Of a DNA stretch of 64,000 nt, positions 1-64,000 are shown in pieces. The notes below the pieces were generated by a model. That model was not told the DNA's origin, ran no database searches, and saw only the letters and a list, made by a program, of their open reading frames with translations. The position numbers and the translations under genes were made by a program. This DNA comes from Metabacillus dongyingensis (GTDB lineage Bacteria > Bacillota > Bacilli > Bacillales > Bacillaceae), in NCBI RefSeq assembly GCF_019933155.2, contig NZ_CP082944.1, positions 498,001-562,000 on the forward strand, written 5' to 3'. Position 1 is the stretch's first letter. Every line of letters starts with the position of its first letter.

Positions 1-1
1 T

Positions 2-949
2 GCTTACATTGGCGGTTTTGATGCGACTTCTAATGTGCGCGCAGGTAAAATGTTCGGCATTCCTGTTGCGGGCACTCACGCTCATGCATTGGTTCAGGCT
101 TATCGTGATGAATACACTGCGTTCCATAAATACGCGCGCCGTCATAAAGACTGTGTTTTCCTCGTCGATACATATGATACGTTAAGATCCGGGGTTCCTA
201 TTGCGATTAAAGTGGCCAAAGAGCTTGGCGATAAAATTAACTTCAAAGGGATTCGCCTCGATAGCGGAGATCTTGCTTATTTATCGAAGAAAGCAAGAAA
301 AATGCTGGATGAAGCAGGATTTACAGAGACGCAGATTATTGCTTCGAACGATCTGGATGAAAATACGATTATTAACCTGAAATCTCAGGGTGCACAAATC
401 GATTCATGGGGTATCGGCACGAAGCTGATTACCGCTTATGATCAGGCCGCTCTTGGTGCTGTCTATAAATTAGTATCTATTGAAAATGAAAACGGGGAAA
501 TGAAGGACACGATTAAAATCAGCGGAAATCCTGAAAAGGTGACAACGCCGGGGATTAAAAAGGTATACCGGATCATCAATTCCCTCAATAAAAAATCAGA
601 GGGCGATTATATTGCGCTTGAGGATGAAAATCCGCAAGCGGAGGAGCGCTTAAAAATGTTCCATCCTATTCATACATTCGTCAGCAAATTCGTGACGAAT
701 TTTGAAGCGAAGGAACTGCACCGTGATATTTTTGTAGATGGAAAATTGGTTTATAAACTTCCTGAGCTCCAGGAGATTCAAGACTATGCCGCTCAGAATA
801 TGGATGTTCTATGGGATGAGTACAAACGGACCATGCATCCTGAGGAGTATCCGGTCGATTTAAGCGAGCGCTGCTGGGAGAACAAGATGCGAAATATTGA
901 AGAAGTTCAATCTAAGGTTAAGAATATGATTGAACAGGGAAAGAAGTAA
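2..949 (+). CDS. pncB: Nicotinate phosphoribosyltransferase, 5' truncated by window edge
   Basis: Converts nicotinate and PRPP to nicotinate mononucleotide, the entry step of Preiss-Handler NAD salvage in the cytoplasm. The frame is open from base 2, so the N-terminus lies outside the window; 315 residues are visible. Family hallmarks are the GTHAHA segment near visible residue 27, which holds the histidine region phosphorylated in this family, and the LDSGDLAYLSKKAR phosphoribosyl-binding stretch. The C-terminal part is typical of bacterial NAPRTases. The nadD-like gene follows after 27 bp and then nadE, forming a co-directional salvage operon. Family assignment is secure. Confidence 0.93.
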   Translation, partial: AYIGGFDATSNVRAGKMFGIPVAGTHAHALVQAYRDEYTAFHKYARRHKDCVFLVDTYDTLRSGVPIAIKVAKELGDKINFKGIRLDSGDLAYLSKKARKMLDEAGFTETQIIASNDLDENTIINLKSQGAQIDSWGIGTKLITAYDQAALGAVYKLVSIENENGEMKDTIKISGNPEKVTTPGIKKVYRIINSLNKKSEGDYIALEDENPQAEERLKMFHPIHTFVSKFVTNFEAKELHRDIFVDGKLVYKLPELQEIQDYAAQNMDVLWDEYKRTMHPEEYPVDLSERCWENKMRNIEEVQSKVKNMIEQGKK

Positions 950-976
950 GTAGAGGACGATGGGAGAGAAGCGCAA

Positions 977-1591
977 GTGGGGAAGATAGGGATTTACGGT
1001 TCGTCGTTTGATCCGATTACAAATGTACATTTATGGACGGCAAGCACCGTTGCACATCGATGCAGACTTGATAAAATTATTTTTCTGCCATGTTCAAACA
1101 AACGGAAAGATAAAGTGATGAAAACATCTGATCTGCACCGCTGGAATATGCTTGAGCTTGCACTTCAGGGAAATGACAAGTTTTTGGCTGATGATTATGA
1201 AATTAAGCAGGAAGCCTGGAATGTCTATACGTATTACACGCTGGAGCACTTTAAAAAGAAATACCCGAATGATGAAATATACTTTATTATGGGTGCAGAT
1301 CTGCTTGTTGATATTGCAGACGGCAAGTGGAAATATGATCAGGAACTGATTTCAAGCAATAAATTTATTGTCATGGCTAGAGAAGGCATTGATATGCTCC
1401 GTACAATTTCCCGTTCCCCGATTTTGCGGAATCATGATGACGGTTCAACTTTTCACTTGATTGATAAGGGGCTTGCGATGGAGATCAGCTCTACATACAT
1501 CCGGGATGAGTTTTCAAAAGGCGGGGAACCGCGCTACCTGCTGCCTGATGCTTGTTATGATTACATTAAAAAACATTCTTTATATCAATAG
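977..1591 (+). CDS. nadD: NadD-type nicotinate-nucleotide adenylyltransferase, GTG start
   Basis: Predicted to adenylylate NaMN (or NMN) to the dinucleotide, the second step of the salvage route. The 204-residue protein has the nucleotidyltransferase fold signature: GSSFDPITNVHL at the N-terminus and ISSTYIRDE near residue 167, which is the SxTxxR motif. The usual (H/T)xGH motif reads TNVH, so the glycine is replaced by valine. The start is GTG at 977, 27 bp after pncB, with GGGAGAG upstream. Bacillus species usually carry nadD elsewhere beside yqeK, so this may be a second, operon-specific paralogue. NMN versus NaMN preference cannot be read from sequence. Confidence 0.82.
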   Translation: MGKIGIYGSSFDPITNVHLWTASTVAHRCRLDKIIFLPCSNKRKDKVMKTSDLHRWNMLELALQGNDKFLADDYEIKQEAWNVYTYYTLEHFKKKYPNDEIYFIMGADLLVDIADGKWKYDQELISSNKFIVMAREGIDMLRTISRSPILRNHDDGSTFHLIDKGLAMEISSTYIRDEFSKGGEPRYLLPDACYDYIKKHSLYQ

Positions 1592-1603
1592 GAGGAATTT
1601 TTG

Positions 1604-2425
1604 ATGAGCTTGCAAGAGAAGATTATGAGTGATTTAAATGTTAAACCTGAAATTGATCCGAAGGCAGAAATAAGAGAACGCATTGATTTTTTGAAAGACT
1701 ATCTGAAAAAAACGGGTGCGAAAGGATTTGTTCTTGGTATAAGCGGAGGGCAGGATTCTACTTTGGCAGGGCGTCTTGCCCAGCTCTCTGTTGAAGAGTT
1801 AAGAAGTGAAGGCAAAAGCGATGCGAAGTTCATTGCCGTCCGCCTTCCGCACGGCGTTCAGCACGATGAAAATGATGCGCAGCTTGCTCTCAAATTTATC
1901 AAGCCTGATCAATTAATTACGTTTGATATTAAGTCGACGGTTGATGCCTTTGAAAAGCAATATGCAGATGCCGTTCAGGATGAGCTGAGTGATTTTAATA
2001 AAGGAAATGTGAAAGCAAGAACACGCATGATTACTCAATATGCGATCGGAGGCCAGGCTGGATTGCTTGTCATCGGTACAGATCACGCTGCAGAAGCAGT
2101 CACAGGATTCTTTACGAAGTATGGTGACGGCGGAGCAGATCTTCTTCCGTTAGCCGGTCTTACTAAGCGCCAGGGCAGAAGCTTGCTGAAAGAGCTTGGA
2201 GCAGAAGAGAGATTATACTTGAAGGTTCCAACGGCTGACCTCCTAGACGATAAGCCGCAGCAGGCTGATGAGACGGAGCTCGGCATTACCTATGATGAGC
2301 TTGATGACTACTTAGAAGGGAAATCCGTTTCAGAGGAAGTCGCTTCTAAGGTGGAAAAGCGCTACTTAATGACTGAGCATAAGCGCCAATTGCCTGCAAG
2401 CAAGTTTGATGGCTGGTGGAAATAA
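1604..2425 (+). CDS. nadE: NH3-dependent NAD synthetase
   Basis: Catalyses ATP-dependent amidation of nicotinate adenine dinucleotide to NAD, the last step of the pathway. The 273-residue single-domain protein has the PP-loop SGGQDS at residues 47-52 and lacks a glutaminase domain, so it belongs to the ammonia-dependent short form (Bacillus NadE is of similar length). The ATG at 1604 is chosen over the in-frame TTG at 1601 because GGAGGA at 1591-1596 sits 7 bases upstream of it. That ribosome binding site overlaps the nadD stop codon, indicating tight coupling. A terminator follows. Confidence 0.94.
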
Positions 2426-2431
2426 GTAAGG

Positions 2432-2460
2432 AAAGCAGCTGCATGTGCGGCTGCTTTTTA
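2432..2460 (+). terminator. Intrinsic terminator of pncB-nadD-nadE
   Basis: An 8-bp perfect stem (AAAGCAGC with GCTGCTTT) and a 10-base loop, ending in a T tract, begin 6 bases after the nadE stop. Confidence 0.8.
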
Positions 2461-2522
2461 CGTTGACTGTGAAATTCGGCTGATAAAAGCGTTACATTGT
2501 TTAGCACCGGCTGCACAATCTG

Positions 2523-2612
2523 TTATTTTTTCATACTATGACTCACTGCCTTCAAGATAAACAGTTTTTCCTGTGAACTCAGCATTCTCCAGCTGCCTGC
2601 TTTGATTCTCAT
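2523..2612 (-). CDS. Candidate 29-residue basic peptide
   Basis: A short reading frame on the minus strand with a consensus AGGAGG (2623-2628) 10 bases before the ATG at 2612. The peptide is basic, begins MRIKAGSWRML and ends HSMKK, with no signal peptide or membrane segment. An alternative ATG at 2619 in another frame is only 3 bases from the same ribosome binding site and would give a 27-residue peptide. I do not recognise the family. The strong Shine-Dalgarno is the main evidence; it could still be chance. Confidence 0.4.
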   Translation of the reverse strand: MRIKAGSWRMLSSQEKLFILKAVSHSMKK

Positions 2613-2837
2613 GATTCATCGTCCTCCTTTCTGCTTAGTATTTATTTAGTTCATCCCTCATTTTTCTTTGTTAGTACGTTTATACCGCGAAAAATCAAGA
2701 TTAAAACCATCCAAATCTCTGCAATGTTCGGGTTGGACTTTGACTGGAATTGTAAAAAGAGACGCTCAGACGACGGGATTCATCTCGATAGGACAGCTTT
2801 TTACTCTTGTCCTATCGAATGCTGAAGAACATTTCGT
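2613..2837. other. Intergenic stretch between nadE region and glnS
   Basis: Apart from the candidate small gene on its left and the glnS terminator on its right, I see no convincing gene, promoter or structure here. An open frame on the plus strand has no ribosome binding site and no recognisable product. Confidence 0.5.
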
Positions 2838-2880
2838 AAAAAAAAAAGACCTAAATTTCAAAGAAATTTAGGTCTTTCAT
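2838..2880 (-). terminator. Terminator of glnS
   Basis: A 15-bp perfect inverted repeat (AAAGACCTAAATTTC at 2845-2859 and its complement at 2863-2877) around a 3-base loop. On the minus strand it is followed by a run of T residues, and it lies just past the glnS stop. It could work in both directions. Confidence 0.88.
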
Positions 2881-2887
2881 ATGTTTA

Positions 2888-4555
2888 TTATAATTTAAAC
2901 GAGCTTTTTAAAGAAACAATCCGGTTGTAAACAGCTTTTTCTGGCGTTGTATTCTTCGGATCCACGTTGAAATACCCGTGTCTGAAGAATTGGAATTTGT
3001 CCTGACCCTTTACATTATTCATGTTCGGTTCTACAAAGCCTTGAACGACTTCCAGCGATTGATCGTTCACGTAATCGAGGAATGTTTTTTCTTCTTCCTC
3101 TTCGCTTTTTTCCGCTTCCAGGTCTGCGTCAAGAATTAACGGCTGATACAGACGGAATTCTGCAGGCACGGCATTTTTAGCATCCACCCAGTGGATGGTG
3201 CCTTTTACTTTACGGCCTGTAAAGCCTGATCCGCTCTTAGTTTCAGGATCGTATGTGCAATGCAGTTCTACGACATTTCCATTTTCATCTTTGATGACAT
3301 CTTCACATTTGATGAAGTAGGCATGCTTGAGACGAACCTCGTTGCCAGGGAAAAGGCGGAAATACTTTTTCGGAGGATCTTCCATGAAATCGTCCTGTTC
3401 GATATAGATTTCTCTTCCGAACGGAATTTGTCGCGAGCCCATTTCAGGAACCTCTGGATTAATCTCTGCATCAAGCATTTCAGACTCGCCTTCAGGATAG
3501 TTCGTAATCACCACTTTAAGCGGCTTAAGAACACCCATTGTCCGAGGTGCTTTCAGCTTAAGATCTTCTCTTGCGAAGTGCTCGAGCATGGCTTCGTCAA
3601 CAGCGCCGTAACCTTTAGAAACGCCTGTTTCCCGTACAAAATTACGGATGGCATCAGATGTGTATCCTTTTCTTCTGAGTCCTGAAACCGTTGGCATGCG
3701 CGGGTCATCCCAGCCGTCTACAAAGCCTTCATCAACAAGCTGCTTCAGCTTGCGTTTACTCATGACTGTGTTCGTGATATTTAAGCGTCCAAATTCAATT
3801 TGCTTAGGCTTGCTTTCCATTTCACATTCTTCGACAACCCAATTGTAAAGAGGACGATGATCCTCAAATTCTGTTGTACAAATGGAATGTGTCACGCCTT
3901 CAATCGCATCTTCAATCGGGTGTGCGAAATCATACATCGGATAAATGCACCAAGTATCTCCTGTATTATGGTGAGTCGCATGTGATACACGGTAAATAAC
4001 AGGGTCACGAAGATTCAGGTTTGGTGACGTCATATCGATTTTAGCACGCAAAACCTTGCTGCCTGTTTCAAATTCGCCTTTGCGCATTTGATCGAACAGC
4101 TCAAGATTTTCTTCAGCAAAGCGATTGCGGTACGGGCTTTCTTTTCCAGGCTGAGTCAATGTGCCGCGGTATTCGCGGATTTCATCAGCTGTGAGGTCAT
4201 CTACATACGCTTTGCCTTTTTTGATTAAAAGAACAGCGCGGTTGTACATTTCCTCAAAGTAATTTGATGCAAAGTGAAGCTCGTCCCATTCATAGCCAAG
4301 CCATTTCACATCTTCTTTAATGGAATCTACGTATTCCTGATCCTCTTTTAAAGGGTTCGTGTCATCAAATCGCAAATTGGTTCTGCCGCCAAAGTCATCG
4401 GCAAGTTCAAAGTTGATTAAGATTGATTTTGCATGGCCGATATGAAGGTAGCCATTCGGCTCAGGCGGGAAACGGGTGATGACCGTTGAATGCTTTCCGC
4501 TCTCCAAGTCCTCTTTTATGATGCTTTTGATAAAGTTTGACGAGTTATTTTCCAA
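2888..4555 (-). CDS. glnS: Glutaminyl-tRNA synthetase
   Basis: Class I synthetase charging tRNA-Gln directly with glutamine. The 555-residue protein has HIGH at residues 38-41 inside [15 protein letters not shown], the KMSKS-equivalent VMSKRKL near residue 264, and the GlnRS-type anticodon-binding beta-barrel domain ([16 protein letters not shown]). These separate it from discriminating or non-discriminating GluRS. The start is TTG at 4555 with AAAGGA nine bases upstream. It stands alone on the minus strand between its own terminator and the tct promoter region. B. subtilis and most relatives lack GlnRS and use GluRS plus GatCAB, so this gene is probably acquired or lineage-restricted. Confidence 0.93.
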
Positions 4556-4758
4556 TATCTATCGTCCTTTCTTCTATGTAAACTTCATTATATCCATAAA
4601 TCATCTATTCATTTTACAATTATATGTTTCCCGCGCCATTTATTCAAATGAATTCAGCTGTTATTTCGCCCGTGAACAAAAAGGACAAAAAGGAGCTAAA
4701 GGTTTTTATGCTCTTTACGTGTATAAACTATATTTTTTCAGAATCCTCTGTAAAATTA

Positions 4759-4773
4759 AGAAAACGCTTACAA
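4759..4773 (-). promoter_or_regulatory. cre site (CcpA) before tctC
   Basis: Read on the minus strand the 15-mer TTGTAAGCGTTTTCT matches every position of the cre consensus WTGNAANCGNWNNCW. It abuts the tctC ribosome binding site (AAAGGAGG, 4773-4780), a position expected for roadblock or promoter-proximal CcpA repression. It implies catabolite repression of carboxylate uptake. Confidence 0.72.
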
Positions 4774-4785
4774 AGGAGGATTTAT

Positions 4786-5808
4786 ATGTTCGGATTAAAA
4801 AAGGTATCCATGATTATGTGTGCAGGGGCACTTGCTTTTAGCTTAGGTGCCTGCAGCAGCGGAGAGAAAGCTTCTTCGGGCAGTACAGGTACAGGCTATC
4901 CATCAAAGGCTTTAACGGTTGTCGCTCCATCAGGTGCCGGAGGAGGATGGGATTTAACAGCGAGGTCGTTCGTGAAGGTGTTAAGTGAAACCAAGCTTGT
5001 AGACCAGCCGCTCACCGTAGAAAACAAACCAGGCGGAGGCGGAGCGGTATTCATGGCTGAATATGCCACACAGGATGTGCAAAATAATGAGCGGTTATTT
5101 GTCAATTCGCCGCCTGTTATCATCAATAACCTGAAGAAAGAAGGAAACAGTCCTTACGGATATAAAAATACAACTCCTCTTGCTCAATTGACGAAGGATT
5201 ATGGGGCAATTGTTGTTAAAGAAGATTCAAAATACAAGGATCTGCAATCTTTATTGGAAGATGTGAAAAAAAATCCGGGCAAGCTTACATTTGCCGGCGG
5301 ATCAGCTCCAGGTTCAATGGATCACCTGATTTCAATTCTTCCAGCTTATGCAGATGGAGTGGATCCGACAAAGTTAAGATATGTTTCCTATGATGGGGGA
5401 GGAGAGGCGATTACAGCTCTTCTAGGGAACAATGCTGACGTAATTGGAACTGATGTATCAAGCGTCAAGGAGTTCTTAAAGGCAGGCAAGGTAAGAGTAC
5501 TTGCTACAACTGCATCCGAACGGCTTCAAGGCGAACTTAAGGATCTTCCAACTGCGAAAGAGCAAGGAATTGACGCAGAATTCACCATTTGGCGAGGAGT
5601 TTTTGGCCCAGAGAAAATGTCTGATGAAGCTTATAAATATTGGGAGAAAACAATTAAAAATTTAGTAGAGTCTGAAGAATGGATAAAGGAAGTCGAAACA
5701 CAGGGATGGGAAATGGAATATAAGAATGGCGAGGACTTTAAAGCATTTTTAGGAGAGCAGGAAAAACAAGTGCAAACCCTGCTTAAGGCTGTTGGAATGT
5801 CGAAATAA
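4786..5808 (+). CDS. tctC: Tripartite tricarboxylate transporter substrate-binding lipoprotein
   Basis: Extracytoplasmic binding protein of the TTT family (TctC/Bug), which delivers citrate or related carboxylates to TctAB. The 340-residue product begins with a lipoprotein signal peptide ending in the lipobox LGAC, so it is anchored to the outer face of the membrane. The GAGGGWDLTAR stretch is a typical Bug-family substrate loop. The ATG at 4786 is preferred over upstream in-frame codons because AAAGGAGG lies 5 bases before it and the signal peptide starts there. A cre site precedes it. It is the first gene of tctC-tctB-tctA. The exact substrate is not predictable. Confidence 0.88.
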   Translation: MFGLKKVSMIMCAGALAFSLGACSSGEKASSGSTGTGYPSKALTVVAPSGAGGGWDLTARSFVKVLSETKLVDQPLTVENKPGGGGAVFMAEYATQDVQNNERLFVNSPPVIINNLKKEGNSPYGYKNTTPLAQLTKDYGAIVVKEDSKYKDLQSLLEDVKKNPGKLTFAGGSAPGSMDHLISILPAYADGVDPTKLRYVSYDGGGEAITALLGNNADVIGTDVSSVKEFLKAGKVRVLATTASERLQGELKDLPTAKEQGIDAEFTIWRGVFGPEKMSDEAYKYWEKTIKNLVESEEWIKEVETQGWEMEYKNGEDFKAFLGEQEKQVQTLLKAVGMSK

Positions 5809-5819
5809 TTGTGAAGCTG

Positions 5820-5850
5820 AAGAAGGAGGCAGTCTCCTTCTTTGCTTAAA
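5820..5850 (+). terminator. Weak hairpin after tctC (attenuator-like)
   Basis: A 9-bp stem AAGAAGGAG/CTCCTTCTT with a 5-base loop, followed by a short interrupted T run, immediately after tctC. Partial termination here would give more binding protein than permease, a common arrangement. Confidence 0.5.
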
Positions 5851-5884
5851 GTTTTTTAGAAAGCATAAAATTTACCGTTTCTAT

Positions 5885-6003
5885 GTCTAGCTCCACCGCC
5901 CAACTCCCAGGCCAGAACAAATTCACTCAGGATAGTCAAATCAGACTTTTCTGAGTGAATTCTAATCTGTCATGCCTGAGCTAAACGGGCGGTTCCGCTT
6001 TTC
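5885..6003 (+). repeat. Dispersed structured repeat, copy A
   Basis: About 120 bases folding as one long interrupted hairpin: an 11-bp perfect stem AATTCACTCAG/CTGAGTGAATT encloses an AGTC/GACT core, and an outer CCGCC/GGGCGG pairing closes it. It shares layout and the conserved TCTGTC-like strand with copies at about 6505, 29522 and 44508. It lies between tctC and tctB. Confidence 0.7.
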
Positions 6004-6024
6004 CTATTAGAAAGGATGATTCAG

Positions 6025-6477
6025 ATGTCAATCAAGTTTGACAGGGCAGCAGCCGTTTTGTTTTTAGCGGTGGGAGCGCTCTTTATGTATGGCAGTATGC
6101 AGATAGCGGAATCTTCATATGGAAGTGTTGTCGGACCTAATATTTTTCCGTTCTTTCTAGGTGCCATCCTTTTTCTGCTTAGCCTTCGTTTGTTTTATGA
6201 AACCTTTCATTACGAGAAAAAATACGGAAAAAAAGAACCTTTGCAGATGAAAGCTTTCATCATTATTTTTCTTGCAGCACTGCTTTACATAGCAGCACTT
6301 GAAACAATCGGATATGTTATCACGACATTTGTTTTTCTATTTATATGCTTTCAAACAATGGAGCGCGGAAAATGGTTGAAATCGATTGTAATATCTGCTT
6401 GTTTTTCTGCCGGGATCTATTACTTATTTGTTGTTGTTCTAAAAGGAACCCTGCCAAGCTTTCCGGTATGGTTTTAA
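6025..6477 (+). CDS. tctB: Tripartite tricarboxylate transporter small membrane subunit
   Basis: Small integral membrane component of the TTT transporter, about 150 residues with four predicted membrane segments (near residues 9-25, 40-56, 76-100 and 117-145). It pairs with the large permease TctA. The ATG at 6025 is preferred to the one at 6016 because AAAGGA at 6011-6016 then lies 8 bases upstream. The sequence is weakly conserved as usual for TctB; context between tctC and tctA makes the call firm. Confidence 0.85.
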   Translation: MSIKFDRAAAVLFLAVGALFMYGSMQIAESSYGSVVGPNIFPFFLGAILFLLSLRLFYETFHYEKKYGKKEPLQMKAFIIIFLAALLYIAALETIGYVITTFVFLFICFQTMERGKWLKSIVISACFSAGIYYLFVVVLKGTLPSFPVWF

Positions 6478-6504
6478 GTAAATGAGATAAGAGCGTACAA
6501 AATT

Positions 6505-6614
6505 CAGCACATTGACGGCAAGCGCCTGCCTCCTCCGCCAAAAAGTCATACCAGGACTTTTTCACCGGATCCTTATCTGCCTGCCGGAGCTGAACAAGGC
6601 GCTTAAAGCTTTTC
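6505..6614 (+). repeat. Dispersed structured repeat, copy B
   Basis: Same family as copy A: central AAAAAGTC/GACTTTTT hairpin, conserved TTATCTGCCTG strand and outer AGCGCC/GGCGCT pairing. It sits between tctB and tctA, inside the operon. Confidence 0.7.
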
Positions 6615-6636
6615 TTATTAAGGGAGGAAATGCACA

Positions 6637-8163
6637 ATGGGAACTCTTGATTATCTGCTGCAGGGCTTTCAGTCAGCCTTCATTTGGTATAATATCCTTT
6701 TTGCTTTTGCAGGCGTCCTGATTGGAACGGCAGTAGGCGTCCTGCCTGGAATCGGACCAATGAGCGGTGTAGCTCTTTTAATACCGGTCACAGCTTCAAT
6801 GACTGGGGGGCTGCCGCCGGAACAAGCGGCAACAAGCGCCATTATCCTGCTTGCCGGGGTTTATTACGGAGCTATGTACGGAGGCTCTACAACATCTATT
6901 CTATTAAATACACCTGGAGAATCATCTTCTGTTGTTACCACACTTGACGGCTATCAAATGGCGAAGAATGGCAGGGCGGGAAGTGCTCTTTCCATCGCTG
7001 CAATCGGATCCTTTTTTGCGGGCATCGTAACACTGATCGCACTTATTTTATTAGCAAAGCCTTTATCCAGCATAGCAATTAAGTTTGGCCCGGCGGAATA
7101 CTTTTCACTGATGCTGCTTGGTATTGCAGCAGTCAGCGGTCTTGCAGGCAAATCGGTGACAAAAGCACTTATCATGACGATCACAGGCTTATTGCTTGCA
7201 ACGATTGGAGTGGATAATGTTTCAGGTGTTGCAAGATTTACGTTCGATTTTCCATGGCTTTATCAGGGAATTGAATTTTTAACAATAGCGGTTGGATTGT
7301 TTGCATTAGGAGAGGTCTTCAAGACAATCCTTGAAAAAGAAGAGGAAGACACAGAAATTGCTAAAATCAATAATATCTTACCTTCAAAAGAGGAATTGAA
7401 GGAATCCGCAGGTCCGATCGCAAGAGGTTCATTATTAGGATTCTTCATTGGAATACTGCCGGGAGCCGGCGCCACATTGGCTTCATTTTTCTCATATATT
7501 ATGGAAAAGAAAATCAGCAAGGATCCATCTAAGTTCGGTAAAGGTGCAATTGCAGGTGTTGCTGCACCGGAATCTGCCAATAACGCGGCATCCGGCGGTG
7601 CGATGATTCCATTATTGACGCTTGGCATTCCGGGATCAGGGACAACTGCGATCCTGATGGGTGCCCTGATGATGTATAACATTCAGCCGGGTCCGCTGCT
7701 GTTTGAAGATCATCCTCAAGTTGCGTGGGGGTTAATTGCAAGTATGTTCATTGGAAACATTATGCTTCTCGCTTTAAATATGCCGCTTGTTAAGGTGTTT
7801 GCGAAAATTATCCAAACACCGAAAAAGTATTTGATTCCTATTATTATCGCAATTTCGATTTTTGGTGTATATGCAGTGCAGGTATCCGTGTATGACTTAC
7901 TCCTTCTCCTTGCATGCGGCGTTCTCGGCTACTTTTTATCCAAGAATGATTACCCGATTGCTCCACTGGTATTAGGCTTGGTATTAGGCCCGATGATTGA
8001 AAACAATATGAGAAGAGCGCTTACCATTTCAAATGGAGACTACAGCATTTTCTTCTCGCGTCCCCTTTCAGTATCATTCTTAATACTTACGGCGCTTTGG
8101 CTTCTGATTCCTGTTTTAATGAAAAAACGGGGAAAGGATGTAGTCATAAACGTAGAGGGCTAA
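6637..8163 (+). CDS. tctA: Tripartite tricarboxylate transporter large permease
   Basis: Main channel subunit of the TTT carboxylate transporter, 508 residues with about 11-12 membrane segments. Family motifs visible are the N-terminal GTAVGVLPGIGP loop, the repeated LPGAGATLASF loop near residue 278 (the internal inverted duplication of TctA), and GIPGSGTTAILMG. The ribosome binding site GGGAGGAAA precedes the ATG. It probably imports a di- or tricarboxylate using the ion gradient together with TctB and the lipoprotein TctC. Confidence 0.93.
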   Translation: MGTLDYLLQGFQSAFIWYNILFAFAGVLIGTAVGVLPGIGPMSGVALLIPVTASMTGGLPPEQAATSAIILLAGVYYGAMYGGSTTSILLNTPGESSSVVTTLDGYQMAKNGRAGSALSIAAIGSFFAGIVTLIALILLAKPLSSIAIKFGPAEYFSLMLLGIAAVSGLAGKSVTKALIMTITGLLLATIGVDNVSGVARFTFDFPWLYQGIEFLTIAVGLFALGEVFKTILEKEEEDTEIAKINNILPSKEELKESAGPIARGSLLGFFIGILPGAGATLASFFSYIMEKKISKDPSKFGKGAIAGVAAPESANNAASGGAMIPLLTLGIPGSGTTAILMGALMMYNIQPGPLLFEDHPQVAWGLIASMFIGNIMLLALNMPLVKVFAKIIQTPKKYLIPIIIAISIFGVYAVQVSVYDLLLLLACGVLGYFLSKNDYPIAPLVLGLVLGPMIENNMRRALTISNGDYSIFFSRPLSVSFLILTALWLLIPVLMKKRGKDVVINVEG

Positions 8164-8193
8164 AAAAACTCCTTTTTAATAAGGAGTTTTTTT
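8163..8193 (+). terminator. Terminator after tctA
   Basis: A 12-bp stem AAAAAACTCCTT/AAGGAGTTTTTT with a 6-base loop and a T run directly after the tctA stop. Some read-through into the kinase gene 25 bp further is possible, as no separate promoter is evident. Confidence 0.88.
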
Positions 8194-8218
8194 ACTATGA
8201 TTATTCAGAGGTGAGTGA

Positions 8219-9826
8219 ATGCGTTTACATGCTAAGCTGATGATTGGGATAAGTCTTGTGGTAGTCCTGATGGCAGGTATATTTGAACTAACCTTTAAGT
8301 CCATCATGGAGAACAATTTGAAGAAAGATAAGGGTATGCAGGCGCTGTCTGTTGCAGAGACAATCGCATATATGCCTGAGATCGCGGAAGCCTTCTTAAC
8401 GGAAAATCCGTCTGAAATCATTCAGCCGATCGCAGAGAAAATCCGCAAAGAGGTGGGAGCGGAATTTATCGTCGTAGGAAACCTTAATGAAATCAGGTAT
8501 TCACATCCTGATGCTGATCGTTTGGGCGAAAAAATGGTTGGCGGAGATAATGAAGAAGTATTCAAAGGGAGAACCGTTATTTCTGAATCTGTCGGTACCC
8601 TTGGACCATCTCTTAGAGGAAAAGCACCCATATTCGGTCAGAATGATAATGTAATTGGAGTCGTTTCTGTCGGATTTCTTCAGGAGGATATTGAAAAAGA
8701 ACTGACAAACCTTGAAAACAAAATCTTATTTTCTACAATTGTTATCTTAATAGGCGGGATTATTTCAGCGTTATTAATCTCATTAAACATTAAAAAAGCA
8801 ATCTTTGGCCTTGAACCGCGTGAGATTGCCTGGATGTATCAGGAAAAACACGCCATATTGGAATCTATACATGAAGGGATCATTGCCATTGATACCGACG
8901 GGAAAATCACGGTTGTGAATGAAAATGCCCATAAAATCCTGGAGATTCCAAATGAGATTCTTTTAAGGGGAAAGCGGATCGAAGAGATCATTAAAGACAC
9001 CCATCTGCTGCAGGTTGTTGATTCCGGACAAGCTGAATATGATCAGGAATTCATCATTCTTGAGGATGTTTTTGTCGTAAACCGCATCCCTATTTTTGAT
9101 AAAAGAGGAGAAGTTATAGGCGCTGTAGCGAGTTTCCGGAATAAATCTGAACTGTCACAGGTGCTGAAGGAACTGTCACACGTCAAAGCATATGCAGAGG
9201 GGTTAAGAGCGCAGACACATGAATATTCGAACAAGCTCTACACCTTGCTCGGACTCATCCAATTAGGGTCTTACAAAGAAGCGATTGAGTTTATTTCGAC
9301 AGAAGTAAATGTTACGCAGGGATTTATTGGCTTCATCATGAGGGAAATTCCCGATCCTATTCTTGCGGGATTTATATTAGGAAAAATCAGTCTTGCAAGC
9401 GAATTAAAAATCCATTTTTCCATAGATGAGGAAAGCAGCTTTAAGGATGTTCCGGACTCATTGAATCGTGATGCTTTAATAACCATTTTCGGCAATCTGC
9501 TGAATAATGCCTTTGAAGCTGTCAGAGAAAAAGAAGACGGAGATAAAAAGGTATCGCTCTTTTTAACTGATCTGGGCAAAGAATTGATTATTGAAGTTGA
9601 AGACAATGGACCAGGTATAGATGAGGAGCATTTCGAGAGCATTTTTCAGCAGGGGTTCTCTACAAAGAGCAGGGACAAAAATGCAGGAATCGGTCTGAGC
9701 CTTGTCCGGCAGGCTTTGAAAAAAGTAGGAGGAACGATCACTTTTTCATCGAAGAAAGGAGAAGGAACAGCGTTTACTGTAGCCATTCCAAAAAGCAGGA
9801 GGTATGATGATGAATCAAGCCATTGA
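8219..9826 (+). CDS. CitA/DcuS-family sensor histidine kinase
   Basis: Membrane sensor kinase predicted to respond to extracellular carboxylate and control the neighbouring tct genes. The 535 residues comprise TM1 (about 5-24), an extracellular PAS-like CitA domain (about 30-160), TM2 (about 163-186), a cytoplasmic PAS domain (about 215-320), a short phosphoacceptor region with H334 in QTHEYSNKLYTL, and an HATPase domain (about 430-530) with EDNGPGI and GIGLSL. This matches B. subtilis CitS, DctS and MalK. The ligand is inferred from context only. It overlaps the regulator gene by 17 bp. Confidence 0.88.
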   Translation: MRLHAKLMIGISLVVVLMAGIFELTFKSIMENNLKKDKGMQALSVAETIAYMPEIAEAFLTENPSEIIQPIAEKIRKEVGAEFIVVGNLNEIRYSHPDADRLGEKMVGGDNEEVFKGRTVISESVGTLGPSLRGKAPIFGQNDNVIGVVSVGFLQEDIEKELTNLENKILFSTIVILIGGIISALLISLNIKKAIFGLEPREIAWMYQEKHAILESIHEGIIAIDTDGKITVVNENAHKILEIPNEILLRGKRIEEIIKDTHLLQVVDSGQAEYDQEFIILEDVFVVNRIPIFDKRGEVIGAVASFRNKSELSQVLKELSHVKAYAEGLRAQTHEYSNKLYTLLGLIQLGSYKEAIEFISTEVNVTQGFIGFIMREIPDPILAGFILGKISLASELKIHFSIDEESSFKDVPDSLNRDALITIFGNLLNNAFEAVREKEDGDKKVSLFLTDLGKELIIEVEDNGPGIDEEHFESIFQQGFSTKSRDKNAGIGLSLVRQALKKVGGTITFSSKKGEGTAFTVAIPKSRRYDDESSH

Positions 9827-10499
9827 GGTGCTGATCATTGAAGACGATTTAAGAATTGCCGAGATTCAAAGAAGATTTCTTGAACAGATAGAGGGGTTTC
9901 ACACCATTGGCATAGCTGCTAATTATGCTGAGGCAAAAAACTTGATTGATATATTAAAACCGGATTTAATTTTACTTGATGTGTATTTTCCTGATATGAA
10001 CGGATGCGATCTTTTAAAGGAAATCAAGCAGCTTGATAAGCAAACGGATGTCATTATGATAACAGCTGCGCGGGAAATTGAGACGGTGCAGGAAGCCATA
10101 ACAATCGGAGTGTTTGATTTTATTATCAAGCCTGTTGTTTTTGAACGGTTCAAGCAGTCCTTAAAAAGATACGAAGAACATTACCGCAAACTTAAAGCAA
10201 TCAGATTGGAAAACAAAATCATGGGTCAGGAAGAAGTCGACAGACTTCTTTATAAGGTGCATGAAATTTCTGAGAAGCCCCTGCTGCCAAAAGGGATCGA
10301 TAAACTGACGCTGATTAAGGTCATGGAAGTGCTGGATGCGGGACAGGGATTAACGGCTGAAACAGTAGCGAAGCAAATCGGTGTGAGCCGGACAACTGCA
10401 AGGAGATATTTGGAACACCTCATCTCCCAGGAGAAAATTGCGGCTGATTTATCCTATGGAACAATTGGAAGACCAGAACGTGTTTATGTACTTAAATAA
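9810..10499 (+). CDS. CitB/CitT-family response regulator
   Basis: Partner of the preceding kinase and probable transcriptional activator of tctCBA. The 229-residue protein has a receiver domain with acidic pocket E11-D12-D13 and phosphoacceptor D57 in LILLDVYF. A C-terminal winged-helix/HTH region (TAETVAKQIGVSRTTARRYL) follows. Three consecutive ATG codons occur at 9804, 9807 and 9810; AGGAGG at 9797-9802 is best spaced for 9810. Translation is coupled to the kinase by overlap. The target sites were not identified. Confidence 0.87.
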   Translation: MNQAIEVLIIEDDLRIAEIQRRFLEQIEGFHTIGIAANYAEAKNLIDILKPDLILLDVYFPDMNGCDLLKEIKQLDKQTDVIMITAAREIETVQEAITIGVFDFIIKPVVFERFKQSLKRYEEHYRKLKAIRLENKIMGQEEVDRLLYKVHEISEKPLLPKGIDKLTLIKVMEVLDAGQGLTAETVAKQIGVSRTTARRYLEHLISQEKIAADLSYGTIGRPERVYVLK

Positions 10500-10612
10500 G
10501 GTTGTTTTAGTGGAATAAATGACGTGAAGTTTTTAATATATTCTAATAGTAGGAAGGAATAATTTCTTTTCTAGTCATATTCGCCTATGTGCAAAAATAG
10601 TTTAATAGATAG

Positions 10613-10641
10613 TTGCCGGATTCATCCCCATATTTTAACAT
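10613..10641 (+). promoter_or_regulatory. Candidate sigma-A promoter of the toxin cassette
   Basis: TTGCCG (10613-10618) and TAACAT (10636-10641) with 17-bp spacing, each 4/6 to consensus. Transcription would begin near 10648, just before the first candidate start of the WXG-like gene. Confidence 0.35.
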
Positions 10642-10650
10642 AACTATAAG

Positions 10651-11013
10651 ATGCTTCTAAAACAGGAAGAAGGACGTGGAAAGAATTTGTTGGATACGAT
10701 CGAAGACTTCTTTGAAGACTTGGAGAGAAAGAGAAAGCAAGCCGAATACAATCGTGATGCAGATGAACTCGAAGCATATCTGGCTGCTGTTAATCGTGCA
10801 ATGGGAACGTTTGATGACGGAGTTTTTCATTTTCATAACCTGCATCAGCAGTATGCAGATGAATGGACTGGTCAAACAAAAATAGCCTATGAAAGTATTC
10901 GGGATGACATTCGTGTCACTTATAATCATATATACGATATGAAGGATGAGCTTTTTCAGGAGCTGAGAAACGAAATCGGAAGGCTTAGAGAACTGGCCGC
11001 TGGCCTCGCCTAA
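10651..11013 (+). CDS. WXG100-like type VII secretion partner
   Basis: Small all-helical protein of 120 residues (107-108 if translation starts at TTG 10687 or 10690). It has a central WTG turn flanked by long amphipathic helices, and YDMKD near residue 98 matching the YxxxD/E secretion signal. This is the architecture of WXG100/YwqH-like proteins that escort or dimerise with LXG-type toxins. The ATG at 10651 has no ribosome binding site, whereas GGAAAG precedes the TTG codons, so the true start is uncertain. It lies 47 bp upstream of the toxin gene. The precise subfamily is not assigned. Confidence 0.6.
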   Translation: MLLKQEEGRGKNLLDTIEDFFEDLERKRKQAEYNRDADELEAYLAAVNRAMGTFDDGVFHFHNLHQQYADEWTGQTKIAYESIRDDIRVTYNHIYDMKDELFQELRNEIGRLRELAAGLA

Positions 11014-11060
11014 TACAGCGCTGCAATTGTTTTAGAGGAACAAAGGAGAGGTAGACGCAC

Positions 11061-12383
11061 ATGGAAATTAAAATAAGACCAGAAGAGCTTGAAGCGTTCG
11101 CACAGCACATTGAACAATCCCGCTCATATACGGGAGAAGCCCTTGATCTGTTAAACTGGGAATCTGCCAGACTGCGCTTTACCTCTGTTGCACGTGTAGG
11201 AAGGGCTCTTGATCTCCAGGAAGAGATCCGGCACTTGGTGAATCGGTTTCATACGCTGACAGATGATGCAAAAGCATTAATTGAAAACACCGCAAATGGC
11301 ATGAGAGAAGCAGATGAGGCCGCCAAATCGTCTGCTTCTTCAGGCTGGGGCGGTTTTTTCTCAGGATTATGGGATGGCGCTAAGAATGGACTTACAGACG
11401 CTTGGGACGGGCTTGTATCCCTCACGGAATGGGAAACATATGAAGCAATGTGGGATGCCATCATTCACCCCCTTGAAACCCTTGAATCAATGTGGAACAC
11501 GCTCTCTGAAGCTTGGGAAACAAAAGTAATAAATGGAGATATCTACAGCAGAACGGAATTCTTTACATATGGTGTCGTCTCTATTGGACTTGGCATTCTT
11601 GGAGGCAAGGGAATCGATAAGCTCGGAAAAGCTGCGAAGCTGACAAAAGTACCTGATGGGACATCCTCTAAGCCGAAATTGGAGACTGTCACTCATGGGA
11701 CAGATACGAGTTTTGATTATGCAAAACTTTCGCAGGGGAAAGGGTTTGCTGCTGAGATTAATTCGGTGCTTGATGAAGCGGGGCTTTCTAAGCAAGAATT
11801 TTTATCCCTTCAATCCCACTATTATAAAGATTTAACACCTGAGGAATTGGACAAAATGCATCAAGTCCGCGAAGCTGTACCGCCTGTCAATGGATCCACC
11901 GTTTTGCAGAAGGTCATTGATCAGGATAAAATGGCCTTGTATTTATCAGGTCAACTTACAGACGTCGGGGGATGTATAGCAAAAATGGATGATGTCAGCG
12001 ATATTACAACGTCTGCAGACATGTACAATTCCTTGCGGATGGACTATCCGAACACACCGTTTTCACCTGACAAAGAATACGCTGTGATCCGATTTACAAC
12101 AGAACAAAGCGACCGTCTCAAAATTCCATATGCAGAGGAGCTTAATAACCCTCACGCAGCAAAGCCTAATGAATATATCAGCTATCCCCAAACAGGCCAT
12201 GGATTTACAGCTGCAGAAAATGGTAAGATTGTCCCTGAGTTTGAAACGGTTTATGGAAATAATGCCAGACCTAGCGCAGGTGAAATCTATGTTGTTAAAG
12301 GCGGCGCAGAAGAACTGGTAGGAATCTATGATAAATATGATCAAAGATTTTACAGTATAGAGGAGTTAAACAGTCATGATTAA
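11061..12383 (+). CDS. Polymorphic toxin, type VII secretion type
   Basis: The 440-residue protein has three parts. Residues 1-95 are helical, Glu/Arg-rich and ESX/LXG-like. Residues about 100-205 contain Trp-rich WDG/WDA repeats and the GDIYSRTEFFTYG segment resembling the pre-toxin TG linker. The C-terminal region of about 230 residues is probably the effector domain. I could not assign its activity: it has a VREAVPP stretch, a GGCIAK loop and an EYAVIRF strand that are loosely ADP-ribosyltransferase-like, but no complete catalytic triad can be claimed. There is no signal peptide. It overlaps the next gene by 8 bp, as toxin-immunity pairs often do. Confidence 0.62.
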   Translation: MEIKIRPEELEAFAQHIEQSRSYTGEALDLLNWESARLRFTSVARVGRALDLQEEIRHLVNRFHTLTDDAKALIENTANGMREADEAAKSSASSGWGGFFSGLWDGAKNGLTDAWDGLVSLTEWETYEAMWDAIIHPLETLESMWNTLSEAWETKVINGDIYSRTEFFTYGVVSIGLGILGGKGIDKLGKAAKLTKVPDGTSSKPKLETVTHGTDTSFDYAKLSQGKGFAAEINSVLDEAGLSKQEFLSLQSHYYKDLTPEELDKMHQVREAVPPVNGSTVLQKVIDQDKMALYLSGQLTDVGGCIAKMDDVSDITTSADMYNSLRMDYPNTPFSPDKEYAVIRFTTEQSDRLKIPYAEELNNPHAAKPNEYISYPQTGHGFTAAENGKIVPEFETVYGNNARPSAGEIYVVKGGAEELVGIYDKYDQRFYSIEELNSHD

Positions 12384-12780
12384 AAAAGGAGAATACGGCA
12401 TCTATCAAGGAAAAGAGTATTCAATCATCCCTGAGGGAAGCGGAAAGGTCACTTTGCGCACGCGAGACAAAGCAGCTCAAGGCGCGGGATTTCAGGCAGC
12501 AGGATTGAAGAAAAACATTTTCATTAAAGAAATTGCTCAATCTGAATTAGAGGCTGCCTATGAGTATAAACCTTATGCCATCTATAAAGAGCGGGAATTT
12601 ATTATTGAAGGCATCAATGAGGCAGATCAATCGGTCATCTTGAAATCTATTGATCCAAACACAGTGGATGAACTTGGATTTTCATCCCTCGGAAAATATG
12701 AGTATATAAAAACCGTTGATATAGCTAATGTAAGTATATCGGAGAAAAAGAGACCGATTTTAGGATTCGGAGAAAAATGA
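12376..12780 (+). CDS. Putative immunity protein with two tandem repeats
   Basis: A cytoplasmic 134-residue protein beginning inside the toxin gene (8-bp overlap), the usual place of a cognate immunity protein. It consists of two similar halves: residues 4-57 (GEYGIYQGKEYSI...) and 63-117 (KPYAIYKEREFII...). Both show an aromatic-rich beta strand, a variable middle and a GF(Q/S) segment before a final strand, which suggests an internal duplication. No signal peptide or membrane segment is present. I do not recognise a named family. Immunity function is inferred from position only. Confidence 0.6.
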   Translation: MIKKGEYGIYQGKEYSIIPEGSGKVTLRTRDKAAQGAGFQAAGLKKNIFIKEIAQSELEAAYEYKPYAIYKEREFIIEGINEADQSVILKSIDPNTVDELGFSSLGKYEYIKTVDIANVSISEKKRPILGFGEK

Positions 12781-13178
12781 GCAATCCATTCAACACCTTA
12801 GAAAAAGCTTTGATTGATGCCATGAGCCACAGTGATAAAATAGCAGACTTTTACGAAATACTCGGAAAAAGTACGATTTGGCTGATTGAAAAGCAGACAA
12901 ATGAAATAGCGGCAGAAGGACAAGATGTTTTTTCACTGGAGCAGTTTCAGATTATGGAGAAGAAAAACCGGAAGCTATTGCCTGTTTTTTCTTCAAAATT
13001 TCCAATTGAGAAAATGTTCAAAAATAGTACGGCATTCGCTGTGTCTTTTCAGGAAGTGCTTAATCAGATAGATGGACAAACAGGGGTCATTTTAAATCCG
13101 GACACTCCTATATCAAAGCTGCTTATTCCGCAGGAGCTGGATATGATGAGAAAGAAACAGAACTTTTTTAAAGGTTGA
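12777..13178 (+). CDS. SseB N-terminal-domain protein
   Basis: The 133-residue cytoplasmic protein resembles the SseB N-terminal domain: an initial helix, the TIWLIEKQ strand and the C-terminal GVILNPDTPISKLLIP motif. Such domains occur in T7SS and polymorphic-toxin loci and may act as accessory or second immunity proteins. It overlaps the preceding gene by 4 bp (ATGA), so translation is probably coupled. It is the last gene before a terminator. The domain call is fairly good, the role is inference. Confidence 0.62.
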   Translation: MSNPFNTLEKALIDAMSHSDKIADFYEILGKSTIWLIEKQTNEIAAEGQDVFSLEQFQIMEKKNRKLLPVFSSKFPIEKMFKNSTAFAVSFQEVLNQIDGQTGVILNPDTPISKLLIPQELDMMRKKQNFFKG

Positions 13179-13194
13179 GAAAAAAGAAGAAGCT

Positions 13195-13223
13195 AAAGAG
13201 AGGAATAGGCCTCTCTTTTTTAC
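13195..13223 (+). terminator. Terminator of the toxin cassette
   Basis: Stem AAAGAGAGG/CCTCTCTTT with a 6-base loop followed by T residues, 16 bases after the last cassette gene. Confidence 0.85.
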
Positions 13224-13583
13224 TGCTCTTGAAAGGGACTGGTTGCCTTTTGTTATGGCAGAATCAGCCTTTCAAAAATGTTTTCGGACAAATTAACTTT
13301 TTTTACCTGTAAAATGAGCCTTTTGAATCACACGCTAATCACATAAGGGATTATTCTCCTTTAATTTACCGGTGTTTACCATTATTTCAAGGGAATCTGG
13401 ATTATTTAATCACATGGATACCAACTTAAAGCCCAGGTATATATCAAATGCTGACCCGCCTAGATCCTTAGTAGTGTAAAAACCGGCAAAACGGGTATAC
13501 ATAAATAAAGCATTCTAAATGCATCTTTTGATAGAATAGACTATTATAGATAAGTTTCTAGTGTACGTTAGGTGGAGGATAAA
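13224..13583. other. Intergenic, upstream of the TPR/G-domain gene
   Basis: About 360 AT-rich bases without a credible gene. The part nearest the next gene (13520-13560) is rich in TATA-like hexamers, but no -35/-10 pair with good spacing stands out. No riboswitch or tRNA-like structure was recognised. Confidence 0.5.
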
Positions 13584-16292
13584 ATGACAAACGACAAACA
13601 GTTGATTCATAAAGCATATTTTGAAAGGTTTATGGAAGACAGTGCTTCTGCTCAGCCTGTACAGGTGCTTGGAGAACTTTATTTCGAGGAGCAGGCAAAG
13701 GAAGTTTACGATCTGTCCTATATTCGCTTTGCACAGGGTGAGGTCTATTTTCACAACAAAGATTATGAGACTGCGATCTTCAAGTGGGAAAATATCAGCA
13801 ATGAATTAGAGCCATGGGCCAAGAAAAATATTGCGGACTCATATTATGCTCTTGGTCATCTTTCAGCTGCAGAGGATATTTACACATCTATTCAAAGTGA
13901 TTCGAAGACTTTGAAAATGGAAGTGGCGCTTGAATTATTTTCACTTTATCTATTGAGAGACAAAATTGAACTTGCATATAAGGTTATTAAAAAGGCGCTT
14001 GATATTCATTCAGATTATCCGAATGTAACGGATCTGGCACGATCTTTCTATGAGGATCAGCAGGACTGGAAGAATGCCGTTGAGCTTGCTGTTGCTGAAG
14101 GCGTGCGAGCGGAATCGCTTGAATGGTTTGAGCTGCTGGATGAGTATGTTCAAGCGGGATATACGAAATCGTTTGATCCTGAATACTTTTATCAGCCGCT
14201 TATTTCACTTTTCCGAATCAATCAAAAATTATTTCAGAAGGTTACGGCTTCTTTGTGGGACAGCTACCGAAATGAAGATTCCTACTTATCATGGCTGAAA
14301 ACCGTTAATACAATCTTCCTTAATGTTGAGGTGCAGCCTTTTGAATCCTGGACGAAGATGTCTGATATCCACCAGAATACTTACTTAAGTGTGATTAATG
14401 GCACTTATTTGGTAAAGGATTTAGAAGATATTATTCCTGTGCTTTTAGCAAACTGGCAAAAGCTTGCGAATCAGTCAAAAGCGCTATTTGCTGCAACAGC
14501 CGTACTTGCATGGAATGAAATTTTCCCATCGTCTATGGATGCTGCGACTCTTAAGACAGCGGAAAAGCTGATCTTTGATTCTGAGCATGACAGCATCAGT
14601 CTTGAATACAGCCTGGATTTATTTAAGTCTCTTGTTTCATGGGCAGAGAATAACCATATTGAAGTGGGCTATAAAAAGACATGGCTCGTTTCAGGACTTT
14701 CCGATTTAAAGACAACCCATCTTTTAATCAGCGGCACAACGGAAAGCGGAAAATCCGCATTTATTAATCATATCCTTCAGGAAAATCTGGTCAGCAACAC
14801 TAGTTCACCTGTGTTTGTACGTTCTGAAGGTGATTTGGCGGAAATGAATGAAATTACAAATGCCGGCATAAGAAGGATATCTGACAATCCTGAGTATCAG
14901 GAATCAGAAAACACTTGGATTGAAGTGAAATGGCCTTCTGCTCTTTTAGAAGAGAACAATACGGTGTTCCTGCATACACCTGAATTGGATCGTATTGGAG
15001 ATGTAGAACAAACAGCTGAATTTCTGCCGATATCAGATGGAATGCTGTTCGTCCTTGATAAAAATACGCCTTTTAATGAGCACGAGCTTGAATTGCTGAT
15101 GAAGCTTCAGGAATATGCTCTTGATACACCGTTTCACTTTATTCTGAATCACTCATCTGAACAGTGGAAATTGGCAGAAGAGCTGCAGGGAACAATCAAC
15201 CAGTTCTTCCCGCAGTCACAGGTATTTGCTTTTTCCCCGGATAATCTTGGCCGTTTGAGTGAATTTTTGAATACTGTTTTCAGTAAATCGGACGCGAAGC
15301 TGGAAGAAAAACGCACGGCAAAACTTCTATATTTCATACGCAAAACACTCACGGATCTTTTGAACAAACGCGTTCAGATGGAGAATCGATTAGTAGAATC
15401 GGTTAAATGGAATGAGGATATTTTAGTAAGACTGAACGGCTTCATGAATCATTTAAGAGACGTGGAGCAGGAAAAGGCGAAATCCATCTCGGCTTCTTAT
15501 CGTGAAGTGACTGCTGAGATGAAAAGTGACATGGCTGTGCAGCTGCCGAAAATCCTGCGCAACTGTTCTGCTCATATAAGTGAAAACAGTGATTTCAGCC
15601 AAATTCACATATCGTTAAACAAGAAAATGAATGAAGAAATTGGCGCTTATATCCATCAGAACCTGATTCCAAAATTCCAAACGTCTCTGCGTGAATGGCT
15701 TTCCCAATCAAATGAAGAGCTAAACGAAAGCCAGGCGTATCTTGATGAAATGAGTCTGTCTTTCAACGGTTTATACGGGGAAGAAAAAATGAAGCTTCTC
15801 TGCGATTTTAAAGTCATTGAAGACTGGCGCCGTGATTTAAACAGAATGACAAGCAGAGCGGATGTTGACGAGCAGAATATCCTGCTTAGATTTAAGCCGA
15901 CTGAATTCCTGCTGAAAAGCGCCGGAAAGCTGTTCGCCGCTCTTCCTCAAAACAAGTCAATGCTGTACAACCAATATAAAAAATATGTCGAAAGCAAAAA
16001 CTACGAGGACACAGCAGAAGAAATTTCAAAAAAATTCTTCCTTGAATTTGATTTATTTGAAAGGGCTCTGAAAGCAGATATCATCATGTTCTTCCAAAAT
16101 CCGATTCTGTATGTGGAACAGACCATTCAAGAATCAGAAAATGAAATTTCAGGTTCAAAAGCAACCCTTGAGAAAATGAAAGCAAGTCCTGAGATCTATT
16201 ACGATCCACTGCGTCTCTTTGAAGTAAGACTCCTTCAATATGAATTTATGGTGAAGGCGAATGAGGAGAATACGTATATTAAAAATCAATAA
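13584..16292 (+). CDS. Large TPR protein with degenerate dynamin-like G domain
   Basis: A soluble 902-residue protein. Residues about 1-165 form TPR-like helical repeats (AQGEVYFHNKDYETAIFKW, then NIADSYYALGHLSAAEDIY). A P-loop SGTTESGKS lies near residue 385. The G3-equivalent strand near residue 460 reads LHTPELDRIG instead of DTPG, and an NHSS sequence near 518 takes the place of NKxD. The region after about 570 is long and helical, with coiled-coil character and an acidic C-terminal tail, as in dynamin-superfamily stalks. The ATG at 13584 follows GGTGGAGG; the GTG at 13572 lies inside that site. It is monocistronic. Function is unknown; membrane remodelling or stress GTPase activity is only a family-level guess. 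Confidence 0.6.
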   Translation: MTNDKQLIHKAYFERFMEDSASAQPVQVLGELYFEEQAKEVYDLSYIRFAQGEVYFHNKDYETAIFKWENISNELEPWAKKNIADSYYALGHLSAAEDIYTSIQSDSKTLKMEVALELFSLYLLRDKIELAYKVIKKALDIHSDYPNVTDLARSFYEDQQDWKNAVELAVAEGVRAESLEWFELLDEYVQAGYTKSFDPEYFYQPLISLFRINQKLFQKVTASLWDSYRNEDSYLSWLKTVNTIFLNVEVQPFESWTKMSDIHQNTYLSVINGTYLVKDLEDIIPVLLANWQKLANQSKALFAATAVLAWNEIFPSSMDAATLKTAEKLIFDSEHDSISLEYSLDLFKSLVSWAENNHIEVGYKKTWLVSGLSDLKTTHLLISGTTESGKSAFINHILQENLVSNTSSPVFVRSEGDLAEMNEITNAGIRRISDNPEYQESENTWIEVKWPSALLEENNTVFLHTPELDRIGDVEQTAEFLPISDGMLFVLDKNTPFNEHELELLMKLQEYALDTPFHFILNHSSEQWKLAEELQGTINQFFPQSQVFAFSPDNLGRLSEFLNTVFSKSDAKLEEKRTAKLLYFIRKTLTDLLNKRVQMENRLVESVKWNEDILVRLNGFMNHLRDVEQEKAKSISASYREVTAEMKSDMAVQLPKILRNCSAHISENSDFSQIHISLNKKMNEEIGAYIHQNLIPKFQTSLREWLSQSNEELNESQAYLDEMSLSFNGLYGEEKMKLLCDFKVIEDWRRDLNRMTSRADVDEQNILLRFKPTEFLLKSAGKLFAALPQNKSMLYNQYKKYVESKNYEDTAEEISKKFFLEFDLFERALKADIIMFFQNPILYVEQTIQESENEISGSKATLEKMKASPEIYYDPLRLFEVRLLQYEFMVKANEENTYIKNQ

Positions 16293-16296
16293 ACAG

Positions 16297-16325
16297 AAGG
16301 ACCCTTTATTTTAGGGTCCTTTGCT
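16297..16325 (+). terminator. Terminator after the TPR/G-domain gene
   Basis: Stem AAGGACCCT/AGGGTCCTT with a 7-base loop and T-rich tail. Confidence 0.85.
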
Positions 16326-16431
16326 TTGTGCAAAAATTGATAATCCCCCAAAACTCAGATAAACTGAAACAAACTACAAACATAAATCCTGACTTGAAGG
16401 GGAATATCAAGCTATTGGAGAGAACATAAAG

Positions 16432-17193
16432 ATGAAGAGTCAGCAAAATTATTCTTATGAGATCATGGAGGTTTGTCTGCTTGCCGGAAAAATTATGCTG
16501 ATCAGCGGAGCTGAAACGTACCGGGTAGAAGATACGATGATGCGGATTGCTGCATCATTCGGTGTGAAGAATTCGCATAGTTATGTGACACCGACTGGCA
16601 TTATCTTCTCGATAGAGTCAGATGAGCCGACGAAGACGAAATTAATTCGAATCATGGAACGAACGACGGATCTTGATAAGGTTACGAATGTGAACGCCAT
16701 TTCAAGGAAAATAAGCAATGGAGATTTAAATGTTGATGAAGCCTATGATTTGTTAAAAGAAATTGATGAGGCGAACTCTACCTACTCTCTCTTTTTGCAG
16801 GTAATTGCTGCAGCGATTGCCAGCGGCTGCTTTCTGATTATGTTTCAGGGGCAGTGGTCTGATTTTATTCCTGCTGTACTGGCAGGGGGGCTCGGTTTTA
16901 TGGCTGTTATTTATTTCCATCGCCTTGTGCCTATTAAATTTTTTGCGGAATTTCTGGCGGCATTCATTATAGGACTGCTTGCTTATTTGTTCGTAAGGAC
17001 CGGTTTTGGATCTGAAATGGATAAAGTGATTATTGGCTCAGTTATGCCATTAGTTCCAGGACTGCTGATTACAAATGCTGTCAGGGATTTAATGGCCGGG
17101 CATTTAATATCAGGACTTTCAAAAGGAGCAGAAGCGTTTTTAACTGCATTTGCCATCGGATCTGGTATTGCGGTTGTTTTTTCATTATTTTAA
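16432..17193 (+). CDS. ThrE-family exporter large subunit (YjjP-like)
   Basis: The 253-residue protein has the ThrE N-terminal domain (about 1-120: CLLAGKIMLISGAETYRVEDTM motif region) followed by five membrane segments from about residue 120. Split ThrE systems pair such a YjjP-like subunit with a small YjjB-like subunit; E. coli YjjPB exports succinate and coryneform ThrE exports threonine and serine. The ATG is preceded by GGAGAG. The partner gene starts 12 bp downstream. The substrate is not predictable. Confidence 0.86.
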   Translation: MKSQQNYSYEIMEVCLLAGKIMLISGAETYRVEDTMMRIAASFGVKNSHSYVTPTGIIFSIESDEPTKTKLIRIMERTTDLDKVTNVNAISRKISNGDLNVDEAYDLLKEIDEANSTYSLFLQVIAAAIASGCFLIMFQGQWSDFIPAVLAGGLGFMAVIYFHRLVPIKFFAEFLAAFIIGLLAYLFVRTGFGSEMDKVIIGSVMPLVPGLLITNAVRDLMAGHLISGLSKGAEAFLTAFAIGSGIAVVFSLF

Positions 17194-17205
17194 GGGAGAG
17201 AAAAA

Positions 17206-17655
17206 ATGATGTGGGTCTTGGGACAGCTAGTGACAAGCTTTATTTCTACAGCTGCATTCGGCATTATTTTTCAGGCGCCTAAACCTTCCCTCATTAAATG
17301 CGGACTTGTAGGGATGTGCGGCTGGATGATCTATATATCTTTGGTGGGCTATGGCTTTGATGCAGTTCCTGCTACTGTCATTGCAGCAGTATTTGTAGCT
17401 GTGACAAGTCAGGTTTTTGCAAAGATCTACAAAACGCCGATTATTATTTTCAGCGTAGCCGGCATTATTCCATTGGTTCCTGGAGGAATGGCGTATGACG
17501 CGATGAGAAATTTCGTTGAAAATGACTATAATACCGCGATTACATTAGCTGCAAAAGCATTTATGATATCAGGTTCCATCGCGATCGGCCTTGTTTTTTC
17601 TGAGGTAATCAATCAAGTCATAAGAAGGTCTCAGCTTCGTACAAAGGTTAAGTAA
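17206..17655 (+). CDS. ThrE-family exporter small subunit (YjjB-like)
   Basis: A 149-residue hydrophobic protein with about four to five membrane segments and the VAGIIPLVPGGMAY motif that mirrors MPLVPGLL in the large subunit. This is the second half of a split ThrE-type amino acid or dicarboxylate exporter. AAGGGAGAG lies 8 bases upstream, and it is co-transcribed with the preceding gene. Confidence 0.86.
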   Translation: MMWVLGQLVTSFISTAAFGIIFQAPKPSLIKCGLVGMCGWMIYISLVGYGFDAVPATVIAAVFVAVTSQVFAKIYKTPIIIFSVAGIIPLVPGGMAYDAMRNFVENDYNTAITLAAKAFMISGSIAIGLVFSEVINQVIRRSQLRTKVK

Positions 17656-17833
17656 ATGGGAATACAAATGAAACCGGAGACAGCGTTAAGGAGACTTGGG
17701 GAGACGGAGCTTATATTCTCAGCGCTCGGACTTGGCACGTGGCAGTCAGCAAAGGCAGCTAAATGCCTGCCCTGCAGCCTTAAAACGTATGCAGCCGCTT
17801 ATTGAGCTGCTGGATCAATTGGCGCCTGAATAA
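17656..17833 (+). pseudogene. Aldo/keto reductase remnant
   Basis: From the ATG at 17656 or 17668, a frame reads RRLGETELIFSALGLGTWQ, the diagnostic N-terminal strand of aldo/keto reductases. About 15 codons later the similarity breaks off and the frame stops. A second frame continues with ALKRMQPLIELLDQLAPE, plausible as an internal or late helix of the same family, and ends at 17831-17833. A complete member needs about 300 residues, so most of the gene has been deleted. The N-terminal assignment is strong; the second segment is tentative. Confidence 0.6.
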
Positions 17834-17838
17834 AGAGA

Positions 17839-17880
17839 AAAAGGATACTAAATTGCACAGCAATTGGTATCCTTTTTTTA
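17839..17880 (+). terminator. Terminator after the reductase remnant
   Basis: Stem AAAAGGATAC/GTATCCTTTT with a nested AATTGC/CAATT pairing in the loop and a T tract. Confidence 0.8.
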
Positions 17881-17919
17881 CGTTTTGTGAGAAGTGATTA
17901 TTATTGTCTTTCAAGTGAG

Positions 17920-18840
17920 CGGGTCTGTTTTGGGGAATCAACCGCCCCTTATGATTCCTCAAAACTTGTAGTAGTGCTGTTTGGGGAATCATAGAACGCT
18001 ATGAGCATTCAAAACCGTCAAGTAGTGCTGTTTGGGTAATCATAGCCCCGCTATGAGTATTCAAAACCGTCAAGTAGTGCTTGTTTGGGTAATCATAGCC
18101 CCGCTATGAGTATTCAAAACCGTCAAGTAGTGTTGTTTGGGGAATCAAAGGTCCGCTATGAGTATTCAAAACCGTCAAGTAGTGCTTGTTTGGGTAATCA
18201 AAGGCCCTCTATGAGTAGCCAAAGTGCTGTTTGGGTAATCATAGACCCGCTATGAGTATTCAAAACCGTCAAGTAGTGCTTGTTTGGGTAATCAAAGGCC
18301 CTCTATGAGTAGCCAAAGTGCTGTTTGGGTAATCATAGACCCGCTATGAGTAGCCAAAGTGCTGTTTGGGTAATCATAGACCCGCTATGAGTATCCAAAA
18401 CCGTCAAGTTAGTGCTGTAGGAGGAATCATAGACTCGCTATGAGTATTCAAAGTTATAAAGTAGTGTTGTTTGGGTAATCATAGCCCCGCTATGAGTATT
18501 CAAAACCGTCAAGTAGTGTTGTTTGGGGAATCAAAGGTCCGCTATGAGTATTCAAAACCGTAAAGTAGTGCTTGTTTGGGTAATCAAAGACCCGCTATGA
18601 GTATTCAAAACCGTCAAGTAGTGCTTGTTTGGGTAATCAAAGGCCCGTTATGAGTATTCAATACCCAAGAGAAGTGCCGTTTTGGGAATCCATCCACCAA
18701 ATCCACCATCAATGAGTATCCAAAACCCATGAGTAGTGCTGTTTGCAGAATCATTCGCACGGCATGATACATAAAACCTCGTAGTATTCCTGTAAGATGA
18801 TTCTCCGCCCGAAATGATTCTCCAAAATCCGCGATTTTCC
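17920..18840. repeat. Tandem array of imperfect hairpin units (52-53 bp, plus 41-bp variants)
   Basis: Roughly 14 well-conserved units with degenerate units at both ends. Successive CTATGAG anchors lie at 18000, 18052, 18105, 18158, 18210, 18251, 18304, 18345, 18386, 18440, 18491, 18543, 18595 and 18650, giving periods of 51-55 bp and three of 41 bp. Each unit is an imperfect palindrome, with GTTTGGGTAATCATAG facing CTATGAGTATTCAAAAC, plus a conserved CGTCAAGTAGTGCTT linker. The left-most unit (17927-17965) is an almost perfect 14-bp inverted repeat (GTTTTGGGGAATCA against TGATTCCTCAAAAC, 11-base loop). The period is not a multiple of three, so it is not coding. No cas genes are present and the linkers are conserved, so it is not CRISPR. 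Confidence 0.9.
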
Positions 18841-18877
18841 CAAGGTAGATACGTTTATGCTAAACGGTTTCTTGTAT

Positions 18878-18916
18878 TTTACAAACCCCTAACAATTCCT
18901 TCATATAAATCTATAT
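18878..18916 (+). promoter_or_regulatory. Candidate PhoP box before ugpB remnant and glycerophosphodiesterase
   Basis: TTTACA, CTAACA and TTCATA follow one another with 5-bp gaps (18878, 18889, 18900), the 11-bp periodicity of Bacillus PhoP direct repeats (TTHACA). Glycerophosphodiester catabolism is a classic Pho-regulon function, which fits the position. Confidence 0.4.
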
Positions 18917-18970
18917 TATCTTCATACTGGGTTTACCTTAAAGAGGTATGATGGAATTCGTTAAGGACAA

Positions 18971-19211
18971 GTGAATTTAGCCATGTGGGAAAAATACCCT
19001 CAATTAAAAGTGACAGTTGATCAGCTGCATGACACAAAAGCAAATGCAGTGACACAGGGAGCGTTAATATCTGTTTTCCCTGAATCAAGACAAAGATTGT
19101 ATCAGGAATGGAAAACTTTATCAGGGAATGAACCCTCAAAAAGCATTAAATCAGGCGGCGAAAGAAACAGTTCGTGCACTTAAAACAGCAGGGAAGAAAC
19201 AAGGGAAATAA
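18971..19211 (+). pseudogene. ugpB remnant: C-terminus of glycerol-3-phosphate binding protein, frameshifted
   Basis: The frame from 18971 encodes WEKYPQLKVTVDQLHDTK and TQGALISVFPESRQ, typical of the C-terminal lobe of UgpB-type binding proteins. Around 19110 the match moves to another frame that reads KLYQGMNPQKALNQAAKET and ends ALKTAGKKQGK before the stop at 19209-19211. So only the last 80 or so residues of a roughly 440-residue protein survive, with a frameshift. Loss of the rest of ugp beside an intact phosphodiesterase gene suggests decay of a Pho-controlled ugp operon. Confidence 0.72.
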
Positions 19212-19223
19212 TAGGAGGAACTG

Positions 19224-20045
19224 ATGAATCAGTCTTTTAGATTCGTCGGTTCCTATTTTGACAGAATCTCAGAATTGCTTCATGGAAAGGAGGACAAAGT
19301 CTTGAGCAAGCCAGTTGAAATATACGCACACCGGGGATGCAGCGGCGAGTTTCCTGAGAACACGATGGCCGCATTTGAAGCGGCCTGCAAGATTGGGGCA
19401 GATGGCATTGAGCTTGATGTGCAGATGACAAAGGATGGAGAAGTTGTTGTTATGCATGATGAACAAATTGACCGGACAACGAATGGGATTGGATTTGTAA
19501 AAGATTTCAGATACAAACAATTAAAGTTGTTTGATGCAGGAAGCTGGTTTCACCCTAAGTTTTCGCGGCAAACCATTCCCTCTTTACAGGATGTCCTGGA
19601 CTTAATCAAAACAAGCGGTTCTGAAATGAAAGTAAATATTGAACTGAAAAATAACGTCCTGCTCTATGAAGGGATGGAAGAAAAAGTGCTCCAGTGTGTA
19701 CAGCGATCAGGAATGATGGACTCAGTCATTCTCTCATCCTTTAATTTTAAAAGCATGGGGAGGATGCGGGAGCTGGACAATGACATTCAAACGGCCCTTT
19801 TATTCGAAGGAATTCCATCAAACATTATGGAGGAAGCACGGAAGGTTCGGGCAAATGGCCTCCATTCAGAAGCTTCATTTGCAGTCTCAGCTGCTGGAAA
19901 AAGAACCGTTGAGGCAGGGTATCCCCTCAGAGTTTTTACAGTAAATCAGACTGATAAACTAGAGGAATTGGCCAGGTCGGGTGTTTCTGCCCTTATTACT
20001 GACAATCCAGGATTATTTTTAGAGAATAAGAGTGTGCCTTTTTAG
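19224..20045 (+). CDS. Glycerophosphodiester phosphodiesterase (UgpQ/GlpQ-like, cytoplasmic)
   Basis: Hydrolyses glycerophosphodiesters to glycerol-3-phosphate and an alcohol. The 273-residue GDPD-family TIM barrel shows IYAHRGCSGEFPENT, GIELDVQMTKDG and the catalytic HDEQIDRTTNG segment. No signal peptide is evident, so it is likely cytoplasmic. Two starts are credible: ATG 19224 behind TAGGAGGA, and TTG 19302 behind AAAGGAGG, the latter removing 26 residues that are not part of the conserved domain. It follows the ugpB remnant by 12 bp, as in ugp-linked phosphodiesterase operons. Confidence 0.9.
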   Translation: MNQSFRFVGSYFDRISELLHGKEDKVLSKPVEIYAHRGCSGEFPENTMAAFEAACKIGADGIELDVQMTKDGEVVVMHDEQIDRTTNGIGFVKDFRYKQLKLFDAGSWFHPKFSRQTIPSLQDVLDLIKTSGSEMKVNIELKNNVLLYEGMEEKVLQCVQRSGMMDSVILSSFNFKSMGRMRELDNDIQTALLFEGIPSNIMEEARKVRANGLHSEASFAVSAAGKRTVEAGYPLRVFTVNQTDKLEELARSGVSALITDNPGLFLENKSVPF

Positions 20046-20061
20046 GCGCATTCTTTTTTTA
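20030..20061 (+). terminator. Terminator overlapping the phosphodiesterase stop
   Basis: Stem GAGTGTGCC/GGCGCATTC with two G-T pairs, then seven T residues. The stop codon lies inside the loop. Confidence 0.75.
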
Positions 20062-20361
20062 ACACGAAATGTAAAGAAAAAGAACCACAATTCACATAAG
20101 CTGTTCGAGTTTTCGCAATAATGTCACCGCATATGGGACATATTTTAATCACTCAATCAGTTCATAAGATATGAATGACGTCTTTTACAAGAGGTCTATT
20201 TTTTTTGTGCTATTCCCGATGAGGATATTTATTAATTAGAGAAACATTAATCTAAATATTCAAATTTTAACCAATAAGGAGTATGATAGAATAGATGAAA
20301 TTCAAGATATTAGTCCAGCTAAATATGTACATAGAATGTTGCAACGTTTGGAGGCAGCCAC
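20062..20361. other. Intergenic before ABC exporter, with a second terminator-like hairpin
   Basis: Contains an interrupted hairpin GACGTCTT/AAGAGGTC at 20177-20196 followed by a T run to about 20206, which could be a back-up terminator or leader attenuator. Beyond it the sequence is AT-rich; TATGAT near 20284 may be a -10 box. No gene was found. Confidence 0.5.
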
Positions 20362-22104
20362 ATGTCGAAAGTATTTTCTTTGCTAAGGCCTTACCGTCTT
20401 GCGATGGGTGTGGCCCTGACCCTGATGCTGATCGAGCTTGGGGTAGAGCTGCTGCATCCGCTTTTAATGGCAAAAATAATTGATGATGGCATTTTAAAAA
20501 ATGATTTATCAGTTGTCATCTATTGGGGAAGCGTCATGGTTGGGATTTCAATTGCGGCCTTTGCTGCAGGTGTGACGAATTCCTTTTACGCGGCTCACGT
20601 CAGTCAGAGCTTTGGGTATGATGTACGCAAAGATTTGTTTGAGAAGGTCCAGTCCTTTTCTTTTGCGAATTTCAGCCTGTTTCCGACATCGTCTCTCATC
20701 ACGAGGATGACGAATGACGTGACTCAGCTTCAGAATACGATTTTTATGAGTCTGCGGATTATGCTGCGTGCTCCCCTATTAATAGTAGGGGGGACGATCA
20801 TGGCTTTAATCGTCAATTTTCAGCTGGCACTTATTCTCCTCATTTCTATTCCGCTTTTAATAGGTTTCTTATTGTGGATGATGAAAAAGGGAAGCGGTAT
20901 GTTCAAAGCCGTACAGGACCGGCTTGATTCCGTCAATGGCGTTATGCAGGAGAATCTGACCGGAATGCGCATTATCAAGGCCTTTTTAAGAAGAAACTAC
21001 GAAGTCTCAAGGTTTACAAAAGCGAATGAAGAGTTAAGGAGCGGGACCGTTTCAGCACTCAGGCTGATGGAGATTGCCATGCCTGTTTTATTATTGGTTA
21101 TGAATATCAGTATTCTTGCCATTCTCTGGTTTGGCAGCATCAATGTGGGCACAGGAGATGCGAAGGTTGGGGAAGTAGTGGCGATTGTAAACTATGCGCT
21201 GCGGATTTCCTCTGTTTTATCCATTTTTTCTTTTATCATCATGGCTTTTTCACGTGCAAAAGCATCAGCTGACCGCATCAATGAAGTTTTGGAGACAGAA
21301 GCGGACTTGACTGATTCACTTGATGCAGAAGAAATAAGTGTGATTGAAAAAGGCCAAATTGAATTTAAATCCGTTTCTTTTACTTATCCGGGAACGGACA
21401 CCGCTGTGCTGAATGACCTTTCCTTTACTGTGAATGCCGGAGAGACAATTGCCCTCCTTGGAGCCACAGGCTCTGGGAAATCGTCCATTTTCAATCTGAT
21501 TCCAAGGCTTTATGACGTGACGGACGGGGCGATTTACATTGATTCAAAGAATCTGCTTGATATGAAGCTTGATAGTCTCCGGGGACAAATTGGTTTTGTC
21601 CCGCAGGAGTCCCTCTTGTTCACAGGTTCGGTCAAAGAGAATATTGCATGGGGAAAAGAAGGGGCATCACTTGAAGAAATCAAGGAAGCGGCAAGAAATG
21701 CCCAGATTCATGAAACGATTGAAAGACTTCCGAATGGCTATGATACAAGGGTGGGCCAAAAAGGAGTCAATCTATCTGGAGGCCAAAAACAAAGACTTTC
21801 GATAGCGAGAGCACTAGTCCGCAAGCCTAAAATTCTTCTGCTTGATGACAGCACAAGCGCTCTTGATTTAACTACAGAAGCAAAGCTATTAAAAGCGTTA
21901 AAATCATATGACTGCACGATTTTTATCATTACACAAAAAATCAGCACAGCTATGGAGGCGAGCCAGATCCTCTTACTGGATGAAGGAGAAGTTCTGGCTC
22001 AGGGTTCTCATCTTGAATTAATGGAAGAATCGGCTCTGTATCAGCGGATCTATGAATCCCAGTTTGGAGAGGAGGCCCTGCAGAATGTTCAAAGAGCTAA
22101 GTAA
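20362..22104 (+). CDS. ABC exporter half-transporter, degenerate catalytic site (YfiB-like)
   Basis: A 580-residue fusion of six membrane helices (about 1-310) and an ATPase domain. Walker A is GATGSGKSS and the signature is intact LSGGQ. However, Walker B ends LLLDDS, with Asp where the catalytic Glu is expected, and the H-loop reads ITQKIS, with Gln for His. This is the non-catalytic-site pattern of heterodimeric exporters such as BmrC, and the lengths of the pair resemble B. subtilis YfiB/YfiC. The partner starts within the last 20 bp. It probably exports drugs or lipids; the substrate is unknown. Confidence 0.88.
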   Translation: MSKVFSLLRPYRLAMGVALTLMLIELGVELLHPLLMAKIIDDGILKNDLSVVIYWGSVMVGISIAAFAAGVTNSFYAAHVSQSFGYDVRKDLFEKVQSFSFANFSLFPTSSLITRMTNDVTQLQNTIFMSLRIMLRAPLLIVGGTIMALIVNFQLALILLISIPLLIGFLLWMMKKGSGMFKAVQDRLDSVNGVMQENLTGMRIIKAFLRRNYEVSRFTKANEELRSGTVSALRLMEIAMPVLLLVMNISILAILWFGSINVGTGDAKVGEVVAIVNYALRISSVLSIFSFIIMAFSRAKASADRINEVLETEADLTDSLDAEEISVIEKGQIEFKSVSFTYPGTDTAVLNDLSFTVNAGETIALLGATGSGKSSIFNLIPRLYDVTDGAIYIDSKNLLDMKLDSLRGQIGFVPQESLLFTGSVKENIAWGKEGASLEEIKEAARNAQIHETIERLPNGYDTRVGQKGVNLSGGQKQRLSIARALVRKPKILLLDDSTSALDLTTEAKLLKALKSYDCTIFIITQKISTAMEASQILLLDEGEVLAQGSHLELMEESALYQRIYESQFGEEALQNVQRAK

Positions 22105-23905
22105 GCCATTCAAGTATCCAAAAGTAAAACAGGAAGAACCACTACAGAAAAAAACAGTGAAACCAAAAAACTGGTTTGTCACGATAACAAGGGTATGGTC
22201 GTATCTTTCTTTGAATAAAGGACTGCTTAGCCTGGTTCTTCTTATGGTAGTTCTTAGTTCCTTTTTGGCCCTTCTTGGTCCTTACCTGATTGGGAGAGTC
22301 ATTGATGATTATATTGTCACCAAAGAAAGCAGCGGGTTTGTTAAGCTGCTGATTGCCTTGGTCGTCATTTACCTTGTCCAATCCGTTTCTCTGCTGCTGC
22401 AGAACGTCTGGATGATCGGAATCGCCCAGAATACCGTTTTCACCATGAGAACTCAGCTTTTCCGCCATCTGCACAACCTGCCGATTTCATACTTTGATAA
22501 ACGGCAGCACGGGGAACTGATGAGCAGGGTAACGAATGATATAGAAAACGTCAGTTCGACGTTGAACAGCTCTGTTATTCAAATTTTCTCCAGTATCCTG
22601 ACACTTGCAGGAACCATTGGTGTCATGCTCTGGCTAAGTCCGCTGCTAACATTAATAACTCTTGCCATTATCCCGAGTATGTTCTTTGGGATGAGGTGGA
22701 TCACGAACAGAACAGGAAAGTTATTCAAAGCACAGCAGCAGAACTTGGGGAATCTTAATGGCTTTATTGAAGAAACCATTTCAGGCCAGCGCATCGTTAA
22801 GACGTTTTCACAGGAGCAAAAAGTGATAACGGAGTTCCTGGAAAAGAGTCAGCGGCTTAAAGGAGCAGGTTTTTGGGCTCAGACCATATCGGGCTTTATT
22901 CCGAAGCTGATGAACGTCCTGAACAATTTAAGCTTTGCAGTGATTGCAGGAGTTGGCGGCATCCTCGCTCTGAATGGTCTGGTTTCAATCGGGGTAATCG
23001 TAATTTTCACTGAATACTCCAGACAGTTCACACGTCCTCTAAATGAACTTGCGAATCAGTTCAATACGATTCTATCTGCTGTAGCAGGTGCTGAGAGAGT
23101 GTTTGAAATTTTAGATGAACACGAGGAAATGAAGGATGAGAAGGATGCTTCTAACCTTCAAGAAGTGAAGGGAGAAGTTAGATTTGACGGGGTTTCATTC
23201 TCTTATGAGGAAGAACAGCAGACAATTCGAAACCTGAGTTTTCATGCATCTCCCGGTGAAACGGTAGCCATCGTAGGTCCTACCGGTGCAGGAAAAACAA
23301 CGATGATTAACCTGTTATCACGGTTTTACGATCCTGATGATGGAAAGATTCTGATTGATGGGACGGAAAGCACAAAAATCAGGCGAAGCAGCCTGAGAGA
23401 GCACATGGCCTTTGTCCTCCAGGATCCCTTCTTATTCACAGGGACAATCATGGAAAACATTCGCTACGGCCGATTGGATGCAACGGATGAAGAAGTGATG
23501 CAAGCTGCAAAAGAAGCAAATGCCCATCCTTTTATCATGAAAACAAAAAATCAGTATGAAACGGTTCTTACTCAGGACGGAAGCGGGATCAGCCAGGGGC
23601 AAAAACAGCTGCTGTCCATCGCAAGAGCGATCCTTTCTAGTCCTGTTATTCTAGTTCTTGATGAAGCGACAAGCAGCATTGATACCATTACAGAGCTGAA
23701 AATCCAGGAAGCCCTTCAAAGATTGATGAAAGGCAGAACAAGCTTTGTGATTGCACACAGGCTGAATACCATTCAAAAAGCTGACCAAATCCTTGTGCTT
23801 GAGAATGGAACGCTGATTGAAAAAGGAAGTCACGAGTCTCTTCTTCGTGAAAAAGGATTTTACTGCGGTCTATATCAAAGTCAGCTGAAAGACGATGTTA
23901 TTTGA
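22085..23905 (+). CDS. ABC exporter half-transporter, catalytic subunit (YfiC-like)
   Basis: A 606-residue membrane/ATPase fusion. Walker A is GPTGAGKTT, Walker B LVLDEAT has the catalytic Glu, and the H-loop IAHRL is normal, but the signature is the altered ISQGQ. Combined with the partner, the pair forms one competent ATP site (this Walker A/B plus the partner's LSGGQ) and one degenerate site. The ATG at 22085 is chosen because GGAGAGGAGG lies 10 bases upstream; an in-frame codon at 22052 is too early. Translationally coupled to the upstream gene. Confidence 0.88.
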   Translation: MFKELSKPFKYPKVKQEEPLQKKTVKPKNWFVTITRVWSYLSLNKGLLSLVLLMVVLSSFLALLGPYLIGRVIDDYIVTKESSGFVKLLIALVVIYLVQSVSLLLQNVWMIGIAQNTVFTMRTQLFRHLHNLPISYFDKRQHGELMSRVTNDIENVSSTLNSSVIQIFSSILTLAGTIGVMLWLSPLLTLITLAIIPSMFFGMRWITNRTGKLFKAQQQNLGNLNGFIEETISGQRIVKTFSQEQKVITEFLEKSQRLKGAGFWAQTISGFIPKLMNVLNNLSFAVIAGVGGILALNGLVSIGVIVIFTEYSRQFTRPLNELANQFNTILSAVAGAERVFEILDEHEEMKDEKDASNLQEVKGEVRFDGVSFSYEEEQQTIRNLSFHASPGETVAIVGPTGAGKTTMINLLSRFYDPDDGKILIDGTESTKIRRSSLREHMAFVLQDPFLFTGTIMENIRYGRLDATDEEVMQAAKEANAHPFIMKTKNQYETVLTQDGSGISQGQKQLLSIARAILSSPVILVLDEATSSIDTITELKIQEALQRLMKGRTSFVIAHRLNTIQKADQILVLENGTLIEKGSHESLLREKGFYCGLYQSQLKDDVI

Positions 23906-23916
23906 ATGCCTCTGTT

Positions 23917-23945
23917 TTTCATTAGTGAAATGGTCATGCTATACT
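23917..23945 (+). promoter_or_regulatory. Candidate promoter with extended -10 for the DJ-1/PfpI gene
   Basis: TTTCAT (23917-23922), a 17-bp spacer and TGCTATACT, an extended -10 ending at 23945. The -35 is weak. Confidence 0.35.
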
Positions 23946-23963
23946 GAATGTGGAGGTGGGACA

Positions 23964-24488
23964 ATGCGTTTATCAAATAAAAAAGTCATTGCGCTGGTCA
24001 GTGCTGATTTTGAAGATCTTGAATTATGGTACCCTGTGCTTCGTTTACAGGAAGAAGGGGCAGCAGTCCACTTAGTAGGTGAAAAAGCAGGCGAAACCTA
24101 TATCGGAAAGTATGGTGTTCCAGCCACATCGGATTATGCTTTTGGGGATATACGCTCTGAAGATTATGACGCCATTTTAGTTCCCGGAGGATGGGCGCCT
24201 GATAAATTAAGACGATATCCAGAGGTTCTTCAAATGGTGAAGGACATGCATGAGAAAGAAAAGCCGATCGGACAAATCTGTCATGCAGGTTGGGTGCTGA
24301 TTTCAGCCAGAATATTAGCAGGCAGAAATGTAACAAGCACACCAGGCATCAAAGATGATATGGAGAATGCAGGTGCAACGTGGCATGATGAAGCAGTTGT
24401 AGTCGACGGACATATCGTTTCGAGCAGAAGACCGCCCGACTTGCCTCCTTATGTAAAAGCTTTTGCCGATGTTTTAGCTGAAAAATGA
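23964..24488 (+). CDS. DJ-1/PfpI family protein
   Basis: A 174-residue cytoplasmic protein of the class I glutamine amidotransferase-like superfamily, similar to B. subtilis YfkM. It has the nucleophile elbow GQICHAGW with Cys106-His107 and a conserved acidic residue near E17-E20, consistent with chaperone, deglycase or glyoxalase-like stress activity reported for the family. The ATG at 23964 follows GGAGGTGGG; a longer in-frame version from 23895 would overlap the ABC gene and adds no domain. The physiological substrate is unknown. Confidence 0.84.
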   Translation: MRLSNKKVIALVSADFEDLELWYPVLRLQEEGAAVHLVGEKAGETYIGKYGVPATSDYAFGDIRSEDYDAILVPGGWAPDKLRRYPEVLQMVKDMHEKEKPIGQICHAGWVLISARILAGRNVTSTPGIKDDMENAGATWHDEAVVVDGHIVSSRRPPDLPPYVKAFADVLAEK

Positions 24489-24509
24489 ATATATAAAGAT
24501 AATAGATAG

Positions 24510-24545
24510 AGAGTATCATGGAATGTGATGCTTTCTTTTTTATTT
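24510..24545 (+). terminator. Terminator after the DJ-1/PfpI gene
   Basis: Stem AGAGTATCA/TGATGCTTT with two G-T pairs, then CTTTTTT. Confidence 0.6.
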
Positions 24546-24678
24546 TTATATAAATTATTGCATAAATACTATTGATAATGATAGATTTTAGCCTGCTGTC
24601 TTGATAAAGGGATCAAAAGCAGCTGAAATGTCAATAGATAAAAAGAATAGAATACTATAGACGAATAGCAAATAATAT

Positions 24679-24700
24679 TATAATATATTTTCAGAATATT
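24679..24700 (+). promoter_or_regulatory. CodY box overlapping a -10 region upstream of livJ
   Basis: TATTTTCAGAATATT at 24686-24700 matches the CodY consensus AATTTTCWGAAAATT at 13 of 15 positions. A perfect TATAAT lies directly upstream at 24679-24684, so bound CodY would cover the transcription start. Repression by CodY with branched-chain amino acids and GTP fits a liv transporter. The remaining leader (24701-24824) has no recognised riboswitch. Confidence 0.62.
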
Positions 24701-24824
24701 AATGTTTTTTAGAAGAATCATATTATTGGGACTAAAGATCCTTTTAGGAGGTGATTCGATTAGAATCAGGAACTGACAAGACCGAAAGTTTGAATCAAAA
24801 TATGATCAAAAACGGGGGATACAA

Positions 24825-25997
24825 ATGAAAAAGAGAAGATTAATGGCAGTGTTTATGTCACTTATGATTTCAGCTGGTGTTATGGCTGGATGCGGTGCAA
24901 AAAGCACAGGTTCATCCGAAGGAGAGACAATAAAAATCGGAGCGAACTTAGAATTATCCGGCGGGGTAGCGTCTTACGGGCAATCCATTTCAGAAGGCCT
25001 TGAACTTGCTTTAGAAGAGATCAATAAAAAAGGCATTGACGGCAAAAAGATTGAACTTGTTGAATTTGATAATAAATCAGATGCAGCTGAAGCAACAAAT
25101 GGCGCTATCAAACTTGTAAGCCAAGATAAGGTAGCTGCCATCATTGGAGCTGCAACAAGTACAAATACTCTGGCTCAGGTGCAGATTGCACAAGATAATA
25201 AAGTGCCGTTAATTACACCAACTGGAACGAACCCGACAATAACAAATACAGATGGCAAAGTGAATGATTATGTATTCCGTACATGCTTTATCGATCCGTT
25301 CCAAGGAACGGTAGCTGCAAACTTTGCAACAGGCGACTTATCAGTAAAAAATGCGGCTGTACTAATCGATAGCTCAAGCGATTATGCAAAAGGTCTGGCA
25401 AAATCCTTCAAAGAATCATTTGAAAAAAGCGGCGGAAAAATTGTCTCAGAGGAAGCTTATGTGGCTAAAGACACAGATTTCCGTGCAACTCTTACAAGAA
25501 TTAAATCATCAAATCCAGAATTTGTTTTCCTTCCTGGCTACTATGAAGAAGTAGGCCTAATTGTGAAACAAGCCCGTGAGCTTGGCATTGATGTTCCTTT
25601 CATGGGAGGCGATGGATGGGATTCTCCGAAGCTGATTGAAATTGCTGGCGGAGAAGCTTTGAACAACACTTTCATTACAAACCATTATTCTGCTGCTGAT
25701 CCAGATGAGAAAATTCAGGATTTCGTAAAAGCGTTTAAGGCGAAATACAAAGATAAATCTCCAGATGCATTTAATGCTCTTGGCTATGATACAGGCTATT
25801 TCCTTGCTGATGCGATTAAACGTGCAGGAGGCGCTGACCCTGAGAAGCTTCAAAAAGCAATCGAAGAAACAAAAGATCTTGCTCTTGTTTCAGGCAACCT
25901 GACGCTTGATGAACTTCATGATCCGGTTAAGTCTGCTGCTATCCTTGAATACAAAGATGGCGAGCAAACATTTAATACGAAAGTAGATCCTGAATAA
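24825..25997 (+). CDS. livJ: Branched-chain amino acid ABC transporter binding lipoprotein
   Basis: Captures leucine, isoleucine or valine outside the membrane and hands it to LivHM. The 390-residue protein has a lipoprotein signal peptide with lipobox MAGC and a type I periplasmic-binding fold (IKIGANLELSGGVASYGQS, then AAIIGAATSTNTLA), characteristic of the LivJ/BraC family. It heads a five-gene operon in the canonical J-H-M-G-F order and is preceded by a CodY box. The exact amino acid preference is unknown. Confidence 0.92.
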   Translation: MKKRRLMAVFMSLMISAGVMAGCGAKSTGSSEGETIKIGANLELSGGVASYGQSISEGLELALEEINKKGIDGKKIELVEFDNKSDAAEATNGAIKLVSQDKVAAIIGAATSTNTLAQVQIAQDNKVPLITPTGTNPTITNTDGKVNDYVFRTCFIDPFQGTVAANFATGDLSVKNAAVLIDSSSDYAKGLAKSFKESFEKSGGKIVSEEAYVAKDTDFRATLTRIKSSNPEFVFLPGYYEEVGLIVKQARELGIDVPFMGGDGWDSPKLIEIAGGEALNNTFITNHYSAADPDEKIQDFVKAFKAKYKDKSPDAFNALGYDTGYFLADAIKRAGGADPEKLQKAIEETKDLALVSGNLTLDELHDPVKSAAILEYKDGEQTFNTKVDPE

Positions 25998-26102
25998 ATA
26001 ATCACATAACAGATGGGGTAGGGGGCCATGCCCCCTATTATTCTGAAATTAACAATGAAAACTGCCATACAAAATAAAAGACTTTCAGGGGAGAAAGAGA
26101 CT

Positions 26103-26981
26103 ATGGAAATTTTTCAGCAGATTGTCAACGGAATATCTCTGGGCAGTATTTATGCTTTAATTGCACTTGGCTATACAATGGTATACGGCATCGTGAAGCT
26201 CATAAACTTTGCCCATGGCGATGTGTTCATGATAGGCGCCTTTGTAGGTTTTTACTCGATTACGATTTTAGAACTAGGGTTTTTCCCGGCATTAATCATC
26301 TCTATGGCAGTTTGTGCATTATTCGGAGTATTAATCGAGAGGATAGCTTATAAACCTTTGAGAAATGCGACTAGAATTGCAGCACTTATAACAGCAATTG
26401 GAGTTTCCCTCCTCATTGAATACGGAGTTATTTACGTGAGAGGAGCACAGCCGGAAGCATATCCTGGAACAGTTCTTCCATCGGAAAGCGTTTCAATTTT
26501 CGGCGTCACAATTAGCAGTCAGTCATTATTTATTCTGGGTATTTCTGTCGGGCTTATGATCTTGCTTCAATTTATTGTTCATAAAACGAAAATCGGTAAA
26601 GCCATGCGCGCGGTTTCACATGATGCAGATGCAGCAAGGCTGATGGGAATCAACGTTGACAATACCATTTCAGCGACTTTCGCAATTGGCTCTGCTTTAG
26701 CGGGTGCAGCGGGTGTTATTTTTGGAACTTATTATATTAAAATTGAGCCGCTTATGGGGATTATTCCAGGCTTGAAGGCCTTTGTCGCTGCAGTATTGGG
26801 CGGAATCGGGATTATCCCGGGTGCGATGGTTGGCGGATTACTTCTCGGAGTCATTGAATCACTGGTAAGTGCAATGGGCTACTCCTTATGGCGTGATGGT
26901 GTAGCATTTATCGTCCTTATTCTCATTCTTATCTTCCGTCCATCAGGGTTGTTTGGCAAAAACGTTAGAGAGAAAGTGTAA
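26103..26981 (+). CDS. livH: Branched-chain amino acid ABC transporter permease LivH
   Basis: A 292-residue inner-membrane permease with about eight helices. Family signatures are LGSIYALIALGYTMVYGI at the N-terminus and GLKAFVAAVLGGIG, the cytoplasmic loop that contacts the ATPase. The ATG at 26103 follows GGGGAGAAAG; an earlier in-frame start at 26028 has no ribosome binding site. It lies 105 bp downstream of livJ. Confidence 0.92.
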   Translation: MEIFQQIVNGISLGSIYALIALGYTMVYGIVKLINFAHGDVFMIGAFVGFYSITILELGFFPALIISMAVCALFGVLIERIAYKPLRNATRIAALITAIGVSLLIEYGVIYVRGAQPEAYPGTVLPSESVSIFGVTISSQSLFILGISVGLMILLQFIVHKTKIGKAMRAVSHDADAARLMGINVDNTISATFAIGSALAGAAGVIFGTYYIKIEPLMGIIPGLKAFVAAVLGGIGIIPGAMVGGLLLGVIESLVSAMGYSLWRDGVAFIVLILILIFRPSGLFGKNVREKV

Positions 26982-26995
26982 GGGGGATGACAGCA

Positions 26996-27961
26996 ATGAA
27001 GAAATCAAAAGGGTTTTGGTTATCTATCGGTTTGGCACTTGTTGGTTTCATCGTCGTACAAGTTTTAATCACGGGCGGGTTCTTGAACATTTATCTGGTC
27101 AATGCTCTTTACTTTATGGCCATTAATATTATGCTGGCTGCAAGTCTTCATCTTATTATCGGAATTACCGGTCAATTTTCAATTGGACATGCAGGGTTTT
27201 TAGCGGTAGGGGCATATGCTTCGGCTATTATTACAATGAAGATGCAATTGCCGTTTTCGGTTGCCCTGATTGTAGGCGGACTAGCTGCAGCTGTTGCCGG
27301 TCTTATTATTGGAATACCAAGTTTGCGTTTAAAAGGGGACTATCTTGCAATTGCTACACTTGGATTTGGTGAAATTGTCCGTATTGCGTTTTTGAATATT
27401 GATTATGTTGGCGGAGCAAGCGGCATGCAGGTATCCCATCTTACAACTTGGCCGTGGGTGTTCGGATGTTTGCTCATTACGATTCTTGCCATTGTCAATT
27501 TTACGAATTCAACTCATGGACGAGCTTGTATTTCTATTCGTGAAAATGAAATAGCAGCTGATGCGATGGGAATCAATACAACGTACTACAAAGTTGCTGC
27601 CTTCGTGATTGGTGCCTTTTTCGCAGGAATTGCAGGCGGACTGTTCGCTCATAACTTTTACATCATACAGCCAACAAACTTCGGATTTTTAAAGTCATTT
27701 GATATTTTAATCTTTGTCGTTCTTGGCGGGCTCGGCAGTATGTCTGGCGCGGTTCTGGCAGCAATCCTGCTTACGATTGTTTCTACTTTCCTTCAGGAAT
27801 ACCCAGAGACGAGAATGATTATTTACAGTCTTGTCCTGATTGTAATGATGCTTTATCGTCCTCAAGGTTTGCTGGGTACGAAAGAGTTCACTTCATTTTT
27901 CAAAAATCGTAAAGGCATGAAAGGGGGTGCAGGTCATGACAGCAAAAACACCGTTGCTTAA
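26996..27961 (+). CDS. livM: Branched-chain amino acid ABC transporter permease LivM
   Basis: A 321-residue permease, partner of LivH, with GQFSIGHAGFLAVGAYASA and the coupling-loop motif FDILIFVVLGGLGSMSG. AAGGGGG at 26980-26986 sits 9 bases before the ATG at 26996, so this is preferred to 26987. The gene begins 14 bp after livH and overlaps livG by 26 bp. Confidence 0.92.
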   Translation: MKKSKGFWLSIGLALVGFIVVQVLITGGFLNIYLVNALYFMAINIMLAASLHLIIGITGQFSIGHAGFLAVGAYASAIITMKMQLPFSVALIVGGLAAAVAGLIIGIPSLRLKGDYLAIATLGFGEIVRIAFLNIDYVGGASGMQVSHLTTWPWVFGCLLITILAIVNFTNSTHGRACISIRENEIAADAMGINTTYYKVAAFVIGAFFAGIAGGLFAHNFYIIQPTNFGFLKSFDILIFVVLGGLGSMSGAVLAAILLTIVSTFLQEYPETRMIIYSLVLIVMMLYRPQGLLGTKEFTSFFKNRKGMKGGAGHDSKNTVA

Positions 27962-28715
27962 CGTGCAGAATTTAGGCATAAAGTTTGGGGGTCTTAAGGC
28001 TCTCTCATCTGTCACTATCGAATTGAATAAGGGTGAGCTTGTTGGATTGATCGGCCCAAATGGAGCTGGAAAAACGACCTTTTTCAATCTGTTAACAGGC
28101 GTATATGTACCAACAGAAGGATCTCTGATGCTTGAAGGTCAAAAACTGAACGGTCTTGTACCCTATAAAATTACGCGCAAAGGAATCAGCAGAACGTTTC
28201 AAAACATTAGACTGTTCAGTGATCTTTCTGTTTTGGATAATGTAAAAGTGGCCTATCATTCTCTTGCAAAGCATTCCATTGCAAGTTCTATTCTCAGGCT
28301 GCCTTCCCATTTTTCCGGAGAACGAGAAATGGAAGAAAAAGCGATTGAATTTCTTAAGATTTTCAAGCTTGATAAAGTGAAACATGAGAAGGCAAAGAAT
28401 CTTCCATACGGTCAGCAGCGCCGTTTAGAAATTGCCCGTGCACTTGCAGCTAACCCTAAACTTTTGCTTCTTGACGAGCCTGCAGCAGGGATGAACCCGC
28501 AGGAAACAGAAGAACTGATGAATTTGATTGCATTTATTCGCGCGAAGTTTGATTTAACGGTTTTGCTGATTGAACATGATATGCCGCTTGTCATGGGTGT
28601 TTGTGAACGAATTTATGTACTTGATCATGGCCAGTTAATTGCTCAGGGAGTGCCTGAGGAAATCAGAAACAATCCAAAAGTCATCGAAGCGTATCTCGGC
28701 GAGGAGGTTTCATAA
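27936..28715 (+). CDS. livG: Branched-chain amino acid ABC transporter ATPase LivG
   Basis: A 259-residue ATPase with Walker A GPNGAGKTT, a GISRTFQNIRLF Q-loop, PYGQQRRLEIARAL signature and LLLDEPAAGMNP Walker B. The LivG-specific PAAGMN sequence separates it from LivF. The ATG at 27936 has AAAGGGGG 8 bases upstream, inside livM. The livF start overlaps its stop codon by one base. Confidence 0.93.
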   Translation: MTAKTPLLNVQNLGIKFGGLKALSSVTIELNKGELVGLIGPNGAGKTTFFNLLTGVYVPTEGSLMLEGQKLNGLVPYKITRKGISRTFQNIRLFSDLSVLDNVKVAYHSLAKHSIASSILRLPSHFSGEREMEEKAIEFLKIFKLDKVKHEKAKNLPYGQQRRLEIARALAANPKLLLLDEPAAGMNPQETEELMNLIAFIRAKFDLTVLLIEHDMPLVMGVCERIYVLDHGQLIAQGVPEEIRNNPKVIEAYLGEEVS

Positions 28716-29422
28716 TGCTGAAAGTAAATGGAATCAATGTATACTACGGAAATATACAAGCAATAAAGGATGTATCTCTAGAGATCAATCAAGGTGAAAT
28801 TGTGACCTTGATCGGTGCAAATGGAGCGGGGAAGAGCACACTTTTAAAAACCATTTCTGGACTTTTAAAGCCTAAAAAGGGAGAGGTGCTTTTCCAAGAT
28901 AAATCAATTGCAGGAAAAGCAGCTCAAACAATCGTTAAACAAGGCATATCACATGTTCCTGAGGGACGCAGGGTGTTTGCCAACATGACGGTTGAGGAGA
29001 ATTTAGAGCTTGGAGCTTACTTGCGCAAAGATAAAGCAGAAATAAAAAGGGATTTTGAAAAAGTATTTGAACTCTTTCCTAGGCTGCTTGAGCGCAAAAA
29101 ACAGCAGTCAGGAACACTGTCAGGAGGGGAACAGCAGATGCTTGCAATGGGACGCGCGCTAATGGCGCGCCCTAAGCTGCTCCTCCTGGATGAACCATCA
29201 ATGGGACTTGCTCCGCTGCTGGTTAAAACGATCTTCAGAATTATTGAAGAGATCAATAAGACTGGCACAACCATTTTATTAGTTGAACAAAATGCAAACA
29301 TGGCTTTGTCGATCGCTGATAGAGTATATGTGATTGAAACAGGCAAGGTTGTGCTGTCTGGAACGGCAGATGAATTAAATGCAAGTGATCAGCTGAAAAT
29401 GGCTTACCTGGGAGGCCATTAA
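28715..29422 (+). CDS. livF: Branched-chain amino acid ABC transporter ATPase LivF
   Basis: A 235-residue ATPase with Walker A GANGAGKST, VPEGRRVFANMTVEENL, LSGGEQQMLAMGRAL signature and LLLDEPSMGLAP Walker B, the LivF-type sequence. TAATG links its start to the livG stop. It is the last gene of the liv operon, closed by a strong terminator. Confidence 0.93.
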   Translation: MLKVNGINVYYGNIQAIKDVSLEINQGEIVTLIGANGAGKSTLLKTISGLLKPKKGEVLFQDKSIAGKAAQTIVKQGISHVPEGRRVFANMTVEENLELGAYLRKDKAEIKRDFEKVFELFPRLLERKKQQSGTLSGGEQQMLAMGRALMARPKLLLLDEPSMGLAPLLVKTIFRIIEEINKTGTTILLVEQNANMALSIADRVYVIETGKVVLSGTADELNASDQLKMAYLGGH

Positions 29423-29425
29423 TAG

Positions 29426-29466
29426 AAAAAACCCCTTCAACTCTTAAAGGTTGAGGGGGTTTTTCA
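29426..29466 (+). terminator. Terminator of livJHMGF
   Basis: Long stem with arms AACCCCTTCAAC and GTTGAGGGGGTT, loop of about 8 bases, then a T tract. Confidence 0.88.
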
Positions 29467-29521
29467 TTGTCTAGGAAATTATAAAAGGTAATAGGTTGTG
29501 GATAACAAAATAAAGTTATCT

Positions 29522-29644
29522 GCGTCCAGCGCAAGCGCCTAAATCCTCGGTCAGAACGAATCCGGCAAAAAAGTCAAACCCGGACTTTTCTGTCGGATTC
29601 TTATCTGCCTGTCGAATCTGACCAAGGCGCTTGCGCTTTTGTTC
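29522..29644 (+). repeat. Dispersed structured repeat, copy C (best preserved)
   Basis: Three nested stems: outer GCGCAAGCGCC/GGCGCTTGCGC, middle GGTCAGA/TCTGACC, inner GAATCCG/CGGATTC, capped by AAAAGTC/GACTTTT, with an unpaired TTATCTGCCTGTCG strand shared with the other copies. It lies between the 3' ends of livF and niaP. Confidence 0.78.
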
Positions 29645-29646
29645 TG

Positions 29647-30852
29647 TTAAAACAGCTGTTTGGCTTTTGTTTCTTTTCCAAGAACGATAACAGCCAGTAC
29701 ACCGATCAGAATGGATACACAAAAGATTGAAAAGATCATGGTCATCGGGGTATCTTGAGCAACAAGATACCCAACAAGCAATGGCCCTAAAATTCCTCCA
29801 ATACGACCGAATGATGCAGCCATTCCGGCGCCTGTTCCGCGAACAGCTGTCGGATATTGCTCAGGAGTATAAGCATATAACGCTCCCCAGGCTCCGAGAT
29901 TGAAGAATGACAGGAATATTCCTGATGCAAGAAGCAGAGTGAGAGATTCAGCCGTTCCAAAGAAATAGGCGCTTAACGCAGTTCCGACTAAATAGGTCGT
30001 TAACACAAACTTCCTGCCGAATTTCTCTATAAACCAGGCTGCTGTGAAATAGCCTGGAAGCTGAGCAAGAGTCATGATAAGAACATATTGAAAGCTCTTG
30101 ATTAAACTGAAGCCTTTCATAACCATGACACTTGGCAGCCATAAAAACATGCCGTAGTAAGAAAAGACGACACAGAACCAAAGAATCCAAAGCATAGTGG
30201 TCTGACGGATGTAATCCTTTGACCAGACCGTTTTAATATTCTCCAAAATGGAAGGCTTCTGTTCTTTCTTAATCGCCAAAAACTGTGGAGAGTCCGGAAG
30301 TTTGATCCGTAAGTACAGCGCATAAAATGCAGGCAATGCACTTAGAAGCAGTGCCGCTTGCCATCCGTAGCTTGGAATGATGAAATAAGAGATAAGGGCG
30401 GCAATAAGCCAGCCTGCAGCCCAGAAGCTTTCGAGCAGGACAACAATTCTTCCCCGTTTTTCAGGCGCTACACTTTCAGACACGAGAGTCGATGCAACAG
30501 GAAGCTCTCCTCCAAGCCCCATTCCAACAAAAAACCTTAATATGAGGAAGGCGGTCAATGTAGTTGTGAAAGCAGACAGTCCGCTTCCGACTGAAAAGAG
30601 AAGCAAAGTAATTATGAAAACATGTTTCCGTCCGATCCGGTCAGACAGTAATCCAAACACGAGGGCGCCAACGGCCATACCGATAGAATTCATGCTGCCG
30701 ATCCAGGCCATTTGTTTAACGCTTAAACCCCATTCAGATTGAAGCGCCGCTATAATAAATGAGAGCATTCCAACATCCATGGCATCAAAAAGCCAGCCAA
30801 GTCCTGCAATTCCAAGCAGTTTTCGGGTTGGAAGTGTATTCTTTTTCTCCAT
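29647..30852 (-). CDS. niaP: Niacin transporter, MFS (NiaP/YceI-like)
   Basis: A 401-residue major facilitator with about 12 membrane helices, very close in sequence pattern to B. subtilis NiaP (YceI): RKLLGIAGLGWLFDAMDVG at the N-terminus, GLLSDRIGRKHVF between TM2 and TM3, and GMGLGGELPVASTLVSE in TM4. It imports nicotinate or nicotinamide, feeding the pncB-nadD-nadE route found at the start of the window. The ATG at 30852 follows AAGGAGG; a longer start at 30876 is less likely. I did not find a convincing NiaR operator upstream. Confidence 0.85.
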   Translation of the reverse strand: MEKKNTLPTRKLLGIAGLGWLFDAMDVGMLSFIIAALQSEWGLSVKQMAWIGSMNSIGMAVGALVFGLLSDRIGRKHVFIITLLLFSVGSGLSAFTTTLTAFLILRFFVGMGLGGELPVASTLVSESVAPEKRGRIVVLLESFWAAGWLIAALISYFIIPSYGWQAALLLSALPAFYALYLRIKLPDSPQFLAIKKEQKPSILENIKTVWSKDYIRQTTMLWILWFCVVFSYYGMFLWLPSVMVMKGFSLIKSFQYVLIMTLAQLPGYFTAAWFIEKFGRKFVLTTYLVGTALSAYFFGTAESLTLLLASGIFLSFFNLGAWGALYAYTPEQYPTAVRGTGAGMAASFGRIGGILGPLLVGYLVAQDTPMTMIFSIFCVSILIGVLAVIVLGKETKAKQLF

Positions 30853-30982
30853 CGTATCCTCCTTAACAGCTTTCACCGATAATAGAATGAAGTAATCTTT
30901 CTTATTTTAGTCTACCTTCTGAATTATATCTATCTTTGGATGAGTCTAAAGAAGGTTATTTTTAAAAAATAAGATAACTAAA

Positions 30983-31011
30983 TTTACATACTTTTCAGAT
31001 AAATATATAAT
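30983..31011 (+). promoter_or_regulatory. Sigma-A promoter of the DUF485/SSS symporter pair
   Basis: TTTACA (30983-30988), 17-bp spacer, perfect TATAAT (31006-31011). Transcription start would be about 65 bases before the GTG start. Confidence 0.72.
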
Positions 31012-31082
31012 GAGAGTGTGAAAATTTGGAATTAAAGGAGGTTTGGGTTTTTTATAAACTTTTAACTAAGGGGGAACCAATA

Positions 31083-31415
31083 GTGAGTAATGAAGAACAA
31101 CAATTGAAGTCCGCACAGTCCTCAGTAGATTACACCAAAATTGTTCAGTCGCAATCCTTTCAAAAACTGCTTCAGGCAAAACGAAATTTCATCTTGCCAA
31201 TGTCATTATTTTTCTTAGCATTTTATTTTACACTGCCGGTGTTAACGGCTTATTCCACCGTACTGAATGAGTATGCAGTCGGCGCGATCAGCTGGGCATG
31301 GGTATTTGCCTTTGCCCAATTTATTATGACTTGGACGCTGTGTATGCTTTATTCCAGCCGTGCAAAGAAGTTTGATCAGATGGTAGAAGAAATCAAAGCT
31401 GAAGCAAGAAGGTAA
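31083..31415 (+). CDS. DUF485 membrane protein (YwcB-like)
   Basis: A 110-residue protein with two membrane helices (about 45-65 and 78-98) joined by a short loop and the ISWAWVFAFAQFIMTWTLC motif typical of DUF485. These proteins are almost always encoded directly before an acetate/cation SSS symporter, as ywcB-ywcA in B. subtilis and yjcH-actP in E. coli. GTG 31083 with AAGGGGGA upstream is preferred to the in-frame TTG at 31026, which would add an unrelated N-terminus. Probably an accessory to the downstream symporter. Confidence 0.85.
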   Translation: MSNEEQQLKSAQSSVDYTKIVQSQSFQKLLQAKRNFILPMSLFFLAFYFTLPVLTAYSTVLNEYAVGAISWAWVFAFAQFIMTWTLCMLYSSRAKKFDQMVEEIKAEARR

Positions 31416-31430
31416 AGGAGGAAACTTTCA

Positions 31431-32960
31431 ATGAACATGCTGGCATTCTCTCTCTTTTTGGCAATCGTTATTATGACATTATTTATTACCTATTTTGCCT
31501 CAAAACGCACAAAGACAACCAGTGATTTTTACACCGCAGACAGCAGTTTAACCGGCTTTCAAAACGGACTGGCTATCGCTGGCGATTATATGTCCGCTGC
31601 ATCCTTTTTAGGTATTGCCGGAATGATAGCGCTTTCGGGATTTGATGGATTCTTTTACAGCATAGGATTTTTAGTTGCTTATCTTGTGGTGTTATACATA
31701 GTGGCTGAGCCCCTTCGGAATTTGGGTAAGTATACAATGGCTGACATGATAGCAGCAAGGTTTAATAACAGTAAAGTGCGCGGTGTAGCGGCTCTGAATA
31801 CGATTTCTATTTCAATCTTTTATATGATTGCTCAGTTAGTGGGAGCGGGAGGGCTTATTCATCTTCTCCTTGGCATTGAATATGTGTATTCTGTTCTGAT
31901 TGTTGGCACTCTGATGACAATCTATGTGGTATTCGGAGGAATGACTGCAACGAGCTGGGTGCAGATTGTAAAAGCTGTTCTTCTTATGATAGGCACATTT
32001 ATAATCTCAGTTATTGTGTTTGCTAAATTTGATTTCAGCATCATGAAAATGTTCTCTGAGATGCAGACGGCGACACCGCTTGGCGAAAGCTTTTTGAATC
32101 CTGGGAATAAGTTTAAAAATCCGCTTGATACGATTTCGCTGAATCTGGCGCTTGTTCTTGGAACGGCCGGACTTCCTCATATTCTGATTCGTTTCTTTAC
32201 AGTGAAGGATGCCATTACAGCACGTAAATCCGTTGTATATGCAACCTGGATTATCGGTGCATTTTATGTGATGACTGTCTTTTTAGGTTTAGGAGCTGCA
32301 GCCTTTGTTGGCTATGATAATATTATAGCTGCCAACTCAGCTGGGAACATGGCAGCGCCATTGCTTGCAAAAGCGATCGGCGGGGATTTCTTATTCGCAT
32401 TTGTTTCGGCAGTAGCATTCGCAACAATACTGGCTGTTGTAGCGGGACTCGTGCTATCAGCTGCTTCTGCATTTGCACATGACTTTTACAGCCATATTCT
32501 TCGCCGAGGAGAAGCAACTGAGAAAGAGCAGGTTGTCGCAGCCAGGTGGGCCTCTATCGGTGTGGCGGTTCTTTCCATTCTTCTCGCATTGTTTGCGCAG
32601 AACATGAACGTTGCATTTTTAGTCGCACTGGCCTTTGCTGTTGCGGCAAGCGCCAATTTGCCAATTCTCCTGCTGACGATTTTCTGGAAACGGTTTAATA
32701 CAGCCGGCGCTGTTACAGGTATGCTGACTGGTTTGTTCAGTTCTTTGATTCTTGTAGCTATAAGCCCGAATGTATGGTCACCAGAAGCAGGAGCAGCCAT
32801 TTTTGTTGGAGATCCTTTGTTCAGCCTTTCTAATCCGGGTATCGTTTCAATCCCGCTTGGATTCCTTGGTGCTTACATCGGAACCATCGTTTCAAGCAAA
32901 AAAGAAGATGCGAAGAAATTTGATGAGATTCTCGTGAAGGCGAATACTGGAATGAAATGA
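31431..32960 (+). CDS. Sodium:solute symporter, ActP/YwcA-like
   Basis: A 509-residue SSS-family transporter with about 13 membrane helices. The region SDFYTADSSLTGFQNGLAIAGDYMSAASFLG and the GTAGLPHILIRFFTVKDA loop are characteristic of the acetate permease ActP group. Together with the DUF485 protein 15 bp upstream it probably imports acetate or another short monocarboxylate. AAAGGAGG precedes the ATG. Confidence 0.87.
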   Translation: MNMLAFSLFLAIVIMTLFITYFASKRTKTTSDFYTADSSLTGFQNGLAIAGDYMSAASFLGIAGMIALSGFDGFFYSIGFLVAYLVVLYIVAEPLRNLGKYTMADMIAARFNNSKVRGVAALNTISISIFYMIAQLVGAGGLIHLLLGIEYVYSVLIVGTLMTIYVVFGGMTATSWVQIVKAVLLMIGTFIISVIVFAKFDFSIMKMFSEMQTATPLGESFLNPGNKFKNPLDTISLNLALVLGTAGLPHILIRFFTVKDAITARKSVVYATWIIGAFYVMTVFLGLGAAAFVGYDNIIAANSAGNMAAPLLAKAIGGDFLFAFVSAVAFATILAVVAGLVLSAASAFAHDFYSHILRRGEATEKEQVVAARWASIGVAVLSILLALFAQNMNVAFLVALAFAVAASANLPILLLTIFWKRFNTAGAVTGMLTGLFSSLILVAISPNVWSPEAGAAIFVGDPLFSLSNPGIVSIPLGFLGAYIGTIVSSKKEDAKKFDEILVKANTGMK

Positions 32961-32965
32961 GGCAT

Positions 32966-33001
32966 AAAAAATCCTTCCGCTTTGAAGCGGGAGGATTTTT
33001 G
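32966..33001 (+). terminator. Terminator of the symporter operon
   Basis: Stem AAAAATCCTTCCGCTT/AAGCGGGAGGATTTTT with a short loop and terminal T run. Confidence 0.85.
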
Positions 33002-33097
33002 TATAAGACCAGTGACCTGATTCGGACTGAACAAAAAGGCGGCCCGAAAGAATTGGAAAAACGGCTGAAAAAATCGCTATTTCCGCTGAAAGATTAA
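32999..33097 (+). other. Possible 32-codon frame or gene remnant
   Basis: Beginning at a TTG just after the terminator, a frame reads YKTSDLIRTEQKGG and ELEKRLKKSLFP before its stop. The composition is protein-like and a GGGAGG lies 5 bases upstream, but that sequence is part of the terminator stem. It could be a small gene, the tail of a lost gene, or chance. Confidence 0.25.
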
Positions 33098-33279
33098 TCA
33101 CTTGAAGATTCATCTTTTGTTTTATGTTTCTTTTTTTCATCCTGAAGTCCGATTTTCACCTCTTCGGTTGGGATAGCGTCAACGGTCATTTCATTTTCCT
33201 GTTCAATAAGTGTTTTTCCGTCACGGCCTGGTATCTGCTCGGGGTTATCTTGTTTTTGTTTCGTTTTTTTATCAGTCAC
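33094..33279 (-). CDS. Small hydrophilic protein of unknown function
   Basis: A 61-residue, strongly charged protein with no signal peptide or membrane segment. It has a Lys/Gln-rich start (TDKKTKQKQDN), a central PGRDGKT and a Lys/Asp-rich tail (KKKHKTKDESSSD). The GTG at 33279 is supported by GGAGGTGAT nine bases upstream; the in-frame codon at 33294 lies at the ribosome binding site itself. Such proteins in Bacillus are often sporulation or stress associated, but I do not recognise the family. Confidence 0.6.
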   Translation of the reverse strand: MTDKKTKQKQDNPEQIPGRDGKTLIEQENEMTVDAIPTEEVKIGLQDEKKKHKTKDESSSD

Positions 33280-33375
33280 GCCAATCACCTCCATGTATGT
33301 ACAGATACCTGTTTTACTGAGGGTTAAAACATTAAATAAACGTTTGTTTAAATATAATCTTCATTAAAAAAACAA

Positions 33376-33404
33376 AGAGGAGTTATGCGATTTTTGTCGA
33401 ATAT
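33376..33404 (+). promoter_or_regulatory. Sigma-H promoter with an overlapping Spo0A box
   Basis: AGAGGAGTT (33376-33384) fits the sigma-H -35 (RNAGGAWWW, 8/9), followed after 11 bases by GTCGAATAT (33396-33404), a full match to RNNGAATWW. A perfect Spo0A box TTTGTCGAA (33393-33401) overlaps the -10. This suggests sigma-H transcription with Spo0A-phosphate feedback on the kinase gene. Confidence 0.62.
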
Positions 33405-33439
33405 CAACTCAATACACAAATATAATTGAGGAAATTACG

Positions 33440-34708
33440 ATGCTTGCAGAGAAATTAACATTACATGTTTTAATCGTTTTGGTTCCTGTCTTACTTTATA
33501 CGGTTATTTTTGAAAACAAGCGCATTACGGCATCTCCTTATTTCTCCGGAGTTATTTACGGAATCGCTGCCTTTTTGTGCATGATTTTTTCGTTTTATGA
33601 TTACGGTCTTTATTGGGATTTAAGGTATGTCCCAATGGTGCTGGCATTGTTGTATGGAGGTCCTGCTTCAGGCCTGATTGTTTTCTTTTTCATCCTGCTT
33701 GCCAGAACATACATAGGCGGGGAAGCGATCGTTTTTGGATATATAAGCGCCTTCCTTGCATTGATTGGACCGTTCCTATTTTCAAAGCGTTTTAGAAAGT
33801 ACAAGCCTAAAAAAAGAATTCAGCTTTCTATCATTATTGGATTCTGGCCAGCTGTTGTCCAGCTTTTCATTCTGCTTTCTTTTTTAATCACATCTGATTA
33901 CACCTTCAGCAGCAGCAGGGAGCTGTTATTTTATGTGTTTATCTTCGGAACTTTACAAGTTATCGCTATTGGGATGGCTGCTAAACTGATTGAAGCAGGC
34001 ATTGACAGGAAGATGATGAAGCAGGAGATTATCCGTACAGAAAAACTGAACACAATTGGAGAGCTTGCTGCATCCATCGCACATGAAGTTCGAAATCCAT
34101 TAACCGTTGTAAAAGGTTTTTTGCAGCTTATGGAAAAAGAAAAGAAGACCGAAGAACAATATATGCGTTTAATTTTGAGTGAGCTTGGCAGAGCAGAGTC
34201 CATTCTGAATGATTACCTTAATTTTGCTAAGCCTAAGCTTAAAAAAATTGAAGAATTTCAGCTCTCAGAAGTTATTCAGGATGTTGTCTATTTATTAAAT
34301 GCACTTGCGGTCAAGCAAGGAGTTAAGTTATCCTGCCAGCTGCAGCCGGGCCTTTATGTTGAAACAGACCGAAGCCAGCTGAAGCAGGCACTTTTAAATT
34401 TCATTAAAAATGCAATTGAAGCAACTCCCGGAGGCGGAAGGGTCCGAATACAGCTTTTTTTGAAAAACAGCCATGCCCATACAGTCATATCTGATACAGG
34501 CAAGGGGATGACAACCGAGCAGCTTTCCCAGATTGGCACTGTCTTTTATTCTACCAAGGATAAAGGCACCGGTCTTGGAACAACCGTTTCTCTTCGCATT
34601 ATTGAAACCATGAAAGGAAGAGTAGCTTATAAAAGCGAGCTTGGTGCAGGTACAGAAGTGACCATGATCCTGCCGGTGAAAAATAAGAAAAGAGGCGCAC
34701 CACAGTAG
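33440..34708 (+). CDS. KinB-like sporulation sensor histidine kinase
   Basis: A 422-residue kinase with an N-terminal six-helix membrane domain of the 5TMR-LYT type (about 1-185) and no large external loop. A dimerisation/phosphoacceptor domain with H215 in IAHEVRNPLTVVKGF follows, then an HATPase domain with DTGKGM and GTGLGTT. Layout and length match KinB of B. subtilis, which feeds phosphate into the Spo0F-Spo0B-Spo0A relay. No response regulator is adjacent, as expected for an orphan phosphorelay kinase. GAGGAAAT precedes the ATG. The sigma-H and Spo0A signals upstream support a sporulation role. Confidence 0.78.
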   Translation: MLAEKLTLHVLIVLVPVLLYTVIFENKRITASPYFSGVIYGIAAFLCMIFSFYDYGLYWDLRYVPMVLALLYGGPASGLIVFFFILLARTYIGGEAIVFGYISAFLALIGPFLFSKRFRKYKPKKRIQLSIIIGFWPAVVQLFILLSFLITSDYTFSSSRELLFYVFIFGTLQVIAIGMAAKLIEAGIDRKMMKQEIIRTEKLNTIGELAASIAHEVRNPLTVVKGFLQLMEKEKKTEEQYMRLILSELGRAESILNDYLNFAKPKLKKIEEFQLSEVIQDVVYLLNALAVKQGVKLSCQLQPGLYVETDRSQLKQALLNFIKNAIEATPGGGRVRIQLFLKNSHAHTVISDTGKGMTTEQLSQIGTVFYSTKDKGTGLGTTVSLRIIETMKGRVAYKSELGAGTEVTMILPVKNKKRGAPQ

Positions 34709-34724
34709 TTACTGTGGTTTTTTA
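34699..34724 (+). terminator. Terminator overlapping the kinB-like stop
   Basis: Stem ACCACAG/CTGTGGT with a 6-base loop holding the stop codon, then TTTTTT. Confidence 0.8.
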
Positions 34725-34814
34725 TACTCTATTCAGGAAAAACGCTATTCCAGGCACCCAAAACAAAAAGAGCACTTAGGTCACATCTTCCAATCTAAAA
34801 TTCTAGTATTAACC

Positions 34815-34866
34815 TACTAAATTAGTAAAAATAATTATTTAAAAATTCAGATAACAAAAGTATAAT
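34815..34866 (+). promoter_or_regulatory. cstA promoter and upstream palindrome
   Basis: TTTAAA (34838-34843), 17-bp spacer and perfect TATAAT (34861-34866). A 13-bp palindrome TACTAAATTAGTA at 34815-34827 lies just upstream of the -35 and may be an activator site; its binding protein is unknown. Confidence 0.55.
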
Positions 34867-34897
34867 AGGTTTGTATGTTACAGAAGGGGTGATGCAG

Positions 34898-36973
34898 ATG
34901 AAGGCTTTGAGGTCTATTATTATTTGGGGGTTAGTCTCTGCACTGGGAGCAGCAGGATTTGCAGTCATCGCTCTCAATCAGGGGGAGAGCATTAATGCAA
35001 TTTGGCTGCTGACAGCTGCTGTTTGTTCGTATGCGGTTGCATACCGTTTTTACAGCCGTTTTATTTCGAACAAGGTATTTGAGCTTGATGACAAGCGGGA
35101 AACACCTGCAGAGACACACAATGACGGCAAGGATTATGTGCCGACCAACAAATGGGTATTGTTTGGTCATCACTTTGCAGCAATCGCGGGAGCAGGACCG
35201 CTTGTAGGGCCAATACTTGCTGCACAAATGGGTTATTTGCCGGGTACGATCTGGATTATCGTCGGCGTTATCCTTGCAGGAGCCGTACAGGATTTCATTA
35301 TTTTGTTCGGTTCAATGCGCCGAAAAGGAAAATCATTAGGGGAAATGATTAAAGAAGAAATTGGTCCGATAACGGGAATCATAGCCATGGTCGGTATTTT
35401 AGGTATTATGATTATTTTATTAGCAGTTTTGGCTCTCGTTGTTGTGAAAGCGCTTGTAGGAAGTCCGTGGGGAATGTTTACAATCGCAGCAACTATTCCA
35501 ATTGCTGTGTTCATGGGCATTTACATGAGGTATATTCGCCCGGGAAGAGTGGGGGAAGGTTCAATAATAGGTGTCGTGCTTCTTCTATTATCGATCTTCC
35601 TTGGACAGTACGTTGCGGAAACTCCGGAACTTGCAAAGCTATTTACATATAAAGGCGAAACAATTGCTATTTTAATGATTATATACGGTTTCATAGCTTC
35701 TGTTTTGCCGGTTTGGCTCCTGCTTGCACCGAGGGATTATCTAAGTACATTCCTGAAAGTCGGAACGATTGTCGGTCTCGCACTTGGAATCATCGTTGTA
35801 GCTCCGGATCTGCAGATGCCGTCTGTTACACCATTTATAGATGGTACAGGTCCTGTATTTGCAGGGAATATGTTTCCGTTTTTATTTATCACGATTGCAT
35901 GCGGTGCTGTTTCCGGTTTCCATGCTCTAGTATCTTCGGGCACAACGCCGAAAATGATCGAAAGAGAATCGCATGCCCGTCCAATCGGATATGGCGCGAT
36001 GCTTACAGAATCTTTTGTCGCTGTTATGGCGATGATTGCTGCCTGTGTTCTTACGCCGGGTATCTATTTCGCTATTAATAGTCCGCCAGCATTGATTGGG
36101 ACGGAAGCTGTACAAGCGGCAGCAACCGTTTCAAGCTGGGGCTATACGATCACACCGGATGATTTGACAGCGCTTGCAGACGATGTTGGAGAAGAAACGG
36201 TTCTCTCAAGAACTGGAGGAGCTCCAACTCTTGCAATCGGAATGGCTTATATCTTTTCTGAAGTCATCGGCGGTAAAGCGCTTATGGCCTTCTGGTATCA
36301 TTTTGCCATTTTATTTGAAGCCCTATTTATTCTGACAACAATTGATGCAGGAACCCGGGTTGGGCGCTTTATGATTCAGGATTTATTGGGTCATGTCTAT
36401 AAACCTTTGGCCAGAACGGAATATCTTCCGGCCAATATTCTTGCTACCGCACTTTGTGTTTTTGGCTGGGGGTATTTCCTCTATCAGGGTGTTATCGATC
36501 CGTTAGGCGGAATCAACACACTCTGGCCGCTGTTCGGCATTGCCAATCAGATGCTGGCAGGAATTGCATTGCTGCTTGGAACGACGATTCTTTTCAAAAT
36601 GGGCAAAAAAGCATACGTTTGGATTACACTTGTTCCGACGACTTGGATTTTAATCGTAACGATGACAGCCGGATGGCAAAAGCTTTTCCATGAAAATCCG
36701 AAAATAGGATTCTTATCACATGCAAATCTGTTTAAGGGTGCGCTTGATAAAGGAGAGGTACTTGCCCCTGCTGCAAATGCCGCTCAGATGAAGCAGGTAT
36801 TGGTAAATGATTATGTTGATGCAGGTCTTTGCGCCATCTTTATGCTTGTAGTAATCGCCGTCTTGATTTCGGCCATCCGCATATGGATAAAGGTATTGAC
36901 CAACAAGAAGACCACATTGCACGAGGCGCCGTATATTGCCAGGTCTGAAGGAGGCATAAGCCACCATGTATAA
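34898..36973 (+). CDS. cstA: Carbon starvation protein CstA, pyruvate/peptide transporter family
   Basis: A 691-residue membrane protein with about 16-18 helices. CstA hallmarks are the HHFAAIAGAGPLVGPILAAQMG segment after TM2, GAVQDF and the FHALVSSGTTPKM loop. Relatives in E. coli (CstA, BtsT) import peptides or pyruvate during carbon limitation. The ATG at 34898 has AAGGGG 8 bases upstream; earlier in-frame codons at 34871 and 34892 are not well placed. The gene overlaps the YbdD-family partner by 8 bp, the conserved cstA-ybdD arrangement. Confidence 0.92.
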   Translation: MKALRSIIIWGLVSALGAAGFAVIALNQGESINAIWLLTAAVCSYAVAYRFYSRFISNKVFELDDKRETPAETHNDGKDYVPTNKWVLFGHHFAAIAGAGPLVGPILAAQMGYLPGTIWIIVGVILAGAVQDFIILFGSMRRKGKSLGEMIKEEIGPITGIIAMVGILGIMIILLAVLALVVVKALVGSPWGMFTIAATIPIAVFMGIYMRYIRPGRVGEGSIIGVVLLLLSIFLGQYVAETPELAKLFTYKGETIAILMIIYGFIASVLPVWLLLAPRDYLSTFLKVGTIVGLALGIIVVAPDLQMPSVTPFIDGTGPVFAGNMFPFLFITIACGAVSGFHALVSSGTTPKMIERESHARPIGYGAMLTESFVAVMAMIAACVLTPGIYFAINSPPALIGTEAVQAAATVSSWGYTITPDDLTALADDVGEETVLSRTGGAPTLAIGMAYIFSEVIGGKALMAFWYHFAILFEALFILTTIDAGTRVGRFMIQDLLGHVYKPLARTEYLPANILATALCVFGWGYFLYQGVIDPLGGINTLWPLFGIANQMLAGIALLLGTTILFKMGKKAYVWITLVPTTWILIVTMTAGWQKLFHENPKIGFLSHANLFKGALDKGEVLAPAANAAQMKQVLVNDYVDAGLCAIFMLVVIAVLISAIRIWIKVLTNKKTTLHEAPYIARSEGGISHHV

Positions 36974-37169
36974 GAAGCTGTCTACCATTCTTAAGTTCAG
37001 AAAGCAGTTTATCAGCTTGATGGCAGGTGTTCCAAGCTATGAAAAATATGTGGACCATATGATGATGCATCACCCGGATCAGCCGGTCCAAAGCAGAAAG
37101 GAATTTTTCTGCGAGGCACAGGAAGCACGCTACAACGCAAAAGGCGGAAAGGTTTCGCGCTGCTGTTAA
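36966..37169 (+). CDS. YbdD/YjiX family protein
   Basis: A 67-residue soluble protein with the family signature GVPSYEKYVDHM, HHPDQP and a C-terminal RYNAKGGKVSRCC. YbdD/YjiX proteins are encoded with CstA/BtsT transporters; YbdD is needed for CstA function in E. coli according to published work. It overlaps cstA by 8 bp and ends at a terminator. Confidence 0.88.
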   Translation: MYKKLSTILKFRKQFISLMAGVPSYEKYVDHMMMHHPDQPVQSRKEFFCEAQEARYNAKGGKVSRCC

Positions 37170-37174
37170 TGATG

Positions 37175-37211
37175 AGAAATCGCCCATCTTCCAGGTGGGC
37201 GATTTCTTTTT
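37175..37211 (+). terminator. Terminator of cstA operon
   Basis: A 12-bp perfect stem AGAAATCGCCCA/TGGGCGATTTCT, 9-base loop, then TTTTT. Confidence 0.88.
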
Positions 37212-37265
37212 ATCCTGAGGCTAAAACCACTAAATATCTGATAAAATAATAACAGGTGATGTCGA

Positions 37266-39542
37266 ATGAAAGAAGTGCATATTTCAGTCAGAACACTAGT
37301 AGAATATGTTTTTAGATCGGGAAGCATTGATTCAAGATTCAGGACAGCTGCAACGATGACAGAAGGGACAAAAGCACATCAGACGATTCAGAAGACATAT
37401 GAAGAAGCGGATCAAAAAGAAGTATTTTTAAAGACTGTCATCGAGCATAACCACCTCTCGTTTTTAATTGAGGGGAGATGTGACGGGCTTCTGTTAACTG
37501 AAGATATGCCATATATTGATGAAATAAAATCAACTGCGGGTGACCTTTCTTTATTAAAAGAGGATTCTCATCCAGTTCACTGGGCCCAGGCGAAATGCTA
37601 CGCTTATATTGTTTCAAAAGAAAGAGCATTAGATCACATCGGTGTGCAGCTGACCTATGTCAGCGTAAAGTCAGGCGAACAAGTAAGGTTCAGAAAAATA
37701 GTTTCATCAGCAGATCTCGATTCTTTCATGGAGGAATTGGTAAAAGCTTATTCTCCATATGCTGAATTAAGAGCAGGGCATCAAAAGAAGCGTGATGAAA
37801 GCATTGAAAAGTTATCTTTTCCTTTCGAAACATACAGAGAGGGTCAAAGGAAGCTTGCTGGAACAGTCTACAAAGCGATCAGTGACAAGGAGGACTTGTT
37901 TGCTCAAGCCTCAACCGGAATCGGCAAAACGGTTTCTGCAGTCTTTCCAGCTTTGAAAGCTATGGGAGAGGGTAAAGTAGAAAGACTATTTTACTTAACG
38001 GCTAAAACGATTACAAGAAAAGCAGCAGAAGATACCTTTTCTTACATGGAAACAAAGGGACTGTGCTTAAATACCGTTACGATTACAGCAAAGGACAAGG
38101 TTTGCTTAAAAGATGAGACCCGCTGTCAAAAGGATTACTGCGAATTTGCAAATGGATACTATGACAGGATTAATGGTGCGGTGCTTGATATCCTCTCAAA
38201 TGAAACCCGTTTAACAACAGACGTCATTAAGAAGTATGCGTTAAAGCATACCATTTGCCCCTTTGAATATTCCTTAGACCTCGCATCTGCTTCAGACGGA
38301 ATGATTTGTGATTACAATTATGTGTTTGATCCGCGCGTATCCTTAAAACGATTTTTCGATGAACAAAAGAAAAAATCGGTCCTGCTGATTGACGAAGCGC
38401 ATAATCTGGTCGACAGGGGAAGGGCGATGTTTTCCGCAGACTTGAAAAAATCGGAATTTCTTCAGCTGAAAAAGGAATTTAAAACGGACAGCAGGTCCAT
38501 TTTCGAACATGCAAAAAAAATAAATGATATTTTCATTGCTCTTAGAAAACAATGTGAAAATCATGAAATGCTGATGGAGAATATCCCTAATGAGCTAATT
38601 GAGCAGCTGGAACCATTTATTTCAGACGCAGAAAAAGAGCTTTTAATGGGAAGTCAGTCACAGCTTCTGTTAGATTGTTACTTTCAGGCTCAGACGTTTG
38701 TAAAAATGTCCAAGCTCTATGATGAGAGGTATGTGACGACAGTGGCAGCAGATCGAAGTGAGGCTGTGATTAAACTGCTGTGCCTTGATCCATCCTATCT
38801 TCTGCAGCAGGTGAAAAAACCGTTTCGCTCAAGTATTCACTTTTCAGCCACACTCTCTCCTATCCAATTTTACATGGACATGCTTGGAGGAGTTTCTGAC
38901 GATTATCAAGTGAAAATTCCTTCCCCATTTGCCAGGGAAAACTTAGATGTCTATATCAAGCCGCTTTCTACCAGATATCACGACAGGGAAAAAAGCAAGA
39001 AGCCGATTTCTGAAGTGGTCATGCAGCTGCTTGAAGAACGGGGCGGAAACTACCTTATCTTTTTTCCTTCTTACGTTTATATGAAGGAGGTATATGAATC
39101 TTTGACAGAGGTGAATCCGCCTTTTGAAATGATGATTCAGCAGCCTCAGATGACGGAAGCAGAGAGAGAGGCTTTTTTAGCTGCCTTTCAAGAAAACAGC
39201 AGCACGACATTGATTGGATTTGCCGTCATGGGCGGGATCTTTTCAGAAGGTGTTGACCTTATAGGCAACCGGTTAAATGGGGTCATTGTTGTTGGAGTGG
39301 GTCTGCCTCAGATAGGCTTTGAAAGAAACATTATGAAAACCTATTTTCAGCAGACGGGAAAAAACGGGTTTGATTATGCCTATGTTTTCCCTGGGATGAA
39401 CAAAGTTCTTCAGGCAGGCGGAAGACTGATTCGTTCTGAAAAAGATACCGGAACCATTGTGCTGGTCGATGACCGTTTCTTAACCGATAAGTACCAATCG
39501 CTTCTGCCGTATGAATGGAAGAACTTTGTCATTTTAAACTGA
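37266..39542 (+). CDS. PD-(D/E)XK nuclease fused to Rad3/DinG-like helicase
   Basis: A 758-residue protein. Residues about 1-180 look like a PD-(D/E)XK domain: EGRCDGLL with the acidic residue, YIDEIKS as the (D/E)xK strand and AQAKCYAYI as the downstream QxxxY motif. From about 195 a superfamily 2 XPD/DinG helicase follows: Walker A ASTGIGKT, a four-cysteine cluster region (VCLKDETRCQKDYC and TICPFE) suggesting a 4Fe-4S cluster, DEAH in LLIDEAHNL, motif V-VI sequences GGIFSEGVDL and QAGGRLIRS. It presumably acts on DNA with 5'-3' polarity like its relatives; the physiological role is unknown. AGGTGAT precedes the ATG. Confidence 0.82.
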   Translation: MKEVHISVRTLVEYVFRSGSIDSRFRTAATMTEGTKAHQTIQKTYEEADQKEVFLKTVIEHNHLSFLIEGRCDGLLLTEDMPYIDEIKSTAGDLSLLKEDSHPVHWAQAKCYAYIVSKERALDHIGVQLTYVSVKSGEQVRFRKIVSSADLDSFMEELVKAYSPYAELRAGHQKKRDESIEKLSFPFETYREGQRKLAGTVYKAISDKEDLFAQASTGIGKTVSAVFPALKAMGEGKVERLFYLTAKTITRKAAEDTFSYMETKGLCLNTVTITAKDKVCLKDETRCQKDYCEFANGYYDRINGAVLDILSNETRLTTDVIKKYALKHTICPFEYSLDLASASDGMICDYNYVFDPRVSLKRFFDEQKKKSVLLIDEAHNLVDRGRAMFSADLKKSEFLQLKKEFKTDSRSIFEHAKKINDIFIALRKQCENHEMLMENIPNELIEQLEPFISDAEKELLMGSQSQLLLDCYFQAQTFVKMSKLYDERYVTTVAADRSEAVIKLLCLDPSYLLQQVKKPFRSSIHFSATLSPIQFYMDMLGGVSDDYQVKIPSPFARENLDVYIKPLSTRYHDREKSKKPISEVVMQLLEERGGNYLIFFPSYVYMKEVYESLTEVNPPFEMMIQQPQMTEAEREAFLAAFQENSSTTLIGFAVMGGIFSEGVDLIGNRLNGVIVVGVGLPQIGFERNIMKTYFQQTGKNGFDYAYVFPGMNKVLQAGGRLIRSEKDTGTIVLVDDRFLTDKYQSLLPYEWKNFVILN

Positions 39543-39627
39543 GACCTCTTTTCTATTCATTCAAACTCGCTGTACAAGGGTTTTTAATCTGCGTATAGGG
39601 GTAAAAAGGGAAAAGAGGTGATAATAA

Positions 39628-39780
39628 ATGAGTGAATTTTTAAAGGACTTCTTTCTATTTATAGGCGGATTCTTAAATATCGGAGTAATCCTGATGTTTG
39701 TCGTACTTGTTTTTGTCGTAATTGGAGTAAAACGAAAAAACAAACGCAAGGCTGGTCATATGAAAGATCAAAATCATTAA
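39628..39780 (+). CDS. Small single-pass membrane protein, 50 residues
   Basis: Begins at ATG 39628 behind AGAGGTGAT and encodes a hydrophobic segment of about 30 residues (FLFIGGFLNIGVILMFVVLV and onward) followed by a basic tail KRKNKRKAGHMK, the positive-inside layout of a single-pass protein with a cytoplasmic C-terminus. The family is not recognised. A 9-bp inverted repeat (39545-39553 with 39610-39618) could mask its ribosome binding site. A terminator follows at about 39793. Confidence 0.62.
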   Translation: MSEFLKDFFLFIGGFLNIGVILMFVVLVFVVIGVKRKNKRKAGHMKDQNH

Positions 39781-39792
39781 TAGGAAGAAAAG

Positions 39793-39822
39793 ATGCACTT
39801 CAGACAGAGGTGTATTTTTTTG
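39793..39822 (+). terminator. Terminator after the small membrane protein gene
   Basis: Stem ATGCACTTC/GAGGTGTAT with one mismatch and a following T run. Confidence 0.6.
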
Positions 39823-39880
39823 TGCTTTTAGGTTTAGGGAGCACTAGTCTCATTCTCTCATCTTTTGTAAAAAAGCAGGA

Positions 39881-39910
39881 TTATGACGCAAATTTACAAA
39901 AACGTCATAA
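39881..39910. promoter_or_regulatory. Inverted repeat upstream of the secreted nuclease
   Basis: TTATGACG (39881-39888) and CGTCATAA (39903-39910) form a perfect 8-bp inverted repeat around 14 bases that include a TTTACA hexamer, a possible -35. This is an operator candidate; the regulator is not known. Confidence 0.4.
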
Positions 39911-39974
39911 ATAGTTAATGTTCCCATAGTATTCTATTTTCGTGATAATCAGAAAAATGAGGAGGAATACCATT

Positions 39975-41165
39975 TTGCTTAAAAACAAACATGCTGCAGT
40001 GATCGTAAAACTGGCACTTATGATTAGTTTATTTATTCCTGTGTTTCATGCTTCGCCATCACAAGCTTCAACTGGAGACGGCTCTTGGACAGCACCGTAT
40101 TCAGTAGCTCAGGCAAATGCCAATCAATCTGGTTCTGTTAAAACGGTTAAAGGATACGTTGTGGGACAGCCGACCGCCGCTAACACGGTAGTGACATCCA
40201 ATTATCCAAATGATTATGCACTTGCTCTCGCAGATTCACCGTCAGAAACAAGTACTTCTAAAATGATTTATGTCCAAATTTCATCCTCGTTCCGAACACA
40301 ATTTGGTTTGAAAACGAACCCTTCTCTAAAAGGCACGGAAATGAAAGTGACGGGTAAACTTGCAGCCTATTTTTCTCACAGTGGGATAACGGGTGCGACA
40401 GCTATGGAAAAACAATCTGGAACCACTGACCCGACTGACCCGACTGACCCGACTGACCCTAGTGATCCACCCCCTTATGATGACACATATTATCAATCTG
40501 CTATAGGGAAGACAGGCGAAGCTTTAAAGACGGAACTTCATAATATCATAGACGATCATAGAGAGCTTTCTTATGACAATGTCTGGGAAGCACTCAGAAA
40601 CACAGATGAAGACCCAAACAATCCGAACAACGTCATTCTGCTTTATACAGGACGTTCACAAAGCAAACTTTCAAACGGCGGAAATGTGAATGATTGGAAT
40701 AGAGAGCACGTTTGGGCCAAATCACATGGCGACTTTGGAACAAGTGCCGGTGCCGGTACTGATATCCATCATTTAAGACCAACTGATGTTTCAGTAAACA
40801 GTTCAAGAGGCAATCTTGATTTTGATAACGGAGGAACACAGCACTCTGAAGCTTTAGGCAACTACTATGACTCTGATTCATGGGAGCCGAGAGACGCTGT
40901 GAAAGGTGATGTGGCCAGAATGTTATTTTACATGGCGGTCCGTTATGAAGGTGACAGCGGCGAGCTGGATCTTGAACTGAACAACAATGTTAACAATGGA
41001 TCAGCCCCGCTGCATGGAAAAATGTCTGTTTTACTTGAATGGCACAGGGAAGATCCAGTAGATGCACGAGAAAGAAGAAGAAATGACATCATCTTTAAAG
41101 ACTATCAATCTAACCGCAATCCATTTATAGATCATCCCGAATGGGCTGAATCCATCTGGAACTAA
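39975..41165 (+). CDS. Secreted endonuclease I family nuclease with OB-like N-domain
   Basis: A 396-residue extracellular nuclease. It has a Sec signal peptide (about 1-33, cleavage after SQA), then an OB-fold-like DUF6359-type domain (about 40-150: APYSVAQANANQSG, KGYVVGQP). A Thr-Asp-Pro repeat linker leads to an endonuclease I (Bsn/YurI-like) domain with the catalytic NREHVWAKSHG and TDIHHLRPTD motifs. It likely degrades DNA or RNA outside the cell for phosphate and nucleoside scavenging. The start is taken as TTG 39975, nine bases after AGGAGG; an ATG-like start at 39942 would ignore this site. Confidence 0.87.
   Translation: MLKNKHAAVIVKLALMISLFIPVFHASPSQASTGDGSWTAPYSVAQANANQSGSVKTVKGYVVGQPTAANTVVTSNYPNDYALALADSPSETSTSKMIYVQISSSFRTQFGLKTNPSLKGTEMKVTGKLAAYFSHSGITGATAMEKQSGTTDPTDPTDPTDPSDPPPYDDTYYQSAIGKTGEALKTELHNIIDDHRELSYDNVWEALRNTDEDPNNPNNVILLYTGRSQSKLSNGGNVNDWNREHVWAKSHGDFGTSAGAGTDIHHLRPTDVSVNSSRGNLDFDNGGTQHSEALGNYYDSDSWEPRDAVKGDVARMLFYMAVRYEGDSGELDLELNNNVNNGSAPLHGKMSVLLEWHREDPVDARERRRNDIIFKDYQSNRNPFIDHPEWAESIWN
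40428..40462 (+). repeat. 9-bp tandem repeat in the nuclease linker
   Basis: Consecutive copies of CTGACCCGA-type 9-mers encode (Thr-Asp-Pro)n between the two domains. Such in-frame repeats can change copy number without frameshift. Confidence 0.7.
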
Positions 41166-41177
41166 GTAAATATCGGT

Positions 41178-41208
41178 AGCCTCCCAATCTGTATCGGGAG
41201 GCTTTTTA
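41178..41208 (+). terminator. Terminator after the nuclease gene
   Basis: Perfect stem AGCCTCCC/GGGAGGCT, 10-base loop, TTTTT. Confidence 0.88.
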
Positions 41209-41273
41209 TGTTTGATGGAATAAGAAAAAGGCAAATAGATTAGTATAAATGAAACCAAAAAGGAGACTAAATC

Positions 41274-41888
41274 ATGCTGAAAGCTCTCTATTTGAATTGC
41301 TCTTTAAAAAAAGGAAACGAACCCTCCAACACAGAATCATTAATGAGACAATCCCAAAAACATATGCAGAATGAAGATGTTCAAACAGAAGAATTGCGGA
41401 TTGCGGACTACAATATTGCATTTGGCATGTCAGAAGATATGGGCAGAGGCGATGATTGGCCGCTGATTATGAAAAAAATAGCTCAAGCTGATATCGTTGT
41501 GGTCGGAACTCCGCTGTGGCTAGGAGAAAAGAGCAGCATTGCTTCTCTTGTTATGGAAAGACTTTACGCATCAAGCAGTGAAACGAATGAAAAAGGCCAG
41601 TCTATTTATTATAATAAGGTTGGGGGAGTTGCAGTAACGGGCAATGAAGATGGCGCGAAGGAAGCAGCCCGCTCCATTTTATACGGACTGCAGCACATAG
41701 GATTTCTTATCCCGCCTAATGTGGATGTGTATTGGGTTGGAGAAGCAGGGCCGGGGCCTTCCTACATGGAAGCGGGAAAAGAAAATGCGTTTACGATTAA
41801 GAATACAAGAACAATGAGCTTAAATTTAGTTCACTTGGCGAGGCTTCTGGCCAAGCATCCGATTCCTGCTGCAGGAAATACATTATAA
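41274..41888 (+). CDS. Flavodoxin-fold NAD(P)H-dependent oxidoreductase
   Basis: A 204-residue flavodoxin-like protein. The N-terminal ALYLNCSLKKG resembles the phosphate-binding loop of NADPH-dependent FMN reductases, and VVVGTPLWLGEKSS and GVAVTGNEDGAK are conserved flavin-contact segments. It is probably a quinone or flavin reductase; the substrate is unknown. It is followed 19 bp later by a VOC-family gene, suggesting a small detoxification unit. Confidence 0.82.
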   Translation: MLKALYLNCSLKKGNEPSNTESLMRQSQKHMQNEDVQTEELRIADYNIAFGMSEDMGRGDDWPLIMKKIAQADIVVVGTPLWLGEKSSIASLVMERLYASSSETNEKGQSIYYNKVGGVAVTGNEDGAKEAARSILYGLQHIGFLIPPNVDVYWVGEAGPGPSYMEAGKENAFTIKNTRTMSLNLVHLARLLAKHPIPAAGNTL

Positions 41889-41907
41889 AAGCAATGGAGT
41901 GTGTACG

Positions 41908-42297
41908 ATGATAATCAATGAATCCATTCAGCATGTCAGCCTGTCTGTGACAAATCTTGAGATGGCAAAGCATTTTTATGAAAATGTATTATGCCTAAAA
42001 GAAATCGAAAGACCGCCTTTTGATTCTGATGGCGTGTGGTATGAAATCGGCGACTCACAGCAAATTCATCTAATTGTCGATGAAGATTCGCAAACACTGA
42101 GAAAGAATTATACCCTGAATTCCAAAGAAGGACATCTTGCCCTGAGGATTGCCGATTATCAATCTGCGGTTGATTGGCTTATTTCACATCAAATTGAATA
42201 TCGGGAAGACATAAATGGAGTGAGCGGTTTTGATCAAATATACTGCTGTGATCCAGACGGCAATTTAATCGAGCTGAATGTTGAACAAAATAAGTAA
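41908..42297 (+). CDS. VOC superfamily (glyoxalase/bleomycin-resistance fold) protein
   Basis: A 129-residue protein of two beta-alpha-beta-beta-beta modules: HVSLSVTNLEMAKHFYENVLCL at the N-terminus and CCDPDGNLIELNV at the C-terminus, where the metal-ligand Glu usually lies. The His in IQHVSL is the other expected ligand. It may be a dioxygenase, lyase or resistance protein. The ATG at 41908 is chosen over the upstream GTG at 41899 because GGAG lies 8 bases before it. Confidence 0.83.
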   Translation: MIINESIQHVSLSVTNLEMAKHFYENVLCLKEIERPPFDSDGVWYEIGDSQQIHLIVDEDSQTLRKNYTLNSKEGHLALRIADYQSAVDWLISHQIEYREDINGVSGFDQIYCCDPDGNLIELNVEQNK

Positions 42298-42298
42298 G

Positions 42299-42328
42299 AA
42301 AGAGGGATCATGTGTCTCTCTTTTTTTA
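42299..42328 (+). terminator. Terminator after the VOC gene
   Basis: Imperfect stem AAAGAGGGA/TCTCTCTTT, then a T run. Confidence 0.7.
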
Positions 42329-42467
42329 TGGGAAAGGCTGAGTTCGACATTTCCTTGGAAATAAATTAGGTTATTTGCGGATTCCTGTAGAAAAAGGATG
42401 AGAAGTTTATTGTGATTTATCCAAGCTTGTCAGTCACATAGGAATGGAAAATATCTTATGCTAGTTT

Positions 42468-42496
42468 TTGTGCATCTAACTGCTGTACAATATAAT
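42468..42496 (+). promoter_or_regulatory. Sigma-A promoter of yfmR
   Basis: TTGTGC (42468-42473), 17-bp spacer, perfect TATAAT (42491-42496), 29 bases before the start codon. Confidence 0.62.
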
Positions 42497-42525
42497 GAAA
42501 CATTATACTAAGGGCGGATAAATAA

Positions 42526-44430
42526 ATGAGCATTCTTTCTGTAGAGAATTTATATAAAACATATGGCGAAAAGACTTTGTTTGATCATATTTCATTTTCA
42601 ATTGCTGAAAGGCAGAGAATTGGATTAATCGGGACAAACGGAACAGGGAAATCAACCCTTTTGAAATATCTTTCAGGACTTGAGACTGTTGAAGAAGGAA
42701 AAATGATTCATGCAAATTCGTTTCATATTGAATACCTTCCGCAGCAGCCTGAGCTTGAGGAAGAATTGACTGTCCTTGAACAGATCTATTACGGGGATTC
42801 CTTGATCATGCGGGCGATGCGCGATTATGAGCTTGCTCTTTCTGAACTGGAAGCAGATCCGTCTAATGAACAAAAACAGTCCAAGCTTCTTTCAATGCAG
42901 CAAAAAATGGATGAAAATGACGCCTGGGAAGCAAGTACTGTTGCCAAAACCGTCTTGACCCGACTGGGCATTTCCGACTTTGCAAGGCCGGTAAGGCTTT
43001 TATCCGGCGGTCAAAAGAAACGTGTTGCGATTGCAAAAGCTTTGATTCAGCCGGCAGATCTGCTGATTCTTGATGAGCCTACAAACCATCTGGATAATGA
43101 AACGATCGAATGGCTGGAGACTTTTTTAGCACAATACAAAGGCTCTATTCTTCTCGTGACCCATGATCGTTATTTCCTTAATCGGGTAACAAACCAAATT
43201 TTTGAATTAGAAAATGGCAAGCTGTATGTTTATGAGGGAAACTATGAAGTGTTTCTGGAGAAAAAAGCAGAGCGTGAATTCAATGCCGAACAGTCTGAAA
43301 GCAAGCGCCAAAACCTGCTGCGCAGAGAGCTTGCCTGGCTGAGACGCGGGGCTAAAGCCCGGACAACAAAACAAAAAGCACGCATTGGACGTGTGGAAGA
43401 CCTTCAGGATCAGGAAGGACCGGCAGCAAAACAGAGCGTTGATTTTGCCATCGGGTCAACAAGACTTGGAAAAAAAGTAATTGAGCTTCAAGGTGTTTCA
43501 AAAGCATTTCAGGACCGTATTTTAATGACAAATGTAGATTATCTTGTGGTTCCGGGAGAGAGACTTGGAATCATCGGACCTAACGGAAGCGGAAAATCGA
43601 CACTATTGAACATGATAGCAGGGCGCATTCAGCCTGACAGCGGCAAAGTTGAAATTGGCGAAACCGTTAAAATCGGCTATTATACTCAGGATCATGAGGC
43701 AATGGATGAAGATCTGCGTGTCGTTGAATATATAAAAGAAGTCGCGGAAGTTGTGCAGACAGTAGATCATCAAACGATTACAGCAGAGCAAATGCTTGAG
43801 CGCTTCATGTTTCCAAGATCGATGCAGTGGACATACATCCGCAAGCTATCAGGCGGAGAGCGCCGCAGATTGTATTTGCTTAAGGTATTAATGCAGGAGC
43901 CAAACGTTCTCTTCCTTGATGAGCCTACAAACGACTTAGACACTCAAACACTAAGCGTCCTCGAGGATTATCTTGATCAATTCCCTGGCGTTGTCGTCAC
44001 TGTTTCCCATGATCGCTATTTCCTTGACCGTGTAGTGGATCATCTCCTTGTTTTTGAAGGCAGCGGCAAGGTCAGCCGATTCCAGGGAAGCTACACAGAT
44101 TACATGGATGCAAGAAAAAGAATGAAAGAAGCTGAAAGTGCAGCACCAGCCCCTAAAGTTCAGGAAACGGCGGCAGCTCCGAAGCAGAGAAAAAAACTCT
44201 CCTATAAAGAGCAGCAAGAATGGGATGTTATTGAAGATAAGATTGCGGAACTGGAAGAAAAAAGAGAAGAGCTTGAAGGCCAAATCGCTTCAAGCGGCAG
44301 TGATTACGGCAAAATCCAGCAGCTGATGGAGCAGCAGAATGCTATTGATGCGGAGCTTGAAGCAACAATGGAGCGCTGGGAAGAACTCTCGCTTATGGTT
44401 GAAGAAATAGAAAATGCGAAGCAGCAATAA
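42526..44430 (+). CDS. yfmR: ABC-F ATPase YfmR (Uup-type translation factor)
   Basis: A soluble 634-residue protein with two ABC domains (Walker A GTNGTGKST and GPNGSGKST; signatures LSGGQ and LSGGE; both with DEPTN Walker B sequences) and a charged interdomain linker (LLRRELAWLRRGAKARTTKQKAR) that reaches the ribosomal P/E site. A C-terminal coiled coil covers about 545-630. Length and sequence are near-identical in pattern to B. subtilis YfmR, which relieves ribosome stalling and becomes essential without EF-P. No membrane segment. It has its own promoter and terminator. Confidence 0.9.
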   Translation: MSILSVENLYKTYGEKTLFDHISFSIAERQRIGLIGTNGTGKSTLLKYLSGLETVEEGKMIHANSFHIEYLPQQPELEEELTVLEQIYYGDSLIMRAMRDYELALSELEADPSNEQKQSKLLSMQQKMDENDAWEASTVAKTVLTRLGISDFARPVRLLSGGQKKRVAIAKALIQPADLLILDEPTNHLDNETIEWLETFLAQYKGSILLVTHDRYFLNRVTNQIFELENGKLYVYEGNYEVFLEKKAEREFNAEQSESKRQNLLRRELAWLRRGAKARTTKQKARIGRVEDLQDQEGPAAKQSVDFAIGSTRLGKKVIELQGVSKAFQDRILMTNVDYLVVPGERLGIIGPNGSGKSTLLNMIAGRIQPDSGKVEIGETVKIGYYTQDHEAMDEDLRVVEYIKEVAEVVQTVDHQTITAEQMLERFMFPRSMQWTYIRKLSGGERRRLYLLKVLMQEPNVLFLDEPTNDLDTQTLSVLEDYLDQFPGVVVTVSHDRYFLDRVVDHLLVFEGSGKVSRFQGSYTDYMDARKRMKEAESAAPAPKVQETAAAPKQRKKLSYKEQQEWDVIEDKIAELEEKREELEGQIASSGSDYGKIQQLMEQQNAIDAELEATMERWEELSLMVEEIENAKQQ

Positions 44431-44436
44431 GTGTAA

Positions 44437-44480
44437 GCAAGCAGCCCGGAAGGATTTTCTTTCCGGGCTGTTTGCTGCTT
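44437..44480 (+). terminator. Hairpin terminator after yfmR
   Basis: Strong stem CAGCCCGGAA/TTCCGGGCTG extended outward by AGCAA/TTGCT pairing; the T tract is short and interrupted. Confidence 0.6.
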
Positions 44481-44507
44481 AAGAGAAAGGATGAAATTTT
44501 GCGCATT

Positions 44508-44627
44508 GGTGTCTTGCTCCACCTCCTGGCCCCTCGGCCAGAACAAATTCCCTCAGGAAAGTCAGACCCGGACTTTTCTGGGAAATCTTATCTGTCTGTC
44601 GGGTTTGGCCAGTCGGTTCCGCTTTTC
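44508..44627 (+). repeat. Dispersed structured repeat, copy D
   Basis: Same layout as copies A-C: GGCCAGA/TTTGGCC outer pairing, TTCCC/GGGAA inner stem, AAAGTC/GACTTT cap and the conserved TTATCTGTCTGTCGG strand. The stem bases differ from the other copies but remain paired. Confidence 0.72.
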
Positions 44628-44753
44628 TTATTTCTTCAGATCCTTTTTCGTTTCTTCACTTCGGATGTTGATTTCTTTTGAGAATTCAGTATCCTGCTTC
44701 TTGTTGTTGGGATATTTGTTCTTCGATTCACGATTATCGTTGCGGTTAGTCAA
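44628..44753 (-). CDS. Small charged protein, 41 residues, TTG start
   Basis: A frame on the minus strand from TTG 44753 with AAAGGAGG ending 7 bases upstream. The product begins TNRNDNRESKNKYPNNKKQD and continues with a Glu/Lys-rich half ending KKDLKK. It has no hydrophobic segment. Strongly hydrophilic Asn/Lys-rich small proteins are frequent among Bacillus spore components, but the family is not recognised. It ends against repeat copy D and is followed upstream by the SDR terminator. Confidence 0.58.
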   Translation of the reverse strand: MTNRNDNRESKNKYPNNKKQDTEFSKEINIRSEETKKDLKK

Positions 44754-44818
44754 GGTTATTCCTCCTTTAGTACAGATTAGAAGTTTATTTTGGTCCAAAT
44801 CAGGCTTTTTTATCCGAA

Positions 44819-44845
44819 AAAAACACCTTCAGTTTAGAAGGTGCT
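44819..44845 (-). terminator. Terminator of the SDR gene
   Basis: Stem CACCTTC/GAAGGTG with a 6-base loop, followed on the minus strand by TTTTTTT. Confidence 0.82.
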
Positions 44846-44850
44846 GCAGG

Positions 44851-45630
44851 TTAAAGCAATGATTCTGCTCCATCAATATAGACTTCAGTGCCCGTAATAT
44901 GACTGGATAAATCGGATGCAAGAAAATAAACTAGATCTGCCACTTGTTCAGGCGAGCCTGCTTTCTTTTCTAAAGGCTGCTCGCCCTCTGGAAACTCGAC
45001 TGGGATTTCTACCTTTTTTATGTTTTCTTCTTCTGTAAAGGTATTGCTGTCGATGTTTGTTTCAATGGCTCCAGGACAGATCATATTGACTCGGATTTTA
45101 TATCCTGCAAGCTCCAGGGCAGCCATTTTTCCAAATCCGACCTGGCCTATTTTTGACGTGCTGTAGGCTGACCGGCCAAATCCTCTGTATAAGCGGTTGC
45201 CATTAATAGAGCTGGTAATGATAATGCTGCCGCCTTTTTCTTTCATATACGGAATCGCATATTTGACACTCAGAAATGTACTTCTTAAATTCGTGTTGAT
45301 TGTTTGATCCCAGTCCTCTGGAGCAAGGTCCTCAATCGGGGTCCATCTGCCGTTAATCCCCGCGTTTGCAAACACGATATCGATTTGCCCCCACGTGCTG
45401 ATGACTTTTTTGTAGCTGCTCTCCATTCGTTTCGCATCGGATACATCACACTCAACAATGATGGCCTCTCCGTTTTTAGCTTCAATCGCAGATTTCACTT
45501 TTTTGGCATTTTCCTCTTTTATATCTAAAAGAGCTATTTTTGCTCCCTGTTCTGCAAGTTTCATTGCGGCAGCTTCACCGATGCCGGAGCTTGCGCCAGT
45601 AACAATCGCTACTTTGCCAGATAGATTCAT
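44851..45630 (-). CDS. Short-chain dehydrogenase/reductase
   Basis: A classical SDR of 259 residues: nucleotide-binding GASSGIGE at residues 12-19, NAGI near 90, catalytic Ser in ITSSING near 137-143 and YSTSK with catalytic Tyr and Lys. Asp at the end of the second strand (LLDIKE) points to NAD rather than NADP. Substrate unknown. AAGGAGG precedes the ATG. A sigma-B-like promoter upstream suggests a general-stress role, as for several Bacillus SDRs. Confidence 0.88.
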   Translation of the reverse strand: MNLSGKVAIVTGASSGIGEAAAMKLAEQGAKIALLDIKEENAKKVKSAIEAKNGEAIIVECDVSDAKRMESSYKKVISTWGQIDIVFANAGINGRWTPIEDLAPEDWDQTINTNLRSTFLSVKYAIPYMKEKGGSIIITSSINGNRLYRGFGRSAYSTSKIGQVGFGKMAALELAGYKIRVNMICPGAIETNIDSNTFTEEENIKKVEIPVEFPEGEQPLEKKAGSPEQVADLVYFLASDLSSHITGTEVYIDGAESLL

Positions 45631-45671
45631 AATGGGGACAGCCTCCTTATTATTGCACTTTTCTTGTTATT

Positions 45672-45697
45672 ATCCCCTTATTGCCGAGTAAGGAAAC
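45672..45697 (-). promoter_or_regulatory. Sigma-B-like promoter of the SDR gene
   Basis: On the minus strand GTTTCC, 14 bases, GGGGAT, compared with sigma-B consensus GTTTAA-N12-15-GGGTAT (4/6 and 5/6). Confidence 0.35.
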
Positions 45698-45864
45698 CCC
45701 TTTATAAAAAGGCTGTGGCCGGATGCTTTATGTATTGTATATCTGAAGTAGTGAAGATCTCGCCATTAATATCGTTGTGTTGACTGATTTTACAGTGTGC
45801 ACCATAACATTTCAAACGCATCGGGTACAAAGTGAAATTCAATCTTTGAATAGGTAATAAAAGA

Positions 45865-45900
45865 AAAACAGGTACATTTATGTAATGTACCTGTTTTTTA
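45865..45900 (-). terminator. Terminator of the yhjC-yhjB-like operon
   Basis: Perfect 13-bp stem AAAACAGGTACAT/ATGTACCTGTTTT with a 7-base loop, adjacent to the symporter stop. Confidence 0.88.
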
Positions 45901-47391
45901 TTAAGCGCCTTTTCTGATAGGTTCATGCTGCTTTTTATTCTGAAAAAGGAATTTGGCAACATGGTTTGTTTTTGCTGAAAAAATCGGATTTAAGATGAAT
46001 AGAGTCAAGAAGTTAGCTGATAATCCCCAGAAACCTTCATAAACTCCAAAAGAAAGGCCTGTTCCATATACTGTGAATGTTACCGTCAGTCCTACGAGGA
46101 GACCGATAATGGTTGCTTCCTTCGTCTGCTTTTGCCAAAAAAGGCTGAGCACGATGGCAGGGAATATCTGAACCATTCCTGATACCCCAAGCAGCTGCAG
46201 GGATACAAGAGCAGTCGGAAATAATAATCCAAAGATTAAGGCTAAACCGATTACCAGAAAAACCATGCTTCTTGTAATCATTGTCAGCTTTGCAGGTTTT
46301 ACTCGGGGATTGATTAAATCTCTATAGATATTATTAGCGAATAAATTCGATGCGCCAATCGCCATGATGGAGCATGGAATGAGAGAAGCAAGGGCAATTG
46401 TTGAATAAGCGAGGCCCTGTGCAACACCGCCATAGGATGTCTGAATCAGCGTCAGCAGCGCAAATCGCGGATCCGTATCTCCCGGCAGAACGAGAAAAGC
46501 AATGAATCCCAAGAAGATGACAAGAATTAATACGACATTATATAAAGGCAAAAATATCGAATTCTTACGGATGGCATCTGCGCTTCTGGCTGTAAATACA
46601 CCTGTAGCAGCATGAGCCCACATAAACAGGGCAAGAGAAGAGACAACTGCCGCACTAGAGAACCACATCAGCCCTTTTGGTCCTGATTCAGGGATCGTTA
46701 AAAGCTGGGGAGCTTCTGTCACTACTTTATCGATCATCGGTGTCCATCCCCCAAAGTGAATGATTGGAAGAGATGCAACCATGAAAAGCATAATGGCCCA
46801 TACAAGAACATCTTTAATAATGGCTGTGTATGTTGGACCTTTGATTCCACTGAAGAAAGTATACAGTGCAACTAAGAAAAAAGAAGTAATAACAACGACG
46901 GTTACATTAATATATCCAGTTCCCGCAACACGCAATGTATCCATAATACCGCTGAGCTGCAAATCGATATAAGGAATCAGCATAAGTACGCCAACGATAG
47001 CAATTAACGACGAAAGCAGCTTGCTGTCAAAGCGCTCGCGTGCATAATCTGCAAGTGTTGTCAGCTGAAATTCTTTTGCCACCTTCCAGAGCTTCGGAAG
47101 GAAAAAATAAGCGATAAAGTACGCGAGCACCGAATAAGGAATCGCGAAAAAGGCAATGCTCCCGGCCTGAAATGCTGTACTGGTCAAACCAAGAAAGGTA
47201 TAAGCGGTGTATAGATCTGCACCTACTAAAAACCAGACAAGCAGTCCTCCAAATTTTCTGCCTCCAACTGACCACTCTTCAACAGAGCTTCTCGATGCTT
47301 TATCACGTCCGGCTAAAAATCCAATTAATACAACCGTTAAAATAATGAATATCGTAATGCTTAGTGCTGTCACATTTCCCTGCTGCATCAT
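45901..47391 (-). CDS. Sodium:solute symporter, YhjB-like
   Basis: A 496-residue SSS-family transporter with about 13 helices. The N-terminal region reads SVEEWSVGGRKFGGLLVWFLVGADLYTAYTFLG, close to the monocarboxylate/panthothenate symporter group. Its partner, a DUF3311 protein, overlaps its start by 4 bp, as in B. subtilis yhjC-yhjB. Substrate unknown, probably a short organic acid. GGGAGG precedes the ATG. Confidence 0.86.
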   Translation of the reverse strand: MMQQGNVTALSITIFIILTVVLIGFLAGRDKASRSSVEEWSVGGRKFGGLLVWFLVGADLYTAYTFLGLTSTAFQAGSIAFFAIPYSVLAYFIAYFFLPKLWKVAKEFQLTTLADYARERFDSKLLSSLIAIVGVLMLIPYIDLQLSGIMDTLRVAGTGYINVTVVVITSFFLVALYTFFSGIKGPTYTAIIKDVLVWAIMLFMVASLPIIHFGGWTPMIDKVVTEAPQLLTIPESGPKGLMWFSSAAVVSSLALFMWAHAATGVFTARSADAIRKNSIFLPLYNVVLILVIFLGFIAFLVLPGDTDPRFALLTLIQTSYGGVAQGLAYSTIALASLIPCSIMAIGASNLFANNIYRDLINPRVKPAKLTMITRSMVFLVIGLALIFGLLFPTALVSLQLLGVSGMVQIFPAIVLSLFWQKQTKEATIIGLLVGLTVTFTVYGTGLSFGVYEGFWGLSANFLTLFILNPIFSAKTNHVAKFLFQNKKQHEPIRKGA

Positions 47392-47588
47392 TCAAGACCT
47401 CCCTGATTCTTTTGGATTTTAAAGATTCCCCACGTACATAAAGGAGTCAGGGCAATCCACAGGAAGAGCCAGAGGTGAAGGAACGGCAATCCGAGTATGA
47501 TCGGATCGATCCTGTTTACGAAAGGAAGCAAGATAATCTGTAAAAATGGGATAAAAATAAGTAAACCAATAAAATATTGCTTTTTCAC
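47388..47588 (-). CDS. DUF3311 small membrane protein (YhjC-like)
   Basis: A 66-residue protein with two membrane helices and the LPFLHLWLFLWIALTPLCTW motif of DUF3311. These proteins accompany SSS symporters and probably assist their assembly or activity. The start is GTG at 47588, preceded by AGGAGG. It overlaps the symporter gene by 4 bp. Confidence 0.85.
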   Translation of the reverse strand: MKKQYFIGLLIFIPFLQIILLPFVNRIDPIILGLPFLHLWLFLWIALTPLCTWGIFKIQKNQGGLE

Positions 47589-47706
47589 TAAAATGCCTCC
47601 TGTAGTTACATAGTTGAATGTTCATTATGATAACAAGGAAATAAGTATCGGACAAGAGGGAATTTTTAAAATTATATAAAAATTTAATATATTAGAAGGA
47701 ATAATG

Positions 47707-47724
47707 TTGGACCATGCGGTCTCA
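47707..47724 (+). promoter_or_regulatory. Candidate LiaR operator upstream of liaI
   Basis: TTGGACC-ATGC-GGTCTCA is an imperfect inverted repeat in the 7-4-7 layout reported for LiaR/VraR boxes, about 100 bases before liaI. A second GACT...AGTC repeat follows at about 47727-47746. The -10 could be TTATGA near 47774, but this is uncertain. Confidence 0.45.
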
Positions 47725-47826
47725 TGGACTGCTACGCCTCAAGTCTTAGTTCAAAATAAAGCTCTGGCTCGTTATGAGAAAACCGCAGGGAAGGTAGGAT
47801 AGAGATATAGAAAGGAGGAACAGAAT

Positions 47827-48177
47827 ATGAAAAAATTCGGTTTATTGATCGCAGGGGGAATAGCAGCCATAGTCCTGCTCGCAAATCTTGCCCCAATGCT
47901 GGCACTGGCCATCAGTCTGGTTATCCTTTATTACTCGTATAAAGGATTCATGAAGACTGATTCAACTGGAATGAAAGTTTTCTGGGCAATCGCCGGAATC
48001 ATTGCCTTATGTGCGTCGGCATCAAATCTTCCAGCCGTACTTGGCGCAGTCGCAGCTTACATCCTTTATATTGTCTATAAGAAATGGAACAACAAAGAAA
48101 AGACTGCTTTTAAAGAAACAAACGACCCATTCACAAATTTTGAAAGACAATGGGCAGAAATGAAAAAAAATCAATAA
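47827..48177 (+). CDS. liaI: LiaI-like membrane protein
   Basis: A 116-residue protein with three to four membrane segments in its first 85 residues and a charged cytoplasmic tail. In B. subtilis LiaI anchors the phage-shock protein LiaH at the membrane under envelope stress (bacitracin, daptomycin and similar). AAAGGAGG precedes the ATG; liaH follows 21 bp later. Identity rests on membrane topology, length and the complete lia context. Confidence 0.82.
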   Translation: MKKFGLLIAGGIAAIVLLANLAPMLALAISLVILYYSYKGFMKTDSTGMKVFWAIAGIIALCASASNLPAVLGAVAAYILYIVYKKWNNKEKTAFKETNDPFTNFERQWAEMKKNQ

Positions 48178-48198
48178 TTGAAAGAGGAGAGGTAAAAA

Positions 48199-48843
48199 AT
48201 GAGTAATTTGTTTACAAGAATTAAGGAAACAATCAAGGCAGATTTTCACGAAATTCTGGATCAAAAAGAGCAGAAAAATCCAATCGCTCTGCTGAATCAA
48301 TACTTAAGAGAATGTGAGCAGGAAACTGATAAGGTCCGAAACCTTGTGGAAAGACAGTATTTATTAAAAGAGGAATTCACACGCGAATATAAGCAGGCAG
48401 AGCACCTTACTGAAAAACGCAAGCGCCAGGCAGAAATTGCAGCACAGGCCGGCGAGACAGAACTGCATGAATTTGCAGTGAGAGAACATGAACAGTATCA
48501 GGAGCGTACAGTAAGATTGAGCGAATCCTTAAAAGAAGTAACCCGTCAATTAGAAGATCTTGAACGCAAGTATGAAGAAATGAAGCATAAACTAAAGGAC
48601 ATGTATATCAAGCGCATGGAACTGATGGGCCGTGAAAATACAGCACGCGCTTCTCACCGCATGAACAAAGTATTAGACAACAGCAGCTATTCGGCTGGTT
48701 CGTATGGCCGCTTTGATGAGATGGAAAACTATCTTGAGCGATTAGAGCATCAGGTCAATACAGGCTATCACCGCAATACAATTGATGGCAGAATTGCACA
48801 GCTTGAAAAAGAACTTAAAAAAGAAGATTCTATTACACAATAA
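48199..48843 (+). CDS. liaH: PspA/IM30 family phage-shock protein LiaH
   Basis: A 214-residue, almost entirely alpha-helical coiled-coil protein of the PspA family, with FTRIKETIKADFHEILDQKE at the N-terminal amphipathic helix and long heptad-rich segments to about residue 150. It assembles into oligomers that protect the cytoplasmic membrane. It is the second gene of the lia operon and the major induced product in B. subtilis. A hairpin follows, setting liaIH above liaFSR. Confidence 0.9.
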   Translation: MSNLFTRIKETIKADFHEILDQKEQKNPIALLNQYLRECEQETDKVRNLVERQYLLKEEFTREYKQAEHLTEKRKRQAEIAAQAGETELHEFAVREHEQYQERTVRLSESLKEVTRQLEDLERKYEEMKHKLKDMYIKRMELMGRENTARASHRMNKVLDNSSYSAGSYGRFDEMENYLERLEHQVNTGYHRNTIDGRIAQLEKELKKEDSITQ

Positions 48844-48861
48844 AAACATGGTATTCTAGAG

Positions 48862-48888
48862 AAGGCGTAGGTTTCTGCGCCTTTTTAA
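48862..48888 (+). terminator. Terminator/attenuator between liaH and liaF
   Basis: Stem AAGGCG(t)AG/CT(g)CGCCTT followed by TTT. It resembles the stem-loop that yields separate liaIH and longer lia transcripts in B. subtilis. Confidence 0.7.
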
Positions 48889-48922
48889 AAACAAAATCGG
48901 GAAGGAAAGGAGGTAAGCCCAT

Positions 48923-49654
48923 ATGCTCAAAAAAGCGAACGCTGATATGATGACGTATATTTTACTCATTGGAATCGTGCTCCTTATGCTTGAAGTCCTG
49001 TTTGATCATGGAGGGCTTATCTTTTTTCTGTTTTTCTCATCAATCTGCATATATCTTGGGAAAAAACGCCTTGCCAGGAAAACGGGAAAACTTCTCTTTT
49101 GGTTTGGCTTAATAAGTTTGATTATCACGGTCATGAATTTATGGGCAGTAAAATTTTTGATTTTCGCTTTCGCTATTTATTTATTGTTTCAATACAGGCA
49201 GTCTAAAAAAACGCCCGCTGTTATTACACCTGAAATCAAAGAATCCATTTCTCTGCAAAAAGAAGATGTTGTTTATAAGAAACCACTGTTCGGCAACAAC
49301 GTTTTTGGCCAGCAGACTTCTGCAGAAGAAATCTATGAATGGAATGATATTAATATCCAAAGCGGAATCGGAGACACGATCATCGATCTCAGCAACACCG
49401 TATTGCCGAAGGAAGAATGCATCATCGTGATCCGGAATGTCATCGGAAATGTAAAAATCCTTCTCCCTTATGAGCTTGATGCAGCTTTTCAGCATTCTTC
49501 ATGGGCCGGAGCAGTATCCATCTTTGAACATCGTGAGCCAAAGTTTTTTAATCAGGTTGTTTCGTATCAGACAAAAGGCTATGAGGATGCCGTGCAAAAG
49601 GTAAAAGTGGTGACATCTTCGATAGTTGGTGATCTAGAGGTGAAAAGGATATGA
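48923..49654 (+). CDS. liaF: LiaF, negative regulator of LiaRS
   Basis: A 243-residue protein with four N-terminal membrane helices (about 10-95) and a C-terminal soluble cell-wall-active antibiotic response domain (about 130-243: DINIQSGIGDTIIDLS, IRNVIGNVKILLPYE). LiaF keeps the LiaS kinase inactive in the absence of envelope stress. It overlaps liaS by 4 bp. AAAGGAGG precedes the ATG. Confidence 0.9.
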   Translation: MLKKANADMMTYILLIGIVLLMLEVLFDHGGLIFFLFFSSICIYLGKKRLARKTGKLLFWFGLISLIITVMNLWAVKFLIFAFAIYLLFQYRQSKKTPAVITPEIKESISLQKEDVVYKKPLFGNNVFGQQTSAEEIYEWNDINIQSGIGDTIIDLSNTVLPKEECIIVIRNVIGNVKILLPYELDAAFQHSSWAGAVSIFEHREPKFFNQVVSYQTKGYEDAVQKVKVVTSSIVGDLEVKRI

Positions 49655-50691
49655 GCAGCATTTTTCGGCAAATGGCTTTAGGTGCAGCCATTTCTTTTTC
49701 CGTTCTCATCTTCTTATCTGCCAGTTTTTTTGTTATGTTTCCGCTTGATGACTGGAGCATTTTATGGGAAAGCGAAATGCTGGATCTTCCTTTAATCTAT
49801 TTCGTTCCTGCAGTCAGTCTTTTAATTGGCTTGTTTCTCGGCTTTCTCTCGGGGATTTTTCTGCGAAGCGATATTGCACAGCTGTCGGATGGACTTTCAC
49901 AGCTGGAGCAGGGAAAGTATGTAGATGGCGCTTTTAGCCGAAAATCAGGAGAGTTTGAAAAAATCTGGATACATCTGCGCAATCTTCAAAAGCACATGAC
50001 AGAGCAAACAAAGCTTTCTCAAAAGCTTGCAAATGAAAAAGCGGAAGAGCAGGAAAAGCGCATTCAAAAAATAGTTTCTGAAGAGCGCAACAGGCTTGCA
50101 AGGGAGCTTCATGATTCAGTCAGTCAGCAGCTTTTTGCAGCATCCATGATGATGTCGGCAGTCAATGAATCAGCTGATCATCGCAGTGAGGCAGAAAATA
50201 AACAATTAAGCATTGTCGAGCAGATGATTCATCAGTCTCAGCTGGAAATGAGGGCTCTTCTTCTGCATCTCAGACCGGCTGCCCTAAAGGGGAAAACGCT
50301 TCACGAAGGAATGCAGGAGCTGTTAGAAGAGCTGCAGCAGAAGGTTCCGATGGAGATCTCATGGAAAATGGAAGAGATGAAGCTTGATAAAGGAATTGAA
50401 GATCACCTTTTCCGCATCCTCCAGGAATCTGTTTCAAATACTCTGCGCCATTCAAAAGCAGAAACACTTGAAGTGCTTTTTATTCAACGGGATGATCTGA
50501 TATTGCTTAGAGTGATGGATGATGGAGCAGGATTTAAAGTAGATGCAGCTAAGACAGGAAGCTATGGTCTGCAGAATATGCACGAACGTGCAGCTCTGCT
50601 TGGCGGCACGATGAAAATAGTGAGCTTCCCCGGAAAAGGAACGAAGCTCGAGGTTAAAATACCAATTGTAAGGGGTGAGAATAATGATTAA
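49651..50691 (+). CDS. liaS: LiaS sensor histidine kinase
   Basis: A 346-residue NarL-type kinase of the intramembrane-sensing class. It has two membrane helices (about 10-30 and 48-70) with a very short external loop, a HAMP-like segment, a HisKA_3 domain with H154 in [11 protein letters not shown], and an HATPase domain with MDDGAGF. It phosphorylates LiaR upon cell wall damage. The start overlaps liaF (ATGA), and liaR starts within its 3' end. Confidence 0.91.
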
Positions 50692-51316
50692 AGTTTTATT
50701 TGTAGATGATCATGAAATGGTGCGGATTGGTGTGTCATCCTATTTAGCTGCTCAAAGCGACATCGAAGTAGTCGGCGAAGCTGATAACGGCTTTAAAGCA
50801 ATCGAACTTGCACTCGAGCTCCGTCCTGACATAATCTTAATGGATCTTGTCATGGAAGGAATGGACGGGATTGAAGCAACCAGACAAATCATCGAGAACT
50901 GGCCAGAAGCCAAAATCATTATTGTCACAAGCTTTTTGGACGATGAAAAAGTGTATCCTGCTCTAGAAGCAGGCGCCACAAGCTATATGCTGAAAACATC
51001 TAAAGCAAGCGAAATCGCAAATGCAGTCCGGAATACGTTTCATGGGCAATCTGTTCTCGAACCAGAGGTAACTGGGAAAATGATGATGAAAATGCGTCAA
51101 AAACCTATTCATAACCCTCATGATGAGCTGACCGCCAGGGAGATGGAAATTCTGCTGCTCGTGGCAGAAGGAAAAACGAATCAGGAAATTGCCGATGAGT
51201 TATTTATAGCATTAAAAACAGTAAAAACCCATGTCAGCAATATCTTAAGCAAGCTCGGCGTGCAGGACCGCACACAAGCCGTTATTTATGCATTTAAACA
51301 TTCCCTTGTACAATAA
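50684..51316 (+). CDS. liaR: LiaR response regulator
   Basis: A 210-residue NarL-family regulator: receiver domain with D8-D9 and phosphoacceptor D54 in [10 protein letters not shown], and a LuxR-type HTH ([25 protein letters not shown] then [11 protein letters not shown]). It activates its own operon through the inverted repeat upstream of liaI. The ATG at 50684 follows AGGGGTGAG; the longer frame from 50675 is not needed. Confidence 0.91.
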
Positions 51317-51347
51317 GGCGTGAAGGGATACATAGAGTGAGGACAAA

Positions 51348-51380
51348 GTGCAGATCACAAAAGATTTGCGCTTTTTTTTG
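51348..51380 (+). terminator. Terminator of the lia operon
   Basis: Imperfect stem AAAGTGCAGATC against AGATTTGCGCTTT, followed by a run of eight T. Confidence 0.65.
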
Positions 51381-51403
51381 CGGACAATAAATAGATTTGG
51401 GAC

Positions 51404-51430
51404 TTTAGTTTTATCTTTTTATGCCGATAG
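51404..51430 (+). promoter_or_regulatory. Sigma-D promoter of the HemAT gene
   Basis: GCCGATAG at 51423-51430 matches the sigma-D -10 (GCCGATAT) at 7 of 8 bases; TTTA at 51404-51407 is a weak -35 at the right 15-bp spacing. Sigma-D control is expected for a chemotaxis transducer. Confidence 0.55.
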
Positions 51431-51522
51431 TAAGAATAGAATGTCATTTTTAAAGATTGAACGTTTTTAGATCTTCTTAATAATAGAAATCAATTCACTA
51501 ATTAAAAATAAGGGGTACGAGC

Positions 51523-52830
51523 ATGCTGAAACTTTTCTCAAAAAAACAGACGGCAGAAACATTTAATCCTGTCATGGGGTTTCCTGATAATAAACAGATG
51601 GTATTTGTTGAAGATAAAGAATTATCTTCGAGGCTTGCATACATGGGTTATACCAATGAACAGCTCGAAACATTAAAAGAACTGAAGCCAGTTGTCCTGC
51701 CGCTGCTTGATGAGCTCCTTGAATCAGTTCTGAATCACTTATTTAAGCAGCCTGTATTAAGCAGGATTGCTATGGATCATACGACAAGAGCACGCTTAAA
51801 AACAGTGTTTGCTGATTATTTTAAAAGTCTCCTGAGCGGTGAAATGGATGAACGATTTTTTGAGATGAGAAACCGTATCGGCGGAACGCATAACAGTGCT
51901 CACTTGCCTGTTACATGGTTTTTGGCGACATACTCGGCAATCAGCTCCCTGCTGATTCCACAAGTCATTCAGGTGCTTCAAAATGAGCCTCAAAAACTCT
52001 CTGTGGCCCTGCTGGCTCTTACACATGCAATAAATCTGGATTCACAGTTAGTAGTTGATCAATATATGCAAAAAAGAATGAATGAGCTGAATGATCTGAA
52101 CGAAGAAAATGTAAACCTTCAACGGGAGCTGTCTTCCATCAGCCAGGAAATGGCGGCATCTGTTCAGCTTACAGACTCCACTATGAACGATACAAGCTCA
52201 AAGGCCGAACAAATCCGGGAAGAAATTCAATCAACTCAAAAAAGCAGCAAAAACCTCCTTAATTTGACGAACAAGAACGAAGAGCAAATGGACGAAATGG
52301 TTTCAGCGTTTGGAGAGGTTATTGAAAAAGTGGAAAACTCTCTTGAAGGCATCGGCAACCTTAAAGGCATATCAGATCAAATTACGAGAATGACAAAAGA
52401 AATTGAAGGCATTGCAGATCAAACGAATTTACTGGCTCTAAATGCATCAATTGAAGCTGCACGGGCAGGAGATCATGGAAAAGGCTTTGCTGTTGTAGCC
52501 AGTGAAGTCAGAAAGCTTGCGGAAGATTCCAAGAGAACGAGCAACGAAATTAACTCATTAATATCAAACAGCAATAAGCATATGGATACGATTGTCTCTA
52601 TCATGAGTTCAATGAATGATTCAACTCAAACCTCCCAATCTCAAATTGCACAAGTTAGAAGCGGTCTGATAACTGTAAAAATGGAGATGGAGAATTACAT
52701 GGAAATGTTTGGGCGGAATAAAGTGGATTTGGACGCAATTGTTGATTCCATTCAAGAAATTAATAAAACGACAGAAAGCTTATCGGAACTGGCCAACGTT
52801 TTACTGCAAAAAGCGGAGAGACAGCTATAA
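51523..52830 (+). CDS. hemAT: HemAT-like globin-coupled chemotaxis transducer
   Basis: A soluble 435-residue oxygen sensor. An N-terminal sensor globin (about 25-190) has the proximal haem ligand H123 in [10 protein letters not shown], the same residue number as in B. subtilis HemAT. A helical linker and a methyl-accepting signalling domain follow, with the hairpin tip [20 protein letters not shown]. There are no membrane segments. It signals through CheW/CheA for aerotaxis. The region around H123 departs from the usual AHxHxRIGL pattern (GTHNSAHL). It is monocistronic behind a sigma-D-like promoter. Confidence 0.85.
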
Positions 52831-52854
52831 ATTCCATATCAATTCTATTCAATC

Positions 52855-52892
52855 AAAAGGCTTTACCTGAAAAAGGCAGAGCCTTTTAATTT
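52855..52892. terminator. Terminator shared by hemAT and adaA
   Basis: Stem AAAAGGCT/AGCCTTTT with an inner ACCT/AGG pairing, between two converging genes; usable in both directions. Confidence 0.7.
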
Positions 52893-52909
52893 TGGTTCCT
52901 TCAATGTCT

Positions 52910-53467
52910 TTAACTGGAAAGGTTTCGATATTCACTTGGCGAACAATTTTTCAAACGGCGAAATATCTTGTAAAAATTTGAAGGACTTTGGAATCCAGTT
53001 TCAAAGCAAATATCCAGATTATTTTTGTCCGTGCTTATCAGAAGATGGGCAGCCTTGTCGACTCTTATTTTTTCCAAATAGGATCGTGGAGTTTCAGCCG
53101 TTTCCTGTTTGAATAGCCGTTCGAGATAAAACGGACTTACTCCGGCATGTTCTGCAATATCCTGTAATTGGAGCTTTTGATTATAATTGTTTACCAGGAA
53201 AGCAATAACCTTTCTGACAAGTACAAGATGGGGAGAGTGTTCTATTTCTGGCTGACACCTCTTGCAGGCACGGAATCCGGCTTGTTCTGCACTTAATAGG
53301 TCATTGTAAAATTCAACATTTATTTTTTTAGGCTTTCTGGATCGGCAAGAAGGACGGCAATAAATTTTAGTTGTTTTCACTGCCGTAAAAAATAACCCAT
53401 CATAGGTTTGATCACAAGCAATGATTTTCTCCCACTTTTCTTCAAAAGAAAGGTTAACATCCGGCAT
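52910..53467 (-). CDS. adaA: AdaA-type methylphosphotriester-DNA methyltransferase/AraC regulator
   Basis: A 185-residue protein. The N-terminal Ada zinc domain has C37 and C41 (IYCRPSC) and C68 and C71 (ACKRCQPE); C37 corresponds to the methyl-accepting Cys38 of E. coli Ada. The C-terminal half is an AraC-type double HTH (LQDIAEHAGVSPFYLERLFK and DICFETGFQSPSNFYKIF). It repairs methylphosphotriesters and then activates the adaptive response. No adaB methylguanine transferase follows; the gene lies 22 bp downstream of the PEP mutase-family gene and is probably co-transcribed with it. Confidence 0.88.
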   Translation of the reverse strand: MPDVNLSFEEKWEKIIACDQTYDGLFFTAVKTTKIYCRPSCRSRKPKKINVEFYNDLLSAEQAGFRACKRCQPEIEHSPHLVLVRKVIAFLVNNYNQKLQLQDIAEHAGVSPFYLERLFKQETAETPRSYLEKIRVDKAAHLLISTDKNNLDICFETGFQSPSNFYKIFRRLKNCSPSEYRNLSS

Positions 53468-53489
53468 AATAGGACACCCCGCCTCAAGG

Positions 53490-54260
53490 TTATTTCTCGT
53501 ATAAGTGTGCAGTATCGCTATACTCTAATAAGTGAGCGGCATTCATCTCTAATAAAGATATCATTTTGTCAGATAGTGCATTTCCGAAGCTGAAGCGTTT
53601 AACTCCTAATTCTTTAAGCTTAGTACCATTCGTTAGCCCAGGTAAAGATAAAATATTAAGCGGAGCGTTTACATGAAAGACAATTTCCTTTATTTCTTCA
53701 TCTGCTGACAATCCGGGAACAAAAATTCCGCTGGCTCCGCTTTCTGCGTATGCCTTTGCCCGATCGATTGTTTCCAAAAGAGGATGTTCCTTTTGGAGAT
53801 ACGTATCGATTCTGGCATTTATATAAAATCCTTCAAAGCCAGTACGATCTAACTCTGTTCTCATTTTTGACAATAAGCGGCTGTGCTGTTCAACTTCTTT
53901 AAGTCCCATTTGTTTCTTCAGTGAATCCTCAATATTTATACCTGCGACACCTGCATCAGCTGTTCTTAACACATTAGAAACGATTGTATCCATGTCTTCT
54001 CCATAACCAGCCTCAATGTCTGCAGAAACGGGGATTTTAACAGAATCAGCAATCCTTTTAATAATCTTTAAATGACTATCAAAATCAATGTTTTCACCAT
54101 CTGTAAATCCAAGAGAGCGGGCAATTCCAAAGCTTGTCGTGCCAATTGCTTTAAACCCTGCTTTTTCAAGTGCCAAAGCAGACAGCTGGTCCCAGGCATT
54201 GCCTAAAAATAATAAATCTTCTGTTGAGTGGAGCTCATTAAACGTATTTATTTTGTTCAT
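53490..54260 (-). CDS. Isocitrate lyase/PEP mutase superfamily protein
   Basis: A 256-residue TIM-barrel enzyme of the ICL/PEPM family: LGNAWDQLSALALEKAGFKAIGTTSFG at the N-terminus, PVSADIEAGYGED as the metal-binding region and GINIEDSL. It lacks the long insertions of true isocitrate lyase. Members include 2-methylisocitrate lyase, carboxyphosphonoenolpyruvate mutase and several without known substrate, so the reaction is undetermined. AGGAGG-like GGAGGCTG precedes the ATG. Likely in an operon with adaA. Confidence 0.78.
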   Translation of the reverse strand: MNKINTFNELHSTEDLLFLGNAWDQLSALALEKAGFKAIGTTSFGIARSLGFTDGENIDFDSHLKIIKRIADSVKIPVSADIEAGYGEDMDTIVSNVLRTADAGVAGINIEDSLKKQMGLKEVEQHSRLLSKMRTELDRTGFEGFYINARIDTYLQKEHPLLETIDRAKAYAESGASGIFVPGLSADEEIKEIVFHVNAPLNILSLPGLTNGTKLKELGVKRFSFGNALSDKMISLLEMNAAHLLEYSDTAHLYEK

Positions 54261-54377
54261 TTTCCAGCCTCCTAATGTTTTGGATGTTCCTATTTTAACA
54301 AGGAAGCTGGATCCATTTCGTCCTCATTCTTGCTCTTATGGTCTTTCGGTGAGTATGGGGCTCAGAGAGGCTGAATC

Positions 54378-55691
54378 TTAATTATTTCCACGATAATCAT
54401 ACCTCGCTTTATTCATTACAAGATAAAGGAAGACCAGTATACTTGCTGTGAAAAAGCTGATCCAAATGGAGAAAATGGAAGATTGATAAAAAAGGGATAT
54501 TGTTCCGGCCGTCCATCCTGCTAATGAGCAGTACGGCAAGTAAGCGGGAATTTCCTTTCGGTAGAAAATAACTGCTGCCATTGTTGGGATAATCGATGCA
54601 TAGACTTGCCCAAAAAAGAAAATGAGCTCAAGTAAATTGGGAGACAGAAGAGAACTAATTGCAAACAGCGACAGAGAGAGAATACCCGCAGCGATGTAAG
54701 TATTTTTAAGCTGGGTACGTTCGTTCCAATTAAATTTGTCAGTAAGCATATTTCGGATAATCATAATAGATGTTGCATGCAGTTCGGCGCCCACTGTAGA
54801 TGCTAGAGCACTGAAGCAGCAGCCGATAAACAGCAATAATAAAAATAATGAGTCCATTTTATCAATGAGCTGGAAGAGTACGGAATAAAGATTTTCATAT
54901 CCTTGGCTGAAAATCGCTATGACAATCATTCCGGAGAAGGCAATGGGAATGGTTGCCCAAATAATGCCTGCCATCATGAATGATGTCCTGATTTTCTTTT
55001 TTTCAATAATGTAGAGTCGCTGCCAGCTGGCTCTATCTATCAAGACCTGCCCAAATCCGATTAATAGAGCAGTAAGGACAAAGGGGGTGACAGAGCTGTT
55101 TTTGAGAAATAATAAGTAGGGATGGTAGAGATGAAGGCCATCATAAACAGGAAAAATCCCTTCTTGGATAAAAAAATAAACGGGTATTAGAATAATAGCA
55201 GCAAAAATAAGGGAAATATGTACCCCCTCAAATTGATGAATTTTCTTCATACCGCCAATTCCACCCAGTAAAAAGCAGTATACAAAAAAAATGAACAGCC
55301 CAACAAAAACAGGAATGTCAAATAGCAAATGAAGCAATATACCTGCCCCAAGGGACTGTATAAAGAGGGAGTCAATACTTGTAATCAATAAGACTGTCAT
55401 GACAAACCAGTAGGAATTCCCCTTGAGCCTTGTCGTTAAGACATCGCCAATTGTCATGGCATCTGGAAAGCGTTCTCGTATAATCGGGGCAATCCAGCCA
55501 AAAGAAAAGAGAGCAAAGGCACCCATTAATGCGTAGCCCACACCTCCTAAAAGTCCATATTTAACAAGTGTTTCTGGTGATGAAAGAATGGTATTGCCTG
55601 TAATCCATCTCGCTAAAAGAGAAACGACGCCATATGCAATCCCGAATTTAATGCCTCCTTGAATATAGTGATGATAGACTCCCTGCTTCAT
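54378..55691 (-). CDS. SSS-like membrane protein linked to a two-component system
   Basis: A 437-residue hydrophobic protein with about 12 membrane segments and weak sodium:solute symporter features (ASWQRLYIIEKKKIRTSF resembles the SSS TM6-TM7 loop, FSALASTVGAELHATS the TM8 region). It begins 2 bases after the response regulator stop, in the same transcription unit. It could be an ordinary transporter of the cluster's substrate or a transporter-like sensor for the adjacent kinase, which has almost no sensory domain of its own. Substrate unknown. Confidence 0.72.
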   Translation of the reverse strand: MKQGVYHHYIQGGIKFGIAYGVVSLLARWITGNTILSSPETLVKYGLLGGVGYALMGAFALFSFGWIAPIIRERFPDAMTIGDVLTTRLKGNSYWFVMTVLLITSIDSLFIQSLGAGILLHLLFDIPVFVGLFIFFVYCFLLGGIGGMKKIHQFEGVHISLIFAAIILIPVYFFIQEGIFPVYDGLHLYHPYLLFLKNSSVTPFVLTALLIGFGQVLIDRASWQRLYIIEKKKIRTSFMMAGIIWATIPIAFSGMIVIAIFSQGYENLYSVLFQLIDKMDSLFLLLLFIGCCFSALASTVGAELHATSIMIIRNMLTDKFNWNERTQLKNTYIAAGILSLSLFAISSLLSPNLLELIFFFGQVYASIIPTMAAVIFYRKEIPAYLPYCSLAGWTAGTISLFYQSSIFSIWISFFTASILVFLYLVMNKARYDYRGNN

Positions 55692-55693
55692 AA

Positions 55694-56380
55694 TTAAACC
55701 TTCTCTCTAAGCCTGTATTCTCTCGGTGATAAACCAGTCTGTTTTTTAAATAAAACGCTAAAATAATGCTGGCTATTAAATCCGCACTCTTCTGAAATAG
55801 AAGATATGGATTTCTCTGATTCCTGCAGTAATTGTTTCGCCATTTCAATTCGATAGTCATTTAGATATTCAGAGAAACTGATTTTCATTTCTTCGTGAAA
55901 CTTCCTGCTTAAATAGGCACTGTTGATATGGATTTGATTCGCCAGAAAGGAGAGGGAGAGTTTTTGGCTATATTGTTCATGGATAATATTTATTGCTTCT
56001 TGAATGATGTGTGATTGAACATCCGAATGCTGATAGTTCTCTAACACCTTGCACAGCTCTTCTTCAATAATCGGCTTGGTAATATAATCTTTTGCTCCTA
56101 ATCGAATGGAAGCTTGTGCATAATCAAAAGACTGATAGGCGGTTACCATTACGATGTCAAGTTTTTTTAGCCTTTTTAATTCTAGACCTAGTTCAATGCC
56201 GGACTTTCCTGGCAGCTGAATATCCAGCAGAGCAAGTGAAATAGGATATTCATTCATTACTTTTACAGCTTTTGATGCATCAATTGCTTTATGGATAGTC
56301 CAATAAGGAAAACGGTGCTGTATGATATATTCGAGTTGTTCTAGTTCAAGAGGTTCATCATCGACAAGCAGTATATGCAT
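55694..56380 (-). CDS. AraC-type response regulator (YesN-like)
   Basis: A 228-residue protein: receiver domain with D6-D7 and phosphoacceptor near D54 (LALLDIQLPG), K in ITKPI near 104, and a C-terminal AraC double HTH (LSFLANQIHINSAYLSRKFHEE and ISEECGFNSQHYFSVLFKKQ). It probably controls the opp-type genes around it. It follows the kinase gene by 2 bp. Confidence 0.88.
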   Translation of the reverse strand: MHILLVDDEPLELEQLEYIIQHRFPYWTIHKAIDASKAVKVMNEYPISLALLDIQLPGKSGIELGLELKRLKKLDIVMVTAYQSFDYAQASIRLGAKDYITKPIIEEELCKVLENYQHSDVQSHIIQEAINIIHEQYSQKLSLSFLANQIHINSAYLSRKFHEEMKISFSEYLNDYRIEMAKQLLQESEKSISSISEECGFNSQHYFSVLFKKQTGLSPREYRLREKV

Positions 56381-56382
56381 AT

Positions 56383-57165
56383 TTAACTCTCCTTTTGGAA
56401 ATTATAGCGGTTTTCTATCAATAATTTTGGCCAGAGAGTTTGAACGTTTGTCCCATGCTCTTCTTGCTGCAGTTTAAGATAGGTCTGTTTTAGCGGGAAC
56501 AGCATTTGCAGCCTTTTTTGAATATTCAATAGACCTAAGCCTATTTCATCGTCTTCCTGATAAGATGCGTAATCAACTTCAGGAGAAGAGGTATTCCATA
56601 CATCTAATTGAATATGTTCGTTTTCTTCTTTAATAGAGATGATTAATTTGACACTGCCGGGTGTCTTTTCCAATCCATGTTTAAAAGAATTCTCAACAAG
56701 AGTTTGCAATAAGAAAGGCGGGATAAGGGCGCTTAAAACCTCATTCTCAGTTTTCCATATGATTTCAAGTCTTTCTCTGAATCGGATTTTTTGAATATCC
56801 AGATAGTACTGTGTGTATCTTGCTTCCTCTTCAATCGTGATGAAAGGCTCTGTTTCTTTGTATTTGAATTTTAAGTATTTAGAGAGAACTTCGATGGAGG
56901 AAATCAGTTCTTCTCTTCTGTTTAATCTTGCTAAACTAAGGATGACATTCAGTGTATTAAAAAAGAAATGCGGCTGTATTTGACGGCTAAGCTGATTGTA
57001 TTTTGCTTCTTGAAGCTCCTGTTTCAGCATTAACTCTGTTTTTTCCTTTTTTAATTGATCTAATCTTTTCTCAAAAATGAATAAGAACAATAAGCTAAAA
57101 GCCCCGAGTAAAGGGGCTAAAACACAAATCATTATATAGAAGGAAAAGGACTCAAGTGTAATCAT
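56383..57165 (-). CDS. LytS/YesM-type histidine kinase with minimal sensor region
   Basis: A 260-residue kinase with only one N-terminal membrane helix (about 7-32), a short coiled coil and then the His_kinase domain with SRQIQPHFFFNTLN, phosphoacceptor His near residue 66. The HATPase part has LVENSFKHG and GLGLLNIQKR. Typical YesM kinases have about 570 residues and a large external sensor; here that domain is missing. Signal input must come from another protein, plausibly the membrane protein or ABC system encoded alongside. Confidence 0.85.
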   Translation of the reverse strand: MITLESFSFYIMICVLAPLLGAFSLLFLFIFEKRLDQLKKEKTELMLKQELQEAKYNQLSRQIQPHFFFNTLNVILSLARLNRREELISSIEVLSKYLKFKYKETEPFITIEEEARYTQYYLDIQKIRFRERLEIIWKTENEVLSALIPPFLLQTLVENSFKHGLEKTPGSVKLIISIKEENEHIQLDVWNTSSPEVDYASYQEDDEIGLGLLNIQKRLQMLFPLKQTYLKLQQEEHGTNVQTLWPKLLIENRYNFQKES

Positions 57166-57230
57166 TGTAAGACTCCCCGAACTAATTATGTATCTATTCT
57201 AGTAGAAAAAGAAGATTCTGAAAACATCTA

Positions 57231-58214
57231 TTAAACGTAATGACAGCGGGAAAAATGACCATCTTTTCCAATCATAGGGGGGAGTTCAGCTATACATAGA
57301 TCTGTCGCTAAAGGACAGCGAGTATGGAATTTGCATCCGGACGGCGGATTTAAAGGAGAAGGAACATCTCCTTTTAAAATGATTCTCTCTTTTTTCTTTA
57401 CTGAAATTTCTGCCACTGGAATTGCTGATAGTAATGCTTTTGTATAGGGATGCTGCGGCTCCTGAAACAATTGGTGTTTTGATCCTACCTCTACAAGCTT
57501 TCCTAAGTACATGACCATCACACGATCAGAAATATGTCTTACTACACTAAGATCGTGTGAAATAAAAAGGTACGTTAATTGCAGCTCTTTTTGAAGCCGT
57601 TTTAATAAATTCAAAATCTGTGCTTGAATGGAAACATCGAGAGCAGAGACGGCTTCATCACAAATGATGATTTTAGGGTTAACTGAAAGCGCACGGGCGA
57701 TGCCGATTCTTTGTCTTTGGCCGCCGCTGAATTCATGAGGTAAACGGTCTAATGAAGCAAGGGGAAGACCGACATAATCCATGAGTTCTTTCATTCTTTG
57801 CTCTTGCTGTGATGGTGGAAGCACCTTCTGAATAGTCATTGCTTCTTTCAAAATTTTTCTTACGGTTTGACGCGGGTTTAATGATGCATATGGATCCTGA
57901 AAGATAACTTGAATATCACCTCTCATTTTTCTTAGGTCTCTTTTAGATAGACTGGTTAGGTCTATTCCATTATATTTAATGACTCCCTCAGTTGGTTTTT
58001 CCAGCTGCAGGATAGCACGGCCGGTAGTTGATTTTCCGCATCCCGATTCCCCAACAATACTTAATGTTTCCCCTTCATAAAGGGTGAAGCTGATGTCATC
58101 AACTGCTTTTACTTCCTGTTTGGGCTGAAACAGAGATTCACGTTTAACAGGAAAGTATTGCTTGAGTCCACTGATTTCTAATAATGGCTTTTTTACAGCT
58201 ATCGCTTCTGTCAT
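57231..58214 (-). CDS. Oligopeptide/nickel-type ABC transporter ATPase (OppF/DppF-like)
   Basis: A 327-residue ATPase: Walker [10 protein letters not shown], signature FSGGQRQRIGIARAL, Walker B IICDEAVSALD, H-loop ISHDLSV, and the C-terminal oligopeptide-transporter extension with a cysteine-rich GCKFHTRCPLATDLC. It energises the permease pair encoded upstream. Its start overlaps the OppD-like gene by 4 bp. Confidence 0.9.
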   Translation of the reverse strand: MTEAIAVKKPLLEISGLKQYFPVKRESLFQPKQEVKAVDDISFTLYEGETLSIVGESGCGKSTTGRAILQLEKPTEGVIKYNGIDLTSLSKRDLRKMRGDIQVIFQDPYASLNPRQTVRKILKEAMTIQKVLPPSQQEQRMKELMDYVGLPLASLDRLPHEFSGGQRQRIGIARALSVNPKIIICDEAVSALDVSIQAQILNLLKRLQKELQLTYLFISHDLSVVRHISDRVMVMYLGKLVEVGSKHQLFQEPQHPYTKALLSAIPVAEISVKKKERIILKGDVPSPLNPPSGCKFHTRCPLATDLCIAELPPMIGKDGHFSRCHYV

Positions 58215-59215
58215 TTTGCCTTCACTCCTTTTTTTTGTGAGTCTGGGGTATAAAGGAAACAGCGAATTTGACTGCCATCCTCTAAAGTAGCAAGAGATGG
58301 TTCCTCCTCATGGCATTGCGCTGTTGCCAGCGGACATCGAGGAGAAAAACGGCATCCCTTCGGCATATCGTATGGCGAAGGGACATTTCCTTTCATTGTT
58401 TGTAATTCTTCCTGATCTTCATGCAGTTTAGGCAGAGAGGACATGAGACCGGTCGTGTATGGGTGTTTCGGGTTTACAAATAGCTGTTCGGTTGTACTGT
58501 ATTCAACGATCTGACCTGCGTACATTACAGCTACTTTGTCACATAATTCAGCAACAACACCAAGATCATGAGTGATAAAAATAATGCCCATATTTAATTT
58601 CTTTTGAAGATCTTTCATTAATTCCAGGATTTGCGCTTGTATAGTTACATCAAGTGCTGTAGTCGGTTCGTCTGCAATTAATATCTCCGGATTACAAGCT
58701 AGAGCCATTGCAATCATTACCCGCTGACGCATTCCGCCGCTTAACTGAAAGGGCTCCTGTTTTGCCCGTTTATCAGGAGAAGGTATCCCAACGAGATCCA
58801 GCATCTCAACCGCTTTTTTCCACGAGTCCTTTTTAGACAGCCTTTGATGAACCCGTATCGCTTCAGCAATTTGTTCTCCAACCGGTATGACTGGATTTAA
58901 AGAGGTCATTGGTTCTTGGAAAATCATCGAAATTTGATTTCCTCTCATCTGACGCAGCTCTTTCTCAGACATTTGTAAAATATCTTTCCCCTTAAAGTTA
59001 ATTGTTCCATCAACAATTTTTCCCGGGGGAGAAGGGATAAGACGAAGGATGGAAAGCGATGTCATACTTTTTCCACAGCCTGATTCCCCGACAATCCCAA
59101 GAGTTTCCCCTTCATGCAGAACAAAATCAATGCCATCGACAGCTTTGGTTACGCCCTTTTTTGATGAAAAATAGGTTTTGAGATTATTTACTTTCAGCAC
59201 AACTTTTTTATCCAT
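58211..59215 (-). CDS. Oligopeptide/nickel-type ABC transporter ATPase (OppD/DppD-like)
   Basis: A 334-residue ATPase: Walker [10 protein letters not shown], signature [15 protein letters not shown], Walker [12 protein letters not shown], and the C-terminal extension with [14 protein letters not shown]. The signature LSGGMRQRV marks the OppD branch. It lies 12 bp after the OppB-like permease gene and overlaps the OppF-like gene. Confidence 0.9.
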
Positions 59216-59227
59216 ACCTGATCACTC

Positions 59228-60148
59228 CTAATTTAACTCGATTCGTTTATTAAAGAATCGATATAAAATATCAACAAATAAGTTAACAAAAACGAAGACG
59301 AGGGAGGCGATAAGAACGCCGCCTTGTACCATTGGCAAATCCCGCATGCGTATGGAATCTACGATCATACGCCCGAGACCGTTAATGGCAAAAACGGATT
59401 CGATCAAAACTGTTCCGCCAAGTAAAGCCCCAAATTGAAGTCCTACTACAGTGATAACTGGTATTAGTGCATTTCGAAGTGCATGTTTATAAATAATGAC
59501 GTAACCTTTTAGACCTTTCGCTTGAGCCGTGCGAATATAATCCTTTCGCACAACTTCAAGCATGCTCGAGCGGGTCATTCTGGCTACGATTGCAGCGCCT
59601 CCTAACCCAAGGGTAAAAGCAGGTAAAATAATGTGGAGGATACTGTCCCACCCTGCAACAGGCAATAGATGCAATTTAACGGAGAAAACATACATTAAAA
59701 GCATCCCAAGCCAGAAGCTTGGAAGAGAAATACCTAATAAGGCCACAATCATGACAGTAATATCAGTAGGAGAGTATGGTCTTACTGCCGAGATAATACC
59801 TGCTGCCATTCCAAGGACAATGGTAATCATTATGCTGTAGAACGCTAATTCAATTGTAATAGGCAGTCTTGCAAGGACCTCTTGAAGGACAGGCTGCTGA
59901 CTTTTTAATGATGTTCCCAAGTCTCCTTGAAAGACATTGAGGATATAGTCGCCATATTGCATGTACAGAGGTCCATTTAGACCTAATTCTTCTCGTATTT
60001 GATTGATTGTTTCTTTTGATGCACCTTCACCTGCAAGTAATACTGCTGGATCCCCTGGCACCATCTGCATAATTAGAAATACAACGAGTGTTACTCCAAA
60101 TATGACTGGGATTATTTCCAGTAATCTTCGAAAAATATAAAATATCAC
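59228..60148 (-). CDS. Oligopeptide/nickel-type ABC permease (OppB/DppB-like)
   Basis: A 306-residue permease with six membrane helices, the N-terminal FIFRRLLEIIPVIFGVTLVVF and PGDPA motif of DppB-type proteins, and the EAA loop near RTAQAKGLKGYVIIYKHALRNAL that contacts the ATPases. Partner of the OppC-like permease encoded 19 bp upstream. Confidence 0.92.
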   Translation of the reverse strand: MIFYIFRRLLEIIPVIFGVTLVVFLIMQMVPGDPAVLLAGEGASKETINQIREELGLNGPLYMQYGDYILNVFQGDLGTSLKSQQPVLQEVLARLPITIELAFYSIMITIVLGMAAGIISAVRPYSPTDITVMIVALLGISLPSFWLGMLLMYVFSVKLHLLPVAGWDSILHIILPAFTLGLGGAAIVARMTRSSMLEVVRKDYIRTAQAKGLKGYVIIYKHALRNALIPVITVVGLQFGALLGGTVLIESVFAINGLGRMIVDSIRMRDLPMVQGGVLIASLVFVFVNLFVDILYRFFNKRIELN

Positions 60149-60167
60149 AATTTTCTCCTCCGGTTCA

Positions 60168-61076
60168 TTATGATTTTAGCCGCGGATCCAAGGCATCGCG
60201 CAATCCGTCTCCAAATAAGTTAAACCCGAGAACAAGAACAGAAATGGCGAGCCCTGGGAATAATGCGATATATGGAGCACTGAACAGAAAATCTCTGCCG
60301 CTGGATAGCATCGTTCCCCATTCTGGTGAAGGGGGCTGAGCTCCCAAGCCTAAGAAAGAAAGACCTGCGGCTGAAAGAATAGCTGTTGCTAAGCGCAATG
60401 TTCCTTGAATGATGATAGGTGATAGGATATTCGGCAGAATATGCTTGAAAATAATTGTCCCATCATTTGCTCCCAATGAACGAATGGCGTCGATATATTC
60501 GAGTTTTTTTGTTTCAAGAGTTGAGCCTCTCACTACCCTTGCGAATAAAGGAACCGAAAATATTCCAACAGCAATCATGACATTCACTAGACTTGGTCCT
60601 AGCGCACTGATAATGGCAAGTGCTAATAGAATCCCAGGGAAAGCGAGCATAACATCTAAAATCCTGCTGATTATTGTATCAACCCAGCCGCCATAATATC
60701 CTGCTGCAAGTCCCATGATAATTCCGAAAAATGCCCCAAATGAAACTGCAGCAAATCCGATTCCCATGGATAATCTTGATCCATAGAGGATTCTTGCCAG
60801 AATATCCCTTCCCTTATCATCTGTTCCCATCCAATGCTCAAAGCTCGGCTGCTGAAGCTTTTTGTCTAATTGAATTTCAAATGGATCATGTGCAGCAAGG
60901 AGCGGAGCAAAAAGGGCAATTAAAATATAAAAAAGGATAATCGCCCCGCCGACTACGGCTGCTTTGTTTTTAGAAAAGATTTCCCAAAATTGTCGTAACC
61001 TTCCGATGAACAGTGTTGGGCCAGGTTCAGAAAAGCTTCTTTGTACCTCTTCAGCCTTTAGTTCTGTCGTCATCAT
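60168..61076 (-). CDS. Oligopeptide/nickel-type ABC permease (OppC/DppC-like)
   Basis: A 302-residue permease with six membrane helices; the conserved DDKGRDILARILYGSRLS region follows TM1 and the EAA loop DAIRSLGANDGTIIFKHILPN lies near residue 200. It is the first gene of a minus-strand unit that continues through the OppB, OppD and OppF-like genes and probably the two-component system and membrane protein. AGGGGG precedes the start. Confidence 0.92.
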   Translation of the reverse strand: MMTTELKAEEVQRSFSEPGPTLFIGRLRQFWEIFSKNKAAVVGGAIILFYILIALFAPLLAAHDPFEIQLDKKLQQPSFEHWMGTDDKGRDILARILYGSRLSMGIGFAAVSFGAFFGIIMGLAAGYYGGWVDTIISRILDVMLAFPGILLALAIISALGPSLVNVMIAVGIFSVPLFARVVRGSTLETKKLEYIDAIRSLGANDGTIIFKHILPNILSPIIIQGTLRLATAILSAAGLSFLGLGAQPPSPEWGTMLSSGRDFLFSAPYIALFPGLAISVLVLGFNLFGDGLRDALDPRLKS

Positions 61077-61139
61077 GTGTCCCCCTCATGAAATTTTTTT
61101 GTGTAACCTAAAGATAGTGGAAGCAGAAAGAAAAAAATA

Positions 61140-61159
61140 GACAATCTTTTAGAATTGTC
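61140..61159. promoter_or_regulatory. Inverted repeat in the divergent opp/SBP intergenic region
   Basis: GACAAT (61140-61145) and ATTGTC (61154-61159), a perfect 6-bp inverted repeat with 8-base gap, midway between the divergently transcribed opp-type operon and binding-protein gene. A TATAAT at 61214-61219 may be the -10 of the latter. It is a candidate site for the AraC-type regulator. Confidence 0.4.
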
Positions 61160-61261
61160 AAAATAGTAAAAAAACAAGTAAAGATATTGCAAAAAATTCT
61201 GTGATTTCTTTTTTATAATGCAATTAAGCCTTGCAAACATAAAAAAGGAAGAAGGGGAAAA

Positions 61262-62845
61262 ATGAGGAATTCAAGAAAACTTAAGAAGAGTATGAAAGGT
61301 CTTATGGTTCTATTCATCATCATGTCGATGCTTTTGGTGCAAGCATGTTCTACAGGCAATACCAGTAATGAAACAGCATCAAGTGATGAAAGCGGAAAGA
61401 AGAGAGGGGGGGTTCTAAAGGTCGTTCGACTATCTGATGCCACGAATCTGGATCCTCATTTTATTACGGATATTCCCTCGGCAAATGTTTTATATCAAAA
61501 GGTTTATGAAACATTGGTCACATTTGATAAGGACATGAAAATTGTTCCCGGATTGGCTAAAAGCTGGGAACAGACTGATGATATAACATGGGAATTCACT
61601 TTAAATGAAGGGATTACTTTCCACGACACCTCCAAGTTTAATGCAGATGCTGTAAAGAAAACCTTGGATCGTTTGATAGATCCAAAGACAGGCTCCCCTC
61701 AAAAGGATAAGCTCGGCATGATTAAGGAAGTAAACGTTCTTGATGAGAACAAGGTTCAAATCAAACTTAGTACGCCATATGCCCCTCTCCTTTCGATTTT
61801 AGCCAGTAATGAAGGGAGTATTATAAGTCCCAAAGCAATTGAAGAAAGTTCAGATACCTTATCAAAAAAACCAGTAGGAACTGGACCTTTTAAATTTGAA
61901 TCCTGGAAATCAGGCGAGTCCATTACCCTTGTGAAAAATGATAAATACTGGGGAGAGAAACCTCTTATTGATGGGATTGAATTTGAAGTTGTTCCAGAGG
62001 ATTCTACTCGTATTGCGATGGTTGAAACAGGAGAAGCCCATATCAATGATCAGGTGCCTGTAACGGAAATTGATAGAATTAATAACTCAGACACTCTTAA
62101 CCTCTATCGGACAGAAGGACTGGCCGTTGAATACATTGGATTTAATACACAAAAAGCTCCTTTTGATAATGTGAAGGTACGCCAAGCGATCTCTTCTGCC
62201 ATAGAAAGAGAAGCGATAATAAAAGGGGTTTACAACGGAGCAGGAACACTGGCCAATGCGGCAATGAGCCCAAAAGTGTTCGGATACAGCAAAGAAATAA
62301 AGCCATACGAGTATAATCCAAATAAAGCAAAAGATTTGCTGAAAGAAGCCGGCTTCAAAGACGGATTGGAGTTAACGTTAATAACAAGTGACCGTAAAGA
62401 GAGAATTAACATGGCAGAGGTCATTCAGTCACAGTTAAAAGGGATTGGCGTTAACGTAAATATTCAAGTATTAGAGTATGGAGCCTATATTGAAGCGGTG
62501 GATAAAGGTGAACAAGATATGTTTATTGGAGGGTGGGGAAATGCCACAGGAGATGGAGATTATAATCAGTATAACTTGTTCCACTCCGACTCTCATGGTT
62601 CTCCGGGAAATCATTTCTACTATACGAACAAAAAAGTCGATCAATTAATTGAACAAGCCAGAAAAGAAACAGATCCAGAAGTGAGAAAAAAGCTGTATGA
62701 GGAAGCGATGGCCATCGAAATGGACGACGCTGTGTACATTCCAATAAGAAACTACGAGCACATGGCCATATATAACAATGAAGTAAATGACTTCTGGCTT
62801 AATGCTGTCAACTATTTAATGGTAAATGACGTTACACTAGAGTAA
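61262..62845 (+). CDS. Family 5 ABC substrate-binding lipoprotein
   Basis: A 527-residue DppA/OppA-type binding protein with a lipoprotein signal peptide (lipobox VQAC). The SATNLDPH-like start (LSDATNLDPHF), KPVGTGPFKFESWKSGE and FNTQKAPFDNVKVRQAISSAIERE are standard family 5 sequences. It supplies the divergently encoded OppBCDF-type transporter. The following gene is an amidohydrolase, so the ligand may be a nitrogenous amide or heterocycle rather than a peptide. AGAAGGGG precedes the ATG. Confidence 0.9.
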   Translation: MRNSRKLKKSMKGLMVLFIIMSMLLVQACSTGNTSNETASSDESGKKRGGVLKVVRLSDATNLDPHFITDIPSANVLYQKVYETLVTFDKDMKIVPGLAKSWEQTDDITWEFTLNEGITFHDTSKFNADAVKKTLDRLIDPKTGSPQKDKLGMIKEVNVLDENKVQIKLSTPYAPLLSILASNEGSIISPKAIEESSDTLSKKPVGTGPFKFESWKSGESITLVKNDKYWGEKPLIDGIEFEVVPEDSTRIAMVETGEAHINDQVPVTEIDRINNSDTLNLYRTEGLAVEYIGFNTQKAPFDNVKVRQAISSAIEREAIIKGVYNGAGTLANAAMSPKVFGYSKEIKPYEYNPNKAKDLLKEAGFKDGLELTLITSDRKERINMAEVIQSQLKGIGVNVNIQVLEYGAYIEAVDKGEQDMFIGGWGNATGDGDYNQYNLFHSDSHGSPGNHFYYTNKKVDQLIEQARKETDPEVRKKLYEEAMAIEMDDAVYIPIRNYEHMAIYNNEVNDFWLNAVNYLMVNDVTLE

Positions 62846-62929
62846 GAGGAATAGGTGGCTCAGGCGAAAAAACGCTCCGGGTCACCATCCTTGGTTAATA
62901 GAAAAAATCAATATGGGGGGAACTTTACA

Positions 62930-64000
62930 GTGAATACATTTTGGCTGAAAAATGTCAGGCTTGAAACGGGTTTTAAAAAGGAAAATGGCACAGTTACGGG
63001 GACCGTTGCGCAAGAGTTTCATTTGAAAATAGAAAATGGAAAGCTAACGTCCATGACAGCAGATGAAAACGAGATCAAGAATTCTTTACCTGTTGTTGAT
63101 GCAAAAGGAAAGCTCATGCTGCCATCCTTTCGTGAAATGCACATACATATTGATAAAACGTATTTTAGCGGTCCGTGGAAAGCGTGTCGTCCAATTACAA
63201 ATGGCATCTTTACCAGAATTGAGGAAGAAAAGGACCTGCTGCCTAAACAATTCCCATTTGCTCAAGAACGCGCAGAGAAAATGATTGAGCTGCTGCTGCA
63301 AAATGGCCATACACATATCAGAACACACTGTAATGTTGAACCGACATCTGGCCTGAAAAATCTTGAAATAACAATAAATGCGCTAGAAAAATATAAAAAT
63401 TTCATAACCTATGAAATTGTTGCCTTCCCTCAGCACGGGTTATTGCGAAGCGGCTCTGTGCAATTAATCAGAGATGCAATGAAAAATGGAGCAACACATG
63501 TAGGCGGAGTGGATCCAGCGACAATCGACCGAAATATTGAAAAATCTTTGTGGACAACATTTGATATTGCGGCAGAACACAATGCAGGTATAGATATTCA
63601 TCTCCATGAACCTAATTCATTAGGAGCCTTTACTTTTGAACGTCTTGCTGATTTTACGAAAGAAGCCAAAATGAAGGGGAAAGTGACAATCAGTCATGCC
63701 ATTGCACTGGGTGATCTAGAAGGTCAGCCGCTCGTAGATATTATGAATGTTTTAAAAGAACAAGAAATTGATATTACAACTACTGTTCCGATAAATCGTC
63801 ATACTATTCCAATTCCTGCATTAGATAAACATGGATTAAAAGTATCTGTTGGCCACGACAGTCTTACTGATCATTGGTCTCCATTTGGAACTGGGGATAC
63901 AGTGGAAAAATTAAGTGTTTTAGCGGAACGTTTCCGTTGTATTGATGAATTTTCATTAAATAGATCTTGGAAATATGCCTCAGGCGGTGTCACTCCTCTT
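62930..64000 (+). CDS. Cytosine-deaminase-like amidohydrolase, 3' truncated by window edge
   Basis: From GTG 62930, six bases after GGGGGGAAC, 357 codons are open to the end of the window. Metal-dependent amidohydrolase motifs appear in order: MHIHIDK (first two metal His), IRTHCNVE, DIHLHEP, TISHA and VGHDS, where the Asp is the expected catalytic ligand. This pattern is that of the CodA/cytosine deaminase group (COG0402), although real substrates in this group include many heterocycles and creatinine-like compounds. It lies 84 bp after the binding-protein gene and is probably co-transcribed with it. Confidence 0.82.
   Translation, partial: MNTFWLKNVRLETGFKKENGTVTGTVAQEFHLKIENGKLTSMTADENEIKNSLPVVDAKGKLMLPSFREMHIHIDKTYFSGPWKACRPITNGIFTRIEEEKDLLPKQFPFAQERAEKMIELLLQNGHTHIRTHCNVEPTSGLKNLEITINALEKYKNFITYEIVAFPQHGLLRSGSVQLIRDAMKNGATHVGGVDPATIDRNIEKSLWTTFDIAAEHNAGIDIHLHEPNSLGAFTFERLADFTKEAKMKGKVTISHAIALGDLEGQPLVDIMNVLKEQEIDITTTVPINRHTIPIPALDKHGLKVSVGHDSLTDHWSPFGTGDTVEKLSVLAERFRCIDEFSLNRSWKYASGGVTPL

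Follow-up and report, generated by a model that had tools for sequence, protein, structure and literature searches.

In a window of 64,000 nucleotides of the Metabacillus dongyingensis chromosome (positions 498001-562000 of the 5.054-Mb contig NZ_CP082944.1, whose base 1 reads as the start of dnaA), an array of tandem inverted repeats at 17.9-18.9 kb raises the question of what exactly is repeated there and what the repetition is for. An earlier note on this DNA had described about 14 imperfect hairpins separated by conserved linkers, and had offered protein-binding clusters, a structured RNA or replication/recombination foci as possible explanations.

Anatomy and helical spacing of the array

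The tandem array of about 14 units is confirmed, since TRF places a 53-bp unit in 13.9 copies at 17970-18665, with a score of 802. The imperfect hairpin is in part confirmed: the palindromic arms are present, but the unit is more correctly described as a pair of palindromic sites that face one another. The site consensus, the symmetric 14-bp palindrome TTTGAGTACTCAAA, comes from a weight matrix for which 15 arrays of this genome served as training set. A scan with the matrix finds 15 good pairs of sites, 20-21 bp apart, with pair-to-pair steps of 30-32 bp (20 bp in three units of 41 bp), and a decayed sixteenth pair made of 18681 and 18711, 30 bp apart. Sites scoring at least 9 number 31 inside 17900-18840 against 4 in the remaining ~63 kb of the window. 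The features of the locus are as follows.

17206-17655, plus strand: left neighbour, a ThrE_2 domain protein (threonine/serine exporter family; Pfam PF12821)
17838-17877, plus strand: inverted repeat followed by a run of T, where the preceding transcription unit probably terminates
17929-18724, no strand: ordered array of 14-bp palindromic sites (PWM scan with spacing list, and TRF)
18031-18065, no strand: example unit, with site TTTGGGTAATCATA (18031-18044), a 7-bp loop and the inverted site TATGAGTATTCAAA (18052-18065)
18210-18243, no strand: first 41-bp variant junction, site starts 18210 and 18230, with 6 bp between the sites versus the usual ~17
18304-18337, no strand: second 41-bp variant junction, site starts 18304 and 18324
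18345-18378, no strand: third 41-bp variant junction, site starts 18345 and 18365
18681-18826, no strand: right edge in decay, with a good site at 18711 (score 14.0) flanked by weak ones at 18681 (6.2) and 18813 (9.8)
19224-20045, plus strand: right neighbour of known family, a glycerophosphodiester phosphodiesterase family protein (Pfam PF03009)

The three shortened units that had been reported are genuine. In each of them the site starts lie 20 bp apart, not 30-32, so that the longer step has lost about one helical turn. Decay, claimed for both edges, is borne out at the right one by the low scores at 18681 and 18813, the latter a weak outlier beyond the ordered series that ends at 18724. 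The inverted repeat noticed at the left edge does exist (14 bp, 93%, 17950-17963 with 17980-17993), but it spans two neighbouring units and is not one unit in itself.

The 52-bp unit thus consists of two 14-bp palindromes that alternate at ~21 and 31 bp, corresponding to two and three helical turns (52 = 5 x 10.4). Among 931 distances between adjacent sites, taken from the arrays of this genome and of a relative of the same genus (G005), 398 are 21, 366 are 31 and 99 are 52, the last arising where one intervening site is too weak; distances of 32 (27 cases) and 30 (9 cases) are rarer, and those of 22-29 sum to 4. A common period of 10.40 bp fits these distances best (mean cosine 0.94, 4350 site pairs), a value that is partly forced by the 52-bp repeat itself. 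Of the non-canonical spacings counted at the level of arrays, 26 of 36 lie near a helical multiple; because most of them are only 1 bp off the canonical value, the indel evidence for helical phasing is weak. With centres ~21 and 31 bp apart, all dyads lie on nearly one face of B-DNA. The 21/31 layout is demonstrated for this genus and seen by eye in G276, a genome of another family, and in M. indicus, a scope narrower than the whole class of such repeats discussed below. In a best-dyad test against plain shuffles, p<0.05 was reached by 6 of the 19 consensus units taken from the literature and by 19 of 67 derived here.

Remnants of a reading frame lie at 17656-17830, after the exporter gene and before the array. 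The frame is shortened here by comparison with ~5450-6420 of locus L048; in M. idriensis it resembles, by eye, an aldo/keto reductase. On the other side, upstream of the phosphodiesterase gene (~18877-18935), TTCATA/CTAACA-like hexamers recur by eye in ~11-bp steps and are reminiscent of PhoP boxes.

Distribution and turnover of the arrays

The array is real, lies far beyond chance expectation and has counterparts genome-wide. With 501 bases of it as query, blastn gives 46 matches in the genome, and at least 23 arrays are found on the chromosome. They comprise 21 that were fetched, the window array included, all with TRF periods of 52-53 and at least 4 copies, and two clusters, one at 663 kb and the other at 1.03 Mb, that are known from site hits alone, at steps of ~52 bp or multiples. 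The pattern TTTGRGKANTCAWA, with at most one mismatch, occurs 1090 times in the genome versus 66 for the backward control, and the exact pattern TWTGANTMCYCAAA 377 times versus 1 for the reversed control, both strands summed. All 100 exact TWTGANTMCYCAAA matches listed, which cover the first 1.26 Mb (to 1.255 Mb), fall inside arrays, 81 in the fetched ones and 19 in the two clusters.

The 21 fetched arrays are intergenic, sitting between predicted genes. At L022 the following reading frame, by its called start, shares 52 bp with the end of the array, and parts of L010 and L020 are covered by short frames of 86-130 aa. The flanking gene pairs are co-directional in 10 cases, convergent in 9 and divergent in 2, and the 42 flanking genes are mixed. 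Among the Pfam families listed for the flanks (25 of 85), GNAT acetyltransferases number at most 4, and none of the direct neighbours is named cas. The earlier note had called the array unlike CRISPR, and identical repeats with unique spacers are not what is seen, since linkers recur within an array. A plasmid or phage origin was rejected, neither collection containing a match to the arrays; in the viral_contigs set there are two stretches with one palindromic place each.

For the earlier note, a neutral minisatellite would among other things imply that the unit is absent elsewhere; besides the arrays on this chromosome, the genomes of relatives also match. The closest named relatives in a search with the neighbouring genes include Metabacillus idriensis and M. 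indicus. When 80 genomes of 6 genera of the family were surveyed for a pattern of the TTTGRGKANTCAWA type, the clearest excess was in the window's own genus, in the present genome and in G005 (300 vs 78), followed by M. idriensis DSM 19097 (143 vs 64) and G004 (105 vs 55); in the remaining three genomes of the genus the count was not above controls. In a second genus one genome (G025) has 70 vs 22, and many have up to ~2x the control. A sequence model of the unit matches 4 of 7 genomes of the genus (E<=0.01) and 7 of 397 drawn from the order (E<=1e-4). Two genomes of other families, G241 and, by eye, G276, carry 52-bp arrays with a similar site. G089 and G251 have one model match each, and TRF finds no 52-bp array in the stretch fetched from either. 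The weak match in G089 led to a 41-bp-period repeat with another motif (L131, 3758-3911). M. indicus has 52-bp arrays with a different motif, and the units of other species are built of other inverted words at other arm distances.

Arrays come and go rapidly among close relatives. Nineteen loci of the present genome were compared with G005 through flank matches of 83-97% (mostly 93-97%). Among the 18 resolved, an array is present in 7, which had been picked from G005's own array loci, four sites in 1 and 0-2 sites in 10; two further loci were not located in G005. Since 10 of these 18 orthologous loci are array-less there, no single array among them can be essential. In M. idriensis 14 loci were tried and 11 resolved, with six sites in one and 0-2 in ten, counts obtained with the matrix of the present genome, which may miss diverged arrays. 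The window locus itself has 22 sites in G005 and a single two-site unit in M. idriensis. The orthologous arrays at 1203 kb and 3251 kb differ in their units, and some otherwise empty orthologous sites retain one unit or a remnant. This turnover is compatible with arrays that expand from seeds, collapse again and to some extent spread from locus to locus, given that certain arrays have common linkers (L014, L015 and L017; L018 and L021). Opposite L018, the G005 locus holds ~140 bp with other repeated words, TTTACTTTCC-like by eye. The record NZ_SMZY01000004.1 is titled Peribacillus frigoritolerans F-D2; its exporter is 96% identical to that of the window, and the record is possibly mislabelled.

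Constraint on sites and on pairing

Such rapid turnover is what would be expected if the arrays were a selfish or neutral satellite, amplified in tandem through slippage and unequal exchange, propagated through gene conversion and devoid of function, the words common to all of them reflecting recent ancestry. The linkers common to some arrays and the single units or remnants left at orthologous sites agree with this explanation. It is, however, at odds with the distribution of variation. Linkers had been thought conserved and arms changing, and the opposite is the case: site columns vary less than linkers and loops. In the window array, eight distinct units give a variation of 0.036 in the sites versus 0.156 in linker plus loop. 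Within arrays at large, the values are 0.070 and 0.127, and sites are the less variable in 24 of 28. Because the anchors of this test had partly been chosen by site score, it was repeated with units chosen by linker/loop similarity only, a choice that biases against site constraint. Sites again varied less (0.123 vs 0.155; 21 of 29 arrays, p=0.004), and 12 units of the window array picked in this manner gave 0.158 for sites and 0.229 for linker plus loop.

The same is seen between arrays. An alignment of 17 array consensus units has nine invariant columns, every one within sites, an invariance partly built in by anchoring on site scores. In 20 TRF consensus units of the present genome, aligned by overall similarity, the information resides in the same site words. 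Loops and linkers differ between arrays, whose sites and spacing are shared. In other genera, moreover, the 52-bp length is found again with sequences that are unrelated (see also PMC8161180). The satellite explanation is thus unlikely, though it deserves serious consideration.

The signs of selection concern the sites rather than hairpins. Compensatory changes, which the earlier note had named as the mark of a selected structure, are not what the arrays display. Pairing between sites A and B, the two arms, amounts to 70.6% in 17 arrays versus 77.1% after shuffling, and 500 of 500 shuffles equalled or exceeded the observed value. As related arrays are not independent, this deficit is read only as giving no support to selection for a hairpin, whether in RNA or as a cruciform. 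Covariation between palindrome halves is likewise absent in these 17 arrays (dyad A 0.655 vs 0.668 shuffled, dyad B 0.538 vs 0.568), a result that speaks against the protein-binding explanation favoured below.

This bears directly on the idea of an array transcript that folds into hairpins and acts as an RNA sponge or small RNA. Two-unit stretches do sometimes fold better than shuffles (z -5.2 to -0.5 in 8 folds), and 52-nt repeats of B. coagulans have been reported in RNA-seq data (PMC8625621, in part). Folding alone is ambiguous, and it is the pair count by which the RNA hairpin is rejected. Around the window array, transcription signals do not favour it either. The array starts ~50 bp past the probable terminator, an inverted repeat that a terminator scan with a loop limit of 8 did not list, and promoter-like sites number 6 versus 4.7 +- 2.5, no clear excess. 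Rfam has no match to the array, its one sub-threshold, snoRNA-like match lying outside. We consider an RNA function improbable.

A proposed landing platform and the 52-nt repeat class

Among the options offered by the earlier note, protein-binding clusters fit best, because the sites are palindromic, helically spaced and more constrained than the linkers. With slightly better than even confidence, we propose that a dimeric DNA-binding protein, probably one that organises the nucleoid, uses the array as a landing platform phased with the helix. The anatomy described above would then be that of a row of operators. Bound dimers could touch one another along the array, their dyads being on nearly one face. 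Since all exact sites listed for the first 1.26 Mb lie in arrays and at least 23 arrays exist, the binder is not expected to be an ordinary regulator. It would assemble extensive nucleoprotein patches at particular spots on the chromosome, with a possible role in nucleoid folding, tethering or domain marking. Individual arrays may expand, contract and seed new ones at other loci, the sites being preserved by selection. Neither the flanking genes nor the Noc comparison described below pointed to a binding protein, and none of the papers listed in the literature searches identifies one by its title and start of abstract. This lack of a binder, the array-less loci of G005 and the different inverted words of other species weigh against the proposal.

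Nucleoid occlusion would be a more specific version, in which Noc or an SlmA-like TetR protein occupies the arrays and blocks division over the nucleoid. The Noc sites of B. subtilis are 14-bp palindromes, many per chromosome and dispersed. The sites described here are alike in length and symmetry; they differ in sequence and are clustered in arrays. The Noc site, ATTTCCCGGGAAAT, occurs 5 times in this genome with at most one mismatch versus 5 for the control, with no exact occurrence, in a search that had no positive control. All 20 genomes searched encode Noc, and the stretch compared, which presumably holds its recognition helix, is identical, I/V apart, in 17 of 19 proteins. The array motifs differ among those same genomes. 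Because the recognition stretch is constant while the motifs are not, Noc is held to be an unlikely reader of the arrays.

The case for an SlmA-like protein is that the core GAGTACTC of the site is also the centre of the palindromic SlmA site GTGAGTACTCAC (PMC3116907, in part), although flanking bases differ. According to the same source, the SlmA sites of E. coli are 12 bp long, ~50 in number, mainly within genes and absent from Ter, whereas those described here are clustered between genes; the passages of PMC3116907 drawn on here do not speak of tandem arrays. The first quarter of the chromosome does hold 16 of the 23 known arrays, or 14 of 21 without the two found among the exact sites listed to 1.255 Mb, a density that is not relied on because the sites so listed extend to 1.255 Mb only. 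On the other hand, two arrays lie at 2.84-2.87 Mb of the 5.05-Mb chromosome. It appears quite improbable, even a little more so than an RNA, that nucleoid occlusion is the function of the arrays.

REP elements are longer hairpins, and in BIMEs and REP clusters they stand between genes as alternating inverted elements in tandem. The present arrays follow the same intergenic plan, with short and long linkers as in BIMEs, and might thus have been moved by a REP-associated transposase. However, hairpin pairing is not conserved here, and no GTAG-type tag common to the 17 consensus units is visible by eye. We regard this as the least probable of the explanations considered.

The absence of a described function, as stated in the earlier note, must be qualified. 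The window array belongs to a known and unexplained class, the constant-length 52-nt repeats of Bacillus, which were published as species-specific and to which the passages drawn on here assign no function (Subirana and Messeguer 2021, PMC8161180); a repeat survey by the same authors appeared in 2019 (PMC6749651, in part). A nucleoid protein and small RNAs were both raised as explanations, and 20-21 nt was remarked to equal two helical turns. In the tables of that paper, B. indicus (now Metabacillus) is listed in Table 1, and Table 4 lists no 51-53-nt repeats for B. subtilis. The present arrays agree with the published description in their length of 52 +-1, at least 4 copies, non-coding, intergenic position and many arrays per genome. 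They also agree in species-specific sequence with partial conservation between strains, and in short common words that occur with their reverse inside one repeat.

The main text of PMC8161180 does not use the term 'palindrom', whereas paired palindromes at two and three turns are described here; nor was a site-versus-linker comparison or a covariation test seen in the parts drawn on. The 41-bp units are a local run of 20-21-bp steps; these steps are two turns long, as the published 20-21-nt repeats are, and differ from them in being nested in a 52-bp array. The present analysis adds to the class a lattice of operator-like sites, indications that selection acts on these sites and not on hairpins, rapid gain and loss of arrays, and arguments against Noc as the binder.

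Seventy-eight Bacillaceae-centred loci (up to ~10 kb round one orthologous gene) contain 29 tandem repeats with a period of at least 22. Ten have period 52 (7 of them intergenic by script), 2 period 156 and 11 period 40-42; the period-52 loci are not independent, because several come from strains of one species. When array stretches of seven genomes (five named species) were searched against their own genomes, 4 to 80 matches each were obtained. In six of the seven the listed matches include places elsewhere, and those listed for G465 are all in one array.

It is tempting to suppose that a single system underlies both the 52-nt and the 20-21-nt repeats of Bacillaceae, namely helically phased rows of operators for a rapidly evolving DNA-binding protein by which the nucleoid is folded or anchored. 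We think this tentative proposal possible rather than probable. If true, such a system would be for bacteria what satellite DNA with its binding proteins is elsewhere, with site sequence and protein co-evolving from species to species at a fixed spacing. The 52-nt repeats are a published puzzle, having a fixed length and no fixed sequence, and resolution into two palindromes would explain the 52-bp length in this genus. The exact palindromic site pattern supplies a probe for finding the binder. Such a protein, if found, would reveal a hitherto unseen layer of chromosome organisation in Bacillaceae, one not visible in B. subtilis.

Two minor observations concern other repeats. In the window, a perfect 9-bp tandem repeat, ACTGACCCG, is present in 3.9 copies at 40425-40459 (TRF). 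Elsewhere, intergenic repeats of period 42, or four helical turns, occur in ~2 copies in Fictibacillus (L112, L116 and L119) and Neobacillus novalis (L124), and are perhaps the same kind of lattice.
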